Shown here: positions 1 to 64,000 of the stretch, piece after piece
Layout of the letters: each line of letters starts with the position of its first letter
Position numbering within the stretch: position 1 is the first letter of the stretch
From: Eubacterium coprostanoligenes
Lineage (GTDB): Bacteria > Bacillota > Clostridia > Oscillospirales > Acutalibacteraceae
DNA length: 64,000 bases
Direction of reading: 5' to 3'
Assembly: GCF_900167205.1 (NCBI RefSeq)
Contig: NZ_FUWW01000010.1
Coordinates: forward strand, 1 to 64,000
Made by a program: the position numbers and the translations under genes
The notes under the pieces: generated by a model
Seen by the model: the letters and a program-made list of their open reading frames with translations, nothing else
Database searches by the model: none
Told to the model about the DNA's origin: nothing

Positions 1-146
1 TTCACTTCGCTACGCTCCGTTTAATCATCACATTGTCCTTTTCCCAATACTTTTTATTTTAATATCTCGGTGTCACATCATTGACAAATGAACAATAATA
101 TATATAAATATTATAATATATTATATAAAGAACGCACAAATAAAAA

Positions 147-170
147 ACGGCAAACTCATTGGTTTGCCGT
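147..170 (-). terminator. Intrinsic terminator of the two-component operon
   Basis: On the minus strand a 9-bp stem (ACGGCAAAC / GTTTGCCGT, 6-nt loop) is followed by a run of T (positions 146-141). It lies 13 bases past the histidine kinase stop. The remaining bases 1-146 hold no gene that I can support. Confidence 0.85.
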
Positions 171-182
171 CAATTGCCTTGT

Positions 183-1280
183 TTAGTTGTTTAATGTAAC
201 CGTAAAAGCGGTGCCTTTTCCAAGTTCGCTTTCAACACTGATTTCGTTGTTTGTCAAATCAATAATTCGTTTAACCAAAGAAAGTCCGAGCCCATTGCCT
301 TTTTCGGAATGGGAAGTGTCGCCCTGATAGAATTTTTCAAAAATATGAGCCTTTGTTTCTTCGTTCATTCCGCACCCTGTATCAGCCACCGAAACAACAA
401 TTTTATCTGCGTGCTTAACAAGGTTGACGGTTATTACACCGCCTGAAGGAGTGAATTTTATTGCATTTGAAAACAGGTTTGCCCACACGATTTTCATCAG
501 TTCTTCATCGGAATTTATGTATACATTATCTTCAACATTGAATTCAATTCCGATATTTTTGCTTTCCCACAGATTTTCCATATCAAGCAAACTTTGCGAT
601 AATTGTTCCGAAAGATTATAGTTGCTTTCTTTTGTGTTTGTTTGATTGTTTTCGATTTTGTTCAGTTTCAAAATGTTCGAAACAAGAACAGATAGCTGTT
701 GGGTTGAAGCGTAAATTTTGCTTGTGTATTCTTTTCGCTCTTCTTCACTCAAATCAGGATTTTGCAAAATAGTTGCATATGATTGAATTACCGCAAGCGG
801 TGTTTTCATTTCATGAGAAACATTTGATATAAAATCATTGCTCAAGCTGTCAACTTTTCCGAGCTGTTCAACCATAATGTTAAAATTCTGTGCAATGTTG
901 ATGAACTCAAGGCTTCCGAGTAGAAGCTCGTCCATATTAATTCTTACAGAATAATCGCCTTGAACAACTTTTTCGCTTGCTTTTGCAAACTCCTTTGTAG
1001 GCTTTTCAATCATAAGTCTGGTGAACACGAGTTGCCAAACTGTGTAAAAAATAATCAGTATAATCGAAAAATATATTAACTCGCTGAAATTTTCAGTTGT
1101 GTCCAAACCCGGAACTTTGCTGTTTGTAGCCTTTAAAAGACTGACAGTGCCAAGTGTTGAAAAGCAAACAAGAAGTGCCATAAACAAAAATGAGTTTATG
1201 ACATTTCTAACATGGTATTTGTAACTTAATCTTCCACGCTTTAAGTCGTGGATTAAAAGAGGCTTACTCGAATTCTTCAT
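183..1280 (-). CDS. Membrane sensor histidine kinase (HAMP-HisKA-HATPase)
   Basis: Sensor kinase of a two-component system. Two hydrophobic segments (about residues 30-50 and 68-87) flank a very short outside loop, so it probably senses within or at the membrane. A HAMP-like linker follows, then the dimerisation domain with the phospho-acceptor histidine in VSHEMKTPL (about 156). The ATPase domain has an N box (NLFSNAIKF), G1 (DTGCGM) and G2 (GNGLGLSL). The start overlaps the regulator stop by 17 bases and has an AAGGTG site seven bases upstream, so the pair is translationally coupled. The loop is too short for a classic ligand domain, which resembles kinases that sense cell-envelope stress or partner with transporters. 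The signal is unknown. Confidence 0.92.
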   Translation of the reverse strand: MKNSSKPLLIHDLKRGRLSYKYHVRNVINSFLFMALLVCFSTLGTVSLLKATNSKVPGLDTTENFSELIYFSIILIIFYTVWQLVFTRLMIEKPTKEFAKASEKVVQGDYSVRINMDELLLGSLEFINIAQNFNIMVEQLGKVDSLSNDFISNVSHEMKTPLAVIQSYATILQNPDLSEEERKEYTSKIYASTQQLSVLVSNILKLNKIENNQTNTKESNYNLSEQLSQSLLDMENLWESKNIGIEFNVEDNVYINSDEELMKIVWANLFSNAIKFTPSGGVITVNLVKHADKIVVSVADTGCGMNEETKAHIFEKFYQGDTSHSEKGNGLGLSLVKRIIDLTNNEISVESELGKGTAFTVTLNN

Positions 1281-1947
1281 TGATAATCACCTTGTATCCC
1301 AAGCCGTGAACGGTGACAATTTCAAATTCTTTGCATTTTGAAAACTTGTCACGAAGTTTTGTCATATAAACATCAACTGTTCTTGTGCCGGAGGTGGTGT
1401 CTGCACCCCAAAATTCATCCATAAGCTGTGTGCGTGAAAATGTTTTTTTAGGGTAGGAGAGCATTTTGTAAATAATGTTGAATTCTCTTGATGTGAGATT
1501 GATTTCCTCGCCGTCATAGGTTACGCTTCTTTCATCGGCGTTTATGCTCAATTTGCCGATGTTGATTTTTTTGCTCTCTGCAATTTTTGCACGGCGGAGC
1601 AGGGCGTTGATTCTCATAACAAGCTCGTCCAAGTTGACAGGCTTAACCATATAATCGTCAATTCCCAAGCTGAAACCTAATTGCTTTGATGCAATGTCGT
1701 CCCTTGCGGTCATAAAAAGAATAGGAATGTTTGTTGACAGCTTTCGTATGTTTTTTGCAAATTCAAAACCATCTTCACCCGGCATCATAATGTCCGATAT
1801 GATGATGTCATGAACATTGTCATACATTGCGCTGTATGCCTGTGTTGTATTGTAGCAACCCTCTGCATCAAATCCGTTTTTTCTCAAAAATGTACAGACG
1901 GCGTTGTTGAGGTCTACATCGTCTTCTACTACTAAAATTCTAAACAT
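1264..1947 (-). CDS. OmpR/PhoB-family response regulator
   Basis: 227-residue DNA-binding response regulator, the partner of the overlapping kinase. The receiver domain (1-120) has the acidic pair E8/D9/D10, phospho-acceptor D52 (SDIMMPGEDG) and the lysine of MVKPV. The winged-helix domain (130-227) has the typical LTSREF and TVDVYMTKLRDKF helices and ends in GLGYKV. I place the start at the ATG at 1947, preceded by AAAGGAGAGG. A longer reading frame extends to 2019 but has no ribosome site and adds a non-family extension. Target genes are not identifiable; no transporter sits next to it. Confidence 0.93.
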   Translation of the reverse strand: MFRILVVEDDVDLNNAVCTFLRKNGFDAEGCYNTTQAYSAMYDNVHDIIISDIMMPGEDGFEFAKNIRKLSTNIPILFMTARDDIASKQLGFSLGIDDYMVKPVNLDELVMRINALLRRAKIAESKKINIGKLSINADERSVTYDGEEINLTSREFNIIYKMLSYPKKTFSRTQLMDEFWGADTTSGTRTVDVYMTKLRDKFSKCKEFEIVTVHGLGYKVIINEEFE

Positions 1948-1996
1948 GGCATTATTCCTCTCCTTTTTTAATAGTTTGCCGGGATAATTTGTGAGA

Positions 1997-2287
1997 TTAA
2001 ATGTTGTAGTCAATTGCAACTGAAGATTCTCTTACAGCGTGCATATGTTTTTTTACTACATTGCAGTGATATTCGTCATTTTGATATTTTTCAAGAGCTT
2101 CCGCATTGCCCAAAACGACCTGAAGAATGATGTCGTATGAACGCTCTGAATGTAAAAAGTCAACACCAACCTCAATATCTCTGATGAGGTCAACTTTTCC
2201 TTCCATAGAACGCAAAATCTCCGCAGCCTTGTTGCATTCTTCAGGGCTGTTGTCTTTTAACTTAAAGCATACAATGTGCTTAATCAT
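1997..2287 (-). CDS. Dabb (stress-responsive alpha/beta barrel) family protein
   Basis: 96-residue single-domain protein. It opens with MIKHIVCFKLKD, the first strand of the dimeric alpha/beta barrel fold, and has the conserved His-Val-Val-Lys-Lys and C-terminal VAIDY segments. Proteins of this fold are small, cytosolic and dimeric; most bacterial members have no known reaction. The start is the ATG at 2287 just after GGAAA; the longer frame to 2332 would run through the rny terminator. It lies between rny and the two-component genes, with 49 bases before the regulator. The function cannot be deduced. Confidence 0.8.
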   Translation of the reverse strand: MIKHIVCFKLKDNSPEECNKAAEILRSMEGKVDLIRDIEVGVDFLHSERSYDIILQVVLGNAEALEKYQNDEYHCNVVKKHMHAVRESSVAIDYNI

Positions 2288-2311
2288 AATATTTTTCCTT
2301 TCAAAATACAA

Positions 2312-2339
2312 AATAGGGCTACCGCACGGCAACCCTATT
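2312..2339 (-). terminator. Intrinsic terminator of rny
   Basis: A 12-bp stem on the minus strand (AATAGGGTTGCC / GGTAGCCCTATT with two G-U pairs, loop GTGC) is followed by TTTTG-TATTTT. It lies between the rny stop and the Dabb gene start, so the Dabb gene is expressed by readthrough or its own promoter. Confidence 0.8.
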
Positions 2340-2356
2340 GTAATAGTTATTTTTTA

Positions 2357-3913
2357 CTATTTTGCAACATCTGAGTGTCGGCTTTCACGGATGATATTAA
2401 CCTTAATTTGACCCGGATATTCCATTTCCTCTTCAATTTTCTTTGCAATTTCGTGTGCAATATATGGCATCTTTTGGTCAGAGATTACATCCGGCTTAAC
2501 CATAACTCTTACTTCACGGCCTGCCTGAATAGCATATGCCTTTTCAACGCCGTTAAAGCTTGTTGAAATTTCTTCAAGCTGTTGCAAGCGCTTGATGTAG
2601 TGCTCAATGTTTTCTCGTCTTGCGCCCGGTCTTGAAGCAGAAACAGCGTCCGCAGCCTGAACAAGACAAGCAACGATTGTTTTGCATTCGACATCACCGT
2701 GGTGAGCCTGAATTGCGTGAACAACAGCTTCACTTTCTTTGTACTTTCTTGCGTATTCAACGCCGAGAGCAACGTGGCTTCCTTCCATTTCGTGGTCAAG
2801 AGCCTTGCCCAAGTCGTGGAGAAGACCTGCTCGTCTTGCAAGTTTTTCGTCTGCTCCGAGTTCTGCGGCCATAAGACCGGCAATGTACGATACTTCAAGT
2901 GAGTGCTTGAGAACGCTTTGACCGTATGATGTACGGTATTTGAGTTTACCTAAAAGTTTAACGAGTTCAGGGTGAACAGAACCACAGTTTGCGCTGATAA
3001 CGGCCTTTTCGCCCTCTGCTTTGATTGTTTGGTTGATTTCTCTCTTTGACTTTTCGTACATTTCCTCAATTCTTGTAGGATGAATACGACCGTCTTGAAT
3101 CAATCTTTCAAGTGTCAAACGGGCAATTTCTCGTCTTACAGGGTCAAATGAGCTTACTGTGATAGCCTCCGGGGTATCGTCAATGATAAGCTCAACACCT
3201 GTGATTTTTTCGATAGAGCGGATGTTACGACCCTCTCTGCCGATGATGCGTCCTTTGATTTCGTCTGACGGAAGCGAAACAACCGAAACAGTGGTTTCTG
3301 CTGTGTGGTCAGCCGCACAACGCTGGATAGCGGTACCGATGATTTCTCTTGCGATTACATCGCTTTGATCCTTAATCATTTGCTCGTGTTCAAGAATTCT
3401 TTTGCTTTTTTCAATATCAAGTTCGGATTCAAGGGAATTCATGAGTTGAGCCTTTGCATCCTCTTGTGATAAGCCCGAAATTCTTTCAAGCATATCAAAC
3501 TGACTTTTCTTGATGCCATCGATTTCAAGTAATTTGTCATCTGCCGACTTAATTTTTTCACTTAAACTTTCATTTTTCTTTTCCAGAGTGTCAGCTCTTT
3601 TATCAAGATATTCTTCACGCTGGTTAAGTCTTTTTTCTTGTTTTTGAACTTCGTTTCTTCTTTCACGGATTTCTTTATCTGCGTCTGAACGAAGTCTGTG
3701 TATTTCGTCTTTTGTTTCCAAAAGCAGAGTTTTCTTTGTGTTCTCCGCTTCTGAAAGAGCATTATTCAAAATTTTTGTTGCCTGTTCTGTAGCGTCACCG
3801 ATTTTTGCTGTGTCCGATTTTCCTCTTTTTGTATATCCGAACAAAAATCCGAGTACGGCAAAAAGCACTGCACATACAACGGCAATAATTATAGTAATAA
3901 CAATACTTATCAT
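2357..3913 (-). CDS. rny: Ribonuclease Y
   Basis: Membrane-anchored endoribonuclease that starts mRNA decay in Firmicutes. The 518-residue length is typical. Domains in order: an N-terminal transmembrane anchor (about 3-25), a long charged coiled coil (about 40-190), a KH RNA-binding domain containing [12 protein letters not shown], and an HD metal-dependent domain with [12 protein letters not shown] and the following AHHGD. The C-terminus is the conserved [10 protein letters not shown] segment. It is monocistronic in appearance, with a consensus promoter upstream and a terminator downstream, and is divergent from thrS. Confidence 0.97.
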
Positions 3914-4043
3914 ATCAATAGCACCTCCTTCTGTTCTAAATTTTTACATAATTGTTAATTTCATCAGAAAAGGTACAGTTTTATGCAATTTTGACATTTG
4001 TAAGTACCATATACAATAGGTTTATATACAGAATGTCACAAAT

Positions 4044-4072
4044 ATAATACTTCAATATATAGTATTTGTCAA
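4044..4072 (-). promoter_or_regulatory. Sigma-A promoter of rny
   Basis: On the minus strand: -35 TTGACA (4072-4067), 17-bp spacer, -10 TATTAT (4049-4044). It gives a leader of about 125 bases before the rny ATG. Confidence 0.75.
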
Positions 4073-4132
4073 GAAAATATTTTGCGTACGGTACTGTGTT
4101 TAGACTGTGTTTAGAAATTTAAAAAATGTTAC

Positions 4133-4161
4133 TTGACAAACAAAATCAACAGTGCTATTAT
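4133..4161 (+). promoter_or_regulatory. Sigma-A promoter of the thrS leader
   Basis: -35 TTGACA (4133-4138), spacer of exactly 17, -10 TATTAT (4156-4161). Transcription would start near 4168 and run through the T-box. Confidence 0.85.
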
Positions 4162-4167
4162 ACATTC

Positions 4168-4400
4168 AAATGAAGAATATGATAAATTCTTTGATGAGAA
4201 TATGACGGCTTTTGGGCGACTTCAGAGAGCATCCGGTTGGTGAAAGGATGTGTCAAGCAGAGTTTTGTTACCACCTCGGAGTGCCTTTAATACAGGTCGG
4301 GAGCTCCCGTTACAGAGCATTGAGAGGCGATTGTTCAATCGCAATTCAGGTGGAACCGTGGATTTTATTCACCCTGTTTTTCAGGGTGATTTTTTTATTT
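4168..4400 (+). promoter_or_regulatory. T-box riboswitch controlling thrS (tRNA-Thr sensing)
   Basis: A leader RNA of about 250 bases precedes thrS. A Stem I-like region (about 4200-4290) contains the apical element GGTTGGTGAAAGG. The adjacent threonine codons ACC ACC at 4270-4275 are candidate specifiers. A self-complementary CGGGAGCTCCCG and a 7-bp hairpin (GCGATTG / CAATCGC, 4327-4342) follow. The T-box proper is AGGTGGAACCGTGG at 4348-4361, with the UGGA bulge that pairs with the uncharged tRNA end. A terminator hairpin follows (TCACCCTG / CAGGGTGA, 4369-4389, then eight T). Family knowledge: uncharged tRNA-Thr favours the antiterminator, so thrS is read when threonyl-tRNA is low. Confidence 0.9.
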
Positions 4401-4417
4401 TTAAGGAGGATTAGATT

Positions 4418-6355
4418 ATGAAAATCACATTAAAAGACGGCTCAGTTTTGGAATATAACGAAGCAAAGACAGCCGGCGACATTACAAAAGACATTTCTAT
4501 GGGACTTTTCAGAAACGCAACCTGCTGCAAGATTAACGGCGAGGTTAAGGATTTGAGAACAGTTATAGATGCCGATGCCACACTTGAAATCCTCACCTTT
4601 GATGACGAGGATGGCAGAAAGGCATTCAACCACACCGCATCTCACATTATGGCACAGGCAGTTAAGCGCCTTTATCCTGAAGCAAAACTTACTATAGGCC
4701 CTGCTATTGATAATGGTTTCTATTATGACTTTGATGTTGAAAAGTCATTCTCACCGGACGATTTGGCAAAAATCGAAGCAGAAATGAAGAAGATTGTTAA
4801 GGAAAATCCTGAAATCAAGAGATTTGAACTTCCTGTTGACGAAGCAATCGCTCTTATGGAAAGCAAGAATGAGCCTTACAAGATTGAACTTATTAAGGAG
4901 CATGCAGAAAAAGGCGAACCGATCAGTTTTTATGAGCAAGGCGAATTTACAGAACTTTGCGCAGGTCCTCACCTTATGGATATGAAGGTTGTAAAGGCAT
5001 TTAAGCTTACACAGTGCACAGGCGCTTACTGGAGAGGCGATGAGAAAAACAAGATGCTTTGCCGTGTTTACGGTACCGCATTTCCTAAGGCTTCAATGCT
5101 TGAAGAACATCTTGCAGCTCTTGAAGAGGCTAAAAAGCGTGACCACAACAAACTTGGCAGAGAGCTCGAACTCTTTACAACAGTTGATTACATCGGTCAG
5201 GGCTTGCCTATTCTTCTTCCAAAGGGTACAAAAATTATTCAAACTCTCCAGCGTTGGGTAGAGGACGAGGAAGAAAAGAGAGGTTGGTTGCTTACAAAAA
5301 CTCCTCTTATGGCAAAATCGGACCTTTATAAGATTTCAGGTCACTGGGATCACTATAAGGAAGGTATGTTTGTTCTCGGCGATGAGGAAAAGGACAAGGA
5401 AGTTTTCGCACTCCGTCCTATGACTTGCCCGTTCCAGTATCAGGCATATCTTAACAGAGCAAGATCATACCGTGACCTTCCGCTCAGATATGACGAAACA
5501 TCAACTCTTTTCCGTAACGAGGCATCGGGCGAAATGCACGGCCTTATCCGTGTTCGTCAGTTTACAATTTCAGAGGGTCACTTGATGTGCCGTCCTGATC
5601 AACTTGAGGACGAATTCAAGGCTTGCCTTGAACTTACAAACTATATGATGGATGTTTTGGGACTCAAAGAGGATTTGACCTATCGTTTCTCACAGTGGGA
5701 CCCTGAAGATACGGGAAAGTATATCGGCACAAAAGAGCAGTGGGATGAAGCACAGGGCGTTATGAAAACTATCCTTGACGACCTCGGCATCGACTACAAG
5801 GTTGGTATCGGCGAAGCTGCTTTCTACGGTCCGAAACTTGATATTCAAATCAAGAATGTATTTGGCAAGGAAGACACTCTTGTTACAATCCAAATCGACC
5901 AGATGCTTGCAGAAAAGTTCGGTATGGAATATGTAGACAAGGACGGTCAAAAGAAGAATCCTTACATCATCCACAGAACTTCAATCGGTTGCTACGAGAG
6001 AACCCTTGCTCTCCTTATCGAGAAGTATGCAGGTGCATTCCCAACTTGGCTTTCTCCTGTTCAGGTTAAGTTCCTTCCTGTTGCAGACAGACATCAGGAT
6101 TATTGCCGTGAGGTTATGTCAAAACTTCAGGCAGCAGGTGTTCGTTGCGAACTTGATGACAGAAGCGAAAAGACAGGCTTCAAGATTCGTTCTGCTCAAA
6201 TGGAGAAAGTTCCTTATATGATTATTGTTGGTGATAAGGACATCGAAGCAAACACAATTTCTGTTCGTTCAAGAAAGAACGGCGACGAGGGCGCAACCTC
6301 TGTTGACGAGTTCCTTTCAAGAATCGTAACCGAAATCGCAACAAAAGCAAGATAA
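4418..6355 (+). CDS. thrS: Threonine-tRNA ligase
   Basis: Charges tRNA-Thr with threonine in the cytosol. At 645 residues it has the full set of domains: TGS (1-62), the editing/SAD region with HTASH (72-76), a class II catalytic core with GETSTLFRNEASGEMHGLIR-like motif 2 around 360 and the class II motif 3 arginine in ERTLALLIEKY, and an anticodon-binding domain at the C-terminus. The start ATG follows AAGGAGG. Expression is governed by the T-box upstream, and a strong hairpin terminator follows. Confidence 0.98.
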   Translation: MKITLKDGSVLEYNEAKTAGDITKDISMGLFRNATCCKINGEVKDLRTVIDADATLEILTFDDEDGRKAFNHTASHIMAQAVKRLYPEAKLTIGPAIDNGFYYDFDVEKSFSPDDLAKIEAEMKKIVKENPEIKRFELPVDEAIALMESKNEPYKIELIKEHAEKGEPISFYEQGEFTELCAGPHLMDMKVVKAFKLTQCTGAYWRGDEKNKMLCRVYGTAFPKASMLEEHLAALEEAKKRDHNKLGRELELFTTVDYIGQGLPILLPKGTKIIQTLQRWVEDEEEKRGWLLTKTPLMAKSDLYKISGHWDHYKEGMFVLGDEEKDKEVFALRPMTCPFQYQAYLNRARSYRDLPLRYDETSTLFRNEASGEMHGLIRVRQFTISEGHLMCRPDQLEDEFKACLELTNYMMDVLGLKEDLTYRFSQWDPEDTGKYIGTKEQWDEAQGVMKTILDDLGIDYKVGIGEAAFYGPKLDIQIKNVFGKEDTLVTIQIDQMLAEKFGMEYVDKDGQKKNPYIIHRTSIGCYERTLALLIEKYAGAFPTWLSPVQVKFLPVADRHQDYCREVMSKLQAAGVRCELDDRSEKTGFKIRSAQMEKVPYMIIVGDKDIEANTISVRSRKNGDEGATSVDEFLSRIVTEIATKAR

Positions 6356-6365
6356 GATAGTACAA

Positions 6366-6396
6366 GCCCCTGTAAAGAGAAAATCTTTACAGGGGC
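6366..6396. terminator. Bidirectional terminator between thrS and larC
   Basis: A perfect 12-bp stem (GCCCCTGTAAAG / CTTTACAGGGGC) has a T-rich tail on the plus strand and a weaker one on the minus strand. It sits between convergent thrS and larC. Confidence 0.85.
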
Positions 6397-6400
6397 GTTT

Positions 6401-7525
6401 TTATTTTTCAATCATTTTTCTTGCTTCAAAAACCGAGATGTCTTTTTCTTCCGCAATTTTTACAATATCATCAAATTCGATTTTTTCGGTTTGTGTGCCG
6501 TAGCCGTGCGAACGCTTTATGCGAACACCGTTTTTTTCGTATATTTCTCTGTCGAGGATTGCACGAACACACTCAATCTGCCTTATGCCAAGCGTTGTTG
6601 TGTGTTTGAACATCTGCCGTGTGAGTTCGTCTTTGTCGGCAGGGGAGCAGATGACCGTAAATTCAAAGGCGGGTCTGCTCTTTTTCATAACAATAGGCTT
6701 GATGTATGCGTCTTTTGCTCCGAGGGCGAGCATTTTGTTCAGTGCATATCCGAGTTCCTCGCCCGTCATATCGTCAATTTGACAGCGAAGTTCAAACACG
6801 GTGTCGGTATCGCTTTCTTTGATAAAAGTCCTTATTATGTTTGGCTTTTCAAAGTTTTTTGTGCCTGCACCGTAGCCGACTTTTTCGTATTCGCCGTTTG
6901 AAGCGGAAAACTCATTTGCAAAGAATTTGACAAGTGCCACGCCTGTCGGAGTTGTCAGTTCGCCTTTTATGTCTCCCGTAAAGCACGGTATCGAACTTAA
7001 CAGTTCCGCAGTCGCAGGAGCAGGAACAGGCATAATTCCGTGCGCTGTTTTGACTTTGCCAAAGCCTGTTGCAATCGGTGAGCAAACGATTTTGTCAATC
7101 TGCAAATAATCAATCAGCAAACAGCAGGCGGTGATGTCAATTATGGCATCCTTTGCACCGACTTCGTGCAAGTGAACATCGGCAACCGTTGTGCCGTGCA
7201 CTTTGCTTTCTGCTTCGGCAATCAGTTTGTACACAGCTTTTGTATTTTCTTTGACTTTTTGCGGAATGTCAAAACCGTCAATAATTTTGTATATCTCGGA
7301 TATGCTCGTGTGAGTGTGTCCGCTTTCTTTTATTGTCACATCAAATTTTGATGCTCTGATACCGCTTTTTGTTGTTGTGTTTAGGCTGACGGTCACATCA
7401 CATAATAATGTATTTAATTTATTTATTATATATTCTTTGTCTTTTTCATTGAGTGTGTCAAGCAGAGAAGCGCATAGCATATCGCCTGCAACACCCATAT
7501 TACATTCTAAATATAAACTTTTCAT
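6401..7525 (-). CDS. larC: LarC, nickel insertion for the nickel-pincer cofactor
   Basis: Inserts nickel into the pyridinium dithio-dicarboxylate precursor to form the nickel-pincer nucleotide cofactor of lactate racemase-type enzymes. The 374-residue protein starts with the family signature YLECNMGVAGDML and has HLHEVGAKDAIIDI and TTPTGVALVKF. In Lactobacillus plantarum larC is read as two frames joined by a frameshift; here it is one uninterrupted frame. It lies four bases after larB. No larE or larA is in the window, so the sulfur-inserting enzyme and the client enzyme must be elsewhere. Confidence 0.9.
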   Translation of the reverse strand: MKSLYLECNMGVAGDMLCASLLDTLNEKDKEYIINKLNTLLCDVTVSLNTTTKSGIRASKFDVTIKESGHTHTSISEIYKIIDGFDIPQKVKENTKAVYKLIAEAESKVHGTTVADVHLHEVGAKDAIIDITACCLLIDYLQIDKIVCSPIATGFGKVKTAHGIMPVPAPATAELLSSIPCFTGDIKGELTTPTGVALVKFFANEFSASNGEYEKVGYGAGTKNFEKPNIIRTFIKESDTDTVFELRCQIDDMTGEELGYALNKMLALGAKDAYIKPIVMKKSRPAFEFTVICSPADKDELTRQMFKHTTTLGIRQIECVRAILDREIYEKNGVRIKRSHGYGTQTEKIEFDDIVKIAEEKDISVFEARKMIEK

Positions 7526-7528
7526 ATG

Positions 7529-8278
7529 TTATTCCTGATGATTTATCATACTTGCAATATAAGCTGCGCCGAATCCATTGTCGATATTCACTACGCTGAC
7601 ATTGCTTGCACAGCTGTTGAGCATTGCCAAAAGAGCCGAAACTCCGCCAAAACTTGCACCGTAGCCAACACTTGTCGGAACGGCAATAACAGGGCAGGAG
7701 GCAAGTCCGCCCACAACACTTGCAAGTGCACCCTCCATTCCGGCAATTGCAATGACTGCCTTGGCATTTGACAAAAGTTCTGCCTTGTCAAGCAATCTGT
7801 GAATTCCCGCAACGCCGACATCATACATTTCAACAACTTCGTTGCCGAAAGCCTTTGCCGTAATTAACGCCTCTTTTGCGCAGTATAAATCTGAAGTTCC
7901 TGCACAGCAAACAACGATTTTGCCCTTGCCGTTCGGTTCGGGTATTTTGCCTGCAACGGCAGTTCTTGATTCATTGTCGTATTCAAGAGTGATTGTGCGA
8001 TTTACATATTCAGCCTTGCTTTCGTCAATTCTGGTGATGAGCACGGTTTTTTCTCCGTTGTCAATCAGCTTTTGTGCAATAGCCCTGATTTGCTCGGCAC
8101 TTTTGCCCTCGCCGTATATCACTTCTCCTACCCCATGACGGAGTGAGCGTGAAGTATCAATATTTGCAAATCCAATATCTTCATACGGTGCAAGTTTGAT
8201 TTTTTCAAGTGCGTTGTCAGGGGAAATATCGCCGTTTTGCACGCCTTGTAATATGTTCAATAATTGTTCTTTGTTCAT
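7529..8278 (-). CDS. larB: LarB, nicotinate adenine dinucleotide carboxylase/hydrolase
   Basis: Carries out the first step of nickel-pincer cofactor synthesis: it carboxylates the pyridinium ring of NaAD and cleaves off AMP. The 249-residue protein has an N-terminal helical part (1-95) and a PurE-like C-terminal domain with VVCCAGTSDLYCAKEA, GVAGIHRLL and the glycine-rich CPVIAVPTSVGYGASFGG. It is the first gene of the larBC pair and is divergent from metY. A candidate promoter lies just upstream. Confidence 0.92.
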   Translation of the reverse strand: MNKEQLLNILQGVQNGDISPDNALEKIKLAPYEDIGFANIDTSRSLRHGVGEVIYGEGKSAEQIRAIAQKLIDNGEKTVLITRIDESKAEYVNRTITLEYDNESRTAVAGKIPEPNGKGKIVVCCAGTSDLYCAKEALITAKAFGNEVVEMYDVGVAGIHRLLDKAELLSNAKAVIAIAGMEGALASVVGGLASCPVIAVPTSVGYGASFGGVSALLAMLNSCASNVSVVNIDNGFGAAYIASMINHQE

Positions 8279-8293
8279 TATATCACCTAATAA

Positions 8294-8323
8294 TTATTAT
8301 CCATATAAAAGGGGTGTTGTCAA
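8294..8323 (-). promoter_or_regulatory. Candidate promoter of larBC
   Basis: Minus strand: -35 TTGACA (8323-8318), spacer 18, -10 TAATAA (about 8299-8294). The -35 is a perfect match but the -10 is poor. Confidence 0.45.
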
Positions 8324-8351
8324 GTTTTTTTAAAAAAATACAGAAAACCTA

Positions 8352-8380
8352 TTGACATAGTGGGTATTGTGAGTTATAAT
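8352..8380 (+). promoter_or_regulatory. Perfect-consensus sigma-A promoter of the metY leader
   Basis: -35 TTGACA (8352-8357), 17-bp spacer, -10 TATAAT (8375-8380). The flanks contain an imperfect dyad around the -35 (ACCTA...TAGTGGGT) and an inverted repeat CCTAC-N7-GTAGG at about 8399-8415. Either could bind a repressor; this is unproven. Confidence 0.85.
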
Positions 8381-8431
8381 GCAAACATAACAACAAAGCC
8401 TACCAATAAAGTAGGTAATAGGAGATTGGTT

Positions 8432-8500
8432 ATGAATAATTTATTTGAACGATTGTTACGCCAAAATTTCCGTTTTGGGCGAATGTGTTTTTGCTGTTGA
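8432..8500 (+). CDS. 22-residue Cys-rich leader peptide upstream of metY
   Basis: A short frame with its own ribosome site (AGGAG, 7-8 bases before ATG 8432) starts MNNLFERLLR, is arginine-rich, and ends in Met-Cys-Phe-Cys-Cys followed by TGA. Three of the last four codons are cysteine (8486-8488, 8492-8494, 8495-8497). It lies between a consensus promoter and metY, a sulfur-assimilation gene. Cys-ending leader peptides that sense cysteinyl-tRNA are known from actinobacteria; I infer the same role here. The coding RNA also forms a hairpin (8459-8481). Its loop AATTTCC (8465-8471) is the exact complement of the metY ribosome-site region GGAAATT (8544-8550). Confidence 0.75.
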   Translation: MNNLFERLLRQNFRFGRMCFCC

Positions 8501-8556
8501 TTTATTAAAACCGATTATCACAAAAACATTTTTTAACTTGAAAGGAAATTATTATC

Positions 8557-9837
8557 ATGGCTAATTATAAATTTGAAACATTACAACTTCATGTAGGACA
8601 GGAATCACCGGACCCGGCAACAGATGCAAGAGCAGTGCCGATTTATCAAACAACATCATATGTATTTCGCAACAGCGACCACGCACAGGCAAGATTTGGT
8701 CTTGCAGATGCAGGCAACATTTACGGCAGACTAACAAACAGCACTCAAGATGTCTTTGAACAAAGACTTGCGGCTCTTGAGGGCGGTGTAGCAGGCTTGG
8801 CAACAGCTTCGGGTGCGGCAGCAATTTCTTATGTATTTCAGGCACTTGCTTCTGCAGGTGACCATATCGTAGCCGCAAAGACAATTTACGGCGGCACATA
8901 CAATTATCTTGCACACACCTTCCCACACAGCGGTGTTACAACAACATTTGTTGACCCTGATGATGTTCAGAATTTTGAAGATGCAATTCAGGACAACACA
9001 AAGGCTATTTTTATTGAAACATTGGGCAATCCAAATTCAAACATTATCGATATCAAGGCAGTTTCCGAAATCGCTCACAAGCACAACATTCCGCTTGTAG
9101 TTGACGATACATTCACAACTCCATATCTTCTTCGTCCAATCGAACTCGGTGCGGATATTATTGCTTCATCCGCAACAAAGTTCATCGGCGGTCACGGTAC
9201 AACCCTCGGCGGTATCATCGTAGACAGCGGAAAGTTTGATTGGAAGGCTTCGGGCAAATTCCCGCAAATCGCAGATTCAAACCCAAGCTATCACGGCATC
9301 AGCTTTGTAGATGCCGTAGGTCCTGCGGCATTTGTAACTTACATTCGTGCAATCATTCTTCGTGATACGGGTGCTACAATTTCGCCTTTCAACGCATTCC
9401 TTCTTCTTCAGGGAACAGAAACTCTCTCACTTCGTGTTGAGCGTCATGTTGAAAATGCAAAGAAAGTTATTGAATACCTCAACAATCATCCGCTTGTTGA
9501 AAAAGTAAATCACCCGTCACTCGACCCTAAGTATCAGGCACTTTACAATGAATATTTCCCTAACGGTGCCGGTTCAATCTTCACATTCGAAATCAAGGGC
9601 GGAGAAGCAGAGGCAAAGAAGTTCATTGACTCGCTTCAAATCTTTTCAATCCTTGCAAATGTGGCAGATGTTAAGTCGCTTGTTATTCACCCTGCAACAA
9701 CAACTCACTCACAGCTCAGTTCCGAGGAACTTGCAGAACAGAACATCAAGCCGAACACCATCCGTCTTTCAATCGGCACAGAGCATATTGACGATATTCT
9801 TGCCGATCTCGCTCAGGCATTTGAGCAAATTAAATAA
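8557..9837 (+). CDS. metY: O-acetylhomoserine sulfhydrylase / cysteine synthase (MetY type)
   Basis: PLP enzyme that makes homocysteine from O-acetylhomoserine and sulfide; some members also make cysteine. The 426-residue length is the usual one for MetY. The PLP lysine is K208 in SSATKFIGGHG. Other family landmarks are ETLGNPN, DDTFTTPYL and the C-terminal HPATTTHSQL. The ATG at 8557 follows AAAGGAAA. It is transcribed alone, downstream of the Cys-rich leader peptide, with a hairpin terminator after it. Confidence 0.95.
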   Translation: MANYKFETLQLHVGQESPDPATDARAVPIYQTTSYVFRNSDHAQARFGLADAGNIYGRLTNSTQDVFEQRLAALEGGVAGLATASGAAAISYVFQALASAGDHIVAAKTIYGGTYNYLAHTFPHSGVTTTFVDPDDVQNFEDAIQDNTKAIFIETLGNPNSNIIDIKAVSEIAHKHNIPLVVDDTFTTPYLLRPIELGADIIASSATKFIGGHGTTLGGIIVDSGKFDWKASGKFPQIADSNPSYHGISFVDAVGPAAFVTYIRAIILRDTGATISPFNAFLLLQGTETLSLRVERHVENAKKVIEYLNNHPLVEKVNHPSLDPKYQALYNEYFPNGAGSIFTFEIKGGEAEAKKFIDSLQIFSILANVADVKSLVIHPATTTHSQLSSEELAEQNIKPNTIRLSIGTEHIDDILADLAQAFEQIK

Positions 9838-9869
9838 CCCTCTCTGTATATTTTATGTTAAAAATAAAA

Positions 9870-9901
9870 AGATGAATCGTGTCTCATGGTGCGGTTCATC
9901 T
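9870..9901. terminator. Bidirectional terminator between metY and hypE
   Basis: A 10-bp stem with one G-U pair (AGATGAATCG / CGGTTCATCT) is flanked by T runs on both strands. It closes metY (plus) and the ech-hyp operon (minus). Confidence 0.85.
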
Positions 9902-9915
9902 TTTTTGTTGTCTTA

Positions 9916-10893
9916 TCAGCAAATTCTCGGAAGTCCCTCGCCGATAAGCACATTTATTTTTCTTTGTCCGCCGAGCCGTGTGTTGAGTATAACACCCTCG
10001 CCGTTCGTGATTTTGCCGATAATCGTGGCATTTTCACCGTATTTGCTGTTTTTCATTATCTCCACAGCCTTGTTTGCTTGCTCACTCGGAACAATTGCAA
10101 CCAACTTGCCCTCGTTGCCCATATGCATAATGTTAAGTCCCAGGATTTTTGAAAATGCCTTGACTTCATCGCTGATTGGAATTGCGGTTTCTTCAATTTC
10201 AATTTGTTTTTGAGATGCGTTTGCAAGTTCATTCAGTACAGTTCCGAGTCCGCCTCTTGTGACATCTCTCATACAGTGGATGTCAATTCCGCCGTCAATC
10301 AGGTTTTTTACTATGTCGGTCAGCGGAGCATTGTCGGATTGAATGTCGTTTTCAATTTCCATTCTTGCAGAGAGAATTGTTGCGTGGTGGTCGCCCATAG
10401 TACCGCTGACAATTACGCAGTCGCCGTTTTGCAGATTGGTTGAAACAATGTTTTCATTGTTCGCAAAGCCTATGCCTGTGGTGTTGATGTACACTCCGCC
10501 GTTGCCCTCGATAACCTTTGTGTCGCCTGCAACAATGCACACTCCCGCTTCGTTTGCTGTTTTTGCCATTGATGATGCAATAGCCTCAAGCGTTTCGGTG
10601 TCTGCACCCTCCTCGATGATGAATGCGGATGTAATGTATTTTGCCACAGCACCTCTCATGAGCAAGTCGTTCACCGTTCCGCAAACTGCAAGTCTGCCGA
10701 TGTCACCACCCTTGAAAAACAGGGGAGTAACAACAAAACTGTCGGTTGTTATTGCGATTTTGCCGTAGCCGTCAACAACTGCGCTGTCCTCCATCATATT
10801 CAGTATCGGGTTGGAAAAGTGGCGTGCAAAAATTTGGTCAATAAGCTCGCTTGTCGCTTTTCCTCCGCTTCCGTGTGATAATGTAATTTTCAT
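9916..10893 (-). CDS. hypE: HypE, hydrogenase maturation (cyanide ligand synthesis)
   Basis: Dehydrates the S-carbamoyl group on its own C-terminal cysteine to a thiocyanate, the source of the CN ligands of the NiFe site. The 325-residue AIR-synthase/PurM-like protein opens with the ATP-binding SHGSGGKAT and ends in the essential PRIC tail, with cysteine as last residue. It is the last gene of the ech-hyp operon, four bases after hypD. Confidence 0.96.
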   Translation of the reverse strand: MKITLSHGSGGKATSELIDQIFARHFSNPILNMMEDSAVVDGYGKIAITTDSFVVTPLFFKGGDIGRLAVCGTVNDLLMRGAVAKYITSAFIIEEGADTETLEAIASSMAKTANEAGVCIVAGDTKVIEGNGGVYINTTGIGFANNENIVSTNLQNGDCVIVSGTMGDHHATILSARMEIENDIQSDNAPLTDIVKNLIDGGIDIHCMRDVTRGGLGTVLNELANASQKQIEIEETAIPISDEVKAFSKILGLNIMHMGNEGKLVAIVPSEQANKAVEIMKNSKYGENATIIGKITNGEGVILNTRLGGQRKINVLIGEGLPRIC

Positions 10894-10897
10894 ATTT

Positions 10898-11935
10898 TTA
10901 CTTCCTGTTGTTAGTTATATAGTTGTAGCAAGTACCCTCAATGCTCACCATACAAGCGCCTTTTGGATTTTCGGGTGTGCAGATTTTATTATATAAAGGG
11001 CAGTCGGTCGGTTTCTTGTTGCCCGAAATTATTTCACCACACAAGCACCCTTTTTGGTGTGAATAATCGTTCGTGAGTTCTCGTGAACCTGCATCATATT
11101 TTGTATATTCTTTTTTTAATGCTATTCCCGAGCCTTTTATAATGCCCAATCCTCGCCATGGTGCATCATATTCTTCAAAATATTTGTGCACAATTTCAAA
11201 CGCTTTTTCGTTTCTTACGCTTGTTACCGCTGATTTGTAAAGGTTGATTACTTTACCTTGTTTGCGAAGTTTAATAAGTGCATATATTGATGCAAGTATT
11301 TCTTCCGCTTCAAATCCGCTGACAGCAAACGGCAAGCTGTATTTTTCGGCAAGAGGCACAAATGCGTTGCTTCCCGTAATAACCGCAACATGCCCCGGTG
11401 CAATAAAACCGTCAATCTTGTTGTCGGCTTCGCAAAGGGTGGCAATAACATTCGGCATAGTTTTCAGTGCGGTCAAGAGTTGCACGTTTTTAATTTCTTG
11501 TTTTATGATTTCATCAAGCAATAGTGCATAAATCGGCGTTGTGGTTTCAAATCCGACTGCCGCAAACACAAAATTTTTGTACGGTTCAGCTTTTGCAAGT
11601 TCAATCGTTTCCATCGGGGAATAGATCATTCTGATGTCCGCACCGTCAGCCTTGATGTCTTTTAGTGCTTTTTCTCTGCCCGGAACTCTAATCATATCAC
11701 CGAATGTGACTATTACATTGCCCTCAAGTGCAAGTTCAATCAACTTGTCAACATAGTCCGAAACAGTAACACAAACAGGGCAACCCGGACCGCTGATAAG
11801 ATGAATTTTGTTGCTTATAAGTGACGGAATAGCGTTTTCGCTGATTGATGCGGTGTGAGTTCCGCAAACCTCCATAAGCGTGATTTCTTCGCCGTCATAT
11901 TCTTTTAGAGCCTTGATTACATCGTTTATGTTCAT
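10898..11935 (-). CDS. hypD: HypD, hydrogenase maturation scaffold
   Basis: Iron-sulfur scaffold that, with HypC, builds Fe(CN)2CO for the NiFe active site. The 345-residue protein has the catalytic CGTHTAS (near residue 25), GPGCPVCVT, PGHVAV and the C-terminal cluster-binding cysteines (KGCLCGEI, DCPLY, ACMVS, GTCYNY). It overlaps hypC by four bases, so the pair is translationally coupled. Confidence 0.97.
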   Translation of the reverse strand: MNINDVIKALKEYDGEEITLMEVCGTHTASISENAIPSLISNKIHLISGPGCPVCVTVSDYVDKLIELALEGNVIVTFGDMIRVPGREKALKDIKADGADIRMIYSPMETIELAKAEPYKNFVFAAVGFETTTPIYALLLDEIIKQEIKNVQLLTALKTMPNVIATLCEADNKIDGFIAPGHVAVITGSNAFVPLAEKYSLPFAVSGFEAEEILASIYALIKLRKQGKVINLYKSAVTSVRNEKAFEIVHKYFEEYDAPWRGLGIIKGSGIALKKEYTKYDAGSRELTNDYSHQKGCLCGEIISGNKKPTDCPLYNKICTPENPKGACMVSIEGTCYNYITNNRK

Positions 11936-12150
11936 TGTCCAAGTTCCTCAAGGTCTTTGAATAGGTCAACCATATATTCTGCCTCGTTTTCGGGCAAAAC
12001 CTGAATTATTAGCCCTGCGTGAACTAAAACCCAATCGCCCACCTTGCAGTCAACTATGCCTTTGTTGACCGTTGTGATGTTTGATGAGTAGTCGATTTTT
12101 GCCGTGTTTCCGTTTATTTCAATTATTTTTCCCGGTGCCGCAACACACAT
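11932..12150 (-). CDS. hypC: HypC/HybG-family hydrogenase chaperone
   Basis: 72-residue chaperone that carries the Fe(CN)2CO unit to the hydrogenase large subunit. It begins MCVAAPGKI, with the essential Cys2 exposed after removal of Met1, and keeps the family VGDWVLVHAGLI segment. It lies four bases after hypF and overlaps hypD. Confidence 0.96.
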   Translation of the reverse strand: MCVAAPGKIIEINGNTAKIDYSSNITTVNKGIVDCKVGDWVLVHAGLIIQVLPENEAEYMVDLFKDLEELGQ

Positions 12151-12153
12151 AGC

Positions 12154-14220
12154 CTACACCTCTTTCTGTTCGTCAAGTGCTGTCAAATATGCTTGACCGA
12201 GGCAAATTCCTTGGTCTCCTGACGGCACTTTGTTGTTTATGTATACTTTTATGTTGTTTTGCTTCAAAAGCTCAAAGGTTCGCTCGGTAAGTATTCGGTT
12301 GTTGAAACAACCTCCGCTGAGCGTGACCTGATTTGCGTTGTGTTTTTTTGAAATATTCAGTATCAATTTTGCAAGCATATGATGAAATCCAAGTGCGATT
12401 TCTTCCTTTGGTGCGTTTGCGTTTTTGATTTCTTCAATTATGGCTTTTGGTGATAGGGTAGGAGTCAACTCGAAAGCCTTGGTTGCTTTTCGTGCCGTGC
12501 GTTCAAGTGCTATGGCACATTCGCCCTCATATGTGTTGTAGTGGCAGATGTCAAGCACCGATGCAACGGCATCAAACAGCCTGCCCATACTTGATGAGTT
12601 CACCGTGTTTATGTTGTGCTCAATCGCACTTTTGACAAGCGGATTGCTTCCGTCATAGCAGGCAAGGCAGATGTCCGCATTTTTTGAAACCTCGTCACTT
12701 GCAAGCATTTTTGTGTATTCAAGGTGCTCAACTCTTTCTCTGTTGAAGAACACTTCACTGCCCCAAATTGCACCGTCTGTTCCGTAGCCTGTGCCGTCAA
12801 ATACAAAACTCAACACATCACCTTTTAGTCGGTGCTCTGCAATAACGCTGTATGCGTGTGCCAAATGGTGCTGGTGCTTGTAATCTGCTTTTGCTACGGT
12901 TGAAGAATAGTACAGTGGGTGCATATCGCAAACGGTTTTTTCAGGTGTGAAGCTGTGGAGTCTGCAAAAACGGTCAATGTTGTTTTTGTATGCTTCAAAA
13001 CATTTTGCATCTTCCAAATCACCAAAGTATTGTGACGGATAAATATAGTTGCCGTGCATAATTGCAAAACTGCTTTTAATGTCACCGCCAAGTGCAAGAA
13101 TGTCGCTTTTCGCCTTTGTTCCGACATCTATTGCAAGCGGAACATAGCCTCTTGCACGGCGGATGAACTGTACCTCTCCTGCGTTGATTTGCACCACGCT
13201 GTCATCAAGAGGTGTTAGTATTTCTCGGTTGTGAGATAGAATTTTCATGCCGAATTTTTTTATTTCTTCATCGTCAATTATTATCGGCTCACCCGATAGG
13301 TTTGCACTCGTCATTATGAGTGGCGAAACCTTGTCGAGTATAAGTATTTGTATCGGATTGCACGGCAAAAACGCACCTATAAAGTCCGAACCGTCGCACA
13401 CTCCAACGGGAAATTCTTTTTTCGCTTTGAGCAAAACTATCGGCCGTGCAGGGGACAGCAGGAGTTCTCTTTCTTTGTCGGATATTTCGCAGTATTCGGC
13501 AATTTCGTCAATGTCCTTGAACATAACTGCAAACGGCTTTGTTTCTCTGCCTTTGATTTCACGGAGTTTTGTTGCGCACTCTGTTTCGCATAGGCACGAT
13601 AGGTGGTATCCGCCAATATCTTTGATTGCAAGGATTTCGCCGCTTTTCAGCGTCTGCACAGCTTCATTGATTGTAATACTTGTTGCAGGTCCGCAGTCGT
13701 TGCATGCAATGGTCTGTGCGTGGCATCTGATGTCTTGCGGTGTCGTGTATTCCTTTTGACACTCGTCACAAAGAGGGAACACGCTCATTGTAATGTTTTC
13801 TCTGTCGTATGGCAGAGTGTTGATTATGGTATATCTTGCTCCGCAGTTGATACAGCTGATAAACGGATGGTTGTATCTGCGGTTGTTTTCGTCTTTTAGT
13901 TCTCGTTCACAATTCGGGCAGGTTGCCAAATCGGGAGTGATGAACGGAATGTCGTTGTCGTTGGTGGAATGAATGATTTTGAATTGGGAGTAGCTTTTGT
14001 TTTCTGTAATTTCTTGATTGAATGATTTTATGTTAAACAAGCCGATAAGGCGTCGGATAAATTCCTCCAACGCCTCATTTTCTGCCTGTGCGATAATTTC
14101 AACATTACCGCCTGTGTTTTTCACTTCGCCTTTTATGTCAAGCTCCTGTGCGAGCCTCAGGGCTGTGGGGCGAAATCCGATACCCTGAACGATACCTGAA
14201 AAGGTGTATTTTTTAGTAAT
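12154..14220 (-). CDS. hypF: HypF carbamoyltransferase, apparently starting at ATT
   Basis: Makes carbamoyl-AMP and transfers the carbamoyl group to HypE. Domains in order: acylphosphatase (GIVQGIGFRP near residue 10), two zinc fingers (CPNC...CINC and CDEC...CNDC), a YrdC domain (about 180-360) and a Kae1-like domain with HHLAHAYSV and SGGCFNNR. The usual first ATG/GTG pick (GTG at 14124) would remove the acylphosphatase core. The frame upstream stays open and homologous to an in-frame stop just before 14220. The only suitably spaced codon there is ATT 14220-14218, nine bases after AGGAA. From there the protein has 688 residues. A base error making ATT out of ATG is the alternative. Confidence 0.85.
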   Translation of the reverse strand: MTKKYTFSGIVQGIGFRPTALRLAQELDIKGEVKNTGGNVEIIAQAENEALEEFIRRLIGLFNIKSFNQEITENKSYSQFKIIHSTNDNDIPFITPDLATCPNCERELKDENNRRYNHPFISCINCGARYTIINTLPYDRENITMSVFPLCDECQKEYTTPQDIRCHAQTIACNDCGPATSITINEAVQTLKSGEILAIKDIGGYHLSCLCETECATKLREIKGRETKPFAVMFKDIDEIAEYCEISDKERELLLSPARPIVLLKAKKEFPVGVCDGSDFIGAFLPCNPIQILILDKVSPLIMTSANLSGEPIIIDDEEIKKFGMKILSHNREILTPLDDSVVQINAGEVQFIRRARGYVPLAIDVGTKAKSDILALGGDIKSSFAIMHGNYIYPSQYFGDLEDAKCFEAYKNNIDRFCRLHSFTPEKTVCDMHPLYYSSTVAKADYKHQHHLAHAYSVIAEHRLKGDVLSFVFDGTGYGTDGAIWGSEVFFNRERVEHLEYTKMLASDEVSKNADICLACYDGSNPLVKSAIEHNINTVNSSSMGRLFDAVASVLDICHYNTYEGECAIALERTARKATKAFELTPTLSPKAIIEEIKNANAPKEEIALGFHHMLAKLILNISKKHNANQVTLSGGCFNNRILTERTFELLKQNNIKVYINNKVPSGDQGICLGQAYLTALDEQKEV

Positions 14221-14223
14221 GCT

Positions 14224-14844
14224 TTACGCTTCCTTTTTGTAGGTTACTTGTCCGCTTTCGCCGTCGTCTTTTGCGTAGCTCAAGCTGTGGAATTTCAAGC
14301 AGGCGTCAATGCATGCACCGCACTGCACACATTCGTCACGGTTGATGCTCCAAGTTTTCTCGTTTCTGTCAACTGTGATGGCGCTTGACGGGCACTTCCT
14401 TGCACAAAGTCCGCAAAGAATACACTTGCTCATATCGTTTTCAATCTTGCCCGATGTAAGAGCAGGGGAGTCTGCTTCAGCTTTTTCTGCCTTTGGAGGT
14501 TCTGGAATCGGTTGAGAATATGAGTCAACCGTCATAGTCCTGCTTGGTTCTGTGTAGCCCGGTTTGATGTGCAGGCATTTTTTCGGACAGCCCGAAACAC
14601 AGTTTTCGCACTGCACACAACCCATTCTTTCAATCGACCAGGTTCTTGTTGCACGGTCAACCTTGATTGCACCCGATGGGCACTTTCTTTGGCACATTCC
14701 GCACATAATGCAGTTATCTATGTCAATTTCAATGTGACCCCTTGAACGCTCCGGATAAACCGCAGGTTCGGCAGGATAATTCTTTGTTGCCGGCTTGGAA
14801 AAAAGGTTTTTCAGAGCAAAGCCGGTAAAATCCATAAACTTCAT
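14224..14844 (-). CDS. echF: EchF-type polyferredoxin subunit with duplicated 2x[4Fe-4S] domain
   Basis: Electron-transfer subunit between ferredoxin and the small hydrogenase subunit. The N-terminus (LKNLFSKPATKNYP, then RGHIEIDID) is like EchF and related subunits. There are four Cys motifs: C45-C48-C51-C55, C76-C79-C82-C86, C141-C144-C147-C151 and C172-C175-C178-C182. The second pair (CPSSAITVDR, CVQCGAC) clearly repeats the first (CPSGAIKVDR, CVQCENC) after a Pro/Glu/Ala-rich linker (about 98-132). Ordinary EchF has one such domain and is much shorter. It ends three bases before the hypF ATT. Confidence 0.9.
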   Translation of the reverse strand: MKFMDFTGFALKNLFSKPATKNYPAEPAVYPERSRGHIEIDIDNCIMCGMCQRKCPSGAIKVDRATRTWSIERMGCVQCENCVSGCPKKCLHIKPGYTEPSRTMTVDSYSQPIPEPPKAEKAEADSPALTSGKIENDMSKCILCGLCARKCPSSAITVDRNEKTWSINRDECVQCGACIDACLKFHSLSYAKDDGESGQVTYKKEA

Positions 14845-14857
14845 ATCTTACTCCTCC

Positions 14858-15937
14858 TTATCTTTCCGTACAGCTTATGCACGGGTCAATTGTGAGCACC
14901 TGCATAGGCACATCGGCAAACTCACTGCCCGGCAAAATATGAATGAGCGATTGAATATTTGTAAAGGTAGGAGTACGGATTCTGAATCTTTCAAGGAATT
15001 TTGTTCCGTTTGCCTTTGCGTAGTAAATTGCTTCGCCACGAGGCTGTTCAATTCTTACAAACGCTTCGCCGTTTGGGTTGCCCTTTTGTGGATTGCATAT
15101 AGAACCCTGCGGCATTTTTTGAGCACATTGACGGATGATTTCGATTGATTGGAAGATTTCGCCGATTCTTACAGCGCATCTTGCATAACCGTCACAGTCG
15201 TTTGATGTGATGATGTCAAAATCAATCTTGTCGTATGCTTCGTAGCCTGTCTTTCTCATATCCATTTCAATGCCGCTTGCTCTTGCCATAGCACCTGCGG
15301 CACTCAATCTGTGTGCATCCTCTTTTGTGAGAATACCGACACCCTTGAGCCTTTTTTGAACAGAATAGTCGTTGAGGAAAACATTTGTCATTTTTCTGAT
15401 GTCTTTTTCCATTCCGTTCAGTATGTCAACAAAGCTGTTAATCATACTGCTGTCCATATCTTTGAGAACACCGCCGATTTTGTTGACCGAAAAGATAACA
15501 CGACCGCCTGTTGATTCTTCAAACATATCAAGCACTTTTTCTCTCATTCTCCACGCTTGCATAAACAATGCGTCAAAGCCGAATGCGTCTGCAAGAAGAC
15601 CGAGCCACAAAAGGTGAGAATGTATACGGCTCATTTCAAACCAAAATGTACGGAGAAACTTTGCTCTTTCGGGCACTTCGGCATTGAATATTGCTTCAAG
15701 CGCTTCACAGTAGCCGAGTCCGTGACCGAATGAACAAATACCACAGGTTCTTTCAACAACATATTGATAGTCGTTGAAATCTCGCTTTTCTGCAAGCTGT
15801 TCAAGTCCTCTGTGAATAAAGCCGATTGACGGGATTGCTTCGATAACTTTTTCGTCCTCCAACACAAGGTCAATGTGTATAGGCTCCGGCAAAACAGGGT
15901 GTTGAGGTCCGAAAGGAACAATTGATTGCTTACTCAT
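14858..15937 (-). CDS. echE: Ech hydrogenase large subunit (NiFe catalytic)
   Basis: Holds the NiFe active site and is related to the 49-kDa (NuoD) subunit of complex I. The four nickel ligands are visible as C65/C68 in RTCGICSFGHG and C353/C356 in DPCISCTER. The protein ends directly after TER, so there is no C-terminal peptide to cleave and no maturation protease is needed, as known for Ech and CooH large subunits. The start overlaps echD by eight bases. Confidence 0.96.
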   Translation of the reverse strand: MSKQSIVPFGPQHPVLPEPIHIDLVLEDEKVIEAIPSIGFIHRGLEQLAEKRDFNDYQYVVERTCGICSFGHGLGYCEALEAIFNAEVPERAKFLRTFWFEMSRIHSHLLWLGLLADAFGFDALFMQAWRMREKVLDMFEESTGGRVIFSVNKIGGVLKDMDSSMINSFVDILNGMEKDIRKMTNVFLNDYSVQKRLKGVGILTKEDAHRLSAAGAMARASGIEMDMRKTGYEAYDKIDFDIITSNDCDGYARCAVRIGEIFQSIEIIRQCAQKMPQGSICNPQKGNPNGEAFVRIEQPRGEAIYYAKANGTKFLERFRIRTPTFTNIQSLIHILPGSEFADVPMQVLTIDPCISCTER

Positions 15938-16316
15938 CCTTTGTGTCCTCCTTTTTTATAACCGTGATTTGCTTTTTGAACGGTGTTTCTTCTTTTATTC
16001 TGTAAAATTTGTTGTGGTAGTCAATGTTCATACCGACAACTTTGACGCCCCAAAGCTCCTTGATTTCGTTTTCGTAGAGGGTTGCGGCAGGGAAGATGTC
16101 TGAAAAACTTTTGATTTCCTCGTCAATCGGCAAGTCAATCTTGTAGTTTTCCATAAGATAGTCCTTGTTGACGGAGTAAATCACCTCGTTGTAGCCCTCA
16201 AAGGCTATTGAACAAATCTGCGAAAGACGGTAGCCGTCCTCGTATTTCTTTTGCATAATGTTATAAAGTTCATCTTTTGTGACCTTTGTGATTGCAAAAT
16301 CGTTGTAGTTATTCAT
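15930..16316 (-). CDS. echD: Ech hydrogenase 30-kDa-like (NuoC-type) subunit
   Basis: 128-residue hydrophilic subunit, related to the complex I 30-kDa subunit (NuoC), that helps dock the small and large subunits. Landmarks are the SFSDIFPAATLYENEIKELWG segment (broken here only by naming) and GMNIDYHNKFYRIKEETPF. I start it at ATG 16316, eight bases after AAGGAGG. The frame is open to 16385 but that part overlaps echC and is not family-like. It overlaps both neighbours by eight bases. Confidence 0.9.
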   Translation of the reverse strand: MNNYNDFAITKVTKDELYNIMQKKYEDGYRLSQICSIAFEGYNEVIYSVNKDYLMENYKIDLPIDEEIKSFSDIFPAATLYENEIKELWGVKVVGMNIDYHNKFYRIKEETPFKKQITVIKKEDTKDE

Positions 16317-16773
16317 CTTTGAGTGCCTCCTTTGCTTGCTTTCTCTTTTCACTGAGCTTTTCGCTCTTTTCTTTGAGCAAGTCAAGTGATTTCACAACGC
16401 CGTCAATGATGGATTGCGGTCTTGCCGCACAGCCGGGAACATAAATGTCAACGGGAATAGCCTTGTCAACACCGCCCAAAACATTGTAGCAGTCTTTGAA
16501 TACACCGCCGTTGCAGGCACAGATTCCGATTGCACAAACAACCTTTGGCTCTGTCATTTGTTCGTATATTTGCTTAACAACACTTTCGTTCTGTGAATTG
16601 ACAGAGCCTGTGATAAGCAAAATATCTGCGTGCTTTGGATTTCCTGTATTGATAATACCAAAGCGTTCTATGTCATATAATGGAGTTAGGCACGCAAGAA
16701 CCTCGATGTCACATCCGTTGCACGAGCTTCCGTCATAGTGCATAATCCAAGGTGATTTTGTTACATCTGCCAT
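16309..16773 (-). CDS. echC: Ech hydrogenase small subunit (NuoB-type)
   Basis: Carries the proximal [4Fe-4S] cluster next to the NiFe site. Cysteines: C18 and C21 in SSCNGCDIE, one in ICACNGG and one in PGCAARP, the pattern of the 20-kDa complex I family. The 154 residues are followed by a lysine-rich tail. The ATG lies directly against the echB stop, preceded by GGGGG. Confidence 0.96.
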   Translation of the reverse strand: MADVTKSPWIMHYDGSSCNGCDIEVLACLTPLYDIERFGIINTGNPKHADILLITGSVNSQNESVVKQIYEQMTEPKVVCAIGICACNGGVFKDCYNVLGGVDKAIPVDIYVPGCAARPQSIIDGVVKSLDLLKEKSEKLSEKRKQAKEALKDE

Positions 16774-17667
16774 TTATATTACCCCCTTGCCTTTGAGAAC
16801 TTCAATTACAATAAGGTTGAGCGCACCCAAAACTGCGGTGACAATCCATGTGTTGTCAAGCATTTGCTTCCATTTGAGTCTTGCATTTGTGTTGTCAATA
16901 AGAATTTCCGCAAAATAGCAGATAACCATACAAACTATTGCAAGAAGCACGCTCCACGGTTTTGAATTGAGGAAGAAGAGCGACAAAAGTCCCAAAAGAA
17001 AGACATTTTCGTACCAGTGCGAGATTTCAACAATCGCAAACATCTGACCGTTGAATTCGGTTGTGATACCTTTTACCATTTCCTGATGAGCATGGTGAGA
17101 GGTTGAAATGTCAAACGGGTGCTTTCTCAATTTGATTGTGAGAATGAATACAAATCCAAGGAATATGCCCGGCAAAAGTACTATTGCAGGCAAGCTGTCG
17201 TGGGTTGCAATTGCAGAAACTCTGAAACTGCCCGAAACAATGTAAAATCCGATTGCCGCAATAAGCACCATAGGCTCATATGCAAGCATCTGCACAAGTT
17301 CTCTGCTTGCACCCATAAATGCGTAAGGTGAGTGACCGCTTGATGCAGCAATTACAAGAAAAATGTTTGCGGTTGTGAGTGTAAAGAGAACAAGCATAAT
17401 GTCGTAGCCTGCAAAGAAGAGTAAACCTGTTATGATGATGAAAAACAGGAATGTAAGCAAGTACAACATTTGAACTCGGTTGATGACTTTTGTTTGCTTC
17501 TTCAAAAGTTTGGCTACATCGTAAAGTGGCTGAAGAACAGGCGGACCTTGTCTGCCTTGCATTCTTGCAGTGATTTTTCTGTCAACGCCGGCAAGCAACG
17601 CACCAAAAAACGGAGCGAGCACAAAATACAGTACGGCGCTGATTATTGATAAAATGAGGTCTTTCAT
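16774..17667 (-). CDS. echB: Ech hydrogenase membrane subunit B (NuoH-type)
   Basis: Membrane subunit that connects the hydrophilic hydrogenase module to the ion pump, related to complex I NuoH. 297 residues with many hydrophobic segments and the family cytoplasmic loops DRKITARMQGRQGPP (near residue 30) and KLRKHPFDISTSHHAHQE. I start at ATG 17667, nine bases after GGGAGG; a TTG at 17673 is also in frame but only three bases from that site. The ATG overlaps the echA stop (TGATG). Confidence 0.94.
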   Translation of the reverse strand: MKDLILSIISAVLYFVLAPFFGALLAGVDRKITARMQGRQGPPVLQPLYDVAKLLKKQTKVINRVQMLYLLTFLFFIIITGLLFFAGYDIMLVLFTLTTANIFLVIAASSGHSPYAFMGASRELVQMLAYEPMVLIAAIGFYIVSGSFRVSAIATHDSLPAIVLLPGIFLGFVFILTIKLRKHPFDISTSHHAHQEMVKGITTEFNGQMFAIVEISHWYENVFLLGLLSLFFLNSKPWSVLLAIVCMVICYFAEILIDNTNARLKWKQMLDNTWIVTAVLGALNLIVIEVLKGKGVI

Positions 17668-19646
17668 CAGCAAACACCTCCCGTTACTATTGCAGCAATT
17701 GTAAATGCCGCAATTAAGAATATTGATGTGTAAACGCTTGGCTTGTACATATGGCTTTCGCCAAAGATGTCCTCCATATACCAGTTGGTCAAGAATTCCT
17801 TTTTCTCTTTGCCAAAGGAGTCAACAAAACCAATTTGGTCGGGAGTGCCTACGCCGTTGAAATATCTATCTGCTTTAGGGAACGGTCTGTTCTTTGCAAT
17901 AAGGAAGTAGTTTGCAATCGGAATTACAAAGATGAATATAACCATCAAAATTGTAAGAATAATATTTTCGTATGAGATAACCGCATATTCGTTGCGGAAT
18001 ACCTTTGCAGTGTATGGTTTAACAACATATTTTGAAATAAGAGGGAATACAAATACAATGAGAATCATAAGACCGCCGTGGGTGAAAAGAGATGCCCATT
18101 GATTTATGGAAATTGTGTTTTTGTGTCTTTTGTCCGATGGATTTGACGAAAGAACGGTTGCAAGCCACTTTGACCAATAGAAAAGTGTTGTTGCAGAACC
18201 GAAGCAAATGCAGAGTACGAGAAGGGTAGAAACAATGATTTCGAGTGTGTTACCGCTTGCAAGACCTGTGTCAACAAATGCTTTGAGAGCTGCCCATTTT
18301 GAAACCAGCATACCAAACGGAGCAAGGAACATACCTGCAATTCCCACAACAAGTGTCCATGTGAGATATGGGTATCTTCTTACAAGACCGTGCATAGTTT
18401 CTATATCTCTTGAGCCTGTTTGGTGTTCGATTGAACCGACTGTTTGGAACAAAAGTGATTTTGATACAGCGTGAAAAATTACAAGGAAAATTGCAGCCCA
18501 AACAGTTTCCTCTGTTCCGATACCTGCACACGCTGTAATAAGTCCGAGGTTGGAGAGCGTTGAATATGCCAAAACCTTTTTGCCGTCATATGCCGTGATT
18601 GCAAGCATAGACATAGCAAGGAAGGTAAGACCGCCGACAAGTCCAACCATATATCCGCTGAATTCTCCGCTCATTGCCGGAGCCATTCTGATCAAAAGAT
18701 AAACGCCTGCTTTGACCATTGTGGCACTGTGCAAAAGTGCCGATGACGGTGTGGGAGCAACCATAGCGCCAAGCAACCATCTTGAAAACGGAAGCTGTGC
18801 GCTCTTTGTGAGAGCACCGAATGAAAGGCAAATTATAGGCAATACTATAAGTGATTTGTCTTGCTCAAGTATGCCTTGAAGGCTTGTAACGGAGTGATTA
18901 ACACCGAGCATAACAATGCCAATCGCCATTCCGAGACCGCCAAGGAGGTTCATCCACAATGCCTTGAAACAGTTTGTAATTGCCTCTGCACTTCTTGTGT
19001 AGCCGATGAGGAGAAATGAGCAAACACTTGTAACTTCCCAGAAGAAATATAGCCAAATGAGGTTGTTTGAGAGCACAAGACCAAACATTGCACCGATGAA
19101 TACATACATAATTGCAAAGAAAAAGCCTCGTCTGTCTTTCACTTCATTGCCGTGGTGGTGATGATAGTCGTCCATATATCCACAGGCATAAATTGTGATG
19201 AATGTGCCGACAATCGCAATAATCAGTATCATAATTATTGTGAGTTGGTCGCAATAAAAATTCGAAATTTGGTTTTTTGGTTTGATTCCTGAAAATTCAT
19301 ACCAAAATTCAAGTGCGGTTTGTGCTATTGACAAAACTGCCGCATAGTATTTTTTGTACTTAATTGACAGCACGGTGATTAGCACCACCAAGAATACTTC
19401 ACCTGCAACCATCAGGTAGTCAACGATTTCCACAAACGGCAATCCGCCGATTAAGAATTCTTCGTTGAATGTGATATATCCTCCGCCCTTGATGTAATAT
19501 GTTACCGTGAACATAAGAGCGGCAAATATAATCAGACCTGCCGATGTGTAGGTTATGACTTTTCTTGTCTTGTTGTCTTTCACGATTCCGTGCAACAATG
19601 CACTAACGAACGGAAAGCCAACAAGAAACGCAATCATAATTTCCAT
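17667..19646 (-). CDS. echA: Ech hydrogenase proton/sodium-translocating subunit A (NuoL/MrpA-type)
   Basis: Large antiporter-like membrane subunit thought to move protons or sodium as electrons pass from ferredoxin to protons. At 659 residues it has the antiporter-family signatures LLHSATMVKAGVYLL and VFHAVSKSLLFQTVG, and a lysine/histidine axis across the repeated five-helix bundles. It is the first gene of the operon, which follows the classic Methanosarcina order echABCDEF and then adds hypF, C, D and E. The ion used cannot be told from sequence. Confidence 0.95.
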   Translation of the reverse strand: MEIMIAFLVGFPFVSALLHGIVKDNKTRKVITYTSAGLIIFAALMFTVTYYIKGGGYITFNEEFLIGGLPFVEIVDYLMVAGEVFLVVLITVLSIKYKKYYAAVLSIAQTALEFWYEFSGIKPKNQISNFYCDQLTIIMILIIAIVGTFITIYACGYMDDYHHHHGNEVKDRRGFFFAIMYVFIGAMFGLVLSNNLIWLYFFWEVTSVCSFLLIGYTRSAEAITNCFKALWMNLLGGLGMAIGIVMLGVNHSVTSLQGILEQDKSLIVLPIICLSFGALTKSAQLPFSRWLLGAMVAPTPSSALLHSATMVKAGVYLLIRMAPAMSGEFSGYMVGLVGGLTFLAMSMLAITAYDGKKVLAYSTLSNLGLITACAGIGTEETVWAAIFLVIFHAVSKSLLFQTVGSIEHQTGSRDIETMHGLVRRYPYLTWTLVVGIAGMFLAPFGMLVSKWAALKAFVDTGLASGNTLEIIVSTLLVLCICFGSATTLFYWSKWLATVLSSNPSDKRHKNTISINQWASLFTHGGLMILIVFVFPLISKYVVKPYTAKVFRNEYAVISYENIILTILMVIFIFVIPIANYFLIAKNRPFPKADRYFNGVGTPDQIGFVDSFGKEKKEFLTNWYMEDIFGESHMYKPSVYTSIFLIAAFTIAAIVTGGVC

Positions 19647-19699
19647 TTAGTAGCCTCTTTTCCTTATGAGAATTTAACAAATTTCTCGTTTGTCTAATA

Positions 19700-19716
19700 G
19701 GTATTAATATAATACC
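19700..19716. promoter_or_regulatory. Perfect 7-bp dyad upstream of the ech operon
   Basis: GGTATTA-ATA-TAATACC lies 54 bases before the echA ATG, in the 250-base gap shared with the divergent deacetylase gene. It may be an operator overlapping the ech promoter. I cannot find a good -35 for echA, so the ech promoter itself is not assigned. Confidence 0.4.
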
Positions 19717-19832
19717 GCATAAATAATATCACAGTTTTTATACAAAATCAATGATAAATCTTTAACAATGTTTATAAATTTTGATTATATTTACAATACT
19801 AAAATTTACTAATAAATAATTGGTGTTTTCTA

Positions 19833-19861
19833 TTGAATAAAAAAATTGTTTGTTGTATAAT
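19833..19861 (+). promoter_or_regulatory. Promoter of the deacetylase gene
   Basis: -35 TTGAAT (19833-19838), spacer 17, -10 TATAAT (19856-19861), followed by a GGAGG site at about 19887 and ATG 19897. Confidence 0.75.
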
Positions 19862-19896
19862 AATTTCAAATACAAAAAAGGAACTCGGAGGAAATT

Positions 19897-21210
19897 ATGT
19901 CAAGAAAAATCAGATTGACAGGATTGTTTATTATGGCAGTTATTTTGCTTGCCGGATTGATTGCAATTTGTGGCGTTTCATCGCAAAATATCGGACCTGT
20001 CAAATCGCCCGTTGTTGTTGGCACATCGGATAATTCAGTAAAACTTTCGTGGAAAAGAGTCGGCTCGTCAGACGGGTATTTTGTTTATCAGAAAAAAGGC
20101 GACAAGTTCAAAAAGATAAAGACTGTAAAAGATCCGCAAAAACTCGGTTGCACAGTTAAAAATCTTGATGATTCCACTGCATATACATTTGTTGTAAAGG
20201 CTTTTAAGCAGAATAAGAAAAAACTTGTTGAAAGCGAAAAGTTCACAGAAGTTTCGGCTTTCACAAATCCAAAACAGCAGGTTGCAGAGGTAGAGGCTGT
20301 TCAGCCAAATTCCCTCAAAATCAGCTGGCAGGCAAATTCAAAATGCGGCGGATACGAAATTCAATATGCAAAGTCAAAAGATTTCAGTGACAAGCAAAGC
20401 ATCAATGTCAAGGATGTAAATTCCGAATCAACAGATGTTATGGAACTTGCTGTCGGTGATGAATACAATGTCAGAGTTCGCTCTTATGTTTATTTCAATG
20501 AGCAAAAAATCAACGGCAAGTGGAGCAAAATCAAAAATGCCAAGGTGCTTGATGCAGCAGGCATTGCAAAGGTTGACGCAACAAAGCCTATGATTGCCGT
20601 TACTTTTGATGACGGACCGGGTTATAATGGAGCTTCGGACAGAATCCTTGATGTCATCGAAAAATATCACATCAAAGCAACATTCTTTATGATTGGCTCA
20701 AATGCTTCAAATCTCACAAAGAATGTAAAGCGCAAGGTGGCTCTCGGCTGTCAAATCGGCAACCACACCTACAATCATGAGCATTACGGCAAAAATGTCA
20801 CTCCAAACGATATTATAAAGGGATCGGATGCTATTGAAAAGGCTTGCGGAGTTCGTCCTACTGCGTTCCGTTCTCCGGGCGGAATAACAACGGAGCTTAT
20901 TCGCAAAACCTGTAAGCAGGAAAAAACGCCACTTTATTATTGGTCGCTCGACACCCAGGATTGGAAGAGCAGAAATGCCGACAAGGTGTACAATGCGGTG
21001 ATCAAGAATGTATCGGACGGTGATATAATTCTTATGCACGAAATCTACGGTTCAACCGCAGATGCGTTTGAAAGAATGGTTCCTGTTCTTCTCAAAAAGG
21101 GTTATCAGTTTGTAACCTGTGATGAACTTGTTGCCGCCAAATCAGGCAAAAAACCTGAACCGGGTACACAGTATGTAGACGGCAAAACTATAAATAATAA
21201 AACATCGTAA
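19897..21210 (+). CDS. Membrane-anchored FN3 - polysaccharide deacetylase (CE4)
   Basis: Cell-surface polysaccharide or peptidoglycan N-deacetylase. It has an N-terminal signal/anchor helix (8-26), two fibronectin type III-like domains (about 34-124 and 126-218) and a NodB domain (about 228-420). Catalytic motifs: TFDDGP (236-241), the metal-binding HTYNH (290-294), RSPGG (325-329), DTQDW and ILMHE. All CE4 motifs are intact. The FN3 pair probably spaces the enzyme from the membrane or binds glycan. It is monogenic, with its own promoter and a strong terminator. The exact substrate is unknown. Confidence 0.93.
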   Translation: MSRKIRLTGLFIMAVILLAGLIAICGVSSQNIGPVKSPVVVGTSDNSVKLSWKRVGSSDGYFVYQKKGDKFKKIKTVKDPQKLGCTVKNLDDSTAYTFVVKAFKQNKKKLVESEKFTEVSAFTNPKQQVAEVEAVQPNSLKISWQANSKCGGYEIQYAKSKDFSDKQSINVKDVNSESTDVMELAVGDEYNVRVRSYVYFNEQKINGKWSKIKNAKVLDAAGIAKVDATKPMIAVTFDDGPGYNGASDRILDVIEKYHIKATFFMIGSNASNLTKNVKRKVALGCQIGNHTYNHEHYGKNVTPNDIIKGSDAIEKACGVRPTAFRSPGGITTELIRKTCKQEKTPLYYWSLDTQDWKSRNADKVYNAVIKNVSDGDIILMHEIYGSTADAFERMVPVLLKKGYQFVTCDELVAAKSGKKPEPGTQYVDGKTINNKTS

Positions 21211-21240
21211 ATTTGATAAAGCTTCCGAAATACGCCAAAA

Positions 21241-21271
21241 GCACCGTAAGTTCGATACTTACGGTGCTTTT
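21241..21271. terminator. Terminator after the deacetylase gene
   Basis: Perfect 10-bp stem GCACCGTAAG / CTTACGGTGC with a 7-nt loop and TTTT. On the minus strand the tail is also T-rich, so it may serve the convergent binding-protein gene. Confidence 0.9.
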
Positions 21272-21354
21272 ATAATCTCTCCGTCAACAAATCTTGGCGT
21301 GTTTCAGAGCTTTATCAACGGTCTACAGCGTATCAAAATACATTTTCGCAGTGC

Positions 21355-22371
21355 TTATTCTTCTTCTGCTTCCAAAACCTGGTATGTGCCGTCCTTTTCA
21401 ATCTTGTCAAGAACGCCGTATTTCTTTGCCATTTCAGGAATGTACATTGATGTGAGTTTTTGCGGTGACTGAATATTCATTGTTGCAGGGTTTTTGCCGT
21501 TTTCAAGAATATCGTATGCCATCAAGCCTGCTTGGTAGCCGATTTCGTAATAGTCGATTGAATATGTTGCCACAGCGTTGTACTTGAGGCAAGCCAATGC
21601 TTCGGCACCGATAATCGGTGTGTTTGCGGTTTGGCAAACTTCGTCAACGATTGCACCGTTTGATGCAACAATATTGTCGGTTGGGATGTAAAGAACATCC
21701 GATGATGTTGCGGCCTTTTGTGCAACTGATTGAATATCGTTTGAGTCGGTGAATGTGTATGATGTAACATCAAGACCCATTTTGCTCATAATCCTTATCA
21801 TTTCGTCTGCTTGAAGTTTTGAGTTAGCCTCTGCCGAGCAGTAGAGAATGCCAACTTTTTTAGCCTCCGGGAACAATGTTGCAAGCTGTTCTGCTTGTTT
21901 GTCAAGCGGTGCAAGGTCCGTAGTTCCTGTTACATTGATGCCTGTTGCTCCGTCAGCCGGCATATCAATGTCGAGTGCTGTGCCAAAGTGTGTAACAGCG
22001 GTTGCAACAATCGGTGTTTGAGATGCTGCGGTTGCTGTTGTGCAAGCCTGGAGTGCAGGTGTTGCAACTGCCATGATGAGGTCGTAGTTTGATGAAACAA
22101 ACTTGTTTGCGATTGTTGTGCAGTTTGCTGTGTCGCCTGATGCGTTTTGAACATCAACTTCAACTTTGTCGCCCAACTTTTCCTTGATTGCAGCTTGGAA
22201 ACCCTCTGTTGCTTTGTCGAGTGCAGCGTGCTGAACAAGCTGACAAACGCCAACCTTGTACACTTTGTTGCCGTCATTGCTGTCGCTCTGTGTACTGCAT
22301 CCTGCAAACGCTCCGCCTATCATAAGCACAGAAAGTGCCACGCAGGCTACTCTTTTGATTGCCTTTTTCAT
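21355..22371 (-). CDS. Orphan ABC transporter substrate-binding lipoprotein (PF04392 type)
   Basis: Extracytoplasmic solute-binding protein. A lipoprotein signal peptide with lipobox GAFAGC ends at Cys25. The mature part has the two-lobed YtsA/TrpX-like fold: YKVGVCQLVQHAALDKATEGF, repeated LIMAVATPALQA and LYIPTDNIVASNG-like strands, and YEIGYQAGLMAYDILENGKNP. Relatives bind tryptophan or other amino acids and are normally encoded with a permease and an ATPase. No such genes are adjacent here. Its promoter carries a perfect dyad over the -35 box. Confidence 0.88.
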   Translation of the reverse strand: MKKAIKRVACVALSVLMIGGAFAGCSTQSDSNDGNKVYKVGVCQLVQHAALDKATEGFQAAIKEKLGDKVEVDVQNASGDTANCTTIANKFVSSNYDLIMAVATPALQACTTATAASQTPIVATAVTHFGTALDIDMPADGATGINVTGTTDLAPLDKQAEQLATLFPEAKKVGILYCSAEANSKLQADEMIRIMSKMGLDVTSYTFTDSNDIQSVAQKAATSSDVLYIPTDNIVASNGAIVDEVCQTANTPIIGAEALACLKYNAVATYSIDYYEIGYQAGLMAYDILENGKNPATMNIQSPQKLTSMYIPEMAKKYGVLDKIEKDGTYQVLEAEEE

Positions 22372-22407
22372 TTTAATAACCCCTTTAAAATTTTTTATTA
22401 CAACAAC

Positions 22408-22447
22408 AGTGTATCACCAAAATAATTTATGTTCAAGTGTTTGAACA
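22408..22447 (-). promoter_or_regulatory. Promoter with operator-like dyad for the binding-protein gene
   Basis: Minus strand: -35 TTGAAC (22436-22431), spacer 17, -10 TACACT (22413-22408). A perfect inverted repeat TGTTCAA-GTGT-TTGAACA (22430-22447) covers the -35, as expected for a repressor site. Confidence 0.65.
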
Positions 22448-22494
22448 TTAAAGATTTTTATCGTATGTAGAAATTAAATTCAATCACAATGACA

Positions 22495-22530
22495 AAAACC
22501 GTAAGATAATAGAAATTGTCTTACGGTTTT
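22495..22530 (-). terminator. Terminator of the LysR gene
   Basis: 12-bp stem AAAACCGTAAGA / TCTTACGGTTTT with a 12-nt loop and a TTTTTGTC tail on the minus strand, five bases past the LysR stop. Confidence 0.85.
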
Positions 22531-22535
22531 AATAG

Positions 22536-23417
22536 TTATAATATTGAACAGATGTAATCCATAACAGTTTGCATTGCAGGGGTAATCCACTTGCTTTTGT
22601 GGTAGAGCATCTGAATCCAAATTTCATCGCTGATGGTGTCAACTTCAAATTGCTTAACCTTGCCTTTGGCAACATATTCGTCAGTAATGAAGTCAGGAAG
22701 ATACGAGATTCCCATATTTTTTTCAACCAAATGGCAAATAAGTTCGGTGTCGCCAATTTCCAAAAACGGATTGATTTCCATAGATTCTTTTGCAAGATAA
22801 TCGTCAAGCCTTTGGCGATAACTCATACCTTTTTCGGTGAGTATGAACGGCTGTTCGAGCACATCCTCAATGGTGATTTTGTCCTTTTTGAACAGCGGAT
22901 TTTCATTGCCCATAATGAAGTGAGTTTTCACCTTGTGCTCTTTTACAATCGTGTAGTTGCTGTCGTAAATATGCTTGTCGAGTGTAAAGATAAGGTCAAC
23001 ATCATTTTGGTTCGCAAGGCGGAACATTTCTTCCGTGCTTGCAGGAAAAATCTTGAGCGAAATGTTTGGATATGTATTGTGGAAATGGTCAAAATTATCC
23101 CAAAACAGCCAGTGACAGAGGGAGTCGCACATTGCAATTCTAACTTTGCCGTTGATGTCTTTCTTGCTGCTTGCCGTGTTTTCAATATCTTCAACGGTTG
23201 CAAGCAATTTTTGTGCAAGCTGAAGTATCTGCTCACCCTTTGGCGTCAGCTTTACAGTGTGGTTTACACGCTCAAAAAGAAGCACTCCGTATGCGTGCTC
23301 AAGCTGTTTGATTTGTGCCGAAACCGCCGACTGCGTGTAGCCGAGTTTCTTCGCCGCTTTTGTAAAACTGTTTTGGTCTGCAACCTGTATAAAGGTTTCA
23401 AAATTTTTAATGTCCAT
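22536..23417 (-). CDS. LysR-family transcriptional regulator
   Basis: 293-residue regulator. The N-terminal winged helix-turn-helix (1-60: FTKAAKKLGYTQSAVSAQIKQL) is typical of the family, and the C-terminal effector-binding domain (about 90-293) is complete. It is divergent from nadB, which is the usual arrangement for a LysR regulator and its target. The effector could be an NAD-pathway intermediate or a substrate of the downstream oxidoreductase genes; this is a guess from position. Confidence 0.92.
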   Translation of the reverse strand: MDIKNFETFIQVADQNSFTKAAKKLGYTQSAVSAQIKQLEHAYGVLLFERVNHTVKLTPKGEQILQLAQKLLATVEDIENTASSKKDINGKVRIAMCDSLCHWLFWDNFDHFHNTYPNISLKIFPASTEEMFRLANQNDVDLIFTLDKHIYDSNYTIVKEHKVKTHFIMGNENPLFKKDKITIEDVLEQPFILTEKGMSYRQRLDDYLAKESMEINPFLEIGDTELICHLVEKNMGISYLPDFITDEYVAKGKVKQFEVDTISDEIWIQMLYHKSKWITPAMQTVMDYICSIL

Positions 23418-23466
23418 AGTACAAATATGTTCCTCTCAAATAACACAATTACACTTTCTATTATAA

Positions 23467-23480
23467 ATGATTTTTATCAT
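23467..23480. promoter_or_regulatory. Dyad in the LysR-nadB intergenic region
   Basis: ATGAT-TTTT-ATCAT, a perfect inverted repeat with T-N12-A geometry, about 56 bases upstream of the nadB -35. It is a candidate LysR-box. Confidence 0.35.
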
Positions 23481-23535
23481 TTTTTCAAGTTTTATTATTT
23501 TTCTTTATATTGTAACAATTTCTGACGCTGTTCTA

Positions 23536-23564
23536 TTGACATTTTACTGGTAACGATATATATT
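23536..23564 (+). promoter_or_regulatory. Promoter of the nadB operon
   Basis: -35 TTGACA (23536-23541), spacer 17, -10 TATATT (23559-23564), giving a leader of about 45 bases to ATG 23615. Confidence 0.75.
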
Positions 23565-23614
23565 TAAATAAGTATAGTTAAAAATAAAAAAATTTATTAT
23601 AGGATTTTAAGAGT

Positions 23615-24940
23615 ATGAAAAATGATAATTTTATAAAAACTAATACAGTAATTGTCGGTTCCGGCGTAGCCGGACTTTTTGCCGCACTTTGCTTGCCGAA
23701 AGAACAGGATGTTTTGGTAATCACCAAGGAAAATCTTGATGACTGCGATTCGTTTTTGGCACAGGGCGGAGTGTGTGTTCTTAAAGACATAAACGACTTT
23801 GACTGCTATTTTGAGGATACTATGAAAGCCGGACATTATGAGAATAATCCGGAGTCTGTTCGTGTTATGATTGAGTCGTCGCAGGATGTCATCGGCACGC
23901 TTATTGATTTGGGAGTAAAGTTTGATACCGACGGTGACGGTGAATACGACTACACTCGAGAGGGTGCACATCGCCGCAACCGTATTCTTCATCACAAGGA
24001 CGAAACAGGCAAGGAAATAACCGCAACGCTTCTTGACATTGCAAAAACAAAGACTAATATTACATTTGTTACACGCACAACAATGATTGACCTAATTGAA
24101 AAAGACAATGTGTGCTATGGCATTGTTTGCTATGATGAATATGGCGAAAAAGGTGCAATCCTTGCAGACAATGTTATTCTTGCAACAGGTGGTATAGGTG
24201 GTCTTTTCAAGAATTCAACAAATTATCCGCATATTACAGGCGACTCGTTTGCTCTTGCTCTCAAGCATGGCATTGAGCTTCAAAATATGAACTATATTCA
24301 AATTCACCCAACTACTCTTTACAGCAAAAAAGAGGGCAGACGCTTCCTTATCAGCGAGAGTGTAAGAGGTGAGGGCGCTGTGTTGCTCAACGAAAACGGT
24401 GAGCGTTTCACAGATGAGCTTCAACCGAGAGATGTTGTTACAAATGCTATTGTCGAGGAAATGAAAAAGTTTGGCACAGACCATGTGTATCTCAATCTTC
24501 CTACTATGACAAGCGAGGAAGCAAAGAAAAGATTTCCAAACATCTTTGAGGCTTGTATGGAAGAGGGATACGATATGACAAAGGACAATGTTCCCGTAAC
24601 CCCTGCACAGCACTATATGATGGGCGGCGTCAAGACCGACACAAACGGCGTAACTTCTATGAAAAATCTTTATGCCGTAGGCGAAACCGCTTGCAACGGT
24701 GTTCACGGCAAAAACCGTCTTGCATCAAATTCGCTTCTTGAAAGCCTTGTTTTTGCAAAGCGTGCAGCCGATACAATTGCAAATGACACTTCGGTTAAAC
24801 CGAGTGATGTTCCTGAGGTTGACCTTGAAAAGTACACTTCAAAGGAAGAAATACAAAAAGAATTTAAACATATTATTATGGACGAGATAAAGAGAAAGGA
24901 CCCGGATTTTTATGCTAAATGGTGTAACGATGAAGATTAA
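23615..24940 (+). CDS. nadB: L-aspartate oxidase
   Basis: FAD enzyme that oxidises aspartate to iminoaspartate, the first step of de novo NAD synthesis; in anaerobes fumarate serves as acceptor. The FAD-binding Rossmann motif is VGSGVAGLFAAL (residues 10-21). The NadB signature GVHGKNRLASNSLLESL lies near 365-381. At 441 residues it is the short clostridial form, with a reduced C-terminal helical domain. It heads a five-gene operon and overlaps nadC. The partner quinolinate synthase gene nadA is not in the window. Confidence 0.95.
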   Translation: MKNDNFIKTNTVIVGSGVAGLFAALCLPKEQDVLVITKENLDDCDSFLAQGGVCVLKDINDFDCYFEDTMKAGHYENNPESVRVMIESSQDVIGTLIDLGVKFDTDGDGEYDYTREGAHRRNRILHHKDETGKEITATLLDIAKTKTNITFVTRTTMIDLIEKDNVCYGIVCYDEYGEKGAILADNVILATGGIGGLFKNSTNYPHITGDSFALALKHGIELQNMNYIQIHPTTLYSKKEGRRFLISESVRGEGAVLLNENGERFTDELQPRDVVTNAIVEEMKKFGTDHVYLNLPTMTSEEAKKRFPNIFEACMEEGYDMTKDNVPVTPAQHYMMGGVKTDTNGVTSMKNLYAVGETACNGVHGKNRLASNSLLESLVFAKRAADTIANDTSVKPSDVPEVDLEKYTSKEEIQKEFKHIIMDEIKRKDPDFYAKWCNDED

Positions 24941-25769
24941 TGTTGATGATTACATTATCAACACATTAAAGGAGGACATCACCTCCGAGGATGTAAGCAC
25001 AAATGCCGTTATGCCCGAGGACAAGCAAGGCAGAGCAGACCTTATTTGCAAGCAGGACGGCATAGTTTGCGGTCTTGATGTTTTTGAACGCACATTCAAA
25101 ATCCTTGATGACACAAGCCGGTTTGAGGCTAATTTTAAGGATGGCGATTTTGTGAAAAAAGGCGATTTGATCGGTGTAATTTACGGCGATGTAAAGGCTA
25201 TTTTGTCCGGCGAAAGAACTGCACTCAATTATCTTCAGCGTATGAGCGGTATTGCCACTATGACAAGAGAATATGTAAACGAGCTTGACGGCTACAAGAC
25301 TGTTTTGCTTGATACAAGAAAAACCACACCTAATATGCGTCCTTTCGAAAAGCACGCTGTTAAGGTCGGCGGCGCAACAAATCACAGATATAATCTTTCT
25401 GACGGTGTCCTTCTCAAAGATAACCACATCGGTGCAGCAGGCTCTGTTACAAAGGCTATCGAAATGGCAAAAGCTTATGCTCCGTTTGTAAGAAAAATAG
25501 AGATAGAAACCGAAACTCTTGAGCAGGTCAAAGAAGCTCTTGACGCAGGTGCAGACATCATTATGCTTGATAATATGGACAACGACACTATGCGCAAGGC
25601 AGTTGAGATGATTGACGGCAAGGCTCAAACAGAGTGTAGCGGTAATGTAACAAAAGAGCGACTTAAGGAAATTGCAGAAATCGGTGTTGATTTTGTTTCT
25701 TGCGGTGCTCTCACTCACTCTGCAATGATTATGGATGTCAGCCTTAAAAACCTGAAAACTATTGATTAA
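24930..25769 (+). CDS. nadC: Nicotinate-nucleotide diphosphorylase (carboxylating)
   Basis: Quinolinate phosphoribosyltransferase; converts quinolinate and PRPP to nicotinate mononucleotide. Landmarks: SGERTALNYLQRMSGIAT, LLDTRKTTPNMR (Arg/Lys contacts to quinolinate), HRYNLSDGVLLKDNH and DIIMLDNM. I use ATG 24930, overlapping nadB by 11 bases, which gives a 279-residue protein with a family-like N-terminus; an ATG at 24912 is possible. Confidence 0.95.
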   Translation: MKINVDDYIINTLKEDITSEDVSTNAVMPEDKQGRADLICKQDGIVCGLDVFERTFKILDDTSRFEANFKDGDFVKKGDLIGVIYGDVKAILSGERTALNYLQRMSGIATMTREYVNELDGYKTVLLDTRKTTPNMRPFEKHAVKVGGATNHRYNLSDGVLLKDNHIGAAGSVTKAIEMAKAYAPFVRKIEIETETLEQVKEALDAGADIIMLDNMDNDTMRKAVEMIDGKAQTECSGNVTKERLKEIAEIGVDFVSCGALTHSAMIMDVSLKNLKTID

Positions 25770-25807
25770 TCTATAAATATTCAAACATAACTAAAAGGGG
25801 TGTTGTT

Positions 25808-26581
25808 ATGCTTTACAAACCACAGTTTGACGAAACGGGAAGAAAATATCTTTGCCGAATGAACGGCGAAAACAGCGATATGCTGATGGATATTTATGTT
25901 AAGAAATTAGCCGATGGTGAAGTTTTGACCATTGAAGATGAGAGCAACGAGTGTGCAATTCTTCTTCTTAAAGGCGCAGTCAATTTTGCTGTCGGAGATA
26001 GTATAAACGAGGATTGTGAGCGTGCAAATCCGTTCCAAAGAACACCGTATGCCGTTCATTTTTCACACGGCACAAAGGCTGTTGTAACCGCTCACAAAGA
26101 GAGTGAAGTTATTGTTCAGATGACCGATAACGACAGAACTTGGGCACCTGTTTTTTATAATCCTGATAATTGCTTGTATCAGGAATTCGGTAAAGGACAG
26201 TGGGGTGGCACAGGTCACAGAATCGTGTCCACAATGTTTGACCTCGACAATGCACCGTATTCAAATATGGTTATGGGCGAAGTGTTCAATCAGCCGGGCA
26301 AGTGGTCGTCATATCCTCCTCATCATCACCCACAGCCGGAGGTTTATTATTATCAATTCGACCACGAAGAGGGCTTTGGCGCAGGCTTTGAGGGCGACAC
26401 TCCGTACAAAACAGAAAACGGCTCTTGCCTTTGCATCCGTGGGGGCAATGCTCATCAGCAGGTGACCGCACCGGGTTTTGAGATGTACTATGTTTGGATG
26501 ATTCGTCACCTTGACGGTGACCCGTGGGATAAAACAAGGATTTATGTTCCGGAATATGAGTGGTTGGCAAATGCAGAATAA
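25808..26581 (+). CDS. 5-deoxy-glucuronate isomerase family protein (IolB-like cupin)
   Basis: 257-residue bicupin of the KduI/IolB family. In the known pathway IolB isomerises 5-deoxy-D-glucuronate during myo-inositol breakdown. The metal-binding motif is visible in GKWSSYPPHHHPQPEVYYYQF-type residues (near 165-185), with a further His in GGNAHQQV. No other inositol gene is present; it lies 38 bases after nadC without a terminator and overlaps the next dehydrogenase. The family assignment is firm, but the substrate in this setting is uncertain. Confidence 0.8.
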   Translation: MLYKPQFDETGRKYLCRMNGENSDMLMDIYVKKLADGEVLTIEDESNECAILLLKGAVNFAVGDSINEDCERANPFQRTPYAVHFSHGTKAVVTAHKESEVIVQMTDNDRTWAPVFYNPDNCLYQEFGKGQWGGTGHRIVSTMFDLDNAPYSNMVMGEVFNQPGKWSSYPPHHHPQPEVYYYQFDHEEGFGAGFEGDTPYKTENGSCLCIRGGNAHQQVTAPGFEMYYVWMIRHLDGDPWDKTRIYVPEYEWLANAE

Positions 26582-27653
26582 AGGTATAATTCTTGAAAGT
26601 TATCAGCAGATTAAGGATATTTTTGAGCAAAACAATGTCAAAAAGCCTTTTGTTTGCTGTGGAAAGAGCTTTCAACAAACAGAAATTTTTGAATATTTAA
26701 AGCAGTTTAACATTGTTGTTTTTGACAATATCAGACCGAATCCGAGGTTTGAGGATATGGTTGACGCTGCCAAGATTTTCAATGATGAGGGTTGCGATTT
26801 CATAATTGGTGCAGGCGGCGGTTCACCGATTGACAGTGCAAAAATGATTAGACTTATGGCAACAAATGATGTGTCAAAATGCCTTAAAGAGCCTATGGAA
26901 AACAACGATATAAAGTCGCTGTATATTCCGACAACCGCAGGCACGGGCGCAGAGGCAACAAAGTCGTCTGTGTTCTACATCAATGAGGTTGACAAGATAA
27001 GCGTTGCAAATCTTGATTTTTTGCCTGATTATGTGATTCTTGATTCAAGCCTCTTGTCAACACTTCCGCTTTATCAACGCAAGTGCACAAGTCTTGACGC
27101 TCTTTGTCATTCTATCGAGAGTTATTGGTCTGTAAAGGCAAACGACGAAAGCCGTGAATATGCCAAAAAGGGAATACTTGGCTTTATGGCAAATAAGGAC
27201 GGATATATCAACAACACACCTGACGGCAATGAGGGTATGCTTTGGGCTTCTTATTATGCAGGCAAGGCTATCAACATCACGGGCACAACTTCGGCTCACG
27301 CAATGTGCTATTGCATAACAATGAACTGTGGCACTTCTCACGGTCATTCCGTGGCTTCGGGCTTGTCTGTTATTTGGGAATATATGCTCAATAACAGAGG
27401 CAAGGAGGCGTACGCAGGTGCGTATGACAGATTCGACGAAATCGGTGTCCTTTTAGGTGGCAAGGATGCAAGAGAAGGGCTTGAAATTTTCAACGGAATT
27501 CTCAAAGATTTTGAACTTCCTTATCCAAAAACAGATGAAAAGAATATCCCGATTTTCACATCAAAGGTTGATGTAACCCGTCTTGGCAACAATCCTGTCA
27601 AATTCACATCCGAAGATGTTTCGAATATTTACAAAGAGGTATTTTCAAGATGA
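26571..27653 (+). CDS. Iron-containing alcohol dehydrogenase family protein
   Basis: Group III NAD(P)-dependent dehydrogenase, 360 residues from ATG 26571. The nucleotide-binding GAGGGSPIDSAK and IPTTAGTGAEAT are present, as are metal-ligand histidines in DALCHSIES, TSAHAMCY and CGTSHGHS. The start overlaps the IolB-like gene by 11 bases; an in-frame frame extends further up but lies wholly inside that gene. The substrate is probably a small aldehyde or keto-acid such as a deoxy-sugar acid product or phosphonoacetaldehyde; this cannot be settled from sequence. It overlaps the lipoprotein gene by four bases. Confidence 0.88.
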   Translation: MQNKGIILESYQQIKDIFEQNNVKKPFVCCGKSFQQTEIFEYLKQFNIVVFDNIRPNPRFEDMVDAAKIFNDEGCDFIIGAGGGSPIDSAKMIRLMATNDVSKCLKEPMENNDIKSLYIPTTAGTGAEATKSSVFYINEVDKISVANLDFLPDYVILDSSLLSTLPLYQRKCTSLDALCHSIESYWSVKANDESREYAKKGILGFMANKDGYINNTPDGNEGMLWASYYAGKAINITGTTSAHAMCYCITMNCGTSHGHSVASGLSVIWEYMLNNRGKEAYAGAYDRFDEIGVLLGGKDAREGLEIFNGILKDFELPYPKTDEKNIPIFTSKVDVTRLGNNPVKFTSEDVSNIYKEVFSR

Positions 27654-28084
27654 TGAAAAAATCTTTGAGTATATTGCTTGCGGTTATTGCGTTGGCGTCT
27701 GTTTTCTCTGCGTGTTCAAAAACGGAGCAACCGCCAAAGGAACAACCGTCAACAACCGAAGTGCAGGAACAGTTTTATGATGCAAAGGGAAATGCCTATT
27801 CATCAAAGTTTGATGTCTTGTTTTATGATGAACAGGGCACAGCATATAAACTTGAAATGACCGAAGATTATTTGCCTGATTATGTCAATCAAACAACAGG
27901 CGAAAAGTTGAACGGCTTTCAGTGCTATGTGACCGAGCAGGGCAATTTTTATTTTGACAAGGATAATAAGCTGTCGCTGAAAAAGGACAGTATGTCAATA
28001 TATTACGACAGCAATAAAAATGTTTACTACGACATTTCAACCGTTTCTTGGGAAAAAGACGGCACAATGAAACATAAAAATTAA
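27650..28084 (+). CDS. Small lipoprotein with YD-type repeats
   Basis: 144-residue secreted lipoprotein. Signal peptide with lipobox SVFSAC (Cys about 24), a Pro/Gln/Thr spacer, then short repeats of the form Tyr-Asp-x-x-Gly-x-x-Tyr (FYDAKGNAY, FYDEQGTAY, YYDSNKNVYY). No enzymatic motif is visible. The ATG overlaps the dehydrogenase stop (ATGATGA), so it is co-translated with the operon. The function is unknown; it may bind a ligand at the membrane surface. Confidence 0.8.
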   Translation: MMKKSLSILLAVIALASVFSACSKTEQPPKEQPSTTEVQEQFYDAKGNAYSSKFDVLFYDEQGTAYKLEMTEDYLPDYVNQTTGEKLNGFQCYVTEQGNFYFDKDNKLSLKKDSMSIYYDSNKNVYYDISTVSWEKDGTMKHKN

Positions 28085-28100
28085 ATACATATAAAAATAA

Positions 28101-28134
28101 AAAATCGTGCAGTGTGCCCCAACTGCACGATTTT
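28101..28134. terminator. Bidirectional terminator, nadB operon / ridA
   Basis: 13-bp stem AAAATCGTGCAGT / ACTGCACGATTTT with an 8-nt loop; T runs follow on both strands. Confidence 0.9.
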
Positions 28135-28153
28135 TTGTTTGTCTTGTTTTGTT

Positions 28154-28525
28154 TTATAATTCGGCGATAAGTTCAACCTCGCAAAGAACGCCCTTTGGCA
28201 AATCTTTTACTGCCACACAGCTTCTTGCCGGCTTTGATGTGAAATACTTGCCGTAAATCTCGTTGAAAGCGCCGAAGTCGTTGATGTCTGCAAGGAAGCA
28301 AACAGTCTTTACAACTTTGCTCATATCAGTGCCTGCCGCTTCAACAACAGCCTTAAGATTTTTGCAAACTTGAGTGGTTTGCTCCTCAATTGTTTTTGCC
28401 TCAACTGTGTTGGTTGCAGGGTTGATTGCGATTTGACCCGAAGTGAAAAGCAAGCCGTTTGCCTTTACTGCCTGTGAATAAGGTCCGATTGCGTTTGGTG
28501 CATTGTTTGTTGCAACATATTCCAT
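28154..28525 (-). CDS. ridA: RidA family enamine/imine deaminase
   Basis: Trimeric enzyme that hydrolyses reactive 2-aminoacrylate and 2-aminocrotonate released by PLP dehydratases. 123 residues with AIGPYSQAVKANGLLFTSGQI at the start (conserved GPYSQA), and the catalytic Arg in PARSCVAV followed by Glu in CEVELIA. It lies 21 bases after ilvA, the enzyme that makes its substrate, so the pair forms an operon with a clear biochemical link. Confidence 0.95.
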   Translation of the reverse strand: MEYVATNNAPNAIGPYSQAVKANGLLFTSGQIAINPATNTVEAKTIEEQTTQVCKNLKAVVEAAGTDMSKVVKTVCFLADINDFGAFNEIYGKYFTSKPARSCVAVKDLPKGVLCEVELIAEL

Positions 28526-28546
28526 GATTTTTATCTCCTTTGTTTG

Positions 28547-29746
28547 TTATTCCAATACTTTAAATCCTGCGTCTGTAAGAGCTTTTTTAACAGCAACAAT
28601 GTGCTCAAAGTTCCTTGTTTCAACGCCGATTTTAAGATAGCAGTCTGTAATGTTCATATCAAGGTCGGTTGAGTCGTAGTTAACGGAAACAACATTTGCG
28701 CCTTGCTCGGCAACAATTTGGCTTACGCCTGAAAGCTGACCCGGTTTGTCAGACAAAGCAATAACAATGTCTGCGGTTCTTCCGCCCATTTTAAGACCAC
28801 GCTCAATAACTCTTGAAAGGATTGTGACATCAATATTACCGCCCGATACAACGCAAACAACATTTTTGCCGTCTACATCAGGAATTTTGCCGTTCATAAC
28901 AGCGGCAACAGGCACAGCGCCCGCACCCTCTGCGATAAGCTTTTGTTGCTCCAAAAGTGTGAGGATTGCAAGTGCGATTTCGTCATCTGTTACGGTAACA
29001 ATTCCGTCAACATATTCGTTGCAAATGTCATATGTAAGCGAACCCGGAGTTTTAACCGCAATACCGTCCGCAATAGTATTTACATAGTCGAGTGTTTCGA
29101 TTTCGCCGTCTGCAATTGAGTGTTCCATAGACGGAGCACCGGCAGCCTGAACACCGTATACCTTGCAGTTAGGCTTCAACTGTTTGATTGTGTAGGCAAT
29201 ACCGCTGATGAGTCCGCCGCCGCCGATTGGCACAACAACCACATCCGCACTCGGAAGTTGATTGAGAATTTCAAGTCCGATTGTGCCCTGACCTGCGATA
29301 ACATCAGGGTCGTTGAACGGATGAATAAATGTAAGACCCTTTTCGTCTTTGAGTTCAAGTGCTTTGTTGTATGCGTCATCATAAACACCTTTTACAAGGC
29401 AAACTTCTGCGCCGTATCTCTTGGTTGCTTCTACCTTGCTGATAGGAGCACCGTCAGGCAAGCAGATAATTGACTTTATGCCGTTCTTTGTGGCTGCAAG
29501 CGCAACGCCCTGTGCGTGGTTACCCGCAGAGCAAGCGATAACGCCCTTTTTCTTTTCTTCTTCTGTTAATTGACTGATTTTGAAGTATGAGCCTCTGATT
29601 TTGAATGAACCTGTAACTTGCAGGTTTTCTGTTTTGAGATAAACATTACAACCTTGGTGTAGATTCGGTGCCGCAATTAAATCTGTTTCTCTGATGATTT
29701 CTTTGAGAATTGTTGAGGCTTTGTACACTCTGTCTAATGATAACAT
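28547..29746 (-). CDS. ilvA: Threonine ammonia-lyase with C-terminal ACT domain
   Basis: PLP enzyme that turns threonine into 2-oxobutyrate and ammonia, for isoleucine synthesis or threonine fermentation. PLP lysine K49 in TGSFKIRGS; SAGNHAQGVA and VPIGGGGLISG bind substrate and phosphate. Residues about 325-399 form a single ACT domain (SDKPGQLSGVSQIV). At 399 residues it is the shorter one-ACT form common in Clostridia, which may be catabolic rather than isoleucine-regulated. It has its own promoter and is followed by ridA. Confidence 0.93.
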   Translation of the reverse strand: MLSLDRVYKASTILKEIIRETDLIAAPNLHQGCNVYLKTENLQVTGSFKIRGSYFKISQLTEEEKKKGVIACSAGNHAQGVALAATKNGIKSIICLPDGAPISKVEATKRYGAEVCLVKGVYDDAYNKALELKDEKGLTFIHPFNDPDVIAGQGTIGLEILNQLPSADVVVVPIGGGGLISGIAYTIKQLKPNCKVYGVQAAGAPSMEHSIADGEIETLDYVNTIADGIAVKTPGSLTYDICNEYVDGIVTVTDDEIALAILTLLEQQKLIAEGAGAVPVAAVMNGKIPDVDGKNVVCVVSGGNIDVTILSRVIERGLKMGGRTADIVIALSDKPGQLSGVSQIVAEQGANVVSVNYDSTDLDMNITDCYLKIGVETRNFEHIVAVKKALTDAGFKVLE

Positions 29747-29784
29747 ATGATTTTCCTCTTATTCTTTGTAATAGTAATGATTAT

Positions 29785-29812
29785 ATTATAAACCTTTTAT
29801 TATCATTGTCAA
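29785..29812 (-). promoter_or_regulatory. Promoter of ilvA-ridA
   Basis: Minus strand: -35 TTGACA (29812-29807), spacer 16, -10 TATAAT (29790-29785). The leader is only about 32 bases, so there is no room for a T-box. Confidence 0.8.
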
Positions 29813-29909
29813 GAAAGTTGAGTGTAAAACATATGCAAAAAATGGTATAATTTCTTGACTTTGATTTGTGAATATTATAAAATTGAATTATACGAATGGG
29901 GGAATCCTT

Positions 29910-30764
29910 ATGAAATTAATCAAAAAAATAGGAGCTGTGCTTTGTGCTGTTGCAATCATTGCAATGTGCTTTGCCGGTTGTTCAAATCAAAATGCCGAAA
30001 AATACGGCACTGATGTGGCTGTAATCGGGTACACAAAAGAGGCTGCACCGTTTATTACAGATGTCAAAAACGGCAAGGCAAAAGGTTTTGAGCCTGAGTT
30101 GTGGAATGGAATCTTTGACAGTGTAAAAGGCGATCTCAAATCTTTCCGTTACGAACAGGTTGCCGATGGTTATATTCTTGAAGAAGACGGCGGATTTTTT
30201 GACAGCAATAACAGGGAATACAGTGCGTGCCTGCTTTTCGGTGCTGTGTCAAAAAACAGCGGTACTTTCAATAAGGACTATTCATACACAGAACCTATTG
30301 TTACAAACAGAGTAATCACTCTTGTTCCAAAAAACAGCGGTATTAAATCATATGCAGACTTTTCGGGTGCAAAGGTTGCAGTTGTCGGTGACACTGCAAA
30401 AACTGCTTTTGAAAAGAATTCTGCCATATCCGGTGCTTGCGCAAGTGTTGATGTTGTGCCTTTTGACAACGCTGTAAATGAATTGAGCAAAAAGTATGAC
30501 GCAGTAGTTGTTGACGAATTTACATATCGCCAAACAGAAACCGCAAAGTCTGACAGCTTCAATATTCTGAACGGCGAACTTGACACAATCGAGTATGTTA
30601 TCGCTTGTGCAAAAAACAGCGGTTGGAAGGATTCAATCAATGAGGCTATTCGAGAAATGAAGTCGGAAAACTACGGAAAAGGTGACGAGTTCACTCCGCT
30701 TGTTGAAAAGTATTTTGGCTACAATGCTTCGTCGTTTGATTATCAAGCTGACGGTGATGAATAA
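29910..30764 (+). CDS. Orphan amino-acid-type ABC substrate-binding lipoprotein
   Basis: 284-residue family 3 solute-binding protein. Lipobox MCFAGC (Cys about 24 from ATG 29910, which follows GGGGG). The mature part has VAVIGYTKEAAPFI, GFEPELWNGIFD, SYTEPIVTNRVI and the hinge strands AKVAVVGDTAKTAFEKN and YDAVVVDEF, all typical of amino-acid binding proteins. No permease or ATPase gene is adjacent. Ligand unknown. Confidence 0.88.
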   Translation: MKLIKKIGAVLCAVAIIAMCFAGCSNQNAEKYGTDVAVIGYTKEAAPFITDVKNGKAKGFEPELWNGIFDSVKGDLKSFRYEQVADGYILEEDGGFFDSNNREYSACLLFGAVSKNSGTFNKDYSYTEPIVTNRVITLVPKNSGIKSYADFSGAKVAVVGDTAKTAFEKNSAISGACASVDVVPFDNAVNELSKKYDAVVVDEFTYRQTETAKSDSFNILNGELDTIEYVIACAKNSGWKDSINEAIREMKSENYGKGDEFTPLVEKYFGYNASSFDYQADGDE

Positions 30765-30773
30765 TAGTAAATC

Positions 30774-30809
30774 AAACTGCTTTGCAAATAATAATGCAAG
30801 GCAGTTTTT
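30774..30809 (+). terminator. Terminator after the binding-protein gene
   Basis: 13-bp stem AAACTGCTTTGCA / TGCAAGGCAGTTT (one G-U pair), 8-nt loop, then T run. It separates this gene from the PHP gene. Confidence 0.85.
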
Positions 30810-30826
30810 GAATATACGGTGATGAT

Positions 30827-31723
30827 ATGAAAGTGGATTTGCATATTCATTCAACTTTTTCGGACGGCACACTTACCGTGCCTCAAATTGTTGAATTTGC
30901 AAGAAAAAATAATTTTGAATATATTGCGATAACCGACCATAATAATTTTCAAAGTGTAGGTGTTTTAAAGGGAATGACTGATGAATTGCCACACAAAATC
31001 GCAGGCATTGAGCTGTCAACAAAGCATAACGGCAAAAAGCTCCATTTGCTCGGATATTTCAATGTTAACAGCGATTTTGACAGCGAAAAATTTGCTCCTT
31101 TAAGGGCGCTTATTGACAGGGAGGCAGAGTCAAAATCTGTTCAGGTTAGGCAGATGATTGACAATCTTTCGGTTGATTTTGATGTCAGCTATGATGAATT
31201 TTTGTCAATGCTTAACGGTGACGGTTTTGTCAATCGTGTTCATATTGCAAGGTATCTGACGGATAAGGGAATCACAGATTCTGTGAGCAATGCGTTCAAG
31301 ACCGTAATCAATACAAAATCAAAGTATTTTGTCAAGCGTAGAGAAATGACCTTTGAAGAGGGTTTGTATGCTGTTGTGCAATGCGGCGGATTGCCGAGTA
31401 TCGCTCATTTTGTTGAGTATAGATTTACAGATGAGGAAATAGATGAAATAGCGACTATCACGGCAGATGCAACCGACACGGTGGGTGTCGAATTGTGGCA
31501 TTACAAGCAAAATGCCGACTTTCGCCGGCAGATAATTGAGAGGTGCAAAAAATATAATAATCTTAATATTGTCTTTACGGCAGGCTCTGATTTTCACGGA
31601 GCAAACAAGGTGCAAAATATCGGTGAGATTTCACCTGACGAATTGAGCGCAGAAGAACAACGATTTTTTGATGACCAAATCAAACACACACTTGAAGTGT
31701 TTAAAAACAGAAATATAATCTAA
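30827..31723 (+). CDS. PHP-domain phosphoesterase
   Basis: 298-residue metal-dependent phosphoesterase of the PHP family. The metal ligands are visible in DLHIHSTFSDG (residues 4-14), ITDHNN, GIELS, IAHFVEY and AGSDFHG. Relatives hydrolyse nucleotide 3',5'-bisphosphates (RNase AM/YciV group) or histidinol phosphate. The overall pattern (STFSDGTLTVPQIVEFA) fits the YciV/PAP-phosphatase-like group better than HisK, but I cannot prove it. Confidence 0.88.
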   Translation: MKVDLHIHSTFSDGTLTVPQIVEFARKNNFEYIAITDHNNFQSVGVLKGMTDELPHKIAGIELSTKHNGKKLHLLGYFNVNSDFDSEKFAPLRALIDREAESKSVQVRQMIDNLSVDFDVSYDEFLSMLNGDGFVNRVHIARYLTDKGITDSVSNAFKTVINTKSKYFVKRREMTFEEGLYAVVQCGGLPSIAHFVEYRFTDEEIDEIATITADATDTVGVELWHYKQNADFRRQIIERCKKYNNLNIVFTAGSDFHGANKVQNIGEISPDELSAEEQRFFDDQIKHTLEVFKNRNII

Positions 31724-31732
31724 AACCTTATG

Positions 31733-31790
31733 TGCCTCCTCTTGCGTGAGCAAGGGGAGGTGGCAACACGAAGTGTTGACGGTGGGGTTG
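31733..31790. repeat. REP-like double-hairpin repeat element
   Basis: Two adjoining hairpins: an 11-bp stem (CCTCCTCTTGC / GCAAGGGGAGG, loop GTGA) and a perfect 6-bp stem (CAACAC-GAA-GTGTTG), then GACGGTGGGGTTG. Its base composition is more GC-rich than its surroundings and it codes for nothing. The pattern resembles short interspersed repeats common in gut Clostridia. Only one full copy is in this window. Confidence 0.6.
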
Positions 31791-31798
31791 ACAAAATG

Positions 31799-31827
31799 AA
31801 AAGAGTTGGATTTTGTCCAACTCTTTT
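31799..31827. terminator. Terminator downstream of comM
   Basis: 12-bp stem AAAAGAGTTGGA / TCCAACTCTTTT with loop TTTTG; short T tails on both strands. Confidence 0.75.
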
Positions 31828-31841
31828 AAACTTTTTATGCG

Positions 31842-33368
31842 TTATAATCCCCAATATTTTCTGTCGAGTGCTCTGTATTGCAATGCTTCTGCAATGTGCT
31901 GAACCTCGATGTTTTCGCTGTCGTCAAGGTCGGCAATTGTTCTTGCCACACGCAAAATCTTGTCGTATGCTCTGCCCGACATTCCGAGTCTTTCAAAGCT
32001 GTTCTTCATCATTGCGTTTGCTTGCGGTGACATTGTGCAATATTTTTGAGTTGCAGACGGTGTCATCTTTGCGTTGCAACTGATTTCCGTGCCCTCAAAC
32101 CTCTTTTGCTGAATGGCTCTTGCCTTGTCAACACGCTTTTTGATTTCTGCCGAGCTTTCGGCTTTCTCCTTGCTTGATATTGTTTCGTATTCCACATTTT
32201 GCACTTCAATGTGAATGTCCATTCTGTCAAGCAACGGACCCGAAATCTTGTTTTGGTATTTTCTCTTTGCTGCGTCTGTGCATTTGCACGGTGTTGTCGG
32301 ATGCCCAAGATAACCGCACGGGCAAGGGTTCATTGCGGCAACAACCATCAGGTTTGCAGGATAACTGACTGTGCCTCCTGCACGGCTGATTGTAACTCTT
32401 GAATCTTCAAGCGGTTGTCGCAGTGATTCCTTTGTTCGTCTGTCAAATTCAGGGAACTCGTCCATAAAAAGTACGCCGTTGTGTGCAAGCGACAGTTCAC
32501 CCGGTCGAAGATTTGTTCCGCCACCGGTCAAGCCCTGTGCAGAAATTGTGTGGTGCGGGCTTCTGAACGGTCGTTTTGATATAAGCTTGACATCTTCGGG
32601 CAACATTCCTGCAACCGAATAAATTGCTGTTGTTTCTATTTTTTCATCAATTGTCATATCAGGCAAAATTGAACCGATTCTTTTTGCAAGCATTGATTTA
32701 CCCGTGCCCGGAGGTCCAATCATAATCAAGTTGTGTGAGCCTGCCGCAGCAATTTCAATTGCTCTTTTTGCGGCTTCTTGACCTCTTACATCAGCAAAGT
32801 CAAGCTGTTCTGCAAGGATGTCGTCCTCGTTTATATCGTGCGAAACAGGCTCAATCAGTTTGCCAAAATCAAGGTGAGAAACAATTTCTTTTATGCTCCT
32901 TGCAGGGAGAATATCAATGCCTTTAACCACACTTGCTTCAAATGCGTTTTGATACGGCACAAAAATTGCCCCCAAGCCTTTTTCCTTTGCTCGCAAAACC
33001 ATCGGCAAAACACCGTTTGCCTTTCGAATTTCGCCATCAAGCGACAACTCACCTATGAATGCAAAATCATCCAAATTCGCTTTGATTTGACCGCTTGCTT
33101 TTAGTATCGAAACGAGTATAGGCAGGTCATATACAGCTCCTGCTTTTTTGATGTCGGCAGGGGCAATGTTGACCGTTATTCTTGAAACAGGGAAGTCAAA
33201 ACCACAGTTTTTGATTGATGCTCTCACACGCTCACGGCTTTCTTTAACCGCTGTGTCAGGCAAGCCAACAAGGTCAAACCTTGGCATACCGGAGCTGAGG
33301 TCTGCTTCAACTTCAACATCGTAACTTTCTATTCCTAAAAGTCCTTCACTTTTTACTTTAGCAAACAT
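31842..33368 (-). CDS. comM: YifB/ComM family Mg-chelatase-like AAA+ ATPase
   Basis: 508-residue protein. ComM in other bacteria is a hexameric helicase that promotes branch migration during natural transformation. N-terminal LonC-like domain (1-170), AAA+ core with Walker A GPPGTGKSML (near 215), Walker B VLFMDEFPEF and the sensor NPCPCGYLG, and a C-terminal domain with SGRAYDKILRVARTIADL. A zinc-like cysteine set (CPCGYLG...CKC) is present. Three bases separate it from the acyltransferase gene. Confidence 0.93.
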   Translation of the reverse strand: MFAKVKSEGLLGIESYDVEVEADLSSGMPRFDLVGLPDTAVKESRERVRASIKNCGFDFPVSRITVNIAPADIKKAGAVYDLPILVSILKASGQIKANLDDFAFIGELSLDGEIRKANGVLPMVLRAKEKGLGAIFVPYQNAFEASVVKGIDILPARSIKEIVSHLDFGKLIEPVSHDINEDDILAEQLDFADVRGQEAAKRAIEIAAAGSHNLIMIGPPGTGKSMLAKRIGSILPDMTIDEKIETTAIYSVAGMLPEDVKLISKRPFRSPHHTISAQGLTGGGTNLRPGELSLAHNGVLFMDEFPEFDRRTKESLRQPLEDSRVTISRAGGTVSYPANLMVVAAMNPCPCGYLGHPTTPCKCTDAAKRKYQNKISGPLLDRMDIHIEVQNVEYETISSKEKAESSAEIKKRVDKARAIQQKRFEGTEISCNAKMTPSATQKYCTMSPQANAMMKNSFERLGMSGRAYDKILRVARTIADLDDSENIEVQHIAEALQYRALDRKYWGL

Positions 33369-33371
33369 AGT

Positions 33372-34376
33372 TTATCCTTTCAGCTTTTCTTTGCGTGAAA
33401 ACAGCTTTTGTGATACCTGATTGAACATCGGATTTCCACAGAAATACGCAGTCAGTATTGCAACAGGAATGATTAAATATGCCCAACTGTTTGGAAAAAC
33501 GGATTTAAATATATTTTGAATCTTAATCACATATATTGCTATGTGTATGATAACATAATGGAACATATATATTCCGAGGGTGCGTTCACCCAAAGAGGTA
33601 AAGCCTTTGATTTTTTTCCTCGGAATAAGGCTAATAAGCAAAAATATTGCCGCAAATGAAATTGCATATGTCAAAAGTCGCAGTTCCCATCCGTAAGGTG
33701 CAAATCTGCCCAATTCCGAATATGTGTGCCTTGCCGTATTTAATCTGCTGATTTTGTTTGCTTGCTTTGGATAGAAATATATCAGCAAATAAATTGCAAC
33801 AAAAAATATTACAGCCGTGATTTTTATGCTTATCTTGTTTGTTGCTTTTTCGATTTTTTCACTGTCAAGGCAGTAACCAAGATAGAAAAACGGATAGAAT
33901 ATCAGTGTTCGCATCCAAGTGAAAAAGTCGGGATTTTCTGTTTGTGCAAATTCGCACATAACGCCTATAATCAGTGATAATATAAATATGTATTGTGGTT
34001 TGTAGTCCTTTAGCACCATTGTAATTAGGAACATAAAGAACATAGACATTAAGTACCACGGCAGTCCGCTCGGACTGAACAGTTCAATTGTAGGTTTCCA
34101 ACGAAGTGCCGATGCCGACAAAAACATTATTACCGTTGTTGCAAAAAAGCAAGTTAAGTACGGCAACACTTTTTTGATGTCTTTTTCGTTCACGGCTCTT
34201 TTTGAGAACAATCCTGTTGCAAAAATAAAAGCCGGCATATGAAATGAATATATAAAAACATATATTCTTTGCATAATATCGTTGTCAGCTCTTAATTGTT
34301 GCGTGTAATGACCTATTACAACCAATATAATCAACAGGAATTTTAGGTTGTCCCACAATGCAATTCTCTTTTTCAT
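33372..34376 (-). CDS. Membrane acyltransferase (acyltransferase family 3)
   Basis: 334-residue integral membrane protein with about ten hydrophobic segments. The N-terminal WDNLKFLLIILVVIGHY holds the conserved histidine of the OafA/WecH family, followed by FIYSFHMPAFIFATG. Relatives transfer acetyl or other acyl groups to surface glycans or small exported molecules. Upstream gene of the comM transcript. Substrate unknown. Confidence 0.88.
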   Translation of the reverse strand: MKKRIALWDNLKFLLIILVVIGHYTQQLRADNDIMQRIYVFIYSFHMPAFIFATGLFSKRAVNEKDIKKVLPYLTCFFATTVIMFLSASALRWKPTIELFSPSGLPWYLMSMFFMFLITMVLKDYKPQYIFILSLIIGVMCEFAQTENPDFFTWMRTLIFYPFFYLGYCLDSEKIEKATNKISIKITAVIFFVAIYLLIYFYPKQANKISRLNTARHTYSELGRFAPYGWELRLLTYAISFAAIFLLISLIPRKKIKGFTSLGERTLGIYMFHYVIIHIAIYVIKIQNIFKSVFPNSWAYLIIPVAILTAYFCGNPMFNQVSQKLFSRKEKLKG

Positions 34377-34407
34377 CTTATCACCTATGAGTAAATTGTT
34401 AATAAAT

Positions 34408-34458
34408 ATTATACATTATATTTGAAATATTGACAATACAAAATAATAAGTTTAAAAT
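34408..34458. promoter_or_regulatory. Back-to-back promoters with overlapping -35 boxes
   Basis: Minus strand (acyltransferase-comM): TTGTCA (34436-34431), spacer 17, TATAAT (34413-34408). Plus strand (phosphohexomutase): TTGACA (34430-34435), spacer 17, TAAAAT (34453-34458). The two -35 hexamers share five base pairs, so polymerase cannot occupy both at once. Confidence 0.7.
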
Positions 34459-34504
34459 AAGCTTGAATTTTCAAATAAATATTTAATTGATTAAGGAGTT
34501 TCTT

Positions 34505-36220
34505 ATGGACATTAACGCTTTATATAACGAGTGGTTGCAAAAGGCAACAGGCGACCCTGACCTTACGGCAGAACTTGAAAGCATAAAGGGCAATGACGAT
34601 GAGATATTGGATAGATTTTATCGTTCACTCGAATTTGGTACTGCCGGACTTCGTGGAGTAATCGGAGCAGGCACAAATAGAATGAATATTTACACTGTCG
34701 GCAGAGCAACACAGGGACTTGCGGATTTCCTCAACGCTCACTACGATTCACCGTCTATTGCAATCGGCTACGACAGCAGAATTAAATCGGAATATTTCAG
34801 CAAAGAGGCGGCAAGCATTTTGGCTGCAAACGGAATTAAGGTTTATCTTTATGACGAGCTTGAGCCTACTCCTTGCCTTTCATTCGCAATTCGTCACTTC
34901 CACACATCAAGCGGTATTATTCTCACCGCTTCACACAACCCTGCAAAGTATAACGGCTATAAGTGCTATAACCCAAAGGGCTACCAAATGACTGATGAGG
35001 AAGCGTCGGAAACATACGAGTTCATCCAAAAGGTGGATTACTTCACAGGTATCAAAAAGGTTGATTTTGACAAGGCTGTTGCCGACGGCACAATTGAATA
35101 TATCGGTCAGGATGTTATCGAGCTGTTCCTTGATGAAGTTCAAAAGCAGTGCATCAATCCTGATATTGTAAAGAATGCGGACTTGAAGGTTATTTACACT
35201 CCACTTAACGGCACGGGCAACAAGCCGGTTCGTGAAATTCTCGACAGAATCGGTGTTAAGAATGTTTATGTTGTTCCGGAACAGGAATATCCTGACGGCA
35301 ATTTCCCAACTTGTCCGTTCCCAAATCCTGAAATCAAGCAGGTGTTCGAACTCGGACTTGAAATGAACAAGACTATCAAGGCAGATTTGCTTCTTGCAAC
35401 CGACCCTGACTGCGACAGAGTGGGCATTGCCGTTCCTGATGATAAGGGTGAGCCTGTTCTTTTGAGCGGTAATGAAGTTGGTGCAATGCTCCTCAATTAC
35501 ATTCTTTCAGAGCGCAAAGCAAATGGCACATTGCCGTCATCTGCAATTGCCGTAAAATCTTTTGTTTCAACCGACCTTGCAGAAGTTATTGCTAAAAAGT
35601 ATAACTGCACATTCAAGAATCTTCTCACAGGATTTAAGTATATCGGTGAGCTTATCACAAATCTTGAAGCAGAGGGCAGAGCAAGCGATTTTGTTATGGG
35701 TTTTGAAGAAAGCTACGGCTATCTTGCAGGCACTCACGCAAGAGATAAGGACGCAGTTGTCGCTTCAATGCTTATTTGCGAAATGGCAGCTTATTATAAA
35801 ACAAAGAATATGAATCTTGTTGATGTTATGAATTCTCTTTATGACGAGTTTGGCTACTATGCAAATGTTGTTGAGTCATATACCTTTGAGGGCGCAGCAG
35901 GTATGGACAAAATGGCTTCTATTATGGACACTCTCCGTACAAATCCGCCAAAGGAAATTGCAGGTATGGCAGTAACAGCCGTGTCTGATTACGAAAGTTC
36001 AACAATCACTTATGCAGACGGTTCTCCGTCAAAGACTATTGATTTGCCAAAATCAAATGTTCTTGCGTTCGACCTTACCGATGGTAACAAGCTTATTGTC
36101 AGACCGTCAGGCACAGAGCCAAAAATCAAGGCATATATCACTGCAATCGGCACAGATAAAAACAGTGCACACAACCTTGCAGATACTTTGGTTGAGGCAG
36201 CCGGAAGATTTATGGAATAA
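34505..36220 (+). CDS. Phospho-sugar mutase (phosphoglucomutase/phosphomannomutase)
   Basis: Interconverts hexose 1- and 6-phosphates. 571 residues from ATG 34505 (AAGGAG upstream). The phosphoserine is S143 in LTASHNPAKYNG; Mg is bound by ATDPDCDRVG; sugar is bound by GFEESYGY; phosphate by RPSGTEPK. The size fits the PgcA/phosphoglucomutase-2 group of Firmicutes. A 31-codon gene follows 12 bases later in the same transcript. Confidence 0.94.
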   Translation: MDINALYNEWLQKATGDPDLTAELESIKGNDDEILDRFYRSLEFGTAGLRGVIGAGTNRMNIYTVGRATQGLADFLNAHYDSPSIAIGYDSRIKSEYFSKEAASILAANGIKVYLYDELEPTPCLSFAIRHFHTSSGIILTASHNPAKYNGYKCYNPKGYQMTDEEASETYEFIQKVDYFTGIKKVDFDKAVADGTIEYIGQDVIELFLDEVQKQCINPDIVKNADLKVIYTPLNGTGNKPVREILDRIGVKNVYVVPEQEYPDGNFPTCPFPNPEIKQVFELGLEMNKTIKADLLLATDPDCDRVGIAVPDDKGEPVLLSGNEVGAMLLNYILSERKANGTLPSSAIAVKSFVSTDLAEVIAKKYNCTFKNLLTGFKYIGELITNLEAEGRASDFVMGFEESYGYLAGTHARDKDAVVASMLICEMAAYYKTKNMNLVDVMNSLYDEFGYYANVVESYTFEGAAGMDKMASIMDTLRTNPPKEIAGMAVTAVSDYESSTITYADGSPSKTIDLPKSNVLAFDLTDGNKLIVRPSGTEPKIKAYITAIGTDKNSAHNLADTLVEAAGRFME

Positions 36221-36232
36221 GAGGAATAGCTA

Positions 36233-36328
36233 ATGAACAGAACATGGGTAAAAATAACGGCTATTGTATTGGCAGTGCTCATGGGACTTAGCGGTCTTAC
36301 TGCCGGTGTATTTGCGTTTATAAATTAA
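36233..36328 (+). CDS. 31-residue membrane miniprotein (Prli42-like)
   Basis: A single hydrophobic helix (residues 5-29: starts MNRTWVKITAI, ends AFIN) preceded by a positive N-terminus. A ribosome site GAGGAA lies seven to eight bases before the ATG, and a terminator follows. The size and layout match the conserved Firmicute miniprotein Prli42, which anchors the stressosome to the membrane; the sequence match is only of general character. It is below the usual gene-calling limit. Confidence 0.6.
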   Translation: MNRTWVKITAIVLAVLMGLSGLTAGVFAFIN

Positions 36329-36337
36329 TGAAGTTTA

Positions 36338-36363
36338 ATCGGATAACCGTTGGGTTGTCCGAT
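36338..36363 (+). terminator. Terminator of the mutase-miniprotein transcript
   Basis: 11-bp stem ATCGGATAACC / GGTTGTCCGAT (one G-U), loop GTTG, then TATTTTTT. Confidence 0.85.
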
Positions 36364-36506
36364 TATTTTTTGCCCAAAATGACTTTGATATTTATTTGTC
36401 AAGCCGTAATTTCAAAGTAAAATATTATAATGATACAAAAAGTTGTGGTATATTTTGTGATAAATGTATAAAATTGAATTAGTTTACATTTATTTAATAT
36501 ATTTTG

Positions 36507-36535
36507 TTGATAAAAACTGTGACTTATGCTATAAT
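36507..36535 (+). promoter_or_regulatory. Promoter of the SCP2-aminotransferase-transketolase operon
   Basis: -35 TTGATA (36507-36512), spacer 17, -10 TATAAT (36530-36535). The transcript would start near 36542 with a leader of about 58 bases. The bases from 36364 to 36506 are very AT-rich with no further recognised feature. Confidence 0.75.
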
Positions 36536-36599
36536 TTCAATGTATATTAGGCATTCGTATGTTGAATTTTAGCAACGACAGAATTAAGGAGGAATTGTT

Positions 36600-37364
36600 T
36601 TGAAAGAAGCAAAATCAATGGCATTTGTCAATGCGTACGGCGTTCTCGCAACATTAGAGAACCTTTGCGATATGGTTGACGAAGCAAAAGCAGTTTGCCG
36701 AGGACTCAAAAAGCCTGTTTCATTGTGCTTTGATGTTACAGACGGTCCTTGCGTAACTTATCATTTCACACAAGATGGATGCAAAATGACAGAGGGCGAC
36801 TATGGTTGCACCTGCAAGATGAAGTTTGCATCTCCTGAAAAATTCAATGCCCTTATTGATGACAGCAAGCCTGGTATTCCTGCAAAGAATATCGCACAGG
36901 TTTTGTCATTCCTTATGGGTCCTTTCACAAAGCTCACAAATATCTTGACAAAGTATCTTATGCCGAGTGAAGAAGATTTGAAGGATAAGGATTTCTTCAG
37001 AAAGTCAACTATCCTCACAATGTACACAATCGGCGGTGCTATTTGTGCATTAGGCAACACTGATTCAATCAGCAAACTTTCTGCATCATATATCCCTGAC
37101 GGCGACATTCAGATGGGTATCACAGACGCTTGCTATGTAACAATCAGAGCAAGAGATCATCACCTTGAACTTATCAAGGAAAAGCCTGACACTCCAAGAG
37201 CAGTTATGGAATTTAAGACTGTAGAGCTTGCAAATGCACTCTTCAACGGCACTGCATCAACAATGGCAGAGCTTTGTGCAGGCAACATCTATATGTGCGG
37301 TATGATTAATATGATTGACAATATCAACAGAATTCTTGACAGAGTTGCTGTATATTTGGGCTAA
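36600..37364 (+). CDS. SCP2-like tandem-domain protein A (unknown function)
   Basis: 254 residues, start at TTG 36600, seven bases after AAGGAGG (an ATG at 36618 is less well placed). No catalytic motif. Two stretches each look like a sterol-carrier-protein-2 domain. The first is about 38-105 (strand FDVTDG, then MKFASPEKFNALID). The second is about 185-254 (AVMEFKTVELANALFNG, then AELCAGNIYMCGMIN and a terminal helix). A helical segment (about 106-165) links them. SCP2 folds make hydrophobic tunnels that bind lipids or acyl-CoA. It heads an operon with an aminotransferase and a split transketolase, so it probably binds or carries a hydrophobic substrate. Domain assignment is by eye. Confidence 0.65.
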   Translation: MKEAKSMAFVNAYGVLATLENLCDMVDEAKAVCRGLKKPVSLCFDVTDGPCVTYHFTQDGCKMTEGDYGCTCKMKFASPEKFNALIDDSKPGIPAKNIAQVLSFLMGPFTKLTNILTKYLMPSEEDLKDKDFFRKSTILTMYTIGGAICALGNTDSISKLSASYIPDGDIQMGITDACYVTIRARDHHLELIKEKPDTPRAVMEFKTVELANALFNGTASTMAELCAGNIYMCGMINMIDNINRILDRVAVYLG

Positions 37365-37379
37365 GGAGGACACGGTATA

Positions 37380-38651
37380 ATGAGCAAATTCCCTGAATAT
37401 AAACACGAAAAATCACAAGAGTGGTTCAACAGAGCCCTCAACGCAATTCCTTCAGGTGTTTACGGTCACCTTGGTCCGTCTGAAGGCTTGTTCCTCCCAA
37501 TCACAAAATGGCCTTTGATGTCAGATCACGCAAAGGGCACATATTTTTGGGATGTAGACGGCAATAAGTATCTTGACTTTATGTGTGCTTACGGTCCAAA
37601 TGTTCTTGGCTATTGTGATGAGGATGTAGACGCAGCCGCTATGGCACAGCTCAAGCAGGGCAACTGCACAACTTCTCCGTCATATAAGATGGTAGAGTGT
37701 GCCGAACTCCTCAAGGATACTGTTGCAACAGCAGATTGGGCATTCTTTATGAAGAACGGCTCTGACGCAACAACTTTCTCTGTAATGTGTGCAAGAGCAC
37801 ATACAGGCAAAAAGAAGATGATGTTCTTCAAGGGCTACTATCACGGTGACTTCCAGTGGGCACAAAAGGCTGACTATCCGGGTATTCTCCCTGAAGAAGT
37901 AGAAAACAATGTTGTTGTTCCTTGGTTTGATATGGACGCTATGCAAAAGGCATATGATGAGGCAAACGGCGATTTCGCAGGTCTTATCGCACAGCCATAT
38001 GACCACGGTAACTTCTTTGATAACACAACTGCAACCAAAGAGCAGTGGGCAAAGGTTCGTAAGTTCTGTGACGATCACGGTATGGTTCTTATCATCGACG
38101 ATGTTCGTACAGGTTTCCGTCTTGACCTTGCCGGTTCTGACCATTACTATGGCTTTAAGGCAGACCTTATCTGTTTCTGTAAAGCACTTGCAAACGGCTA
38201 CAATATGTCTGCTGTATGCGGTCAGGAGCATATGAAAAATACTGCTTCATCAGTTGTATATACAGGTTCATATTGGATGAGTGCCGAGCCATTCGCTGCT
38301 TGTCTTGCTTGTATTCCAAAGATGAAGAGACTTGATACACCTAAGATGTTCAGAGAAAAGGGTACACTCCTTTGTGACGGTCTTGTTGCCGCAGGTAAGG
38401 AGCACGGCTTCAACCTTAAGGTTTCAGGTGAGCCTGCACTTTTCTATCTCCGTATCGCAAACGATGACAGCCTTATGCTTCATCAGGAGTGGATTGCTGA
38501 ATGTGTAAGCAGAGGTTTGTTCCTTGCTTCTCACCACAACCACTTCATGAACGCTGCCGTAACAGATGAGGACATCAAGCTCGCTGTTGATATTGCAGAA
38601 GATGCTTTCGGCGTTGTTGCTGCAAGACACCCGGAGTTGGGTCTTAAGTAA
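37380..38651 (+). CDS. Class III PLP-dependent aminotransferase (GSA-aminotransferase-like)
   Basis: 423-residue fold-type I enzyme. PLP lysine K268 in CFCKALANGYN; cofactor phosphate contact KNGSDATTFS (125-134); PLP-pyridine Asp in IIDDVRTGFRLD (238-249). Overall layout is like glutamate-1-semialdehyde aminomutase, but no heme genes are nearby and the DVRTGF/GFKADL region suggests a sugar- or ketone-type substrate group. It lies 15 bases after the SCP2-like gene, with AAGGAGG upstream. Relatives in amino-sugar, aminocyclitol and hopanoid pathways aminate keto or aldehyde groups. The substrate is unknown. Confidence 0.88.
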   Translation: MSKFPEYKHEKSQEWFNRALNAIPSGVYGHLGPSEGLFLPITKWPLMSDHAKGTYFWDVDGNKYLDFMCAYGPNVLGYCDEDVDAAAMAQLKQGNCTTSPSYKMVECAELLKDTVATADWAFFMKNGSDATTFSVMCARAHTGKKKMMFFKGYYHGDFQWAQKADYPGILPEEVENNVVVPWFDMDAMQKAYDEANGDFAGLIAQPYDHGNFFDNTTATKEQWAKVRKFCDDHGMVLIIDDVRTGFRLDLAGSDHYYGFKADLICFCKALANGYNMSAVCGQEHMKNTASSVVYTGSYWMSAEPFAACLACIPKMKRLDTPKMFREKGTLLCDGLVAAGKEHGFNLKVSGEPALFYLRIANDDSLMLHQEWIAECVSRGLFLASHHNHFMNAAVTDEDIKLAVDIAEDAFGVVAARHPELGLK

Positions 38652-38707
38652 TTTGAATTAAATAATTTTTGGAGTAAATTATTTTAATAAAAGAAAGGGG
38701 TATTTTT

Positions 38708-39601
38708 ATGCCAGCAAATTATGTGCCATTCGATAAAGAAGAATGGCTCCGCCTTGAAAAAAAGGCTGACTTTTTAAGACGCTACTGTTTGCAGACTGCC
38801 GTATGGGGCGGTTCGGGACATGTAGGCGGCTCGTTATCTGCAATGGATTGTATGACAATTCTCTACAATCGTTTTATGAAGATTGATCCTCAAAATCCGG
38901 ATATGCCGGACAGAGACCGTTTTGTTCTCTCAAAGGGTCACTGTGCAGTAGGCTACGCTCCTGTGCTTGTTGATTGCGGTTTTATGCCTGAAGAAGAACT
39001 TAAAATCTTCAACCTTACCGGTGCAAAAATCGGTATGCATATGGACTGCAACAAGGTTAAAGGTGTAGACTGCTCAACCGGTTCACTTGGTCACGGCCTT
39101 TCTCTTGCAGTAGGTTTTGCACTTGCAGGCAGAGTAAACGGCATTGACTATATGAACTATGTTCTTACCGGTGACGGCGAGCTCAACGAGGGTTCAAACT
39201 GGGAGGCTGCAATGAGTGCCGCACAGTTCAAACTTTCAAATGTTGTTGTTTTTGCCGATAACAACAAGTGTATGATTGACGGTCGTGTTGATGATGAAAT
39301 GAAGGTTGAACCTCTTGATAAGAAGTTCGAGGCTTTCGGCTTCAATGTTTTCCGTGTTGACGGTCATAATATGAAGGAACTCAACGACGCTATCGAAGCT
39401 GCTATCAAGAATCATCAGGATGGCGGTGACAAGCCGACAGCTATTATTATGGACACATTTAAGGGTGCCGGCGTTGACTTTATGCAGGATGACTACAAGT
39501 GGCACTACGGTTCACTTGATGATGAAAAACTTGCAAAAGCATATGCATCACTTGACAAATATTTGGCAGAGCGTTGTGCTCGTGTAGAAAAGGAGGCGTA
39601 A
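38708..39601 (+). CDS. Transketolase N-terminal subunit
   Basis: 297-residue thiamine diphosphate-binding half of a split transketolase. Substrate/cofactor histidines H38 (GSGHVGGSLS) and H78 (SKGHCA) are present, as is the TPP/Mg motif GDG (155-157) ending in NN (185-186). Split transketolases occur in archaea, anaerobes and antibiotic pathways such as that of the rifamycin starter unit. It pairs with the next gene, three bases away. In the operon it stands between an aminotransferase and a lipid-carrier-like protein rather than with pentose-phosphate genes. Confidence 0.93.
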   Translation: MPANYVPFDKEEWLRLEKKADFLRRYCLQTAVWGGSGHVGGSLSAMDCMTILYNRFMKIDPQNPDMPDRDRFVLSKGHCAVGYAPVLVDCGFMPEEELKIFNLTGAKIGMHMDCNKVKGVDCSTGSLGHGLSLAVGFALAGRVNGIDYMNYVLTGDGELNEGSNWEAAMSAAQFKLSNVVVFADNNKCMIDGRVDDEMKVEPLDKKFEAFGFNVFRVDGHNMKELNDAIEAAIKNHQDGGDKPTAIIMDTFKGAGVDFMQDDYKWHYGSLDDEKLAKAYASLDKYLAERCARVEKEA

Positions 39602-39604
39602 GAT

Positions 39605-40615
39605 ATGGGTGGTATGTCTTATACAATGACAGATACAACAAAGCTGTCAACAGCAGAATGCTACGGTATCGCTCTTTGTGAGCTCGGTGAAGAACATAAG
39701 GATGTTGTCGCTCTTACAGCCGACCTTGCAAAATCAACAAAAATCGGAATGTTCGGTGAAAAGTTCCCGGATAGATTCTTCAATGTAGGTATCGCAGAGC
39801 AAAATATGTTCGGTGTAGCAGCAGGTATGGCTAAAAACGGATTGATTCCTTTTGCTTCAACATTTGCTATTTTCACCGCAGCAAGATCTCTTGACCAAAT
39901 CCATACAGACATTTGCTATCAAAATGTTCCTGTAAAGATGATTGCAACTCACGCAGGTACATCATTCGGTCAGGCAGGTTCAACTCACCATGCACTTATT
40001 GATATGGCTTGTATGAGAACTTTGCCTCACATGACTGTTATTTGCCCTTGTGACGGTGCAGAAACATACAATGCAGTTAAGGCTGCTTATGATATTGAGG
40101 GTCCTGTTTATATTCGTATCAACAGAGGTTTCGACCAGGTTATCTATAAGAGCCCTGAGGAGTGCAACTTCGTTTGGGATAAGGCTTCTGTTATGAACGA
40201 AGGTACAGACATCACTGTTATCGCTTGCGGTTCATGTGTATTCGAGGCTATGCAGGCTGCTCGTATCGCTGCATCAGACGGCGGTCTTTCAGTTCGTGTT
40301 CTTAATATGCACACAATCAAGCCTATTGATAAAGAGGCTGTTCTTTCAGCAATTTCAGATACTCGCCGTATCATCACTGTTGAGGACCACGAAGTTATGG
40401 GTGGTTTGGGCTCAGCTGTTGCAGAGGTTGTTGCTTCTTCAGGTAAGGCTTGTGCATTCAAGATGCTCGGTCACCAAGACGCATTCTCAACAATCGGCTT
40501 GCAGGAAGACCTTCTTGCTATGGCAAAGATTGATGCAAACGGTATCGCAGAAACAATTCAGGAAATGATGCACGCTGATTTTGAGGCAGACGATGCTTGG
40601 GATGATGAGTTCTAA
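39605..40615 (+). CDS. Transketolase C-terminal subunit
   Basis: 336-residue partner with the pyrimidine-binding and C-terminal domains. The catalytic glutamate is E65 in VGIAEQNMFG. H116 (ATHAG) and H128/H129 (GSTHHALID) occupy the donor-sugar histidine positions. The usual transketolase phrase after the first His is changed (THAGTSFGQAG), so donor or acceptor choice may differ. Start ATG 39605 follows AGGAGG. A gap of 50 bases separates it from the next SCP2-like gene. Confidence 0.92.
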   Translation: MGGMSYTMTDTTKLSTAECYGIALCELGEEHKDVVALTADLAKSTKIGMFGEKFPDRFFNVGIAEQNMFGVAAGMAKNGLIPFASTFAIFTAARSLDQIHTDICYQNVPVKMIATHAGTSFGQAGSTHHALIDMACMRTLPHMTVICPCDGAETYNAVKAAYDIEGPVYIRINRGFDQVIYKSPEECNFVWDKASVMNEGTDITVIACGSCVFEAMQAARIAASDGGLSVRVLNMHTIKPIDKEAVLSAISDTRRIITVEDHEVMGGLGSAVAEVVASSGKACAFKMLGHQDAFSTIGLQEDLLAMAKIDANGIAETIQEMMHADFEADDAWDDEF

Positions 40616-40665
40616 AGAAAATTCACCAATCTCAATTGTTATCTAACCGAAAGGAGTGTATTATT

Positions 40666-41466
40666 ATGCCAAGCGATGAGGTTCGCTACACAAATAAAGT
40701 CTTTATGGCGGGCGCAATGCCACTTTTAAAGACTATTGCTACCGATGTTCCTGAACTCAAAAAGAAGTTTGAGGGCGTGGACGCAATTTATCAAGTTTCC
40801 GCAAGGGTAAATGCGGAAGATGTTGAGGCTGTTCACTTTATTATCGAAAACGGTGAATGGACTGTTAAGCTCGGTGAATATCTCGGACAGAAGAAGATTG
40901 ATGCAGAGCTTGCTTTTCCGTCAATGGAAAAGATGAATGAATTTATGAAGGGCAAGGTTGCAAACCTTCTCCCTGCTTTGAGAATTAAGAATTTCGGCAA
41001 GTTCTTGAAGTTTATGCAGGTTCTCCTCAAGATGTCATCACTTTTGGGCATCAAGGACCCTGACAGCGTTGATGAGCCAACCGCAATTCTTCTTTGCAAG
41101 CTCTATTTCTACTTGCTTTCATCGGGTATCTCACAGCTTAATAAGCTCGGACATCCTGACATTCACGAATGGGCACTTAAATCACCTGACCGTTGCTATC
41201 AATGGGAGGTTATCGGCCATCCTGAATGTACAGCGTATATTCGTATCAAGGCAGGTAAGTCGAGAGCCGGCAGAGGCGAGTACAAGAGAGCAAAGCCGTT
41301 CTTCAATATGAAGTTCGACTGTCCAAAATCTGCTCTTATGATTCTTCTCGGCACAGGCGATATGTTCAAGATGACTGCTGAAAAGCAACTCATTATGGAC
41401 GGCGGTCCTGAATTTGGTGTTCAAATCGGCGACTATATGATGCTTGTCGGAGCACTTGCTTCATAA
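40666..41466 (+). CDS. SCP2-like tandem-domain protein B (unknown function)
   Basis: 266 residues from ATG 40666 (AAAGGAG nine bases before). Like protein A it lacks a catalytic motif and appears to have two SCP2-type halves: about 40-110 (HFIIENGEWTVKLGE, then AELAFPSMEKMNEFMKG) and about 190-266 (AYIRIKAG, FFNMKFDCPKSALMILLG, LIMDGGPEFGVQIGDYMML). They are joined by a helical stretch rich in Leu, Met and Phe (about 111-160). A and B differ strongly in sequence but share length and layout, so they may form a heteromeric carrier or lid for the enzymes between them. It is the last gene before a strong terminator. Confidence 0.62.
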   Translation: MPSDEVRYTNKVFMAGAMPLLKTIATDVPELKKKFEGVDAIYQVSARVNAEDVEAVHFIIENGEWTVKLGEYLGQKKIDAELAFPSMEKMNEFMKGKVANLLPALRIKNFGKFLKFMQVLLKMSSLLGIKDPDSVDEPTAILLCKLYFYLLSSGISQLNKLGHPDIHEWALKSPDRCYQWEVIGHPECTAYIRIKAGKSRAGRGEYKRAKPFFNMKFDCPKSALMILLGTGDMFKMTAEKQLIMDGGPEFGVQIGDYMMLVGALAS

Positions 41467-41489
41467 AATAAAATCATAAAACAAAAATC

Positions 41490-41513
41490 GAGGCTACGGA
41501 TTTCCGTAGCCTC
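41490..41513 (+). terminator. Terminator of the SCP2-transketolase operon
   Basis: Perfect 11-bp inverted repeat GAGGCTACGGA / TCCGTAGCCTC followed by TTTG; the tail is weak but the stem is strong. Confidence 0.75.
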
Positions 41514-41529
41514 TTTGTGTACTCAGCCG

Positions 41530-41646
41530 TTAGTTACAACCGCAACCGCAGTCGTTGTTGTTGAAACCGCCACATAAAAGAAGGATGATGATAAGGATAA
41601 TTACCCAAGAAGAATTACCGCATCCGCAATTATTGCAACAACCCAT
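41530..41646 (-). CDS. 38-residue Cys/Gly/Asn-rich membrane miniprotein
   Basis: Strong ribosome site (AAAGGAGGT, seven to eight bases before ATG 41646). The peptide starts MGCCNNCGCGNSSW, has one hydrophobic helix (about 15-25: VIILIIILLLC) and ends GFNNNDCGCGCN. Eight cysteines in 38 residues, arranged on both sides of the helix, suggest metal binding or disulfides. Similar Cys/Gly-rich single-helix peptides occur in spore-forming Firmicutes, some as spore proteins. Function unknown. Confidence 0.65.
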   Translation of the reverse strand: MGCCNNCGCGNSSWVIILIIILLLCGGFNNNDCGCGCN

Positions 41647-41769
41647 TGTGCGACCTCCTTTCGTGTTTTCTAACTCATACTATGAAAATCGCACGGAAGT
41701 GTTACAATTGAAAAAACCACACTGAATTTCGATGTGGTTTGCAGAATGTATTGTCTTATTGTCGCTTAA

Positions 41770-41812
41770 AAGGATATGAACACCGTAGGGACGAACTGTG
41801 TTCGCCTAATTA
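41770..41812. repeat. Fragment of an interspersed hairpin repeat
   Basis: GTAGGGACGAACTGTGTTCG contains a perfect 5-bp stem (CGAAC-TGT-GTTCG) and is more GC-rich than its flanks. It looks like the truncated end of a short intergenic repeat. No second copy is in the window. Confidence 0.35.
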
Positions 41813-41831
41813 CTTTTTTTATAAATAAAAA

Positions 41832-41857
41832 GCCTCCCTTTATATCAAAAGGGAAGC
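41832..41857 (-). terminator. Terminator of the SCP2 gene
   Basis: Minus-strand hairpin (GCTTCCCTTT / AAAGGGAGGC with one mismatch), followed by TTTTTATTTATAAAAAAA, 23 bases past the SCP2 stop. Confidence 0.75.
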
Positions 41858-41879
41858 CGTGTTTGATTATGTGGCTTTT

Positions 41880-42212
41880 TTAGCCCAAGAACTTTGTCAT
41901 CTCAAGTGCCGCATTTACGTCGCCGTCAACTGTGAGTTTGCCGGTTGTGAATGCAACAACAGGGTTGAGTTTGCCGTTGATGAGCTTGATCCAGTTTGTG
42001 CCGTTGATGTGAATAATAGCATTTCTGTCATAATATTCATAAGGCTCAACATGTACCTGACCGTCTTTTATTTCTATGTAAAAAATGCCGTTGACTGCTT
42101 TGCCTTCAATGTTAATCTGAAAAGCCATTGTACCTTGTACGTTTGAAACATCTGCGTTGTAGAATTTTGTTCTGGTAGCTGACACGATTGATTCATATGT
42201 CATACCTGCCAT
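41880..42212 (-). CDS. Single-domain SCP2 sterol-carrier family protein
   Basis: 110-residue protein that is a complete SCP2 domain: GTMAFQINIEGKAVNGIFYIEI-type beta-sheet, the acidic turn VEPYEYYDR, NGTNWIKLINGKLNPVVAFTTGKL and the closing GDVNAALEMTKFLG helix. Such proteins bind lipids in a hydrophobic pocket. It is transcribed towards the SCP2-transketolase operon from its own promoter, with AAGGAGG before ATG 42212. A third SCP2-fold gene within 6 kb suggests shared lipid biology. Confidence 0.9.
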   Translation of the reverse strand: MAGMTYESIVSATRTKFYNADVSNVQGTMAFQINIEGKAVNGIFYIEIKDGQVHVEPYEYYDRNAIIHINGTNWIKLINGKLNPVVAFTTGKLTVDGDVNAALEMTKFLG

Positions 42213-42244
42213 GATAATTCCTCCTTAAAATTTATTGTACTTAT

Positions 42245-42273
42245 ATTTTATCATACAATATACATAAATGCAA
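42245..42273 (-). promoter_or_regulatory. Promoter of the SCP2 gene
   Basis: Minus strand: -35 TTGCAT (42273-42268), spacer 17, -10 TAAAAT (42250-42245). Confidence 0.65.
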
Positions 42274-42341
42274 TAGTACTTTTATAGGTACATTTACCAA
42301 AAAATAAGGCATTTTGGATGCTCTTTTATATTTATGGTATA

Positions 42342-42370
42342 TTGAATGTTGTCTGATTTTGTGATAAAAT
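42342..42370 (+). promoter_or_regulatory. Promoter of the aminotransferase-EamA operon
   Basis: -35 TTGAAT (42342-42347), spacer 17, -10 TAAAAT (42365-42370), 34 bases before ATG 42404. Confidence 0.65.
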
Positions 42371-42403
42371 ATTTCAGTAATTTAAATATAGTGAGGAATT
42401 TTT

Positions 42404-43657
42404 ATGTCTGAATACAGAAATATGACAAAAGAGGAACTTCTTGCAGAAAAAGAAACTCTCCTTAAAAAGTTTGATGAATTTAAGGCAATGGGTCTTAATC
42501 TTGATATGTCAAGGGGTAAGCCGTCAAAGGAACAACTTGACCTTTCAATGGATATGCTCAAGCCTATTGATTATACAGAGGACGGTTTTGATGTTCGTAA
42601 CTACGGACTTCTTGACGGTATCAAGAGCTGTAAGCAACTTTTTGCCGATTTGCTCGGTGTTGAAGCAAAGAATATCATCATCGGTCCGTCAGCTTCTTTG
42701 AACCTTATGTATGACTATATCTGCCAGTGCTATTGCGAGGGCGTTCTCGGTTCAACTCCTTGGTGCAAACTTGACGAGGTTAAATTCCTTTGTCCTGTTC
42801 CGGGTTATGACAGACACTTCACAATTTTGGAGCACTTCGGCATTAAAATGATTAATGTTCCTATGACAAGCGAAGGTCCTGATATGGATGTTATCGAAGA
42901 GCTTGTAAAGGATGAAGCCGTAAAGGGTATGTTCTGCGTGCCAAAGTATTCAAACCCACAGGGCATCACTTTCTCTGATGACACAGTTCGCCGTATTGCC
43001 GCACTTAAGCCTGCCGCAAAGGACTTTAGAATCGTTTGGGATAACGCATATTGTGTTCACGATATTAAGGACGAGGGCGACACACTTCTCAACATCTTTG
43101 ATGTTTTGGGCGATAACGAGGATATGGTTATTGAGGTTTGCTCAACTTCAAAGATGACTTTCCCTGGCGCAGGTGTTTCTGCACTTGCTGCAAGTGATGC
43201 AAATATTGCACAAATCAAGAAAAGACTCAACTGCGAAACAATCAGCTATGACAAGATGAATCAACTTCGCCATGTAAAGTTCTTTGGCAATGTTGACGGA
43301 CTTCTTGCTCATATGAAGAAGCACGCAGCTATTATGAAGCCAAAGTTCGATATGGTTATTGAACATCTTGAAAATGAACTTGGCGGTTTGGGTATCGCTG
43401 AATGGCTCGATCCAAAGGGCGGATATTTCATCAGCCTTGATGTTATGAACGGCACTGCAAAGAGGGTCGGCGAGCTTTGCAAGGAAGCAGGAGTAACTCT
43501 TACAACAGTCGGCGCAACTTATCCGTACGGTGATGACCCTAACAACAGCAACATCCGTATTGCTCCGTCACTTCCTCCTGTTGCAGAACTTGATCTTGCA
43601 ACACAAATCCTTTGCACAAGCGTAAAACTTGCGGCAATAGAAAAGTTGGTGGGCTAA
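42404..43657 (+). CDS. Aspartate aminotransferase-like PLP enzyme (MocR-related fold-type I)
   Basis: 417-residue aminotransferase of the aspartate-aminotransferase Ic / PF12897 group. N-terminal LDMSRGKPSKEQLDLS, cofactor contacts GPSASLNLMYDY, CVPKYSNPQGI, DNAYCVHD and the PLP lysine in CSTSKMTFPGAG (near 245). It has no DNA-binding part. First gene of a three-gene operon with a TIM-barrel protein and an exporter. It probably transfers amino groups between aspartate or glutamate and 2-oxo acids. Confidence 0.9.
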   Translation: MSEYRNMTKEELLAEKETLLKKFDEFKAMGLNLDMSRGKPSKEQLDLSMDMLKPIDYTEDGFDVRNYGLLDGIKSCKQLFADLLGVEAKNIIIGPSASLNLMYDYICQCYCEGVLGSTPWCKLDEVKFLCPVPGYDRHFTILEHFGIKMINVPMTSEGPDMDVIEELVKDEAVKGMFCVPKYSNPQGITFSDDTVRRIAALKPAAKDFRIVWDNAYCVHDIKDEGDTLLNIFDVLGDNEDMVIEVCSTSKMTFPGAGVSALAASDANIAQIKKRLNCETISYDKMNQLRHVKFFGNVDGLLAHMKKHAAIMKPKFDMVIEHLENELGGLGIAEWLDPKGGYFISLDVMNGTAKRVGELCKEAGVTLTTVGATYPYGDDPNNSNIRIAPSLPPVAELDLATQILCTSVKLAAIEKLVG

Positions 43658-44442
43658 TGCAAGTAGGTGCTTCATCATCCTGCTTCTTTCCGTTGGTAAC
43701 GGAAAAGTCGCTTGATAATGTTTTATCTCTCGGATTCAAGCAAACAGAGGTGTTTTTCAACACTTCTTCAGAGCTTGAGGAGCCGTTTGTAAAGCAACTT
43801 CGCAAAAATACGGACGACCACGGAGCAAAGGTTTTGTCGGTTCATCCGTTTTCATCAGCACTTGAAAGTAACTGCATCTTTGCCGAATATGAGCGTAGAT
43901 ATGACGATTTTATCAGTCTGTATCAAAAGCATTTTCACGCTGCCGCTCTCCTCGGTGCAAAGAATGTTGTTATTCACGGTTCGGTTGCCGTTCAAAAGAG
44001 AAATATGAGCGAGGAATTCTATTTCGACCGCTTCGCTTCTCTTGTTGAACTCGGCAAAAAAGAGGGCGTCAATGTTTGTCAGGAAAATGTTGTTCGATTC
44101 AGAAGTCAAAGTGTTGATTTCCTTAAAAGAATGAGAGATTATCTCGGCGATGATTTTCATATGGTATTTGATGTAAAGCAGGCTATCCGCAGCGGTTACG
44201 ACCCGTTTTATGTTGCCGATGAATTTAAAAATGAAATCACACATATTCATTTGAGTGACAATACTCCCGAGGTTGATTGTATGCCTCCGGGTAGGGGAAC
44301 TTTCGATTTCAAGCGTTTGTTCCAAATGATGAACGATGCCGATTATAAAGGTGGATATGTGATAGAGATTTATTCAAAAGGCTATGATGTTATGAATGAA
44401 TTAGCCTTTAGCAAACAGTATTTGGACAGTATTAAATTATGA
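43657..44442 (+). CDS. Sugar phosphate isomerase/epimerase-like TIM barrel (AP endonuclease 2 family)
   Basis: 261-residue xylose-isomerase-like TIM barrel. Start ATG 43657 shares its first base with the preceding stop (TAATG). Metal-ligand positions are visible in VIHGSVA, NVCQENVVRF, MVFDVKQA, HIHLSDN and YVIEIYSKGY. Members epimerise or isomerise keto-sugars or act on cyclitols; the exact reaction here is unknown. It overlaps the transporter gene by four bases. Confidence 0.85.
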   Translation: MQVGASSSCFFPLVTEKSLDNVLSLGFKQTEVFFNTSSELEEPFVKQLRKNTDDHGAKVLSVHPFSSALESNCIFAEYERRYDDFISLYQKHFHAAALLGAKNVVIHGSVAVQKRNMSEEFYFDRFASLVELGKKEGVNVCQENVVRFRSQSVDFLKRMRDYLGDDFHMVFDVKQAIRSGYDPFYVADEFKNEITHIHLSDNTPEVDCMPPGRGTFDFKRLFQMMNDADYKGGYVIEIYSKGYDVMNELAFSKQYLDSIKL

Positions 44443-45326
44443 ATAAGTTAAGCAACAAGACAAAGGGAATTTTATGTATACTCTTTTCCGCATTATGCTT
44501 CAGCGGAATGAGTTCGTTTATCAATCTTTCGGGGGATGTTCCTGTTCCGCAGAAGGTGTTTTTCCGCAATCTTGTTGCTCTTTTTTTCGCTTCGGCGGTT
44601 TTGCTGAAAAATCACGAACCGTTTAAACCTACAAAAGGATGTCTAAAATATCATTTTTTGCGTTCAAGCGTGGGTCTTTTGGGAGTGTTCGGCAATTTTT
44701 ATGCTACAACCCATATGGCACACACGGCAGATGCGGCAATGCTCAACAAACTTTCGCCGTTTGCAACGCTTCTGTTCTCCGCAATTTTTCTCAAAGAAAA
44801 GGTTAAGCCAAAACAGGCGGTTGCGATTATTGTAGCCTTTGTTGGTGCAATGTTCGTTATCAAGCCTACAATGTCAAACATTGAGATTGTGCCGTCAATT
44901 GCCGGTTTTGTGGGCGGACTCAGTGCCGGTGCAGCATATACTTGCGTTCGCCATATGGCAAATAAGGGCGAAAACGGCAGATTTACAGTATTCTTCTTCT
45001 CCCTGTTTTCGGTTGCTGTCACAGCGCCTTATCTGATTTTTAATTATTCTCCAATGACGGGTAAACAGTTCTTGTATCTTATGCTTGTAGGTCTTTGTGC
45101 CGCAGGCGGTCAGTTCGGAATTACCGCCGCATACGGCTTCGCTCCGAGTAGCGAAATCTCAATTTTCGATTATTCAAATATCATCTTTACTGCTATTGAA
45201 GGCTACTTTTTCCTCGGTCATCAAGTGCCCGACACCCTATCCGTAGTGGGCTACACAATCATCATTGCCATGGCAGTTTGGATGTTTATATACAATAACA
45301 AGGATAACTCGCTCAAAAAAGCATAA
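44439..45326 (+). CDS. EamA/DMT-family transporter
   Basis: 295-residue integral membrane protein with ten predicted hydrophobic segments in two EamA repeats (FCLFSALCFSGMSS-like first helix; second repeat opens near SIAGFVGGLSAGAAYTCVR). Drug/metabolite exporters of this type often move amino acids or small metabolites. Co-translated with the TIM-barrel gene. Substrate unknown. Confidence 0.9.
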   Translation: MNKLSNKTKGILCILFSALCFSGMSSFINLSGDVPVPQKVFFRNLVALFFASAVLLKNHEPFKPTKGCLKYHFLRSSVGLLGVFGNFYATTHMAHTADAAMLNKLSPFATLLFSAIFLKEKVKPKQAVAIIVAFVGAMFVIKPTMSNIEIVPSIAGFVGGLSAGAAYTCVRHMANKGENGRFTVFFFSLFSVAVTAPYLIFNYSPMTGKQFLYLMLVGLCAAGGQFGITAAYGFAPSSEISIFDYSNIIFTAIEGYFFLGHQVPDTLSVVGYTIIIAMAVWMFIYNNKDNSLKKA

Positions 45327-45356
45327 CATAAACTATATATAGATTTGTTGTTTTTC

Positions 45357-45385
45357 TTGCATTTTTCTATATGTTGTGGTATAAT
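45357..45385 (+). promoter_or_regulatory. Promoter of nrdR
   Basis: -35 TTGCAT (45357-45362), spacer 17, -10 TATAAT (45380-45385), with an extended TGG just before the -10. Confidence 0.7.
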
Positions 45386-45431
45386 AGCAATTATTCAATA
45401 AGAAACAACTGTTGCATTGGAGGAAAATGCT

Positions 45432-45881
45432 ATGAAATGTCCGTTTTGCGGTTATACCGAAAGCAAGGTTATCGATTCTCGACCGACCGACGAAAATGAG
45501 CGTATTCGCCGCCGCAGAGAGTGTATTCAGTGTTCAAAAAGGTTCACCACCTATGAAACCATAGAGGATGTTCCTGTTATTGTAATCAAAAAAGATAGGT
45601 CAAGAGAAGTTTTTGACAGAAATAAAATTCTCAAGGGTATGCTTCGTGCCTGCGAAAAGCGTAAGGTTACCGTTGCAGAACTTGATGAAAAGATTGATGA
45701 AATTGAGGCACAGCTTCAGTCATCGGTTGACCGTGAGGTTTCTTCATCTCGTATCGGTGAGCTTATTATGGAAAAGCTCAAGGAAATTGACGAAGTTGCC
45801 TATGTTCGTTTTGCATCGGTTTATAAGGAATTCGATTCTGCCGAATCATTCCGTGATGAACTCGCAAAACTCGGTGAATAA
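45432..45881 (+). CDS. nrdR: Transcriptional repressor NrdR
   Basis: Zinc and ATP/dATP-binding repressor of ribonucleotide reductase genes. Zinc ribbon C3-C6...C31-C34, basic RIRRRREC segment, and an ATP-cone (about 49-139) with [14 protein letters not shown]. 149 residues from ATG 45432, eight bases after GGAGG; the frame open upstream (from 45417) includes the ribosome site. Followed by a terminator. Confidence 0.97.
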
Positions 45882-45893
45882 AATATAAAATTA

Positions 45894-45921
45894 AGTGCTT
45901 CCTCTGTTTAGGGGAAGCACT
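45894..45921. terminator. Terminator between nrdR and the YoaK-like gene
   Basis: 9-bp stem AGTGCTTCC / GGAAGCACT with a 10-nt loop and TGTTGTTTTTT; it lies between convergent genes. Confidence 0.8.
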
Positions 45922-45929
45922 GTTGTTTT

Positions 45930-46709
45930 TTAATCCATATGTGTGTTTGTTTTTTGGGGGTTGGTGTTCGGTTCTTTTTGCTTGATTTCTTCTTTGCTCT
46001 TTCTGCCGTTCTTGCTGTTTCGTTTTTCGTTGAGTTCCAAATCAATGAACATCATAAAGAAACTGATTGTCAGCAATGCACAGCATACCCAAATTGCTTT
46101 TACACCGAGTTGCTTTGTTATAACACTGCCGAGACCCGCACCGATTGCAAACACGCCGATAACGCTGAAATATACAATTGCCTTTTCTCTGATTTTTTTG
46201 TCCTTGTACTGAAAATATGCAAACAGCGAAACAATTGCACTTCTCATATTTCCTATGCACATTGTGGATGCGTAAACCTGGCCACGAACCTTGTGGAATG
46301 TTTGCACCTGCATTGCGCATACAAATGAAACAAGAGCATTTGCAAGTGCGTTGTGTTTTTGTGAAATGAACCCAACAGAAAACAAAAGCACAATTTCGCA
46401 AAGAATAATGATTTGTCGCCAGTGTATTTTTTCAAGATATTTGAAATAGTAATGTACATGCTCCGCAACATATGTGCCCACCATAAATGATATTAACGGC
46501 ACCAAATATCTCACACAACTTTTGAATTCGCCTTGAAAGAGGTGTGAACTCATCAAAACAATGTTTCCCGTTTGAGCGTTTGCAAAAACCTTATCTCTGC
46601 ACATATATGTGTAGGCATCTTGAAATCCGCCTGAAAGCACAACAAATATTGCTGTTATGAACGAATCGGACATCTGTGATATTTTCACTTTTTCAAAAAA
46701 CGATTTCAT
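45930..46709 (-). CDS. YoaK/DUF1275 family membrane protein
   Basis: 259-residue integral membrane protein with six hydrophobic segments. The N-terminal GGFQDAYTYMCRDKVFANAQTGN region (split here by its own loop) is the DUF1275 signature, with NAQTGNIVLM especially conserved. The C-terminal 25 residues are very polar (Lys/Asn/Glu/Gln). No biochemical function is established for the family. Single gene, divergent from the phosphoesterase gene. Confidence 0.9.
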   Translation of the reverse strand: MKSFFEKVKISQMSDSFITAIFVVLSGGFQDAYTYMCRDKVFANAQTGNIVLMSSHLFQGEFKSCVRYLVPLISFMVGTYVAEHVHYYFKYLEKIHWRQIIILCEIVLLFSVGFISQKHNALANALVSFVCAMQVQTFHKVRGQVYASTMCIGNMRSAIVSLFAYFQYKDKKIREKAIVYFSVIGVFAIGAGLGSVITKQLGVKAIWVCCALLTISFFMMFIDLELNEKRNSKNGRKSKEEIKQKEPNTNPQKTNTHMD

Positions 46710-46849
46710 CTTTTATTCCTTCGTTTATTTTTTGTCAAAATGATTATATCACAGGTAATTTTTGTGTTCAATAAATTGTTGCCTTTTTTGTCAAGTTTAA
46801 CAAATTTTCCAAAAAAACCTACATATTAGCATAATTTTTGACTATATAA

Positions 46850-46878
46850 TTGCACTTTGTTTTTATTTATGTTATTAT
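46850..46878 (+). promoter_or_regulatory. Candidate promoter of the phosphoesterase gene
   Basis: -35 TTGCAC (46850-46855), spacer 17, -10 TATTAT (46873-46878). The transcript would begin only about 10 bases before ATG 46895, so the message would be nearly leaderless. A TTGACT at 46839 is an alternative -35. Confidence 0.4.
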
Positions 46879-46894
46879 TATTTTTGGTGATTAT

Positions 46895-47989
46895 ATGACA
46901 TTAAAATTTAATAACGGAAAATTCAGAATACTTATGATAGCCGACACCCAAGAGGGCGCAAAGGTTAATTCAGATACAATCAAACTTATTGAGGCTTCTC
47001 TCGACAGAAGTCAACCGGATTTGGTTATTTACAGTGGTGACCAAATTTGGGGTAAGCACAGTTTTAAGGGAGATGCCAATAAGGTAAAAGAGGTGCTCTC
47101 AATTCTTGTTGAGCCTGTTGTAAAACGCAAAATTCCTTTTGCAATATGTTTCGGCAATCACGACAGACAGGTCGGACTTACAAACGAGGAGCAGTTTGAG
47201 ATTTACAAAACCTTTGAGGGCTTTGTCGGTGAAAGTGATGACGGTGTTGACGGAGTCGGCAACCATTGCTTCGAGATTAAGGACGGCGATGAAGTTAAGT
47301 TCCTGCTTTATACAATCGACAGCCACAGCAATCTCAAGGTAGGCTATGACTGTGTGCACGAAAATCAGATTGATTGGTATCGAGCAATTCGTGACAGCTA
47401 TGAGCAAAAACTCGGCAAGGTTGTGCCGAGCGTTGTTATTCAGCATATTCCTGTGTGCGAGGTCTTTGACCTGCTCAAAAAGGTTAATTTCACAAAGCGT
47501 GGCTCTGTAAGAGGATTCAGAACTCACGAGGGCGAATACTTTGTACTCAAAAAGGATAGGGTAAACAAGGAAGCGTTTATGAAAGAATCTCCTGCCGACC
47601 CACAGGTTAACAGCGGAGAATTTGACGCTATGTGCGAAAAAGGCGATGTAAAGGGTATTTACTTCGGTCACGACCACAATAATTCCTTTAACGGCGAAAT
47701 CAACGGCGTAGATGTTGGCTACACTCAAGGCGCAGGCTTCAATGTTTACGGTCCGGGTATGGACAGAGGTACAAGAGTTATCGACCTTTTCACTGACGGA
47801 CATATTGAAACCTATGATATGCGTTATAAAGATATTGTCGGCAGAAAAGTGGACAATCCGCTCAAGTATATCATTATGCAACTTTGCCCAACCAATACTT
47901 TTGATGCCGTAACCCGTATTGTCAAAGCGTTTGTTACAATCGCAGTTATTCTCGTTATTATTCTTTTGCTTACAATGTTTTTAAAATAA
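46895..47989 (+). CDS. Membrane-anchored metallophosphoesterase
   Basis: 364-residue calcineurin-like phosphoesterase. Metal motifs: MIADTQEG (the usual D-x-H is D-x-Q here), YSGDQIWG, FGNHDRQ, VIQHIP and FGHDHNN. A C-terminal hydrophobic helix (about 338-363) anchors it, with the catalytic domain probably cytosolic because there is no signal peptide. Similar to the YfcE/purple acid phosphatase-like DUF group found in Firmicutes. Start ATG 46895 has only a weak GGTGAT site. Confidence 0.85.
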   Translation: MTLKFNNGKFRILMIADTQEGAKVNSDTIKLIEASLDRSQPDLVIYSGDQIWGKHSFKGDANKVKEVLSILVEPVVKRKIPFAICFGNHDRQVGLTNEEQFEIYKTFEGFVGESDDGVDGVGNHCFEIKDGDEVKFLLYTIDSHSNLKVGYDCVHENQIDWYRAIRDSYEQKLGKVVPSVVIQHIPVCEVFDLLKKVNFTKRGSVRGFRTHEGEYFVLKKDRVNKEAFMKESPADPQVNSGEFDAMCEKGDVKGIYFGHDHNNSFNGEINGVDVGYTQGAGFNVYGPGMDRGTRVIDLFTDGHIETYDMRYKDIVGRKVDNPLKYIIMQLCPTNTFDAVTRIVKAFVTIAVILVIILLLTMFLK

Positions 47990-47994
47990 TTTAA

Positions 47995-48030
47995 CCTCAC
48001 GGATACGCTTTTGCATCCGTGAGGCTTTTT
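47995..48030 (+). terminator. Terminator after the phosphoesterase gene
   Basis: 10-bp stem CCTCACGGAT / ATCCGTGAGG with a 10-nt loop, then CTTTTTT. Confidence 0.9.
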
Positions 48031-49091
48031 TATTGCTCGATATAATCCTTGACTCCTTGCAGGAATTTGTCCATTTCTTCGTCTGTGCCGATAGTTATAC
48101 GCACATATTTGTTGATTCTCGGCTGGTTGAAGTATCTGATAAATATCTTTTTCGTCTTTAGGTACTCAAACATATCTTTGATGTCGAGCTTGTCATTCGT
48201 TGCCATAATAAAGTTTGTTTGAGAATCAAGAACCTCAAAGCCGAGTGACCTCAATTCATCGGTAACTCTCTGCCTTGTCGCTTTAATCATTGCAACGGTT
48301 TGGTTGAAGTATTCAACATCGTTCATCGCTTCAACACCAATTGCTATTGAAAGTGCGTCAACCGTGTATGAATTGTAGCTGTTCTTCACCGCTTCAAGGG
48401 TGTTTATCAGCGTTTCACTGCCGATTGCAAAACCGATTCTTATTCCCGCAAGGCTTCTCGATTTTGAAAATGTGCCTGTAACAAGCAGGTTTTCGTATTT
48501 CTTTGTGAGCGGTACGCTTGTTTCACCGCCAAAATCACAATACGCCTCGTCAATGATAACAACGCAGTCTTGATTGAAGTTGAGGATCTTCTCCACAAAT
48601 TCCGTGCTCTCGCCGAGCGAAGTCGGGGCGTTCGGGTTCGGAATAACTACACCGCCGTTTTCTGCCTTGTAGTCATCGGCGTTAATTCTGAAATTCTCAT
48701 CAAGTTTCGGGTTCGTGTATTCAATGTTGAAAAGACTGCACCAAACAGGATAAAAACTGTATGTGATGTCGGGGAAAGCAATAGGCTTGTCGCTGTTGAA
48801 AAACGACTGAAACGCAAGTGCCAAAACATCGTCCGAGCCGTTGCCGACAAAAACATTTTTTGCCTCAACACCGTAGAAATTTGCAATAGCCTGCTTCAAC
48901 GGCATACTGTCTGCCTGCGGATAAAATCGCAGTTTGTCCGTGTCAAAATTTTTCAGAGCCTCAACAGCTTTGGGTGATGGGGGATATGGATTTTCGTTTG
49001 CGTTAATCTTCACAATATCCTTGTCCTTGCTTTGTTCACCAGGTGTGTACGGCTCAATATTTCTCAAATTGTTTTTCCATAAATCATTCAT
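48030..49091 (-). CDS. hisC: Histidinol-phosphate aminotransferase
   Basis: PLP enzyme of histidine synthesis; in some bacteria it also serves phenylalanine and tyrosine. 353 residues with NANENPYPPSPKA, VGNGSDDVLALAF, DEAYCDFGG, the PLP lysine in TGTFSKSRSLAGIRIG, and the C-terminal RITIGTDEEMDKFL. I start at ATG 49091, eight bases after AGG; a GTG at 49100 overlaps that ribosome site. It stands alone, away from other his genes. Confidence 0.92.
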   Translation of the reverse strand: MNDLWKNNLRNIEPYTPGEQSKDKDIVKINANENPYPPSPKAVEALKNFDTDKLRFYPQADSMPLKQAIANFYGVEAKNVFVGNGSDDVLALAFQSFFNSDKPIAFPDITYSFYPVWCSLFNIEYTNPKLDENFRINADDYKAENGGVVIPNPNAPTSLGESTEFVEKILNFNQDCVVIIDEAYCDFGGETSVPLTKKYENLLVTGTFSKSRSLAGIRIGFAIGSETLINTLEAVKNSYNSYTVDALSIAIGVEAMNDVEYFNQTVAMIKATRQRVTDELRSLGFEVLDSQTNFIMATNDKLDIKDMFEYLKTKKIFIRYFNQPRINKYVRITIGTDEEMDKFLQGVKDYIEQ

Positions 49092-49159
49092 TCTTATCAC
49101 CTTTTAACATATTAGCACATTAAAGCGCTAAATGCAATATAAAAAACAAAAATTTTCTC

Positions 49160-49188
49160 TTGACATTGGGGCGTGCTTTATGTATAAT
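49160..49188 (+). promoter_or_regulatory. Perfect-consensus promoter of ylxM-ffh
   Basis: -35 TTGACA (49160-49165), spacer 17, -10 TATAAT (49183-49188). The leader holds TGTAAAG (49197-49203), which can pair with either of two CTTTACA copies (49212-49218 or 49230-49236); the second abuts the ribosome site. Confidence 0.85.
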
Positions 49189-49248
49189 ATCATTGCTGTA
49201 AAGAACAAATACTTTACAAAGGCAAAATACTTTACAGGGAGGGTTCGT

Positions 49249-49614
49249 ATGGCTAAAAATCTTGAGATTTCGTACCTTTTGGATTTTTACGGTGAATGCT
49301 TAACAGAAAAGCAGAGAAGCTTTATTGACTTCTATTATAACGACGACCTCTCTTTGTCAGAAATCGCAGAGAACGAAAATATCACCCGTCAGGGTGTGCG
49401 TGACGCTATCAAAAGGGCAGAAAACACTCTTATTGATTTGGAAAACAAGCTTGGCTTTGCAAAGAAAAGCTCGGAGCTTACCAAATGCCTGAATGACATC
49501 AGCGAGTGTGCGGATCAAATCTATGATTTCAACCTCACCACAAATGTGTCAAAGGATATCAATGATAATGTCGCAAAAATTAAGGCTCTGTGTGAATATC
49601 TAAATAGGATGTGA
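49249..49614 (+). CDS. ylxM: YlxM/p13-like helix-turn-helix protein
   Basis: 121-residue protein conserved upstream of ffh in Firmicutes and thought to assist the signal recognition particle. It has a sigma-70 region 4-like helix-turn-helix: LTEKQRSFIDFYYNDDLSLSEIAE-type, then NITRQGVRDAIKRAE, and a C-terminal helical part. Start ATG 49249 after GGGAGGG; the frame is open further upstream across the promoter. ffh follows four bases later. Confidence 0.93.
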   Translation: MAKNLEISYLLDFYGECLTEKQRSFIDFYYNDDLSLSEIAENENITRQGVRDAIKRAENTLIDLENKLGFAKKSSELTKCLNDISECADQIYDFNLTTNVSKDINDNVAKIKALCEYLNRM

Positions 49615-49618
49615 TTAC

Positions 49619-51016
49619 TTGGCATTTGAAGGACTCAGCGAACGCCTTGAAAATTCATTTAAAAAACTTCGTGCCAAGGGTAAACTTACCGAGGCAGATG
49701 TTAAGGAAGCTATGCGTGAGGTGCGACTTGCACTTCTCGAAGCCGATGTAAACTACAAGGTAGCAAAAGAATTCACCAACAAAGTTACCGAGCGTGCTAT
49801 CGGTGACGATGTTATGGAAAATCTGACACCGGGTCAGATGGTTATCAAGATAGTTAACGAGGAACTCACCGAACTTATGGGTGGCACAGAATCCCGTCTT
49901 TCTATCGCAAAACACCCACCAACTGTTCTTATGATGTGCGGTTTGCAAGGTTCGGGTAAAACAACTCATTCCGGCAAACTTGCCCTTAAACTTAAAAAAG
50001 ACGGTCACAGACCGCTTCTTGTAGCCTGTGACGTTTATCGTCCGGCTGCTATCAAACAGCTTCAGGTTGTCGGCTCACAGATTGATGTTCCTGTGTTTGA
50101 AATGGGCACAATCAATCCTGTCAACATTGCCGAGGAGGCTGTAAAGCATGCTAAAGACCACGGCTACGACTATGTTATCATAGATACCGCAGGTCGTTTG
50201 CATATTGATGAAGCTCTTATGGAGGAGCTTCAGAATATTCGCTCAACGGTTCACCCAAATGAGATTTTGCTCGTTATTGACGCAATGACAGGTCAGGACG
50301 CAGTAAATGTTGCAAAGAGCTTTAATGAGTCGCTCGGTATTGACGGCGTTATTCTCACAAAGCTTGACGGTGACACCCGAGGCGGTGCGGCGCTTTCTGT
50401 TCGTGCCGTAACAGGCAAGCCAATCAAATTTGTCGGCACAGGCGAAAAACTTGAAAATCTTGAGGTTTTCCATCCGGCAAGAATGGCGTCCCGTATTCTC
50501 GGTATGGGCGATGTGCTTTCGTTTATCGAAAAAGCCGAAATGGCTCTTGATGAAAAGAAAGCGGCAGAGCTTGAAAAGAAACTCGCAAAAAACAAATTCG
50601 ACTTTAATGACTTGCTTGATCAGTTTGAGCAAATCGAGCGTATGGGTTCACTTAAGGACACAATCAAGATGATTCCGGGTATCGGCAAGCAAATTAAAGA
50701 TGAAGATATAGACGAAAGGGCATTTGACCGTTTGAGATGTATCATTTACTCAATGACAAAGCAAGAACGAGCAAATCCTGAAATTATCAATCCATCTCGC
50801 AAACGCCGTATTGCGGCAGGTTCGGGCACAAGCATTGAAGATGTCAACAAACTTATGACACAGTTCAAGCAAATGCAAAAGATGGTTAAGCAGGTCGGCG
50901 GTCGCAAAGGACCAAAGGTTAGCAAAAAGATGCGTCGCTTGATGCAACAAAATCCTGAAATGGCTCAAAAAATGATGGGTCAAACAGGTGGCAACAATAA
51001 TCCGTTCGGATTTTAA
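49619..51016 (+). CDS. ffh: Signal recognition particle protein Ffh
   Basis: SRP54 GTPase that binds signal peptides and targets ribosomes to the membrane. N domain (1-90), G domain with GLQGSGKTTHSGKL, DTAGRLHID, TKLDGDTRGGAAL, and a methionine-rich M domain (about 300-465) with SRKRRIAAGSG. The start codon is TTG 49619, eight bases after AGGATG. 465 residues is normal. Confidence 0.97.
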   Translation: MAFEGLSERLENSFKKLRAKGKLTEADVKEAMREVRLALLEADVNYKVAKEFTNKVTERAIGDDVMENLTPGQMVIKIVNEELTELMGGTESRLSIAKHPPTVLMMCGLQGSGKTTHSGKLALKLKKDGHRPLLVACDVYRPAAIKQLQVVGSQIDVPVFEMGTINPVNIAEEAVKHAKDHGYDYVIIDTAGRLHIDEALMEELQNIRSTVHPNEILLVIDAMTGQDAVNVAKSFNESLGIDGVILTKLDGDTRGGAALSVRAVTGKPIKFVGTGEKLENLEVFHPARMASRILGMGDVLSFIEKAEMALDEKKAAELEKKLAKNKFDFNDLLDQFEQIERMGSLKDTIKMIPGIGKQIKDEDIDERAFDRLRCIIYSMTKQERANPEIINPSRKRRIAAGSGTSIEDVNKLMTQFKQMQKMVKQVGGRKGPKVSKKMRRLMQQNPEMAQKMMGQTGGNNNPFGF

Positions 51017-51091
51017 CAAATCGTATTAACCCAATTAAGTTTTTTATAAATTTGGTTGATAATTATAACTATATATTTGGAGGTAAGAAAA

Positions 51092-51334
51092 ATGGCAGTA
51101 AAAATCAGACTTCGCAGAATGGGTGCAAAGAAGGCTCCTTTCTATCGTGTAGTAGTTGCAGATTCAAGATATCCTCGTGACGGTCGTTTCATCGAAGAAA
51201 TCGGAACATACAACACAATGGTTGACCCGGCTGAAATTAAGATTGACGCTGATAAAGCTAAGAAGTGGATTGCAAACGGTGCTCAGCCAACTGACACAGT
51301 TAAGTCAATTCTCAAAAAAGAAGGCATTCTTTAA
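51092..51334 (+). CDS. rpsP: Small ribosomal subunit protein bS16
   Basis: 80-residue 30S subunit protein. [22 protein letters not shown] is the family N-terminus ([16 protein letters not shown]). Start ATG 51092 eight bases after GGAGG. Order ffh-rpsP-khpA-rimM-trmD is the standard Firmicute arrangement. Confidence 0.98.
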
Positions 51335-51373
51335 TCTTGCATCAAAACAAGATTATAGTAGGAGGTGTTTTCT

Positions 51374-51607
51374 TTGGAGGAATTGTTGATATCCATTACA
51401 AAGGGTCTTGTTGATGATCCAACCAAAGTTTCCGTTGATATTGACGAGCCAAACGAAGAAGGCGTAACAGTTTATCATCTTCATGTTGCAGAGGGTGATA
51501 TGGGCAGAGTTATAGGCAAGCAGGGCAGAATAGCCAAGGCTATCCGTGTTGTAATGCGTGCCGCAGCTACCCGCAATGATGCAAAAATATCAATCGAAAT
51601 TGATTAA
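51374..51607 (+). CDS. khpA: KH-domain RNA-binding protein KhpA
   Basis: 77-residue KH protein that acts with KhpB in RNA regulation and cell-size control. The GxxG loop is in VIGKQGRIAKAIR. The start is TTG 51374, eight bases after GGAGG (MEELLISITKGLVDDP fits the family); the GTG at 51365 sits on the ribosome site itself and is excluded. Confidence 0.94.
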   Translation: MEELLISITKGLVDDPTKVSVDIDEPNEEGVTVYHLHVAEGDMGRVIGKQGRIAKAIRVVMRAAATRNDAKISIEID

Positions 51608-51613
51608 TCCTAA

Positions 51614-51639
51614 AATCCCGTGCAAAACACGGGGTTTTT
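51614..51639 (+). terminator. Terminator after khpA
   Basis: 9-bp stem AATCCCGTG / CACGGGGTT (one G-U), loop CAAAA, TTTTT tail. It divides the cluster; rimM has its own promoter. Confidence 0.85.
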
Positions 51640-51655
51640 CTTTTGTATAATTTGT

Positions 51656-51684
51656 TTGCATAACATAAAAACTTATGTTATATT
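51656..51684 (+). promoter_or_regulatory. Promoter of rimM-trmD with a dyad in the spacer
   Basis: -35 TTGCAT (51656-51661), spacer 17, -10 TATATT (51679-51684). A perfect 8-bp inverted repeat TAACATAA-AAAC-TTATGTTA (51661-51680) fills the spacer. Confidence 0.65.
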
Positions 51685-51699
51685 AATATCGGTGATAAA

Positions 51700-52209
51700 A
51701 TGAAACAGTATTTGGAAATAGGAAAAATAAATAACACTCATGGCTTGCGTGGTGAAGTAAAAATGCTTATGTGGTGCGATGATATTGACTACATCAAGCA
51801 GTTGAAAACAGTGTATCTTGATGATGAGGGCAAAAAGCCGTTAACTCTCTTGTCGGCTCGTCAGCAAAAGAATGTCGCTATTCTTAAATTTGCCGAAATC
51901 ACAACTATTGACTCGGCAGAAGAACTGAAAAACAAGGTTTTGTACTGCAACAGGGACGATGCCGTTATTGATGACGATGCTCATTATTTGGCAGATATTA
52001 TCGGCTGTGCCGTTGTTGATGTTGACACAAACGAGGAATACGGCAAAATTACAGATGTCCTCAATTACGGCGCAAGTGATATTTATGATGTTGAACGGAA
52101 CGGCAAGCACACTTTGATTCCGGCCATTGATGATGTTGTTGTTGAGATTGACACAGAAAATCAGACTGTTCGCATAAAACCGATGAAAGGACTTTTTGAT
52201 GAGGATTGA
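51700..52209 (+). CDS. rimM: Ribosome maturation factor RimM
   Basis: 169-residue 16S rRNA processing factor that binds bS/uS19. RimM domain with IGKINNTHGLRGEVKM at the start and a PRC-barrel with DIYDVERNGKHTLIPAIDDVV near the end. It overlaps trmD by 11 bases. Confidence 0.95.
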   Translation: MKQYLEIGKINNTHGLRGEVKMLMWCDDIDYIKQLKTVYLDDEGKKPLTLLSARQQKNVAILKFAEITTIDSAEELKNKVLYCNRDDAVIDDDAHYLADIIGCAVVDVDTNEEYGKITDVLNYGASDIYDVERNGKHTLIPAIDDVVVEIDTENQTVRIKPMKGLFDED

Positions 52210-52942
52210 TATAATGACGCTTTTCACCGATATGTGCGATAGCGTGCTCGGTGAAAGTATTATCGGCAGAGCAAGAAATGCAGGCAAGGTGGAAATTAAC
52301 ACCGTTGACATCCGTGATTATACCAAGGATAAGCACCGCAGAGTAGACGACAAGCCTTATGGCGGCGGAATGGGTATGATTATGGCACCACAGCCTATAT
52401 ATGATTGTTTTAATGCTATTTGTGATGAAATAGGGGCAAAACCGCACCTTTTGTATATGACTCCGCAAGGCAAAACTCTCACTCAAGACAGAGTCAAGGA
52501 ACTTGCACAGATGGATAATATAGCCATTTTGTGCGGTCATTATGAGGGCATTGACGAGCGTGTAATAGAGGAACTTCAGCCGGAGGAAATCTCAATAGGC
52601 GACTATGTTCTCACCGGTGGTGAATTGCCCGCTCTCATCGTTGCAGACAGCATTTCCCGTATGCTTCCGGGTGTTCTTTCGGATGATGAATGTTTTGAGG
52701 ACGAAAGCCATTTTAACTCGCTTTTGGAATATCCGCAATACACCCATCCTGCCGAGTGGAACGGTAGGGAAGTGCCGGAGGTTTTGCTTTCCGGACATCA
52801 TCAAAATGTTGATGCTTGGCGCAGACAACAGTCTATCAAAAGAACTTTTGAACGCAGACCCGATATGCTCGAAAATGCAGAGCTTTCAAAGAAGGATAAA
52901 TTGTATCTTTCAGAACTTAAAGCAAATGAAAAACATAGCTAA
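52199..52942 (+). CDS. trmD: tRNA (guanine-37-N1)-methyltransferase
   Basis: SPOUT methyltransferase that prevents frameshifting at position 37. 247 residues from ATG 52199. RIDIMTLF start, KPYGGGMGMI, LCGHYEGIDERV (knot), SIGDYVLTGGELPALIV and the C-terminal PEVLLSGHH. The usual following gene rplS is absent; an HPr-like gene follows instead. Confidence 0.97.
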   Translation: MRIDIMTLFTDMCDSVLGESIIGRARNAGKVEINTVDIRDYTKDKHRRVDDKPYGGGMGMIMAPQPIYDCFNAICDEIGAKPHLLYMTPQGKTLTQDRVKELAQMDNIAILCGHYEGIDERVIEELQPEEISIGDYVLTGGELPALIVADSISRMLPGVLSDDECFEDESHFNSLLEYPQYTHPAEWNGREVPEVLLSGHHQNVDAWRRQQSIKRTFERRPDMLENAELSKKDKLYLSELKANEKHS

Positions 52943-53022
52943 AGTTTTTGTTAAATCTGCACAAATAAAGTGATTTTTTGTTGGCTATAATTAAGTAGAT
53001 AAACGAAGTTTGTTTTTTTAAG

Positions 53023-53050
53023 TTGACGATTGCAAAAATAGTGATATAAT
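53023..53050 (+). promoter_or_regulatory. Promoter of the HPr gene
   Basis: -35 TTGACG (53023-53028), spacer 16, -10 TATAAT (53045-53050). Confidence 0.75.
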
Positions 53051-53120
53051 ACCATTGTAAAGTTAAATAATTAAGTAGTGAAATACTGCTATGTTTTAAG
53101 ATTAGTTGAGAGGTAATATT

Positions 53121-53384
53121 ATGTTCGTAAAAGATGTAACTGTTGAAAATCAGGTTGGCTTGCATGCTCGTCCTGCAACCTTCTTTATCCAAAAGGCTAA
53201 CGAATTTAAGTCATCAATCTGGGTAGAAAAGGAAGAGAGAAGAGTTAACGCAAAGTCACTTTTGGGCGTTCTTTCACTCGGCATTATGGGTGGCACAGAC
53301 ATTAGAATTATTGCAGACGGCTCTGATGAGGAAGAAGCAGTAGAAGGTCTTGTAGCACTTGTAAAGAGCGGTTTTAACGACTAA
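53121..53384 (+). CDS. HPr-family phosphocarrier protein
   Basis: 87-residue HPr fold protein. H15 in GLHARPAT is the PEP-dependent phosphorylation site of the sugar phosphotransferase system, and S46 in NAKSLLGVLSLGI is the regulatory HPr kinase site. Both are kept, so it can work as HPr; a Crh-type regulator would lack H15. Start ATG 53121 after GAGAGG. It has its own promoter and terminator; no PTS enzyme genes are adjacent. Confidence 0.93.
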   Translation: MFVKDVTVENQVGLHARPATFFIQKANEFKSSIWVEKEERRVNAKSLLGVLSLGIMGGTDIRIIADGSDEEEAVEGLVALVKSGFND

Positions 53385-53396
53385 TTCTACAATAAC

Positions 53397-53433
53397 AAAA
53401 CGGTACGATTTTGATTGTTGTACCGTTTTTTAT
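53397..53433 (+). terminator. Terminator of the HPr gene
   Basis: Stem AAAACGGTAC / GTACCGTTTT with a 13-nt loop and a TTTTTATTTT tail. Confidence 0.85.
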
Positions 53434-53455
53434 TTTGCTTGATAGATAAAAAATA

Positions 53456-53487
53456 AAAGCGGTAAAGATTTTTGTCTTTACCGCTTT
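53456..53487 (-). terminator. Terminator of the coaD operon
   Basis: Perfect 13-bp stem AAAGCGGTAAAGA / TCTTTACCGCTTT, 6-nt loop, TTATTTTTT tail on the minus strand. Confidence 0.9.
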
Positions 53488-53500
53488 GTTTCGTTTTGGA

Positions 53501-54061
53501 TTAGCCCTCTTTGTGCTGTGCGTTTGAGATACCCTGACGGATTCTGCGAACGTCTGTAAGTGCCTTGTAGAGTGCATCGTCAATTGAAAGGAGAGTGTCG
53601 TCTGCATAGTTGTTAACAGCTGTGAGCATCTCTCTTGACTTGTTTTGAGCTGATGTAACCATCTCGTTTGCCTGTGTTGTTGCGTTGCTCAAAATCTCGC
53701 TTGCTTGGTTTTGAGACTCGGTTACCATCTGCTTGCCTTGCTCATTTGCCTTTGCAATGATGTCGGCAGCTTCAGCCTGTGCAGTCTTTGTGATTTCATC
53801 CTTGGCAACAAGCTCTCTTGCTTCTTCCTGTGCCTTCTTGATGATCTCTGCAGCTTCTTTCTTTGCCTCTTCAAGAATTGTGTTTCTTGAGTCAACAATA
53901 GCCTTTGCCTGCTTTGTTTCCTGCGGTGTGTTGAGTCTGATGTCCTCAATAATAGTCTTTATTTTATCAACATCAACAGCACACTTTTTAGAAAGCGGAA
54001 TGGATGTAGCGTCATCAAGCACATCCTCAAGATCTTCAAGTAAAATATCGGTATTAGTCAT
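53501..54061 (-). CDS. Coiled-coil protein downstream of coaD
   Basis: 186 residues, almost wholly helical. A long Ala/Glu/Lys/Gln-rich coiled coil (about 55-155, repeats such as EEAKKEAAEIIKKAQEEAREL) resembles the stalk of F/V-type ATPase subunits and DivIVA-like proteins. N-terminal part (TNTDILLEDLEDVLDDA) is acidic. It overlaps coaD by eight bases. Many Clostridia have such a gene here; it may act in cell division or envelope organisation. No enzyme motif. Confidence 0.8.
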   Translation of the reverse strand: MTNTDILLEDLEDVLDDATSIPLSKKCAVDVDKIKTIIEDIRLNTPQETKQAKAIVDSRNTILEEAKKEAAEIIKKAQEEARELVAKDEITKTAQAEAADIIAKANEQGKQMVTESQNQASEILSNATTQANEMVTSAQNKSREMLTAVNNYADDTLLSIDDALYKALTDVRRIRQGISNAQHKEG

Positions 54062-54548
54062 TTTGTTGATCTCCTTTGCATCTTTTATAAATATCGTTTA
54101 TTATTTCTTTCGGAACGAATGAAGAAATATCCCCTCCGAGGGTACAAACCTCTTTTACCATACTTGATGACAAAAACATATTTTTGCCTTCAGAAGTTAA
54201 AAATATAGTTTCAACCTTTGGGTAAAGTGATTTGTTTGTAAGCGCCTGCTGGAATTCGTATTCAAAATCCGACATAGCACGCAAGCCCTTAACAATTGCG
54301 ACTGCGCCTTTTTGTTCTGCATAGTTAACCAAAAGACCGTCGTATGTATCAATTTTTACATTTTTGGAATGTACTGTCCTTTTTAGCAGGTCAATGCGTT
54401 CCTCAATAGTAAACAGTGATGTCTTTTTTGACTTGTTGCTCATTACCAAAACGATAACTTCATCAAATAATTCGGCTGCTCGCTCAATAATGTCAAGGTG
54501 TCCAAGGGTTACGGGATCAAAACTTCCCGGACAAATTGCAATCTTCAT
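54054..54548 (-). CDS. coaD: Phosphopantetheine adenylyltransferase
   Basis: Fourth step of coenzyme A synthesis: adenylates 4'-phosphopantetheine. 164 residues from ATG 54548. The nucleotidyltransferase motif is PGSFDPVTLGHLDII (T/HxGH), with KGLRAMSDFEYE and SSSMVKEV further on. Five bases separate it from rsmD. Confidence 0.97.
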   Translation of the reverse strand: MKIAICPGSFDPVTLGHLDIIERAAELFDEVIVLVMSNKSKKTSLFTIEERIDLLKRTVHSKNVKIDTYDGLLVNYAEQKGAVAIVKGLRAMSDFEYEFQQALTNKSLYPKVETIFLTSEGKNMFLSSSMVKEVCTLGGDISSFVPKEIINDIYKRCKGDQQND

Positions 54549-54553
54549 TTTCG

Positions 54554-55090
54554 CTAACCCTTTCTGTAATAGGTGAGCAATGTCTTGCCATATTTTTTTT
54601 GCTTTGAGATTTGCCAAGAATTAACTTCTTGCGGAAGCTCCTCGTCTTTGGCAGTTTCGCAAATAATCACGCCGTCCTCGCTCATAAGGTTTGTAAGGCT
54701 TGGCAAGCAATCCACAACAAGATTTTGGTGATACGGCGGGTCTAAAAATGCAATGTCAAAGTTGTCTTTTTTCATCAAAAAGCTCTTTGCTTCCGAAAAA
54801 ACCAAATTGGCTTTGTCGGCAATTCTGCATCTTTCGAGGTTGCCCTCGATGATTTTGTATGCGCTTCTGTTGCTTTCAACAAAGGTGCACACTCTTGCTC
54901 CTCGTGAGAGTGCCTCGATTCCGAGCTGACCCGAGCCTGCAAAAAGGTCAAGCACTTTTCTGTTCTCTATCTCAAATTGAATAGAGCTGAACAGCGCTTC
55001 TTTTGTGGCTTGTGTTGTTGGTCTTGTGACTTCGTCACCGCTCAAGGTTTCAAGATTTCGTCCTCTTAAAGAGCCTGTAATTACCTTCAT
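54554..55090 (-). CDS. rsmD: 16S rRNA (guanine-966-N2)-methyltransferase
   Basis: 178-residue SAM-dependent enzyme. N-terminal ITGSLRGRNLE, SAM-binding DLFAGSGQLGIEALSRGA and catalytic FLDPPY. Gene order rsmD-coaD is typical of Firmicutes. Own promoter upstream. Confidence 0.96.
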   Translation of the reverse strand: MKVITGSLRGRNLETLSGDEVTRPTTQATKEALFSSIQFEIENRKVLDLFAGSGQLGIEALSRGARVCTFVESNRSAYKIIEGNLERCRIADKANLVFSEAKSFLMKKDNFDIAFLDPPYHQNLVVDCLPSLTNLMSEDGVIICETAKDEELPQEVNSWQISKQKKYGKTLLTYYRKG

Positions 55091-55120
55091 AAAAACATTT
55101 CCTTAATTTTTTACTATTAT

Positions 55121-55149
55121 ATTATACAGATACAACTGCTTTTCGTCAA
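55121..55149 (-). promoter_or_regulatory. Promoter of rsmD-coaD-coiled coil operon
   Basis: Minus strand: -35 TTGACG (55149-55144), spacer 17, -10 TATAAT (55126-55121). Confidence 0.8.
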
Positions 55150-55164
55150 GTTTTCTTTTGTATT

Positions 55165-56985
55165 TTAATCATTTCTGTAATATTGATAGACACTTTCTGC
55201 GTTTGCTTTCGATATTCCGCTAACCTCTGAAAGTTCCTCAACGCTTGCTTCTTTGATTGCAGAAATTGTTTTAAACTGCTTCATAAGTGCTTTCGCCTTT
55301 TTTTCTCCTATGCCGTCAATCTTTAGCAGGGAGGAGGTAAACGATGATTTTTGGTGTTTTTTGTGGTGGTAGGTGATTGCAAATCTGTGCACCTCTTCTT
55401 GTATGCGTGACACAAGGGTGAATGCACTTCTGTGCGAATTTATTTCGATTTCGCCACCGTCATATGCTATTGCTCTTGTTCTGTGCTTGTTGTCCTTGAC
55501 CATACCAAAGACAGGCACATCAATGTTCATTTTTGCAATAACCGGGAGCACAGCGTTGACCTGCGGTTGACCGCCGTCAAGCAAAATTAAATCAGGCAAA
55601 ATTTTAAATGTACTTTCGTCATCGTCTTCGTAGTAATGCTTGAATCTGCGTTCCAAAATTTCGTTCATTGAGCCGACATCGTTTTGCCCGTCAAAGCCTT
55701 TTATGGCAAATCTCTTGTATGCTTTTTTCATCGGTCTGCCGTTGTGGAACACAACCATTCCCGCAACATTGTCTGCGCCGAATGTGTGCGAAATATCGTA
55801 GGATTCAATATATTCGGGAGGCTTCGGCAAACCCAAAAGTTCCGCAAGTTCTTCAAGTGCGGCAAATTCCTTTCCGAGTCTGCCTTGGTTTTGTGCAAGG
55901 TGTTCGTTTGCATTTTTGATGCATAGGTTAACAATCGACAGATGCTCGCCCTTTTGCGGATGTATGAATTCAAGCTTCTTGCCACGCTGACTTTCAAGAT
56001 ATTCGTGCAAAAGTTCTTCTTCAAGTATATCACCGTCAACGGCTATTCTGCCGGGAATGTCTGAACGCATAGAATAATATCTTTCAATCAAGTCAAATCG
56101 TGCTTCCGCAAGGTCGTCAACGCTGTCAATTATCCAGTGCTCGCTGTCAACAAGTTTGCCGAATTTGAAACGAATAACCTCAAAACAAGCCTTTTTGTTG
56201 GAGTTGACAAGTGCAAAAACATCCTCTTCCGGAACATTGATTGACACTACTTTTTGCTTTTCTTCAAGGTTGCGGATTGCCTTTATTCTATCTCGGAGTT
56301 TTGCGGCTTTTTCAAATTCCATCGCTTCGGAATATTCGTACATTCGCTTTTCCATATCCTCAACGGATTTGATTGCTCCGCCCTTTAAAAAAGCTATTGC
56401 ATCGTTGATTGAGGCTTGATAATCCTCCTTGGATATTCTGCCGTTGCACGGTGCGGAACAAATGCCCATAAATCCGTTCAGGCACGGACGGGATTTGTTG
56501 TAGTCCTTTGGGAATTTCTTGTTGCATTGCGGAAGTTTGAATATTCTCAAAGTTTCTTCAACCGCATTTTTTACCGAGAAGTTAGAAACAAACGGACCGA
56601 TGTATGTTGCTCCGTCATCAAGCACTTGTTTTGCTTCGCTGATTTTTGGGAATTCTTCTTTTGTGATTTTGATGTAGTTGTAGCCCTTGTCGTCTTTTAA
56701 AAGAATGTTGTATTTTGGTGTGTGCTGTTTGATGAGCGAACATTCAAGCACAAGAGCTTCGAATTCTGTGTCGCACAAAATGTAGTCAAAATCATCAACA
56801 TTTTCAACCATTCTTATTACCTTGAGTGAATGATTTGTGTGCGAGCCGAAGTAGGAAGAAACACGGTTTTTGAGAGCCTTTGCCTTGCCGATGTATATTA
56901 TTTTTTTGTCCTTGTTTTTCATAATATACACGCCGGGATTGAGTGGCAATGCCATTGCTTTTTTTCGCAATTCTTTTTCTGTCAA
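55165..56985 (-). CDS. uvrC: Excinuclease ABC subunit C
   Basis: Makes both incisions in nucleotide excision repair. 606 residues: GIY-YIG nuclease (NPGVYIMKNKD...IIYIGKA, 16-90), cysteine-containing region (CNKKFPKDYNKSRPCL), UVR motif (about 200-235), RNase H-like nuclease with ESYDISHTFG and DLILLDGGQPQ, and two helix-hairpin-helix repeats at the end. Start is TTG 56985, seven to eight bases after GGAGG. The GH110-like gene ends 33 bases upstream without a terminator. Confidence 0.97.
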   Translation of the reverse strand: MTEKELRKKAMALPLNPGVYIMKNKDKKIIYIGKAKALKNRVSSYFGSHTNHSLKVIRMVENVDDFDYILCDTEFEALVLECSLIKQHTPKYNILLKDDKGYNYIKITKEEFPKISEAKQVLDDGATYIGPFVSNFSVKNAVEETLRIFKLPQCNKKFPKDYNKSRPCLNGFMGICSAPCNGRISKEDYQASINDAIAFLKGGAIKSVEDMEKRMYEYSEAMEFEKAAKLRDRIKAIRNLEEKQKVVSINVPEEDVFALVNSNKKACFEVIRFKFGKLVDSEHWIIDSVDDLAEARFDLIERYYSMRSDIPGRIAVDGDILEEELLHEYLESQRGKKLEFIHPQKGEHLSIVNLCIKNANEHLAQNQGRLGKEFAALEELAELLGLPKPPEYIESYDISHTFGADNVAGMVVFHNGRPMKKAYKRFAIKGFDGQNDVGSMNEILERRFKHYYEDDDESTFKILPDLILLDGGQPQVNAVLPVIAKMNIDVPVFGMVKDNKHRTRAIAYDGGEIEINSHRSAFTLVSRIQEEVHRFAITYHHKKHQKSSFTSSLLKIDGIGEKKAKALMKQFKTISAIKEASVEELSEVSGISKANAESVYQYYRND

Positions 56986-57018
56986 GGTGTATCCTCCTTT
57001 CGATTTTGTTTTGCTATT

Positions 57019-58680
57019 TTATTTGCTTTTTTTGCAACAAGAGGTCACAACCCTTGATGAACCGTTAAATGTGTTGCTGTAAATGTCAAGGTTTGTAACG
57101 CCCTTTGCTCTGATTGGCACATCTCTGCCAACAAGGAAGTAGTTGCTGCGGATTGTGATGTTTTCGTGCACCTTGCTGTTCATTTTGCCAAATGTGATTG
57201 GCTTGATGAGAATAGCAGGGCATTTTGAATAAATAGATGGTGAAAGCAAAAACTTGTTTTCATATATCTCAACATCTCTTACAGGACCGCTTTCGTACCA
57301 AAACATTGAGTCGTCACTGATGAAAATATGAGCCATTTGACTGTGCTTGAAAATGTTGTGATGAATTCTGACCTTGCCCGATGTTGTGCAGAGAATATCT
57401 CTTGTCGGAATAGCGGTGAATACACAATCGCTGATTTCAACATTTGGACAGTAGGTCTTGTTTTCAATAACAATATTTGATTGATGAAGATGCTTTTCGC
57501 CGATGTTTTGCGGAAGTGTTTCGTTGAATGTTACCTTGCAGGTTTTGCCCTCAAGGTCATCAACAACAGCCTTAACTGTGAAGTCACCCGGAAGTTCGTT
57601 GAGATTTGTACGACGGTAGAATTTTGCCTTGTCGCCCGGATAGAAGTTTTTGTGACCGCCTTGCTGATTGTGCACAAATTCAAAAACTGCTGTGTGGTCG
57701 TCAACCTTTTCTTTGAATCTCATAAATGAGCCGTGAATGTTGATGCAGTCATCGTGTGCGTGTGAAAAATAGCTGTTTGTGATTGTGACATCACCCTTGC
57801 ATCCGCAAATATGGATGAGGTCGGCAAATGATGATACAATGTGGTCTTTGTCACCCTTAAATGTGATGTGGTCAAAGCTCATATTTTCACACATTTGAGA
57901 GAGCCAGGCAAATCCTGCCATATAGTTTACGGTGATGTTTGTGCTTTTAACATTTGCACATTCGCCAAAGAATATACCGCAGGTGTTTCTGTTCTTGTTT
58001 GTTTGGTTTGTGAGAATGTCGCCAACCTTGAAGAACTTGTTTACTCTGTACTTTATTTCAAGTTCGGTTGCACTTAAACGCTTCATTGATTTGATGCCGG
58101 AGAAAACACCCTTTTGGTTTGGAATACGGTATACAGTGTTGCCGTCTGCACCGTGGTATACACCGTTGTATGAGTTTTCATCGTTTCTGAACTCCCAATA
58201 ATTCTTCTTTGTGTATGGGCTTTGTTCAAAGAAAACAACTGTGTTCTTCTTTGTGTCGTCTATGTACCAAAGCTGTGAACTCGGAAGTGAGAATTTGTAT
58301 GTCTTGCCTTTTTTCTCGATTACTTTAAGTTCCGAGCAGTTTGGACTTGCATAGCGGATTGTCAAATTGTTGATGTTTACATTTTGGCAGTTAATCATTC
58401 CTAATGAGCATATGTCACCGTGGATAACAAGTGTTGCACCGTTGCCCTCAATGTTAAAGTTCTTTTTGTTCTCAATAAACATTCCAAAGTATTTTTTTGG
58501 ATTTTTGAAACTGTCTGTGTTTGTAAAATGAATATAACGCTCCTGGCTGAAATCTTTAAAAAGGTGATATTCCTTGTTTTCAAAAACGAGGGTATCGCCG
58601 TCATTCAAATCTTTTATAGCTTCCGTAAGAGGCACTGAAAAGCAGTTGGCACTGCCGTATTTGTCTACCTTGATTTCCAT
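57019..58680 (-). CDS. Right-handed beta-helix protein, GH110-like (alpha-1,3-galactosidase family?)
   Basis: 553-residue protein with the turn repeats of a parallel beta-helix (NVNINNLTIRY, DVTITNSYFSHAHDDCINIHG, NVEISDCVFTAI, DVEIYENKF, ENITIRSNYF). The HAHDDCINIHGSF motif (near 315) resembles the catalytic Asp-rich region of GH110 alpha-1,3-galactosidases, which cut the blood group B and related galactose termini. There is no signal peptide, so it is probably cytosolic and would act on imported glycans. No sugar transporter lies next to it. An alternative is another beta-helix lyase or epimerase. Family placement is by motif and fold only. Confidence 0.6.
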   Translation of the reverse strand: MEIKVDKYGSANCFSVPLTEAIKDLNDGDTLVFENKEYHLFKDFSQERYIHFTNTDSFKNPKKYFGMFIENKKNFNIEGNGATLVIHGDICSLGMINCQNVNINNLTIRYASPNCSELKVIEKKGKTYKFSLPSSQLWYIDDTKKNTVVFFEQSPYTKKNYWEFRNDENSYNGVYHGADGNTVYRIPNQKGVFSGIKSMKRLSATELEIKYRVNKFFKVGDILTNQTNKNRNTCGIFFGECANVKSTNITVNYMAGFAWLSQMCENMSFDHITFKGDKDHIVSSFADLIHICGCKGDVTITNSYFSHAHDDCINIHGSFMRFKEKVDDHTAVFEFVHNQQGGHKNFYPGDKAKFYRRTNLNELPGDFTVKAVVDDLEGKTCKVTFNETLPQNIGEKHLHQSNIVIENKTYCPNVEISDCVFTAIPTRDILCTTSGKVRIHHNIFKHSQMAHIFISDDSMFWYESGPVRDVEIYENKFLLSPSIYSKCPAILIKPITFGKMNSKVHENITIRSNYFLVGRDVPIRAKGVTNLDIYSNTFNGSSRVVTSCCKKSK

Positions 58681-58797
58681 ATTTTTTGTTTCCTTTCAAA
58701 TCAAAACAGGCAATTATACAAAATGGTGAATTTGCACAGTTTTCGTATATCAATATATACAATAATAACAAATATAGGCTGTTCGTTCAACTATTTA

Positions 58798-58826
58798 TTG
58801 ACGAATTTTTTCAAATATTGTATCAT
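58798..58826 (+). promoter_or_regulatory. Promoter of the CoA-transferase gene
   Basis: -35 TTGACG (58798-58803), spacer 17, -10 TATCAT (58821-58826). Confidence 0.65.
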
Positions 58827-58864
58827 TTATTAGAACAAACTATAAAGAGGGAGCTGATAATGAT

Positions 58865-60280
58865 ATGACTTGGCAGGAGATATATCAATCAAAGCTTACC
58901 ACCGCAGAGGAGGCTATCAAGCTAATTCATGACGGTGACAAGGTCGTAACAGGTTTTGCTTGTGGCGAACCTATACATATTGAGCGTGCGTTGGCAGCTC
59001 ATTACAAGGACTACAAAGATGTTGAAATTGTAACAATGCTTACTCTTATTGAAAGCCCGTGGTCTATGCGAGAATTCAAGGGGCATATAAAACTCAACAC
59101 TCTTTTTGCGTCAAAGTCCACACGAGCAGGAATCAACAGCGGTGACAGCGAATTCACCACCTCTCATTTTTATGAAATTCCTGATATTATTCAAAATTAT
59201 ATTTGCCCGAGAGTGTCGATAGTTATGGTTTCACCTCCGGATGAACACGGTTATGTTTCGTTTGGCACAACTGTTGACTACACAAAGGGTACAACCGATT
59301 ATTGCGAAGTCGTTATTGCACAGGTCAACAAGTGTATGCCTCGTACCTTTGGCAACAGCATAAAGCATGTTCGTGATTTCACTTGCTTTGTTGAGTTCGA
59401 TGAGGAACTTCCTGAAGTTGTTAGCGGTGAGCCAAGTGCAATTGATATGGAAATAGGCAAAAACTGTGCTTCTCTTATCAATGACGGTGATTGTTTGCAA
59501 CTTGGTATCGGTGGAATTCCAAATGCCGTATGCGTCCAGCTTACAGATAAAAAAGATCTCGGACTTCACAGCGAACTTGTTGGTGACGGCGTTGTTCCGT
59601 TGCTTGAAAGCGGTGTTATTAACAATAAGAAAAAGCAAACTAATGTCGGCAGAACAGTGCTTGGTGCGGCATTTGGTTCAAAAATTCTATGCGATTATAT
59701 CAATGATAATCCATCGGTTGAACTACATCCGATTGATTATGTAAACAACCCTATTGAAATTGCTAAAAATGACAATATGGTGTCTATCAATTCTTGCTTG
59801 CAGATTGACCTTTTGGGACAAGTTGTGTCCGACACAATCGGTCTTTCGCAGTTTTCTGCGGTAGGCGGTCAGGTTGACTTTGTAAGAGGTGCAACAATGT
59901 CAAAGGGCGGTCGTTCAATCATCGCTATGCCGTCAACTGCAAAGCACGGCACGGTTTCACGCATTGTTCCGCTCATCACAGAGGGCAGTGCTGTCACAAC
60001 TCCAAGAAATGATGTCAATTATGTTGTAACGGAATACGGCATTGCACAACTTAAGGGCAAAACTCTCAAGGAGCGTTCCAAGGCTCTTATTCGTATTGCA
60101 CATCCGTCTTTCAGACCGTATCTTATGGAAGAATATCAAAAGCGTTTTTCCGAAACTCCGTTCACAGATGAGGAAATGAAAAGTTTTAAGGATACCATTG
60201 CGGAGATAATTCAAACAAAAAGAGAAGAATTCCATTCCACTATTGAACAGAAAATAGACAAGTTGATTTCAAAAAAGTAA
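58865..60280 (+). CDS. Acetyl-CoA hydrolase/transferase family CoA-transferase
   Basis: 471-residue class I-type CoA-transferase of the acetyl-CoA hydrolase/4-hydroxybutyrate CoA-transferase family. The CoA-accepting glutamate is probably E237 in LHSELVGDGVV. The oxyanion loop GIGGIPNAV (214-222) and the C-terminal FVRGATMSKGG, GTVSRIVPLI and YVVTEYGIAQLKGKTLKER are all in place. It could move CoA between acetate and butyrate, propionate, succinate or 4-hydroxybutyrate; the exact pair cannot be read from sequence. Own promoter; the next gene is an acyltransferase domain. Confidence 0.9.
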   Translation: MTWQEIYQSKLTTAEEAIKLIHDGDKVVTGFACGEPIHIERALAAHYKDYKDVEIVTMLTLIESPWSMREFKGHIKLNTLFASKSTRAGINSGDSEFTTSHFYEIPDIIQNYICPRVSIVMVSPPDEHGYVSFGTTVDYTKGTTDYCEVVIAQVNKCMPRTFGNSIKHVRDFTCFVEFDEELPEVVSGEPSAIDMEIGKNCASLINDGDCLQLGIGGIPNAVCVQLTDKKDLGLHSELVGDGVVPLLESGVINNKKKQTNVGRTVLGAAFGSKILCDYINDNPSVELHPIDYVNNPIEIAKNDNMVSINSCLQIDLLGQVVSDTIGLSQFSAVGGQVDFVRGATMSKGGRSIIAMPSTAKHGTVSRIVPLITEGSAVTTPRNDVNYVVTEYGIAQLKGKTLKERSKALIRIAHPSFRPYLMEEYQKRFSETPFTDEEMKSFKDTIAEIIQTKREEFHSTIEQKIDKLISKK

Positions 60281-60413
60281 TGTAAAATATAGCGCAGATA
60301 AGCGTAAAGTTTTTGTAAAATTTATTTGTGCTATATTGTTTTTTTGTGTTTTTTGTGATAAAATATACATAACTTTTGTGGAAAAAACTAAAAGGACTTA
60401 TAAGGAGGATAAA

Positions 60414-61319
60414 ATGGCAATTTCCAAATCTACTCATTTCGGCATTGCAAGAAAAATTGTGTCGAATATGACCGCTCAAAGTTGGGAAGAAATTCCACAT
60501 GCAGGGTTGGTTTATGAGCCTGAGGTTACTGCTTTTCTTGCGGAGTGTAAAAAGCTTAACGAAGGCTGTACTGACAAATCAAAGAAAATCACTATCAACA
60601 CTGTTATGATGAAGGTTATTTGCGAGGGACTTAAGGTTGCCCCAAAGATGAATGCTCACCTTGAATTCAACCGCAAACTTGTTCGTGGTTGCCTCCACGA
60701 ATTTGACCATGTTGATGTTTCTATGCCGGCACTTTTGCCAAACGGTGAAATGATGACACTCAATATGCACGATATGGGCAACAAAACTCTCACGGAAATG
60801 ACTGCCGCTATTCATGACAGCTTGCGCAGAGCAAGCAATACCGACCTCAACGAAGTTATGTATGAGGTGTCACTCGACAACACTCTTCAAGGCTTGAAGC
60901 AGGGCAAGGTTCTTCAGGCTATTCGCCGTCTTTACGGTTCAAAGACAGGCAAGCATAAAGTAAAAACTCTTTCGGGTCAGGCAAAGAAGGATTATTATTC
61001 TATTCCAACAACCGAAAGACTTACAAAGCATGATATTGAACAAGGCACAATCACAATTTCAAATCTCGGCTCAATCAAGCGTGATTTCAGAGGCAGTTGC
61101 ACATTGCTCGAGATCATTCCGCCACAGGTTGTTGCCATTGCAATCAATTCATCACAGCAAAAACCTATTGTTGTTGACGGTGAAATAAAGGTTGGCACAG
61201 TTATGCCTCTTTCAATTTGCATGGACCACAGAGCACTTGATTACGGAGATATTGTTCCGTTCTTCAACAAACTTGATGAGATTTTTGCTCACCCTGAAAT
61301 TATCCAAACTTGGAAATAA
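60414..61319 (+). CDS. Free-standing E2-type acyltransferase domain
   Basis: 301-residue protein that matches only the catalytic domain of 2-oxo acid dehydrogenase E2 (chloramphenicol acetyltransferase fold). There is no lipoyl domain and no E1/E3-binding domain. The active-site stretch is CMDHRALDYGD near the C-terminus (His and the following Asp kept). GTITISNLGSI is the usual substrate-channel strand. ATG 60414 follows AAGGAGG. Without a lipoyl arm it must use another acyl carrier, most likely free acyl-CoA, which fits its place next to a CoA-transferase. Confidence 0.85.
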   Translation: MAISKSTHFGIARKIVSNMTAQSWEEIPHAGLVYEPEVTAFLAECKKLNEGCTDKSKKITINTVMMKVICEGLKVAPKMNAHLEFNRKLVRGCLHEFDHVDVSMPALLPNGEMMTLNMHDMGNKTLTEMTAAIHDSLRRASNTDLNEVMYEVSLDNTLQGLKQGKVLQAIRRLYGSKTGKHKVKTLSGQAKKDYYSIPTTERLTKHDIEQGTITISNLGSIKRDFRGSCTLLEIIPPQVVAIAINSSQQKPIVVDGEIKVGTVMPLSICMDHRALDYGDIVPFFNKLDEIFAHPEIIQTWK

Positions 61320-61338
61320 ACAATAGTCTAAATACACT

Positions 61339-61370
61339 AAAACCGCAAACGATTGTCTGCGGTTTTTTCT
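61339..61370. terminator. Bidirectional terminator, E2-like gene / DUF4363
   Basis: 9-bp stem AAAACCGCA / TGCGGTTTT with a 10-nt loop and a TTTTTTCTT tail on the plus strand. Confidence 0.85.
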
Positions 61371-61374
61371 TGTG

Positions 61375-61701
61375 CTAAAAAATATTTGAAAGTGTAATTC
61401 TTTGGTTCTCGTGGTATGCGTAGGTCAACGCTCGTATTTCTGCGAGAGCCTCTTTTTGTTTTTCACCGCTTTTGCTGTCCAATTGCTCAATGCTCACCGC
61501 CAAATCGTCTACCATATCGTGCTCCGAAAAAATGTAGATAACATCATTTTTCTTTTTCCACAATTCCTTTATTCCGTCAGCATCCTCGTGCTCGGTCATA
61601 TACACCACCTTGTCGCAAAAATCCTCAATATATATTTGTTCGTATGTGCACAACCCTGCCGAAATTATCAACAAGGCAACCGCAATCCAAATCCTTTTCA
61701 T
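61375..61701 (-). CDS. DUF4363 family protein
   Basis: 108 residues: one N-terminal membrane helix (about 5-22) and a helical outside domain (YIEDFCDKVVYMTEH, LAVSIEQLDS). It is typical of spore-formers and usually next to a DUF421 gene, as here (four-base overlap). Function unknown; a role in the spore or forespore membrane is inferred from its distribution. Confidence 0.82.
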   Translation of the reverse strand: MKRIWIAVALLIISAGLCTYEQIYIEDFCDKVVYMTEHEDADGIKELWKKKNDVIYIFSEHDMVDDLAVSIEQLDSKSGEKQKEALAEIRALTYAYHENQRITLSNIF

Positions 61702-62372
61702 TGCTCCTCCTTTGCAACGATGTATGCCGTGCCGTCATTTTTGATTGTCATAACAAGAATGTTTTGAGGTTGTTCGCCGTTTGAAATTGCAATCAGCTTT
61801 GCTTCGTTTTCGTCAATGTTCACATTGCCAAAGCAGTCTGCAACCGCCTTTCCGTCAACAATTGCAGTAATCGGCACTTGTGCACCTTCCGTTTTTATTC
61901 CCATATCTTTTGGCGTCAGCGGAGCATACTCGGACTTCTTTTGAACAGATACAACTCCGTTTGTTTCTACTATTGCATTTGCAACCTGCGAAATGTCAAA
62001 TACTCCTGCCTGCCTGACTGCGTCTGTCAAATCATCAATGGTGAATCGTAGTTTCGTCAACTCGCCTTGCTGAATTTTTCCGTCTTTGATGATGAATCTC
62101 GGCTTACCCTTTATCAGCGCCCTGAATTTGATTGATTTCATCGAAAGCGTGGAATTGATGATTTCAAAACTGATGAATATCGCAATCGGTATCAGCGAAT
62201 TTGCAAGTGGCATACCGTTGTTTTCGAGTGGAACGGTTGCAACCGCACTGATAAGTATGGTTATAACAAGCTCTTGCGGATTCAGTTCTCCGATTTGTCG
62301 CTTGCCCATAACTCGCATTGCCACGGTTATAAAAATGTAAATGATTATTGCTCTCAATAATGTTATAGACAT
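61698..62372 (-). CDS. DUF421/YetF-type membrane protein
   Basis: 224 residues: three N-terminal membrane helices (about 4-85) and a cytosolic or cortex-facing YetF-type domain (SIKFRALIKGKPRFIIKDGKIQ, then LRFTIDDLTDAVRQAGVFDI). Members are common in Bacillus and Clostridia and some are spore-associated. Overlaps the DUF4363 gene, and is divergent from gerA, which supports a sporulation/germination setting. Confidence 0.9.
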   Translation of the reverse strand: MSITLLRAIIIYIFITVAMRVMGKRQIGELNPQELVITILISAVATVPLENNGMPLANSLIPIAIFISFEIINSTLSMKSIKFRALIKGKPRFIIKDGKIQQGELTKLRFTIDDLTDAVRQAGVFDISQVANAIVETNGVVSVQKKSEYAPLTPKDMGIKTEGAQVPITAIVDGKAVADCFGNVNIDENEAKLIAISNGEQPQNILVMTIKNDGTAYIVAKEEQ

Positions 62373-62448
62373 ATACTCACCAAAATTAAGTTATCCTCAT
62401 TTTTGCATAATATACATAAATCATTTCATAATAAAAACGGTGATTATT

Positions 62449-63900
62449 ATGAAGTTGTTTGATGATTACGAGCTTAATTTGCTGACATTCAAGGATGATT
62501 TCAAAGATTCTTCGGATTTTTTATTGAAAGAACTGAAAACGAAAAATTCAAGAATGTTTCTTGCCTGTATGGACGGACTTGTTAATTCGTTGTTGCTCAG
62601 TCAAATGATTGTTGAGCCGATTTGTGATTTTGACAAAAAATGCGAAAGTCCTAGAGAATATCTTGAACTTCTCCAAACGCAGATTGTTCATTGCCCGGAG
62701 CAAAACGAGGTCACAACCTTTGATGACGCTTATTATTTTTTGATGTCGGGCTTTGCTGTTGTTGTGATTGAGGGATGCTCAACCGCACTTGCATTTGGCG
62801 TGCAGGGTTGGAGCAGACGAGATACTTCCGAACCGTCAACCGAGGCAAATGTAAAAGGTGCAAAGGAGTGTTTTGTCGAAACTCTGAATGACAACAAAGC
62901 ACTGCTTCGTAAAAGACTCAAAACCTATCATTTGAAGCAAAAACAGTTGAGCCTCGGCAACAGTGCACGCACTCCTGTTGCAATTTGCTATATTGATGAT
63001 AGGGCAGACAAGACTATTGTTGATGAGGTAGAAAAACGACTGAAAGAGGCGGATTTCAACACCGTTCTTGATTACGGCGAACTACTGCCGTTTATTGATT
63101 CGGATGTAAAAAGTTTCTTTTCTTGTGTCGGCACAACTGAACGCCCCGATGTTTTGGCATCTAAACTGCTTGAGGGCAGAGTGGCTGTTATGGTTGAGGG
63201 CACACCATTTGTGATGTACACTCCGTATCTGTTTTCGGATAATTTTTCATCACTTGATGATTACGACAATCCGCCGTTTTATTCAAGTTTTATACGGATC
63301 ATCAAGTACGGTGCGTTTATTGTTTCGGTGTTCTTGCCGGGTTTGTTTGTTGCGGTCGGCACATTTCATCAGGAGCTTATTCCGCCAAATCTGCTGTTCT
63401 TGATTGCAACAAACGAGGCAACAACACCGTATACCTTAACCGTGGAAGCTGTTTTTGTGCACCTGGTGTACGAGATAATGCGAGAAGCGGGATTGAGATT
63501 GCCCGATAGTATCGGTCACGCAATTTCAATTATCGGTGCAATAGTCATCGGTGATGCGGCGGTGTCGGCAGGTATAATCGGTGCACCGATGCTGATTGTC
63601 GTTGCAGGCACGGCTATATCGTCATATGTGATTTATCCGCTGTATGAAAGCCTTGCCGTCATCAGAATTATATTTATTATTATTGGCGGAGTTTTTGGGA
63701 TTTACGGTCTTATGCTTGGTGCGGCAATGTTGTTTTGCAATATCTGTTCGCTTAATCCGTTTGGTGTTCCGTATTCGTCACCGCTGTCACCGCTCACAAA
63801 AACAGCGCTTGTTGATGTCCTGTTCAGAGGTGGCTGGCGCAGACTTGTAAAACGCCGTGTCCGTGTCACAAATTTGGAAGGGGTGTCTGTTGATGATTGA
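62449..63900 (+). CDS. Spore germination receptor subunit A (GerA family)
   Basis: 483-residue A subunit of a nutrient germinant receptor in the spore inner membrane. N-terminal soluble domain (1-270) with MLSGFAVVVIEG-like strands and GVQGWSRRDTSEPSTEANVKGAKECFVE, the family signature, then five or so membrane helices (about 280-440) and a polar tail. Start ATG 62449 with GGTGAT upstream; the frame is open further 5' but overlaps DUF421. It overlaps the gerB start by eight bases. Confidence 0.95.
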   Translation: MKLFDDYELNLLTFKDDFKDSSDFLLKELKTKNSRMFLACMDGLVNSLLLSQMIVEPICDFDKKCESPREYLELLQTQIVHCPEQNEVTTFDDAYYFLMSGFAVVVIEGCSTALAFGVQGWSRRDTSEPSTEANVKGAKECFVETLNDNKALLRKRLKTYHLKQKQLSLGNSARTPVAICYIDDRADKTIVDEVEKRLKEADFNTVLDYGELLPFIDSDVKSFFSCVGTTERPDVLASKLLEGRVAVMVEGTPFVMYTPYLFSDNFSSLDDYDNPPFYSSFIRIIKYGAFIVSVFLPGLFVAVGTFHQELIPPNLLFLIATNEATTPYTLTVEAVFVHLVYEIMREAGLRLPDSIGHAISIIGAIVIGDAAVSAGIIGAPMLIVVAGTAISSYVIYPLYESLAVIRIIFIIIGGVFGIYGLMLGAAMLFCNICSLNPFGVPYSSPLSPLTKTALVDVLFRGGWRRLVKRRVRVTNLEGVSVDD

Positions 63901-64000
63901 TGCAAAAAGAGGCAAAATATCACCCCGACAGCTCTTTTGCATATTCTTTGTGTCAAGAATTGTTGTGTCGCTGACCTATGTTCAGTCGGTGTCTGTCGGC
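63893..64000 (+). CDS. Spore germination receptor subunit B (GerAB/APC superfamily), 5' part
   Basis: The first 36 codons only; the gene runs off the window. It starts MIDAKRGKISPRQLF and enters a hydrophobic helix (CIFFVSRIVVSL), as in endospore germination permeases that bind the germinant. AAGGGG lies upstream, and the ATG overlaps the gerA stop. Confidence 0.8.
   Translation, partial: MIDAKRGKISPRQLFCIFFVSRIVVSLTYVQSVSVG

Follow-up and report, generated by a model that had tools for sequence, protein, structure and literature searches.

Eubacterium coprostanoligenes carries a five-gene operon, A-B-C-D-E, that joins two predicted tandem SCP2-fold proteins (A and E) to a class III aminotransferase (B) and a split transketolase (C-D). 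We propose that these genes encode a two-step pathway for a sphingoid-base-like lipid with dedicated carriers. The proposal stands as much chance of being wrong as of being right. Its substrate, direction, carrier cargo and physical contacts are all inferred, and there are no activity, ligand or transcript data. Support comes from co-conservation of the genes, the kinship of B with the aminotransferase FumI, an altered acceptor site in C-D, the SCP2 folds of A and E and their pairing with the enzymes, the presence of a housekeeping transketolase in the same genome, and the dehydrogenases that accompany a variant of the cluster.

In the proposed pathway, B would act on a long-chain 2-amino-1,3-diol, for example the sphingoid base sphinganine, and replace its amino group at C2 with a ketone. 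The product, HOCH2-CO-CH(OH)-R, would be exactly a transketolase ketol donor. C-D would then cut the C2-C3 bond, freeing the fatty aldehyde R-CHO and transferring the other two carbons onto a sugar phosphate. Alternatively, C-D may run in reverse. A and E would solubilise the substrate, the intermediate and the aldehyde, which are insoluble by themselves, with A presenting to B and E to C-D. Canonical sphingoid-base metabolism would handle the same compounds, through serine palmitoyltransferase and sphingosine-1-phosphate lyase, the latter also freeing a fatty aldehyde, but its enzymes and chemistry differ from those proposed here. Engineered transketolase-transaminase cascades follow the same logic, running from an aldehyde through a 1,3-dihydroxy-2-ketone to a 2-amino-1,3-diol. 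These are laboratory constructs acting on short or aromatic aldehydes, whereas the proposed operon pathway would be natural and would include lipid carriers. Transketolase variants used in engineered chemistry have been described (PMC5073344, PMC10787763).

The window, a 64,000-nucleotide stretch of contig NZ_FUWW01000010.1, holds the five genes on the + strand between 36600 and 41466, with a promoter-like site at one end and a terminator at the other (Table 1). Intergenic gaps are 15 (A/B), 56 (B/C), 3 (C/D) and 50 (D/E) nucleotides, and an upstream TTG at 40636 is an alternative start for gene E. A sequence-only reading had described five co-directional genes between a promoter and a terminator, and the open reading frames and spacing bear this out, with the caveat that promoter-like sites as a class are not enriched (17 versus 17.5 in shuffles). 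The same reading placed a canonical SCP2 gene just beyond the operon. That gene, at 41880-42212, is real (PF02036, 9e-13), but it lies on the opposite strand, has this position in just one close relative besides the window, and is ruled out as a member of the system. No riboswitch was found in the operon leader. The operon is chromosomal and widespread, and has neither a catabolic regulator nor a transporter.

Table 1. Features of the operon, with positions in the window
Feature	Coordinates	Strand	Details and basis
Promoter-like site	36507..36535	+	TTGATA-17-TATAAT, extended -10; 11/12 matches
Ribosome binding site	36586..36592	+	AAGGAGG; precedes TTG start of gene A (36600)
Gene A	36600..37364	+	Predicted tandem SCP2-fold protein, 254 aa, aminotransferase partner; ORF, AlphaFold model, neighbourhoods
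Gene B	37380..38651	+	Class III PLP aminotransferase, FumI-like (36% identity), catalytic Lys268; Pfam, structure relatives
Gene C	38708..39601	+	N-terminal half of split transketolase, ThDP-binding; Asn at human Arg101 position; Pfam, alignment
Gene D	39605..40615	+	C-terminal half of split transketolase; Ala124 at human Asp424, Ala17 at Arg318; Pfam, alignment
Gene E	40666..41466	+	266-aa paralogue of A with predicted tandem SCP2 folds, transketolase partner; ORF, AlphaFold model, neighbourhoods
Intrinsic terminator	41490..41513	+	Bidirectional by sequence; sequence

A scan covered 84,980 species; of its 80 best loci, 67 have the complete gene order and seven more are cut by contig ends. The same order occurs in several families and also in other groups of the phylum. 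Because the gene set is conserved across many species and several families, its grouping is not due to chance. The operon nevertheless consists of two modules, A-B and C-D-E, that are occasionally found apart. Four genomes of unknown completeness carry A-B without a cluster-type C-D-E, and four carry C-D-E without A-B, so the two modules are not obligately consecutive. In variant loci, C-D-E sits beside a zinc alcohol dehydrogenase, in one genome together with an aldehyde dehydrogenase. This aldehyde dehydrogenase was rejected as a fixed partner, as close homologues are not consistently present in the genus. A GNAT protein adjoining the variant cluster was considered as a possible ceramide synthase and likewise rejected, since none of the operon-bearing genus members that were searched has it.

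The existence of separate modules raises the possibility that A-B and C-D-E are independent lipid systems that are merely co-transcribed and do not catalyse successive steps. Their separation in some genomes favours this view. Against it, the modules are normally joined across many species, and two genomes in which the modules are split (G503 and G731) still hold both. We regard independence as improbable, slightly more so than the polar-substrate alternative discussed below.

The product of gene B matches Aminotran_3 (Pfam, 8.5e-38). Its best solved relative is the aminopentol aminotransferase FumI, at 270 bits, followed by the best GSAM at 149 bits. FumI (PDB 6hbs), from a fumonisin degradation cluster of Sphingopyxis, belongs to the same class III subfamily and turns a sphinganine analogue into its 2-ketone by transferring the amino group at C2 to pyruvate (PMC2933618). 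Cluster B proteins share 35-42% identity with FumI. They conserve the PLP lysine K268, and FumI is identical at 89 of the 137 positions conserved among them. By sequence, B is a FumI-like class III transaminase; its deamination of a sphingoid-type amine is inferred, without activity data. The FumI substrate lacks a C1 hydroxyl, unlike the substrate proposed for B, and the fum cluster is not known to contain a transketolase or an SCP2 carrier. Assignment of B as HemL (glutamate-1-semialdehyde aminomutase), and with it a role in heme synthesis, is ruled out by a score of 174 bits against a curated cut-off of 527.

Relationship to FumI might instead indicate that the operon detoxifies fumonisin-like mycotoxins, as FumI does. 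This is the least credible alternative. The operon is broadly distributed on the chromosomes of gut and rumen Clostridia and includes no FumD-like esterase. Furthermore, a transketolase requires a C1 hydroxyl, which fumonisins lack.

Protein C matches Transketolase_N (Pfam, 9.9e-47), and D matches Transket_pyr and Transketolase_C (1.8e-42). The two-gene architecture, ThDP binding and catalytic residues are as in the split transketolase of Carboxydothermus hydrogenoformans (6yaj/6yak) and in the separate housekeeping split copy that E. coprostanoligenes also carries. The positions of human E366, H37, H77, H110, D155, N185, H258 and H416 are kept in all main-type cluster copies. All tested catalytic and ThDP residues are retained in cluster C-D, including the histidine positions that are altered in pyruvate-accepting E. 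coli variants. Retention of these histidines makes it likely that the unit moved by C-D is hydroxyacetyl and not acetyl, although no activity data exist.

Unlike housekeeping split copies, cluster C-D proteins have lost residues of the acceptor site. Human Asp424 (E. coli D469) is replaced by Ala in 82 of 82 cluster copies and is Asp in 19 of 20 housekeeping split transketolases. Human Arg101 (E. coli R91) is Asn in 82 of 83 cluster copies, with one X, and Arg in 19 of 20 housekeeping copies. The phosphate-binding Arg318 is missing from 77 of 78 main-type cluster copies and kept in 20 of 20 housekeeping copies. An Asp-Arg salt bridge recognises hydroxylated acceptors, and the E. coli D469T substitution breaks it to leave a hydrophobic surface, so that propanal and other non-polar aldehydes become substrates (PMC5073344, PMC10787763). 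The cluster acceptor site is altered, and its hydroxyl-recognising Asp-Arg pair is gone. The reading of C-D as a mere second copy of the pentose phosphate enzyme was rejected, since the genome has a separate housekeeping split transketolase and the active sites differ.

No Pfam or NCBIfam model recognises A or E, and neither has a Pfam match at cut-off. AlphaFold models of the two proteins (pLDDT 84 each) predict that each consists of two SCP2 folds in tandem. Residues 141-264 of E match the human MFE-2 SCP2L domain (Z 11.8, 113 residues, 2.7 A) and residues 7-132 match another SCP2 structure (Z 10.3). The corresponding SCP2 matches of A are 5-119 (Z 8.1) and 132-246 (Z 7.5). Two variant E proteins score 15-16 bits against PF02036, for which the gathering cut-off is 21.3. 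Both halves of A and E thus share the predicted fold of the SCP2 superfamily (PF02036; human MFE-2 SCP2L domain, insect SCP2). They differ from its members in being duplicated in tandem, in falling below the Pfam threshold and in being strictly tied to two enzymes. In a tree the proteins form two clean clades with 100/100 support; A invariably adjoins aminotransferase B, and E invariably adjoins C-D. They are ancient paralogues that are strictly paired with their enzymes. SCP2 folds without a lipid-transfer role also exist, as in the end domains of Eis and alkylsulfatases.

These results bear on the remaining claims of the sequence-only reading. A lipid-carrier fold in the two flanking proteins is supported by the models, and a class III aminotransferase with both transketolase halves by Pfam. 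The neighbours, whose conservation in relatives had been set beforehand as a check, are indeed kept together. The second check set beforehand, the presence of an SCP2 fold in the flanking proteins, was likewise passed, with two such folds predicted in each. The statement that no characterised pathway has this gene content stands to the extent that no paper combining these families was found in the open-access literature searched. That the products form one system on a hydrophobic substrate is strengthened because B is related to FumI, C-D has lost the Asp-Arg pair and the A/B and E/C-D pairings are strict. It remains an inference, limited by the occasional separation of the modules.

Two alternatives retain the enzymes but change the substrate. 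The same transaminase-transketolase chemistry might act on another hydrophobic aldehyde or amine, such as an isoprenoid, aromatic or branched compound. Loss of the Asp-Arg pair admits non-polar aldehydes generally, including aromatic ones (PMC5073344), and SCP2 folds bind many lipids. However, the characterised enzyme closest to B, FumI, works on a long-chain 2-amino-3-hydroxy lipid. This alternative is possible, ranking just behind synthesis of sphingoid bases (see below). The other alternative is a polar aminopolyol or amino sugar, in which case the SCP2-fold proteins would carry no lipid and act as scaffolds or chaperones. Polar compounds are the usual substrates of transketolases and class III transaminases, and C-D retains the three phosphate ligands Ser345, His416 and Arg474. 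It is possible that these merely reflect the need of the other half-reaction for a sugar phosphate. Loss of Asp424 and Arg101, which abolishes recognition of hydroxylated acceptors, and the maintenance of two distinct SCP2 carriers over long divergence, which suggests a hydrophobic cargo, make a polar substrate unlikely.

If the sphingoid-base pathway is correct, its direction must still be assigned. Synthesis would use the same chemistry: C-D would extend a fatty aldehyde by two carbons and B would aminate the ketone, giving sphingoid bases without serine palmitoyltransferase. A TIGR01825 search for alpha-oxoamine synthases of the serine palmitoyltransferase type yielded 18 bits in the E. coprostanoligenes genome and at most about 23 bits in the sampled genus, so neither has a good match. 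Flavonifractor plautii, a gut relative from the Oscillospiraceae, is reported to make phytosphingosine by a culture and germ-free mouse study in which we found no responsible gene named (PMC11914097); presence of the operon in this species is not established. The widespread chromosomal occurrence of the operon without a catabolic regulator or transporter also fits synthesis. Conversely, A-B without C-D-E, as in some genomes, would leave B nothing to aminate; the sole acyltransferase candidate has no homologue in operon-bearing genus members; and the aldehyde dehydrogenase that accompanies variant C-D-E is consistent with an aldehyde being produced. Synthesis is possible, but we lean modestly toward degradation. 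The window operon itself encodes no transporter, ceramidase, acyltransferase or aldehyde enzyme.

A bolder reading is that anaerobic gut Clostridia have a natural transketolase-transaminase route that makes or breaks sphingoid bases independently of serine palmitoyltransferase and sphingosine-1-phosphate lyase, with one tandem-SCP2 carrier per enzyme. We would not quite bet on this version, in which independence from the lyase is part of the proposal and rests on no lyase-gene data. Bacteroides, diet and host all supply the gut with sphingoid bases, which are abundant signalling lipids there, and to our knowledge there is no largely settled account of how Clostridia handle them. If true, this widespread operon would represent a third chemistry for sphingoid bases and would connect the turnover of lipids with the pentose phosphate pathway. 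Its paired lipid carriers would also form a new family, one that delivers substrates to soluble enzymes, and its transketolases would be natural lipid-tolerant catalysts for use in biocatalysis.

The genes flanking the operon are housekeeping genes that vary between loci, and no conserved partner genes were found outside it in the neighbourhoods of the loci. Genome-wide gene content was examined by targeted searches only. A search of 245 genomes of the class with only a genus profile of A returned no distant A relatives, a negative that at least partly reflects a limit of sensitivity or sampling: such relatives surfaced only once the neighbourhoods of E were read.

The operon genes A to E are separated, in order, by 15, 56, 3 and 50 nt. 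Family matches confidently identify B as a class III aminotransferase and C and D as two transketolase halves; no Pfam or NCBIfam model matched A or E at its cut-off. Because promoter-like sites in general occur no more often than in shuffled sequence, the case for an operon depends mainly on gene spacing and conservation. The sequence-only reading had placed these five open reading frames at the coordinates tabulated here, and this held. It had also noted a canonical SCP2 gene just beyond them. That gene is present, but its membership in the operon was rejected because the adjacency is kept only in one close relative (locus L066). It encodes a single-domain protein just past the terminator, on the strand opposite to the operon.

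Features of the window and of related loci (locus coordinates are internal to each locus)
Feature	Location	Position	Strand	Remarks
Promoter-like site	window	36507-36535		good
Gene A	window	36600-37364		TTG start behind AAGGAGG
Gene B	window	37380-38651		class III aminotransferase
Gene C	window	38708-39601		one transketolase half
Gene D	window	39605-40615		other transketolase half
Gene E	window	40666-41466
Hairpin terminator	window	41490-41513		strong
SCP2 gene	window	41880-42212	-	not an operon member
Variant cluster	L062	1276-5485		split transketolase, E-like tandem SCP2 protein, Zn alcohol dehydrogenase, MerR-like regulator; no aminotransferase
Variant cluster	L064	3043-9463		same set, plus aldehyde dehydrogenase
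Variant cluster	L065	7023-12075		same set as L062
GNAT-type protein	L062	153-1277
GNAT-type protein	L065	6335-7030
Second class III aminotransferase	L097	3467-4960
Second class III aminotransferase	L129	510-2048
Second class III aminotransferase	L152	3336-4883	-
Second class III aminotransferase	L124	1-485	-
TetR-like regulator	L075	6600-7250
TetR-like regulator	L076	6128-6778

The five genes are conserved as a set. A B-based scan of 84,980 species returned at least 589 stretches, and the best 80 loci were kept. The complete A-B-C-D-E order occurs in 67 of the 80, seven more agree as far as a contig end allows, and six carry A-B only. All are labeled Clostridia or Bacillota, save one odd record label, and most are gut and rumen Oscillospiraceae or Ruminococcaceae. 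Within a genus sample, most complete genomes have both A and E, and several lack both. A phylum-wide sample adds three genomes with the full order (G643, G502 and G722) and one, G503, with C-D-E and A-B at two separate places. Recurrent genes outside the operon are housekeeping genes that differ from group to group, so the unit is these five genes.

AlphaFold models of A and E, built from alignments of 24 and 25 relatives, each have a mean pLDDT of 84. For both, the top structural matches are SCP2 proteins or alkylsulfatase end domains that resemble SCP2. In VIA-align, E 141-264 superposes on human MFE-2 SCP2L (Z 11.8, 113 residues, 2.7 A), and a further SCP2 is the match for E 7-132 (Z 10.3). 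The halves of A score lower (Z 8.1 for 5-119, Z 7.5 for 132-246), close to the level that VIA-align rates as middling; the predicted fold of A is nevertheless backed by SCP2 domains in nearly all top rows and by homology to E. Neither outcome that the earlier reading named as refuting it was observed: the neighbors are kept together in relatives, and both flanking proteins have a tandem SCP2 fold in modeled structures.

A and E are paralogs, each paired with a separate enzyme. A profile from 83 A proteins recovers 78 of the 79 E proteins with E values under 1e-3. In a tree of 52 proteins, A and E separate with full support, and B adjoins every A while C-D adjoins every E. Long branches leave the inner order uncertain without affecting this split.

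The nearest characterized relative of B is FumI, the aminopentol aminotransferase of fumonisin degradation. It is the best match among solved structures (270 bits), followed by glutamate-1-semialdehyde aminomutase (149 bits). FumI is 35-42% identical to cluster B proteins and shares 89 of their 137 conserved positions. With hydrolysed fumonisin B1, an analog of sphinganine, as substrate, FumI transfers the 2-amino group to pyruvate (PMC2933618).

All main-type copies of C-D keep the catalytic and ThDP residues, and the acceptor site is altered. At the position of human Asp424 (E. coli D469), 82/82 cluster copies have Ala; at that of human Arg101 (E. coli R91), 82/83 have Asn and the other has X. 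Phosphate-binding Arg318 is lost in 77/78 main-type copies and retained in four variants. We take these residues to be substrate contacts, as in known transketolase structures. Housekeeping split transketolases of the same and related genomes, by contrast, keep Asp424 (19/20), Arg101 (19/20) and Arg318 (20/20); the window genome has one on another contig. In E. coli, the propanal-accepting change D469T breaks the salt bridge with R91 and leaves a hydrophobic surface (PMC5073344, PMC10787763). The loss of this Asp/Arg pair in the cluster is therefore a natural counterpart of the laboratory changes for non-polar aldehydes. The equivalents of E. coli H100 and H473, altered in pyruvate-accepting variants, are still His; the transferred two-carbon unit therefore probably retains its C1 hydroxyl.

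The system consists of two modules, A-B and C-D-E. C-D-E lies elsewhere in two of the six genomes with A-B-only loci (G731 and G735). No E was found in the other four (G730, G732, G733 and G734), whose transketolases reach 44% identity or less. In loci L116, L113, L114 and L118, A-B stands without E in genomes with only ordinary-level transketolases; there the transaminase-carrier pair may function on its own, although these are MAGs of unknown completeness. G735 (L115 and L220) has an A-B pair and, elsewhere, a C-D-E of the variant type (Arg retained, Asp replaced by Ala), which could reflect either mixed modules or MAG contamination. In four genomes (G097, G265, G268 and G304), C-D-E occurs with a Zn alcohol dehydrogenase, followed by a MerR-like regulator wherever the contig extends far enough (the first three); the G268 variant adds an aldehyde dehydrogenase.

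Sphingoid bases have the structure HOCH2-CH(NH2)-CH(OH)-R. Transamination at C2 would yield HOCH2-CO-CH(OH)-R, a transketolase donor lacking the C4 hydroxyl that would have been the contact of the lost Asp. If cleaved, this ketone would release a fatty aldehyde together with a two-carbon unit transferable to a sugar phosphate. We propose that the two enzymes are connected by this chemical match, which would also account for a lipid carrier at each of them. In the variants, the Zn alcohol dehydrogenase that takes the place of the aminotransferase could start from a 1,2,3-triol and form that ketone. The analysis establishes the gene set and its conservation, the folds, how the carriers are related and paired, the nearest relatives and the active-site changes relative to controls; substrate, direction, cargo and physical contact are all inferred, and the proposed function is about as likely to be wrong as right. 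The same chemistry in reverse could instead synthesize sphingoid bases. Two observations keep this option alive: the sampled genus has no good alpha-oxoamine synthase match, and Flavonifractor plautii is reported to make phytosphingosine with no gene named as far as we found (PMC11914097), although presence of the operon there is not established. Direction is undecided, but A-B without C-D-E and the aldehyde dehydrogenase of one variant operon tilt the evidence toward degradation.

The enzyme superfamilies are already known, as is the reaction logic, which the proposed pathway shares with engineered cascades. No description of the carrier family, the one-carrier-per-enzyme arrangement or the pathway was found in the open-access literature searched, the only kind covered.

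A GNAT-type protein adjoins two variant clusters. A search of 40 genomes found distant homologs in G039 and G051 alone, and these are also the genomes that match alpha-oxoamine synthase strongly; the GNAT-type protein is conceivably a ceramide-synthase-like acyltransferase. Several genomes encode a second class III aminotransferase (about 500 aa, 26-30% identity to B) upstream of the operon, on the opposite strand. Both genomes of one genus have a TetR-like regulator downstream of the operon.
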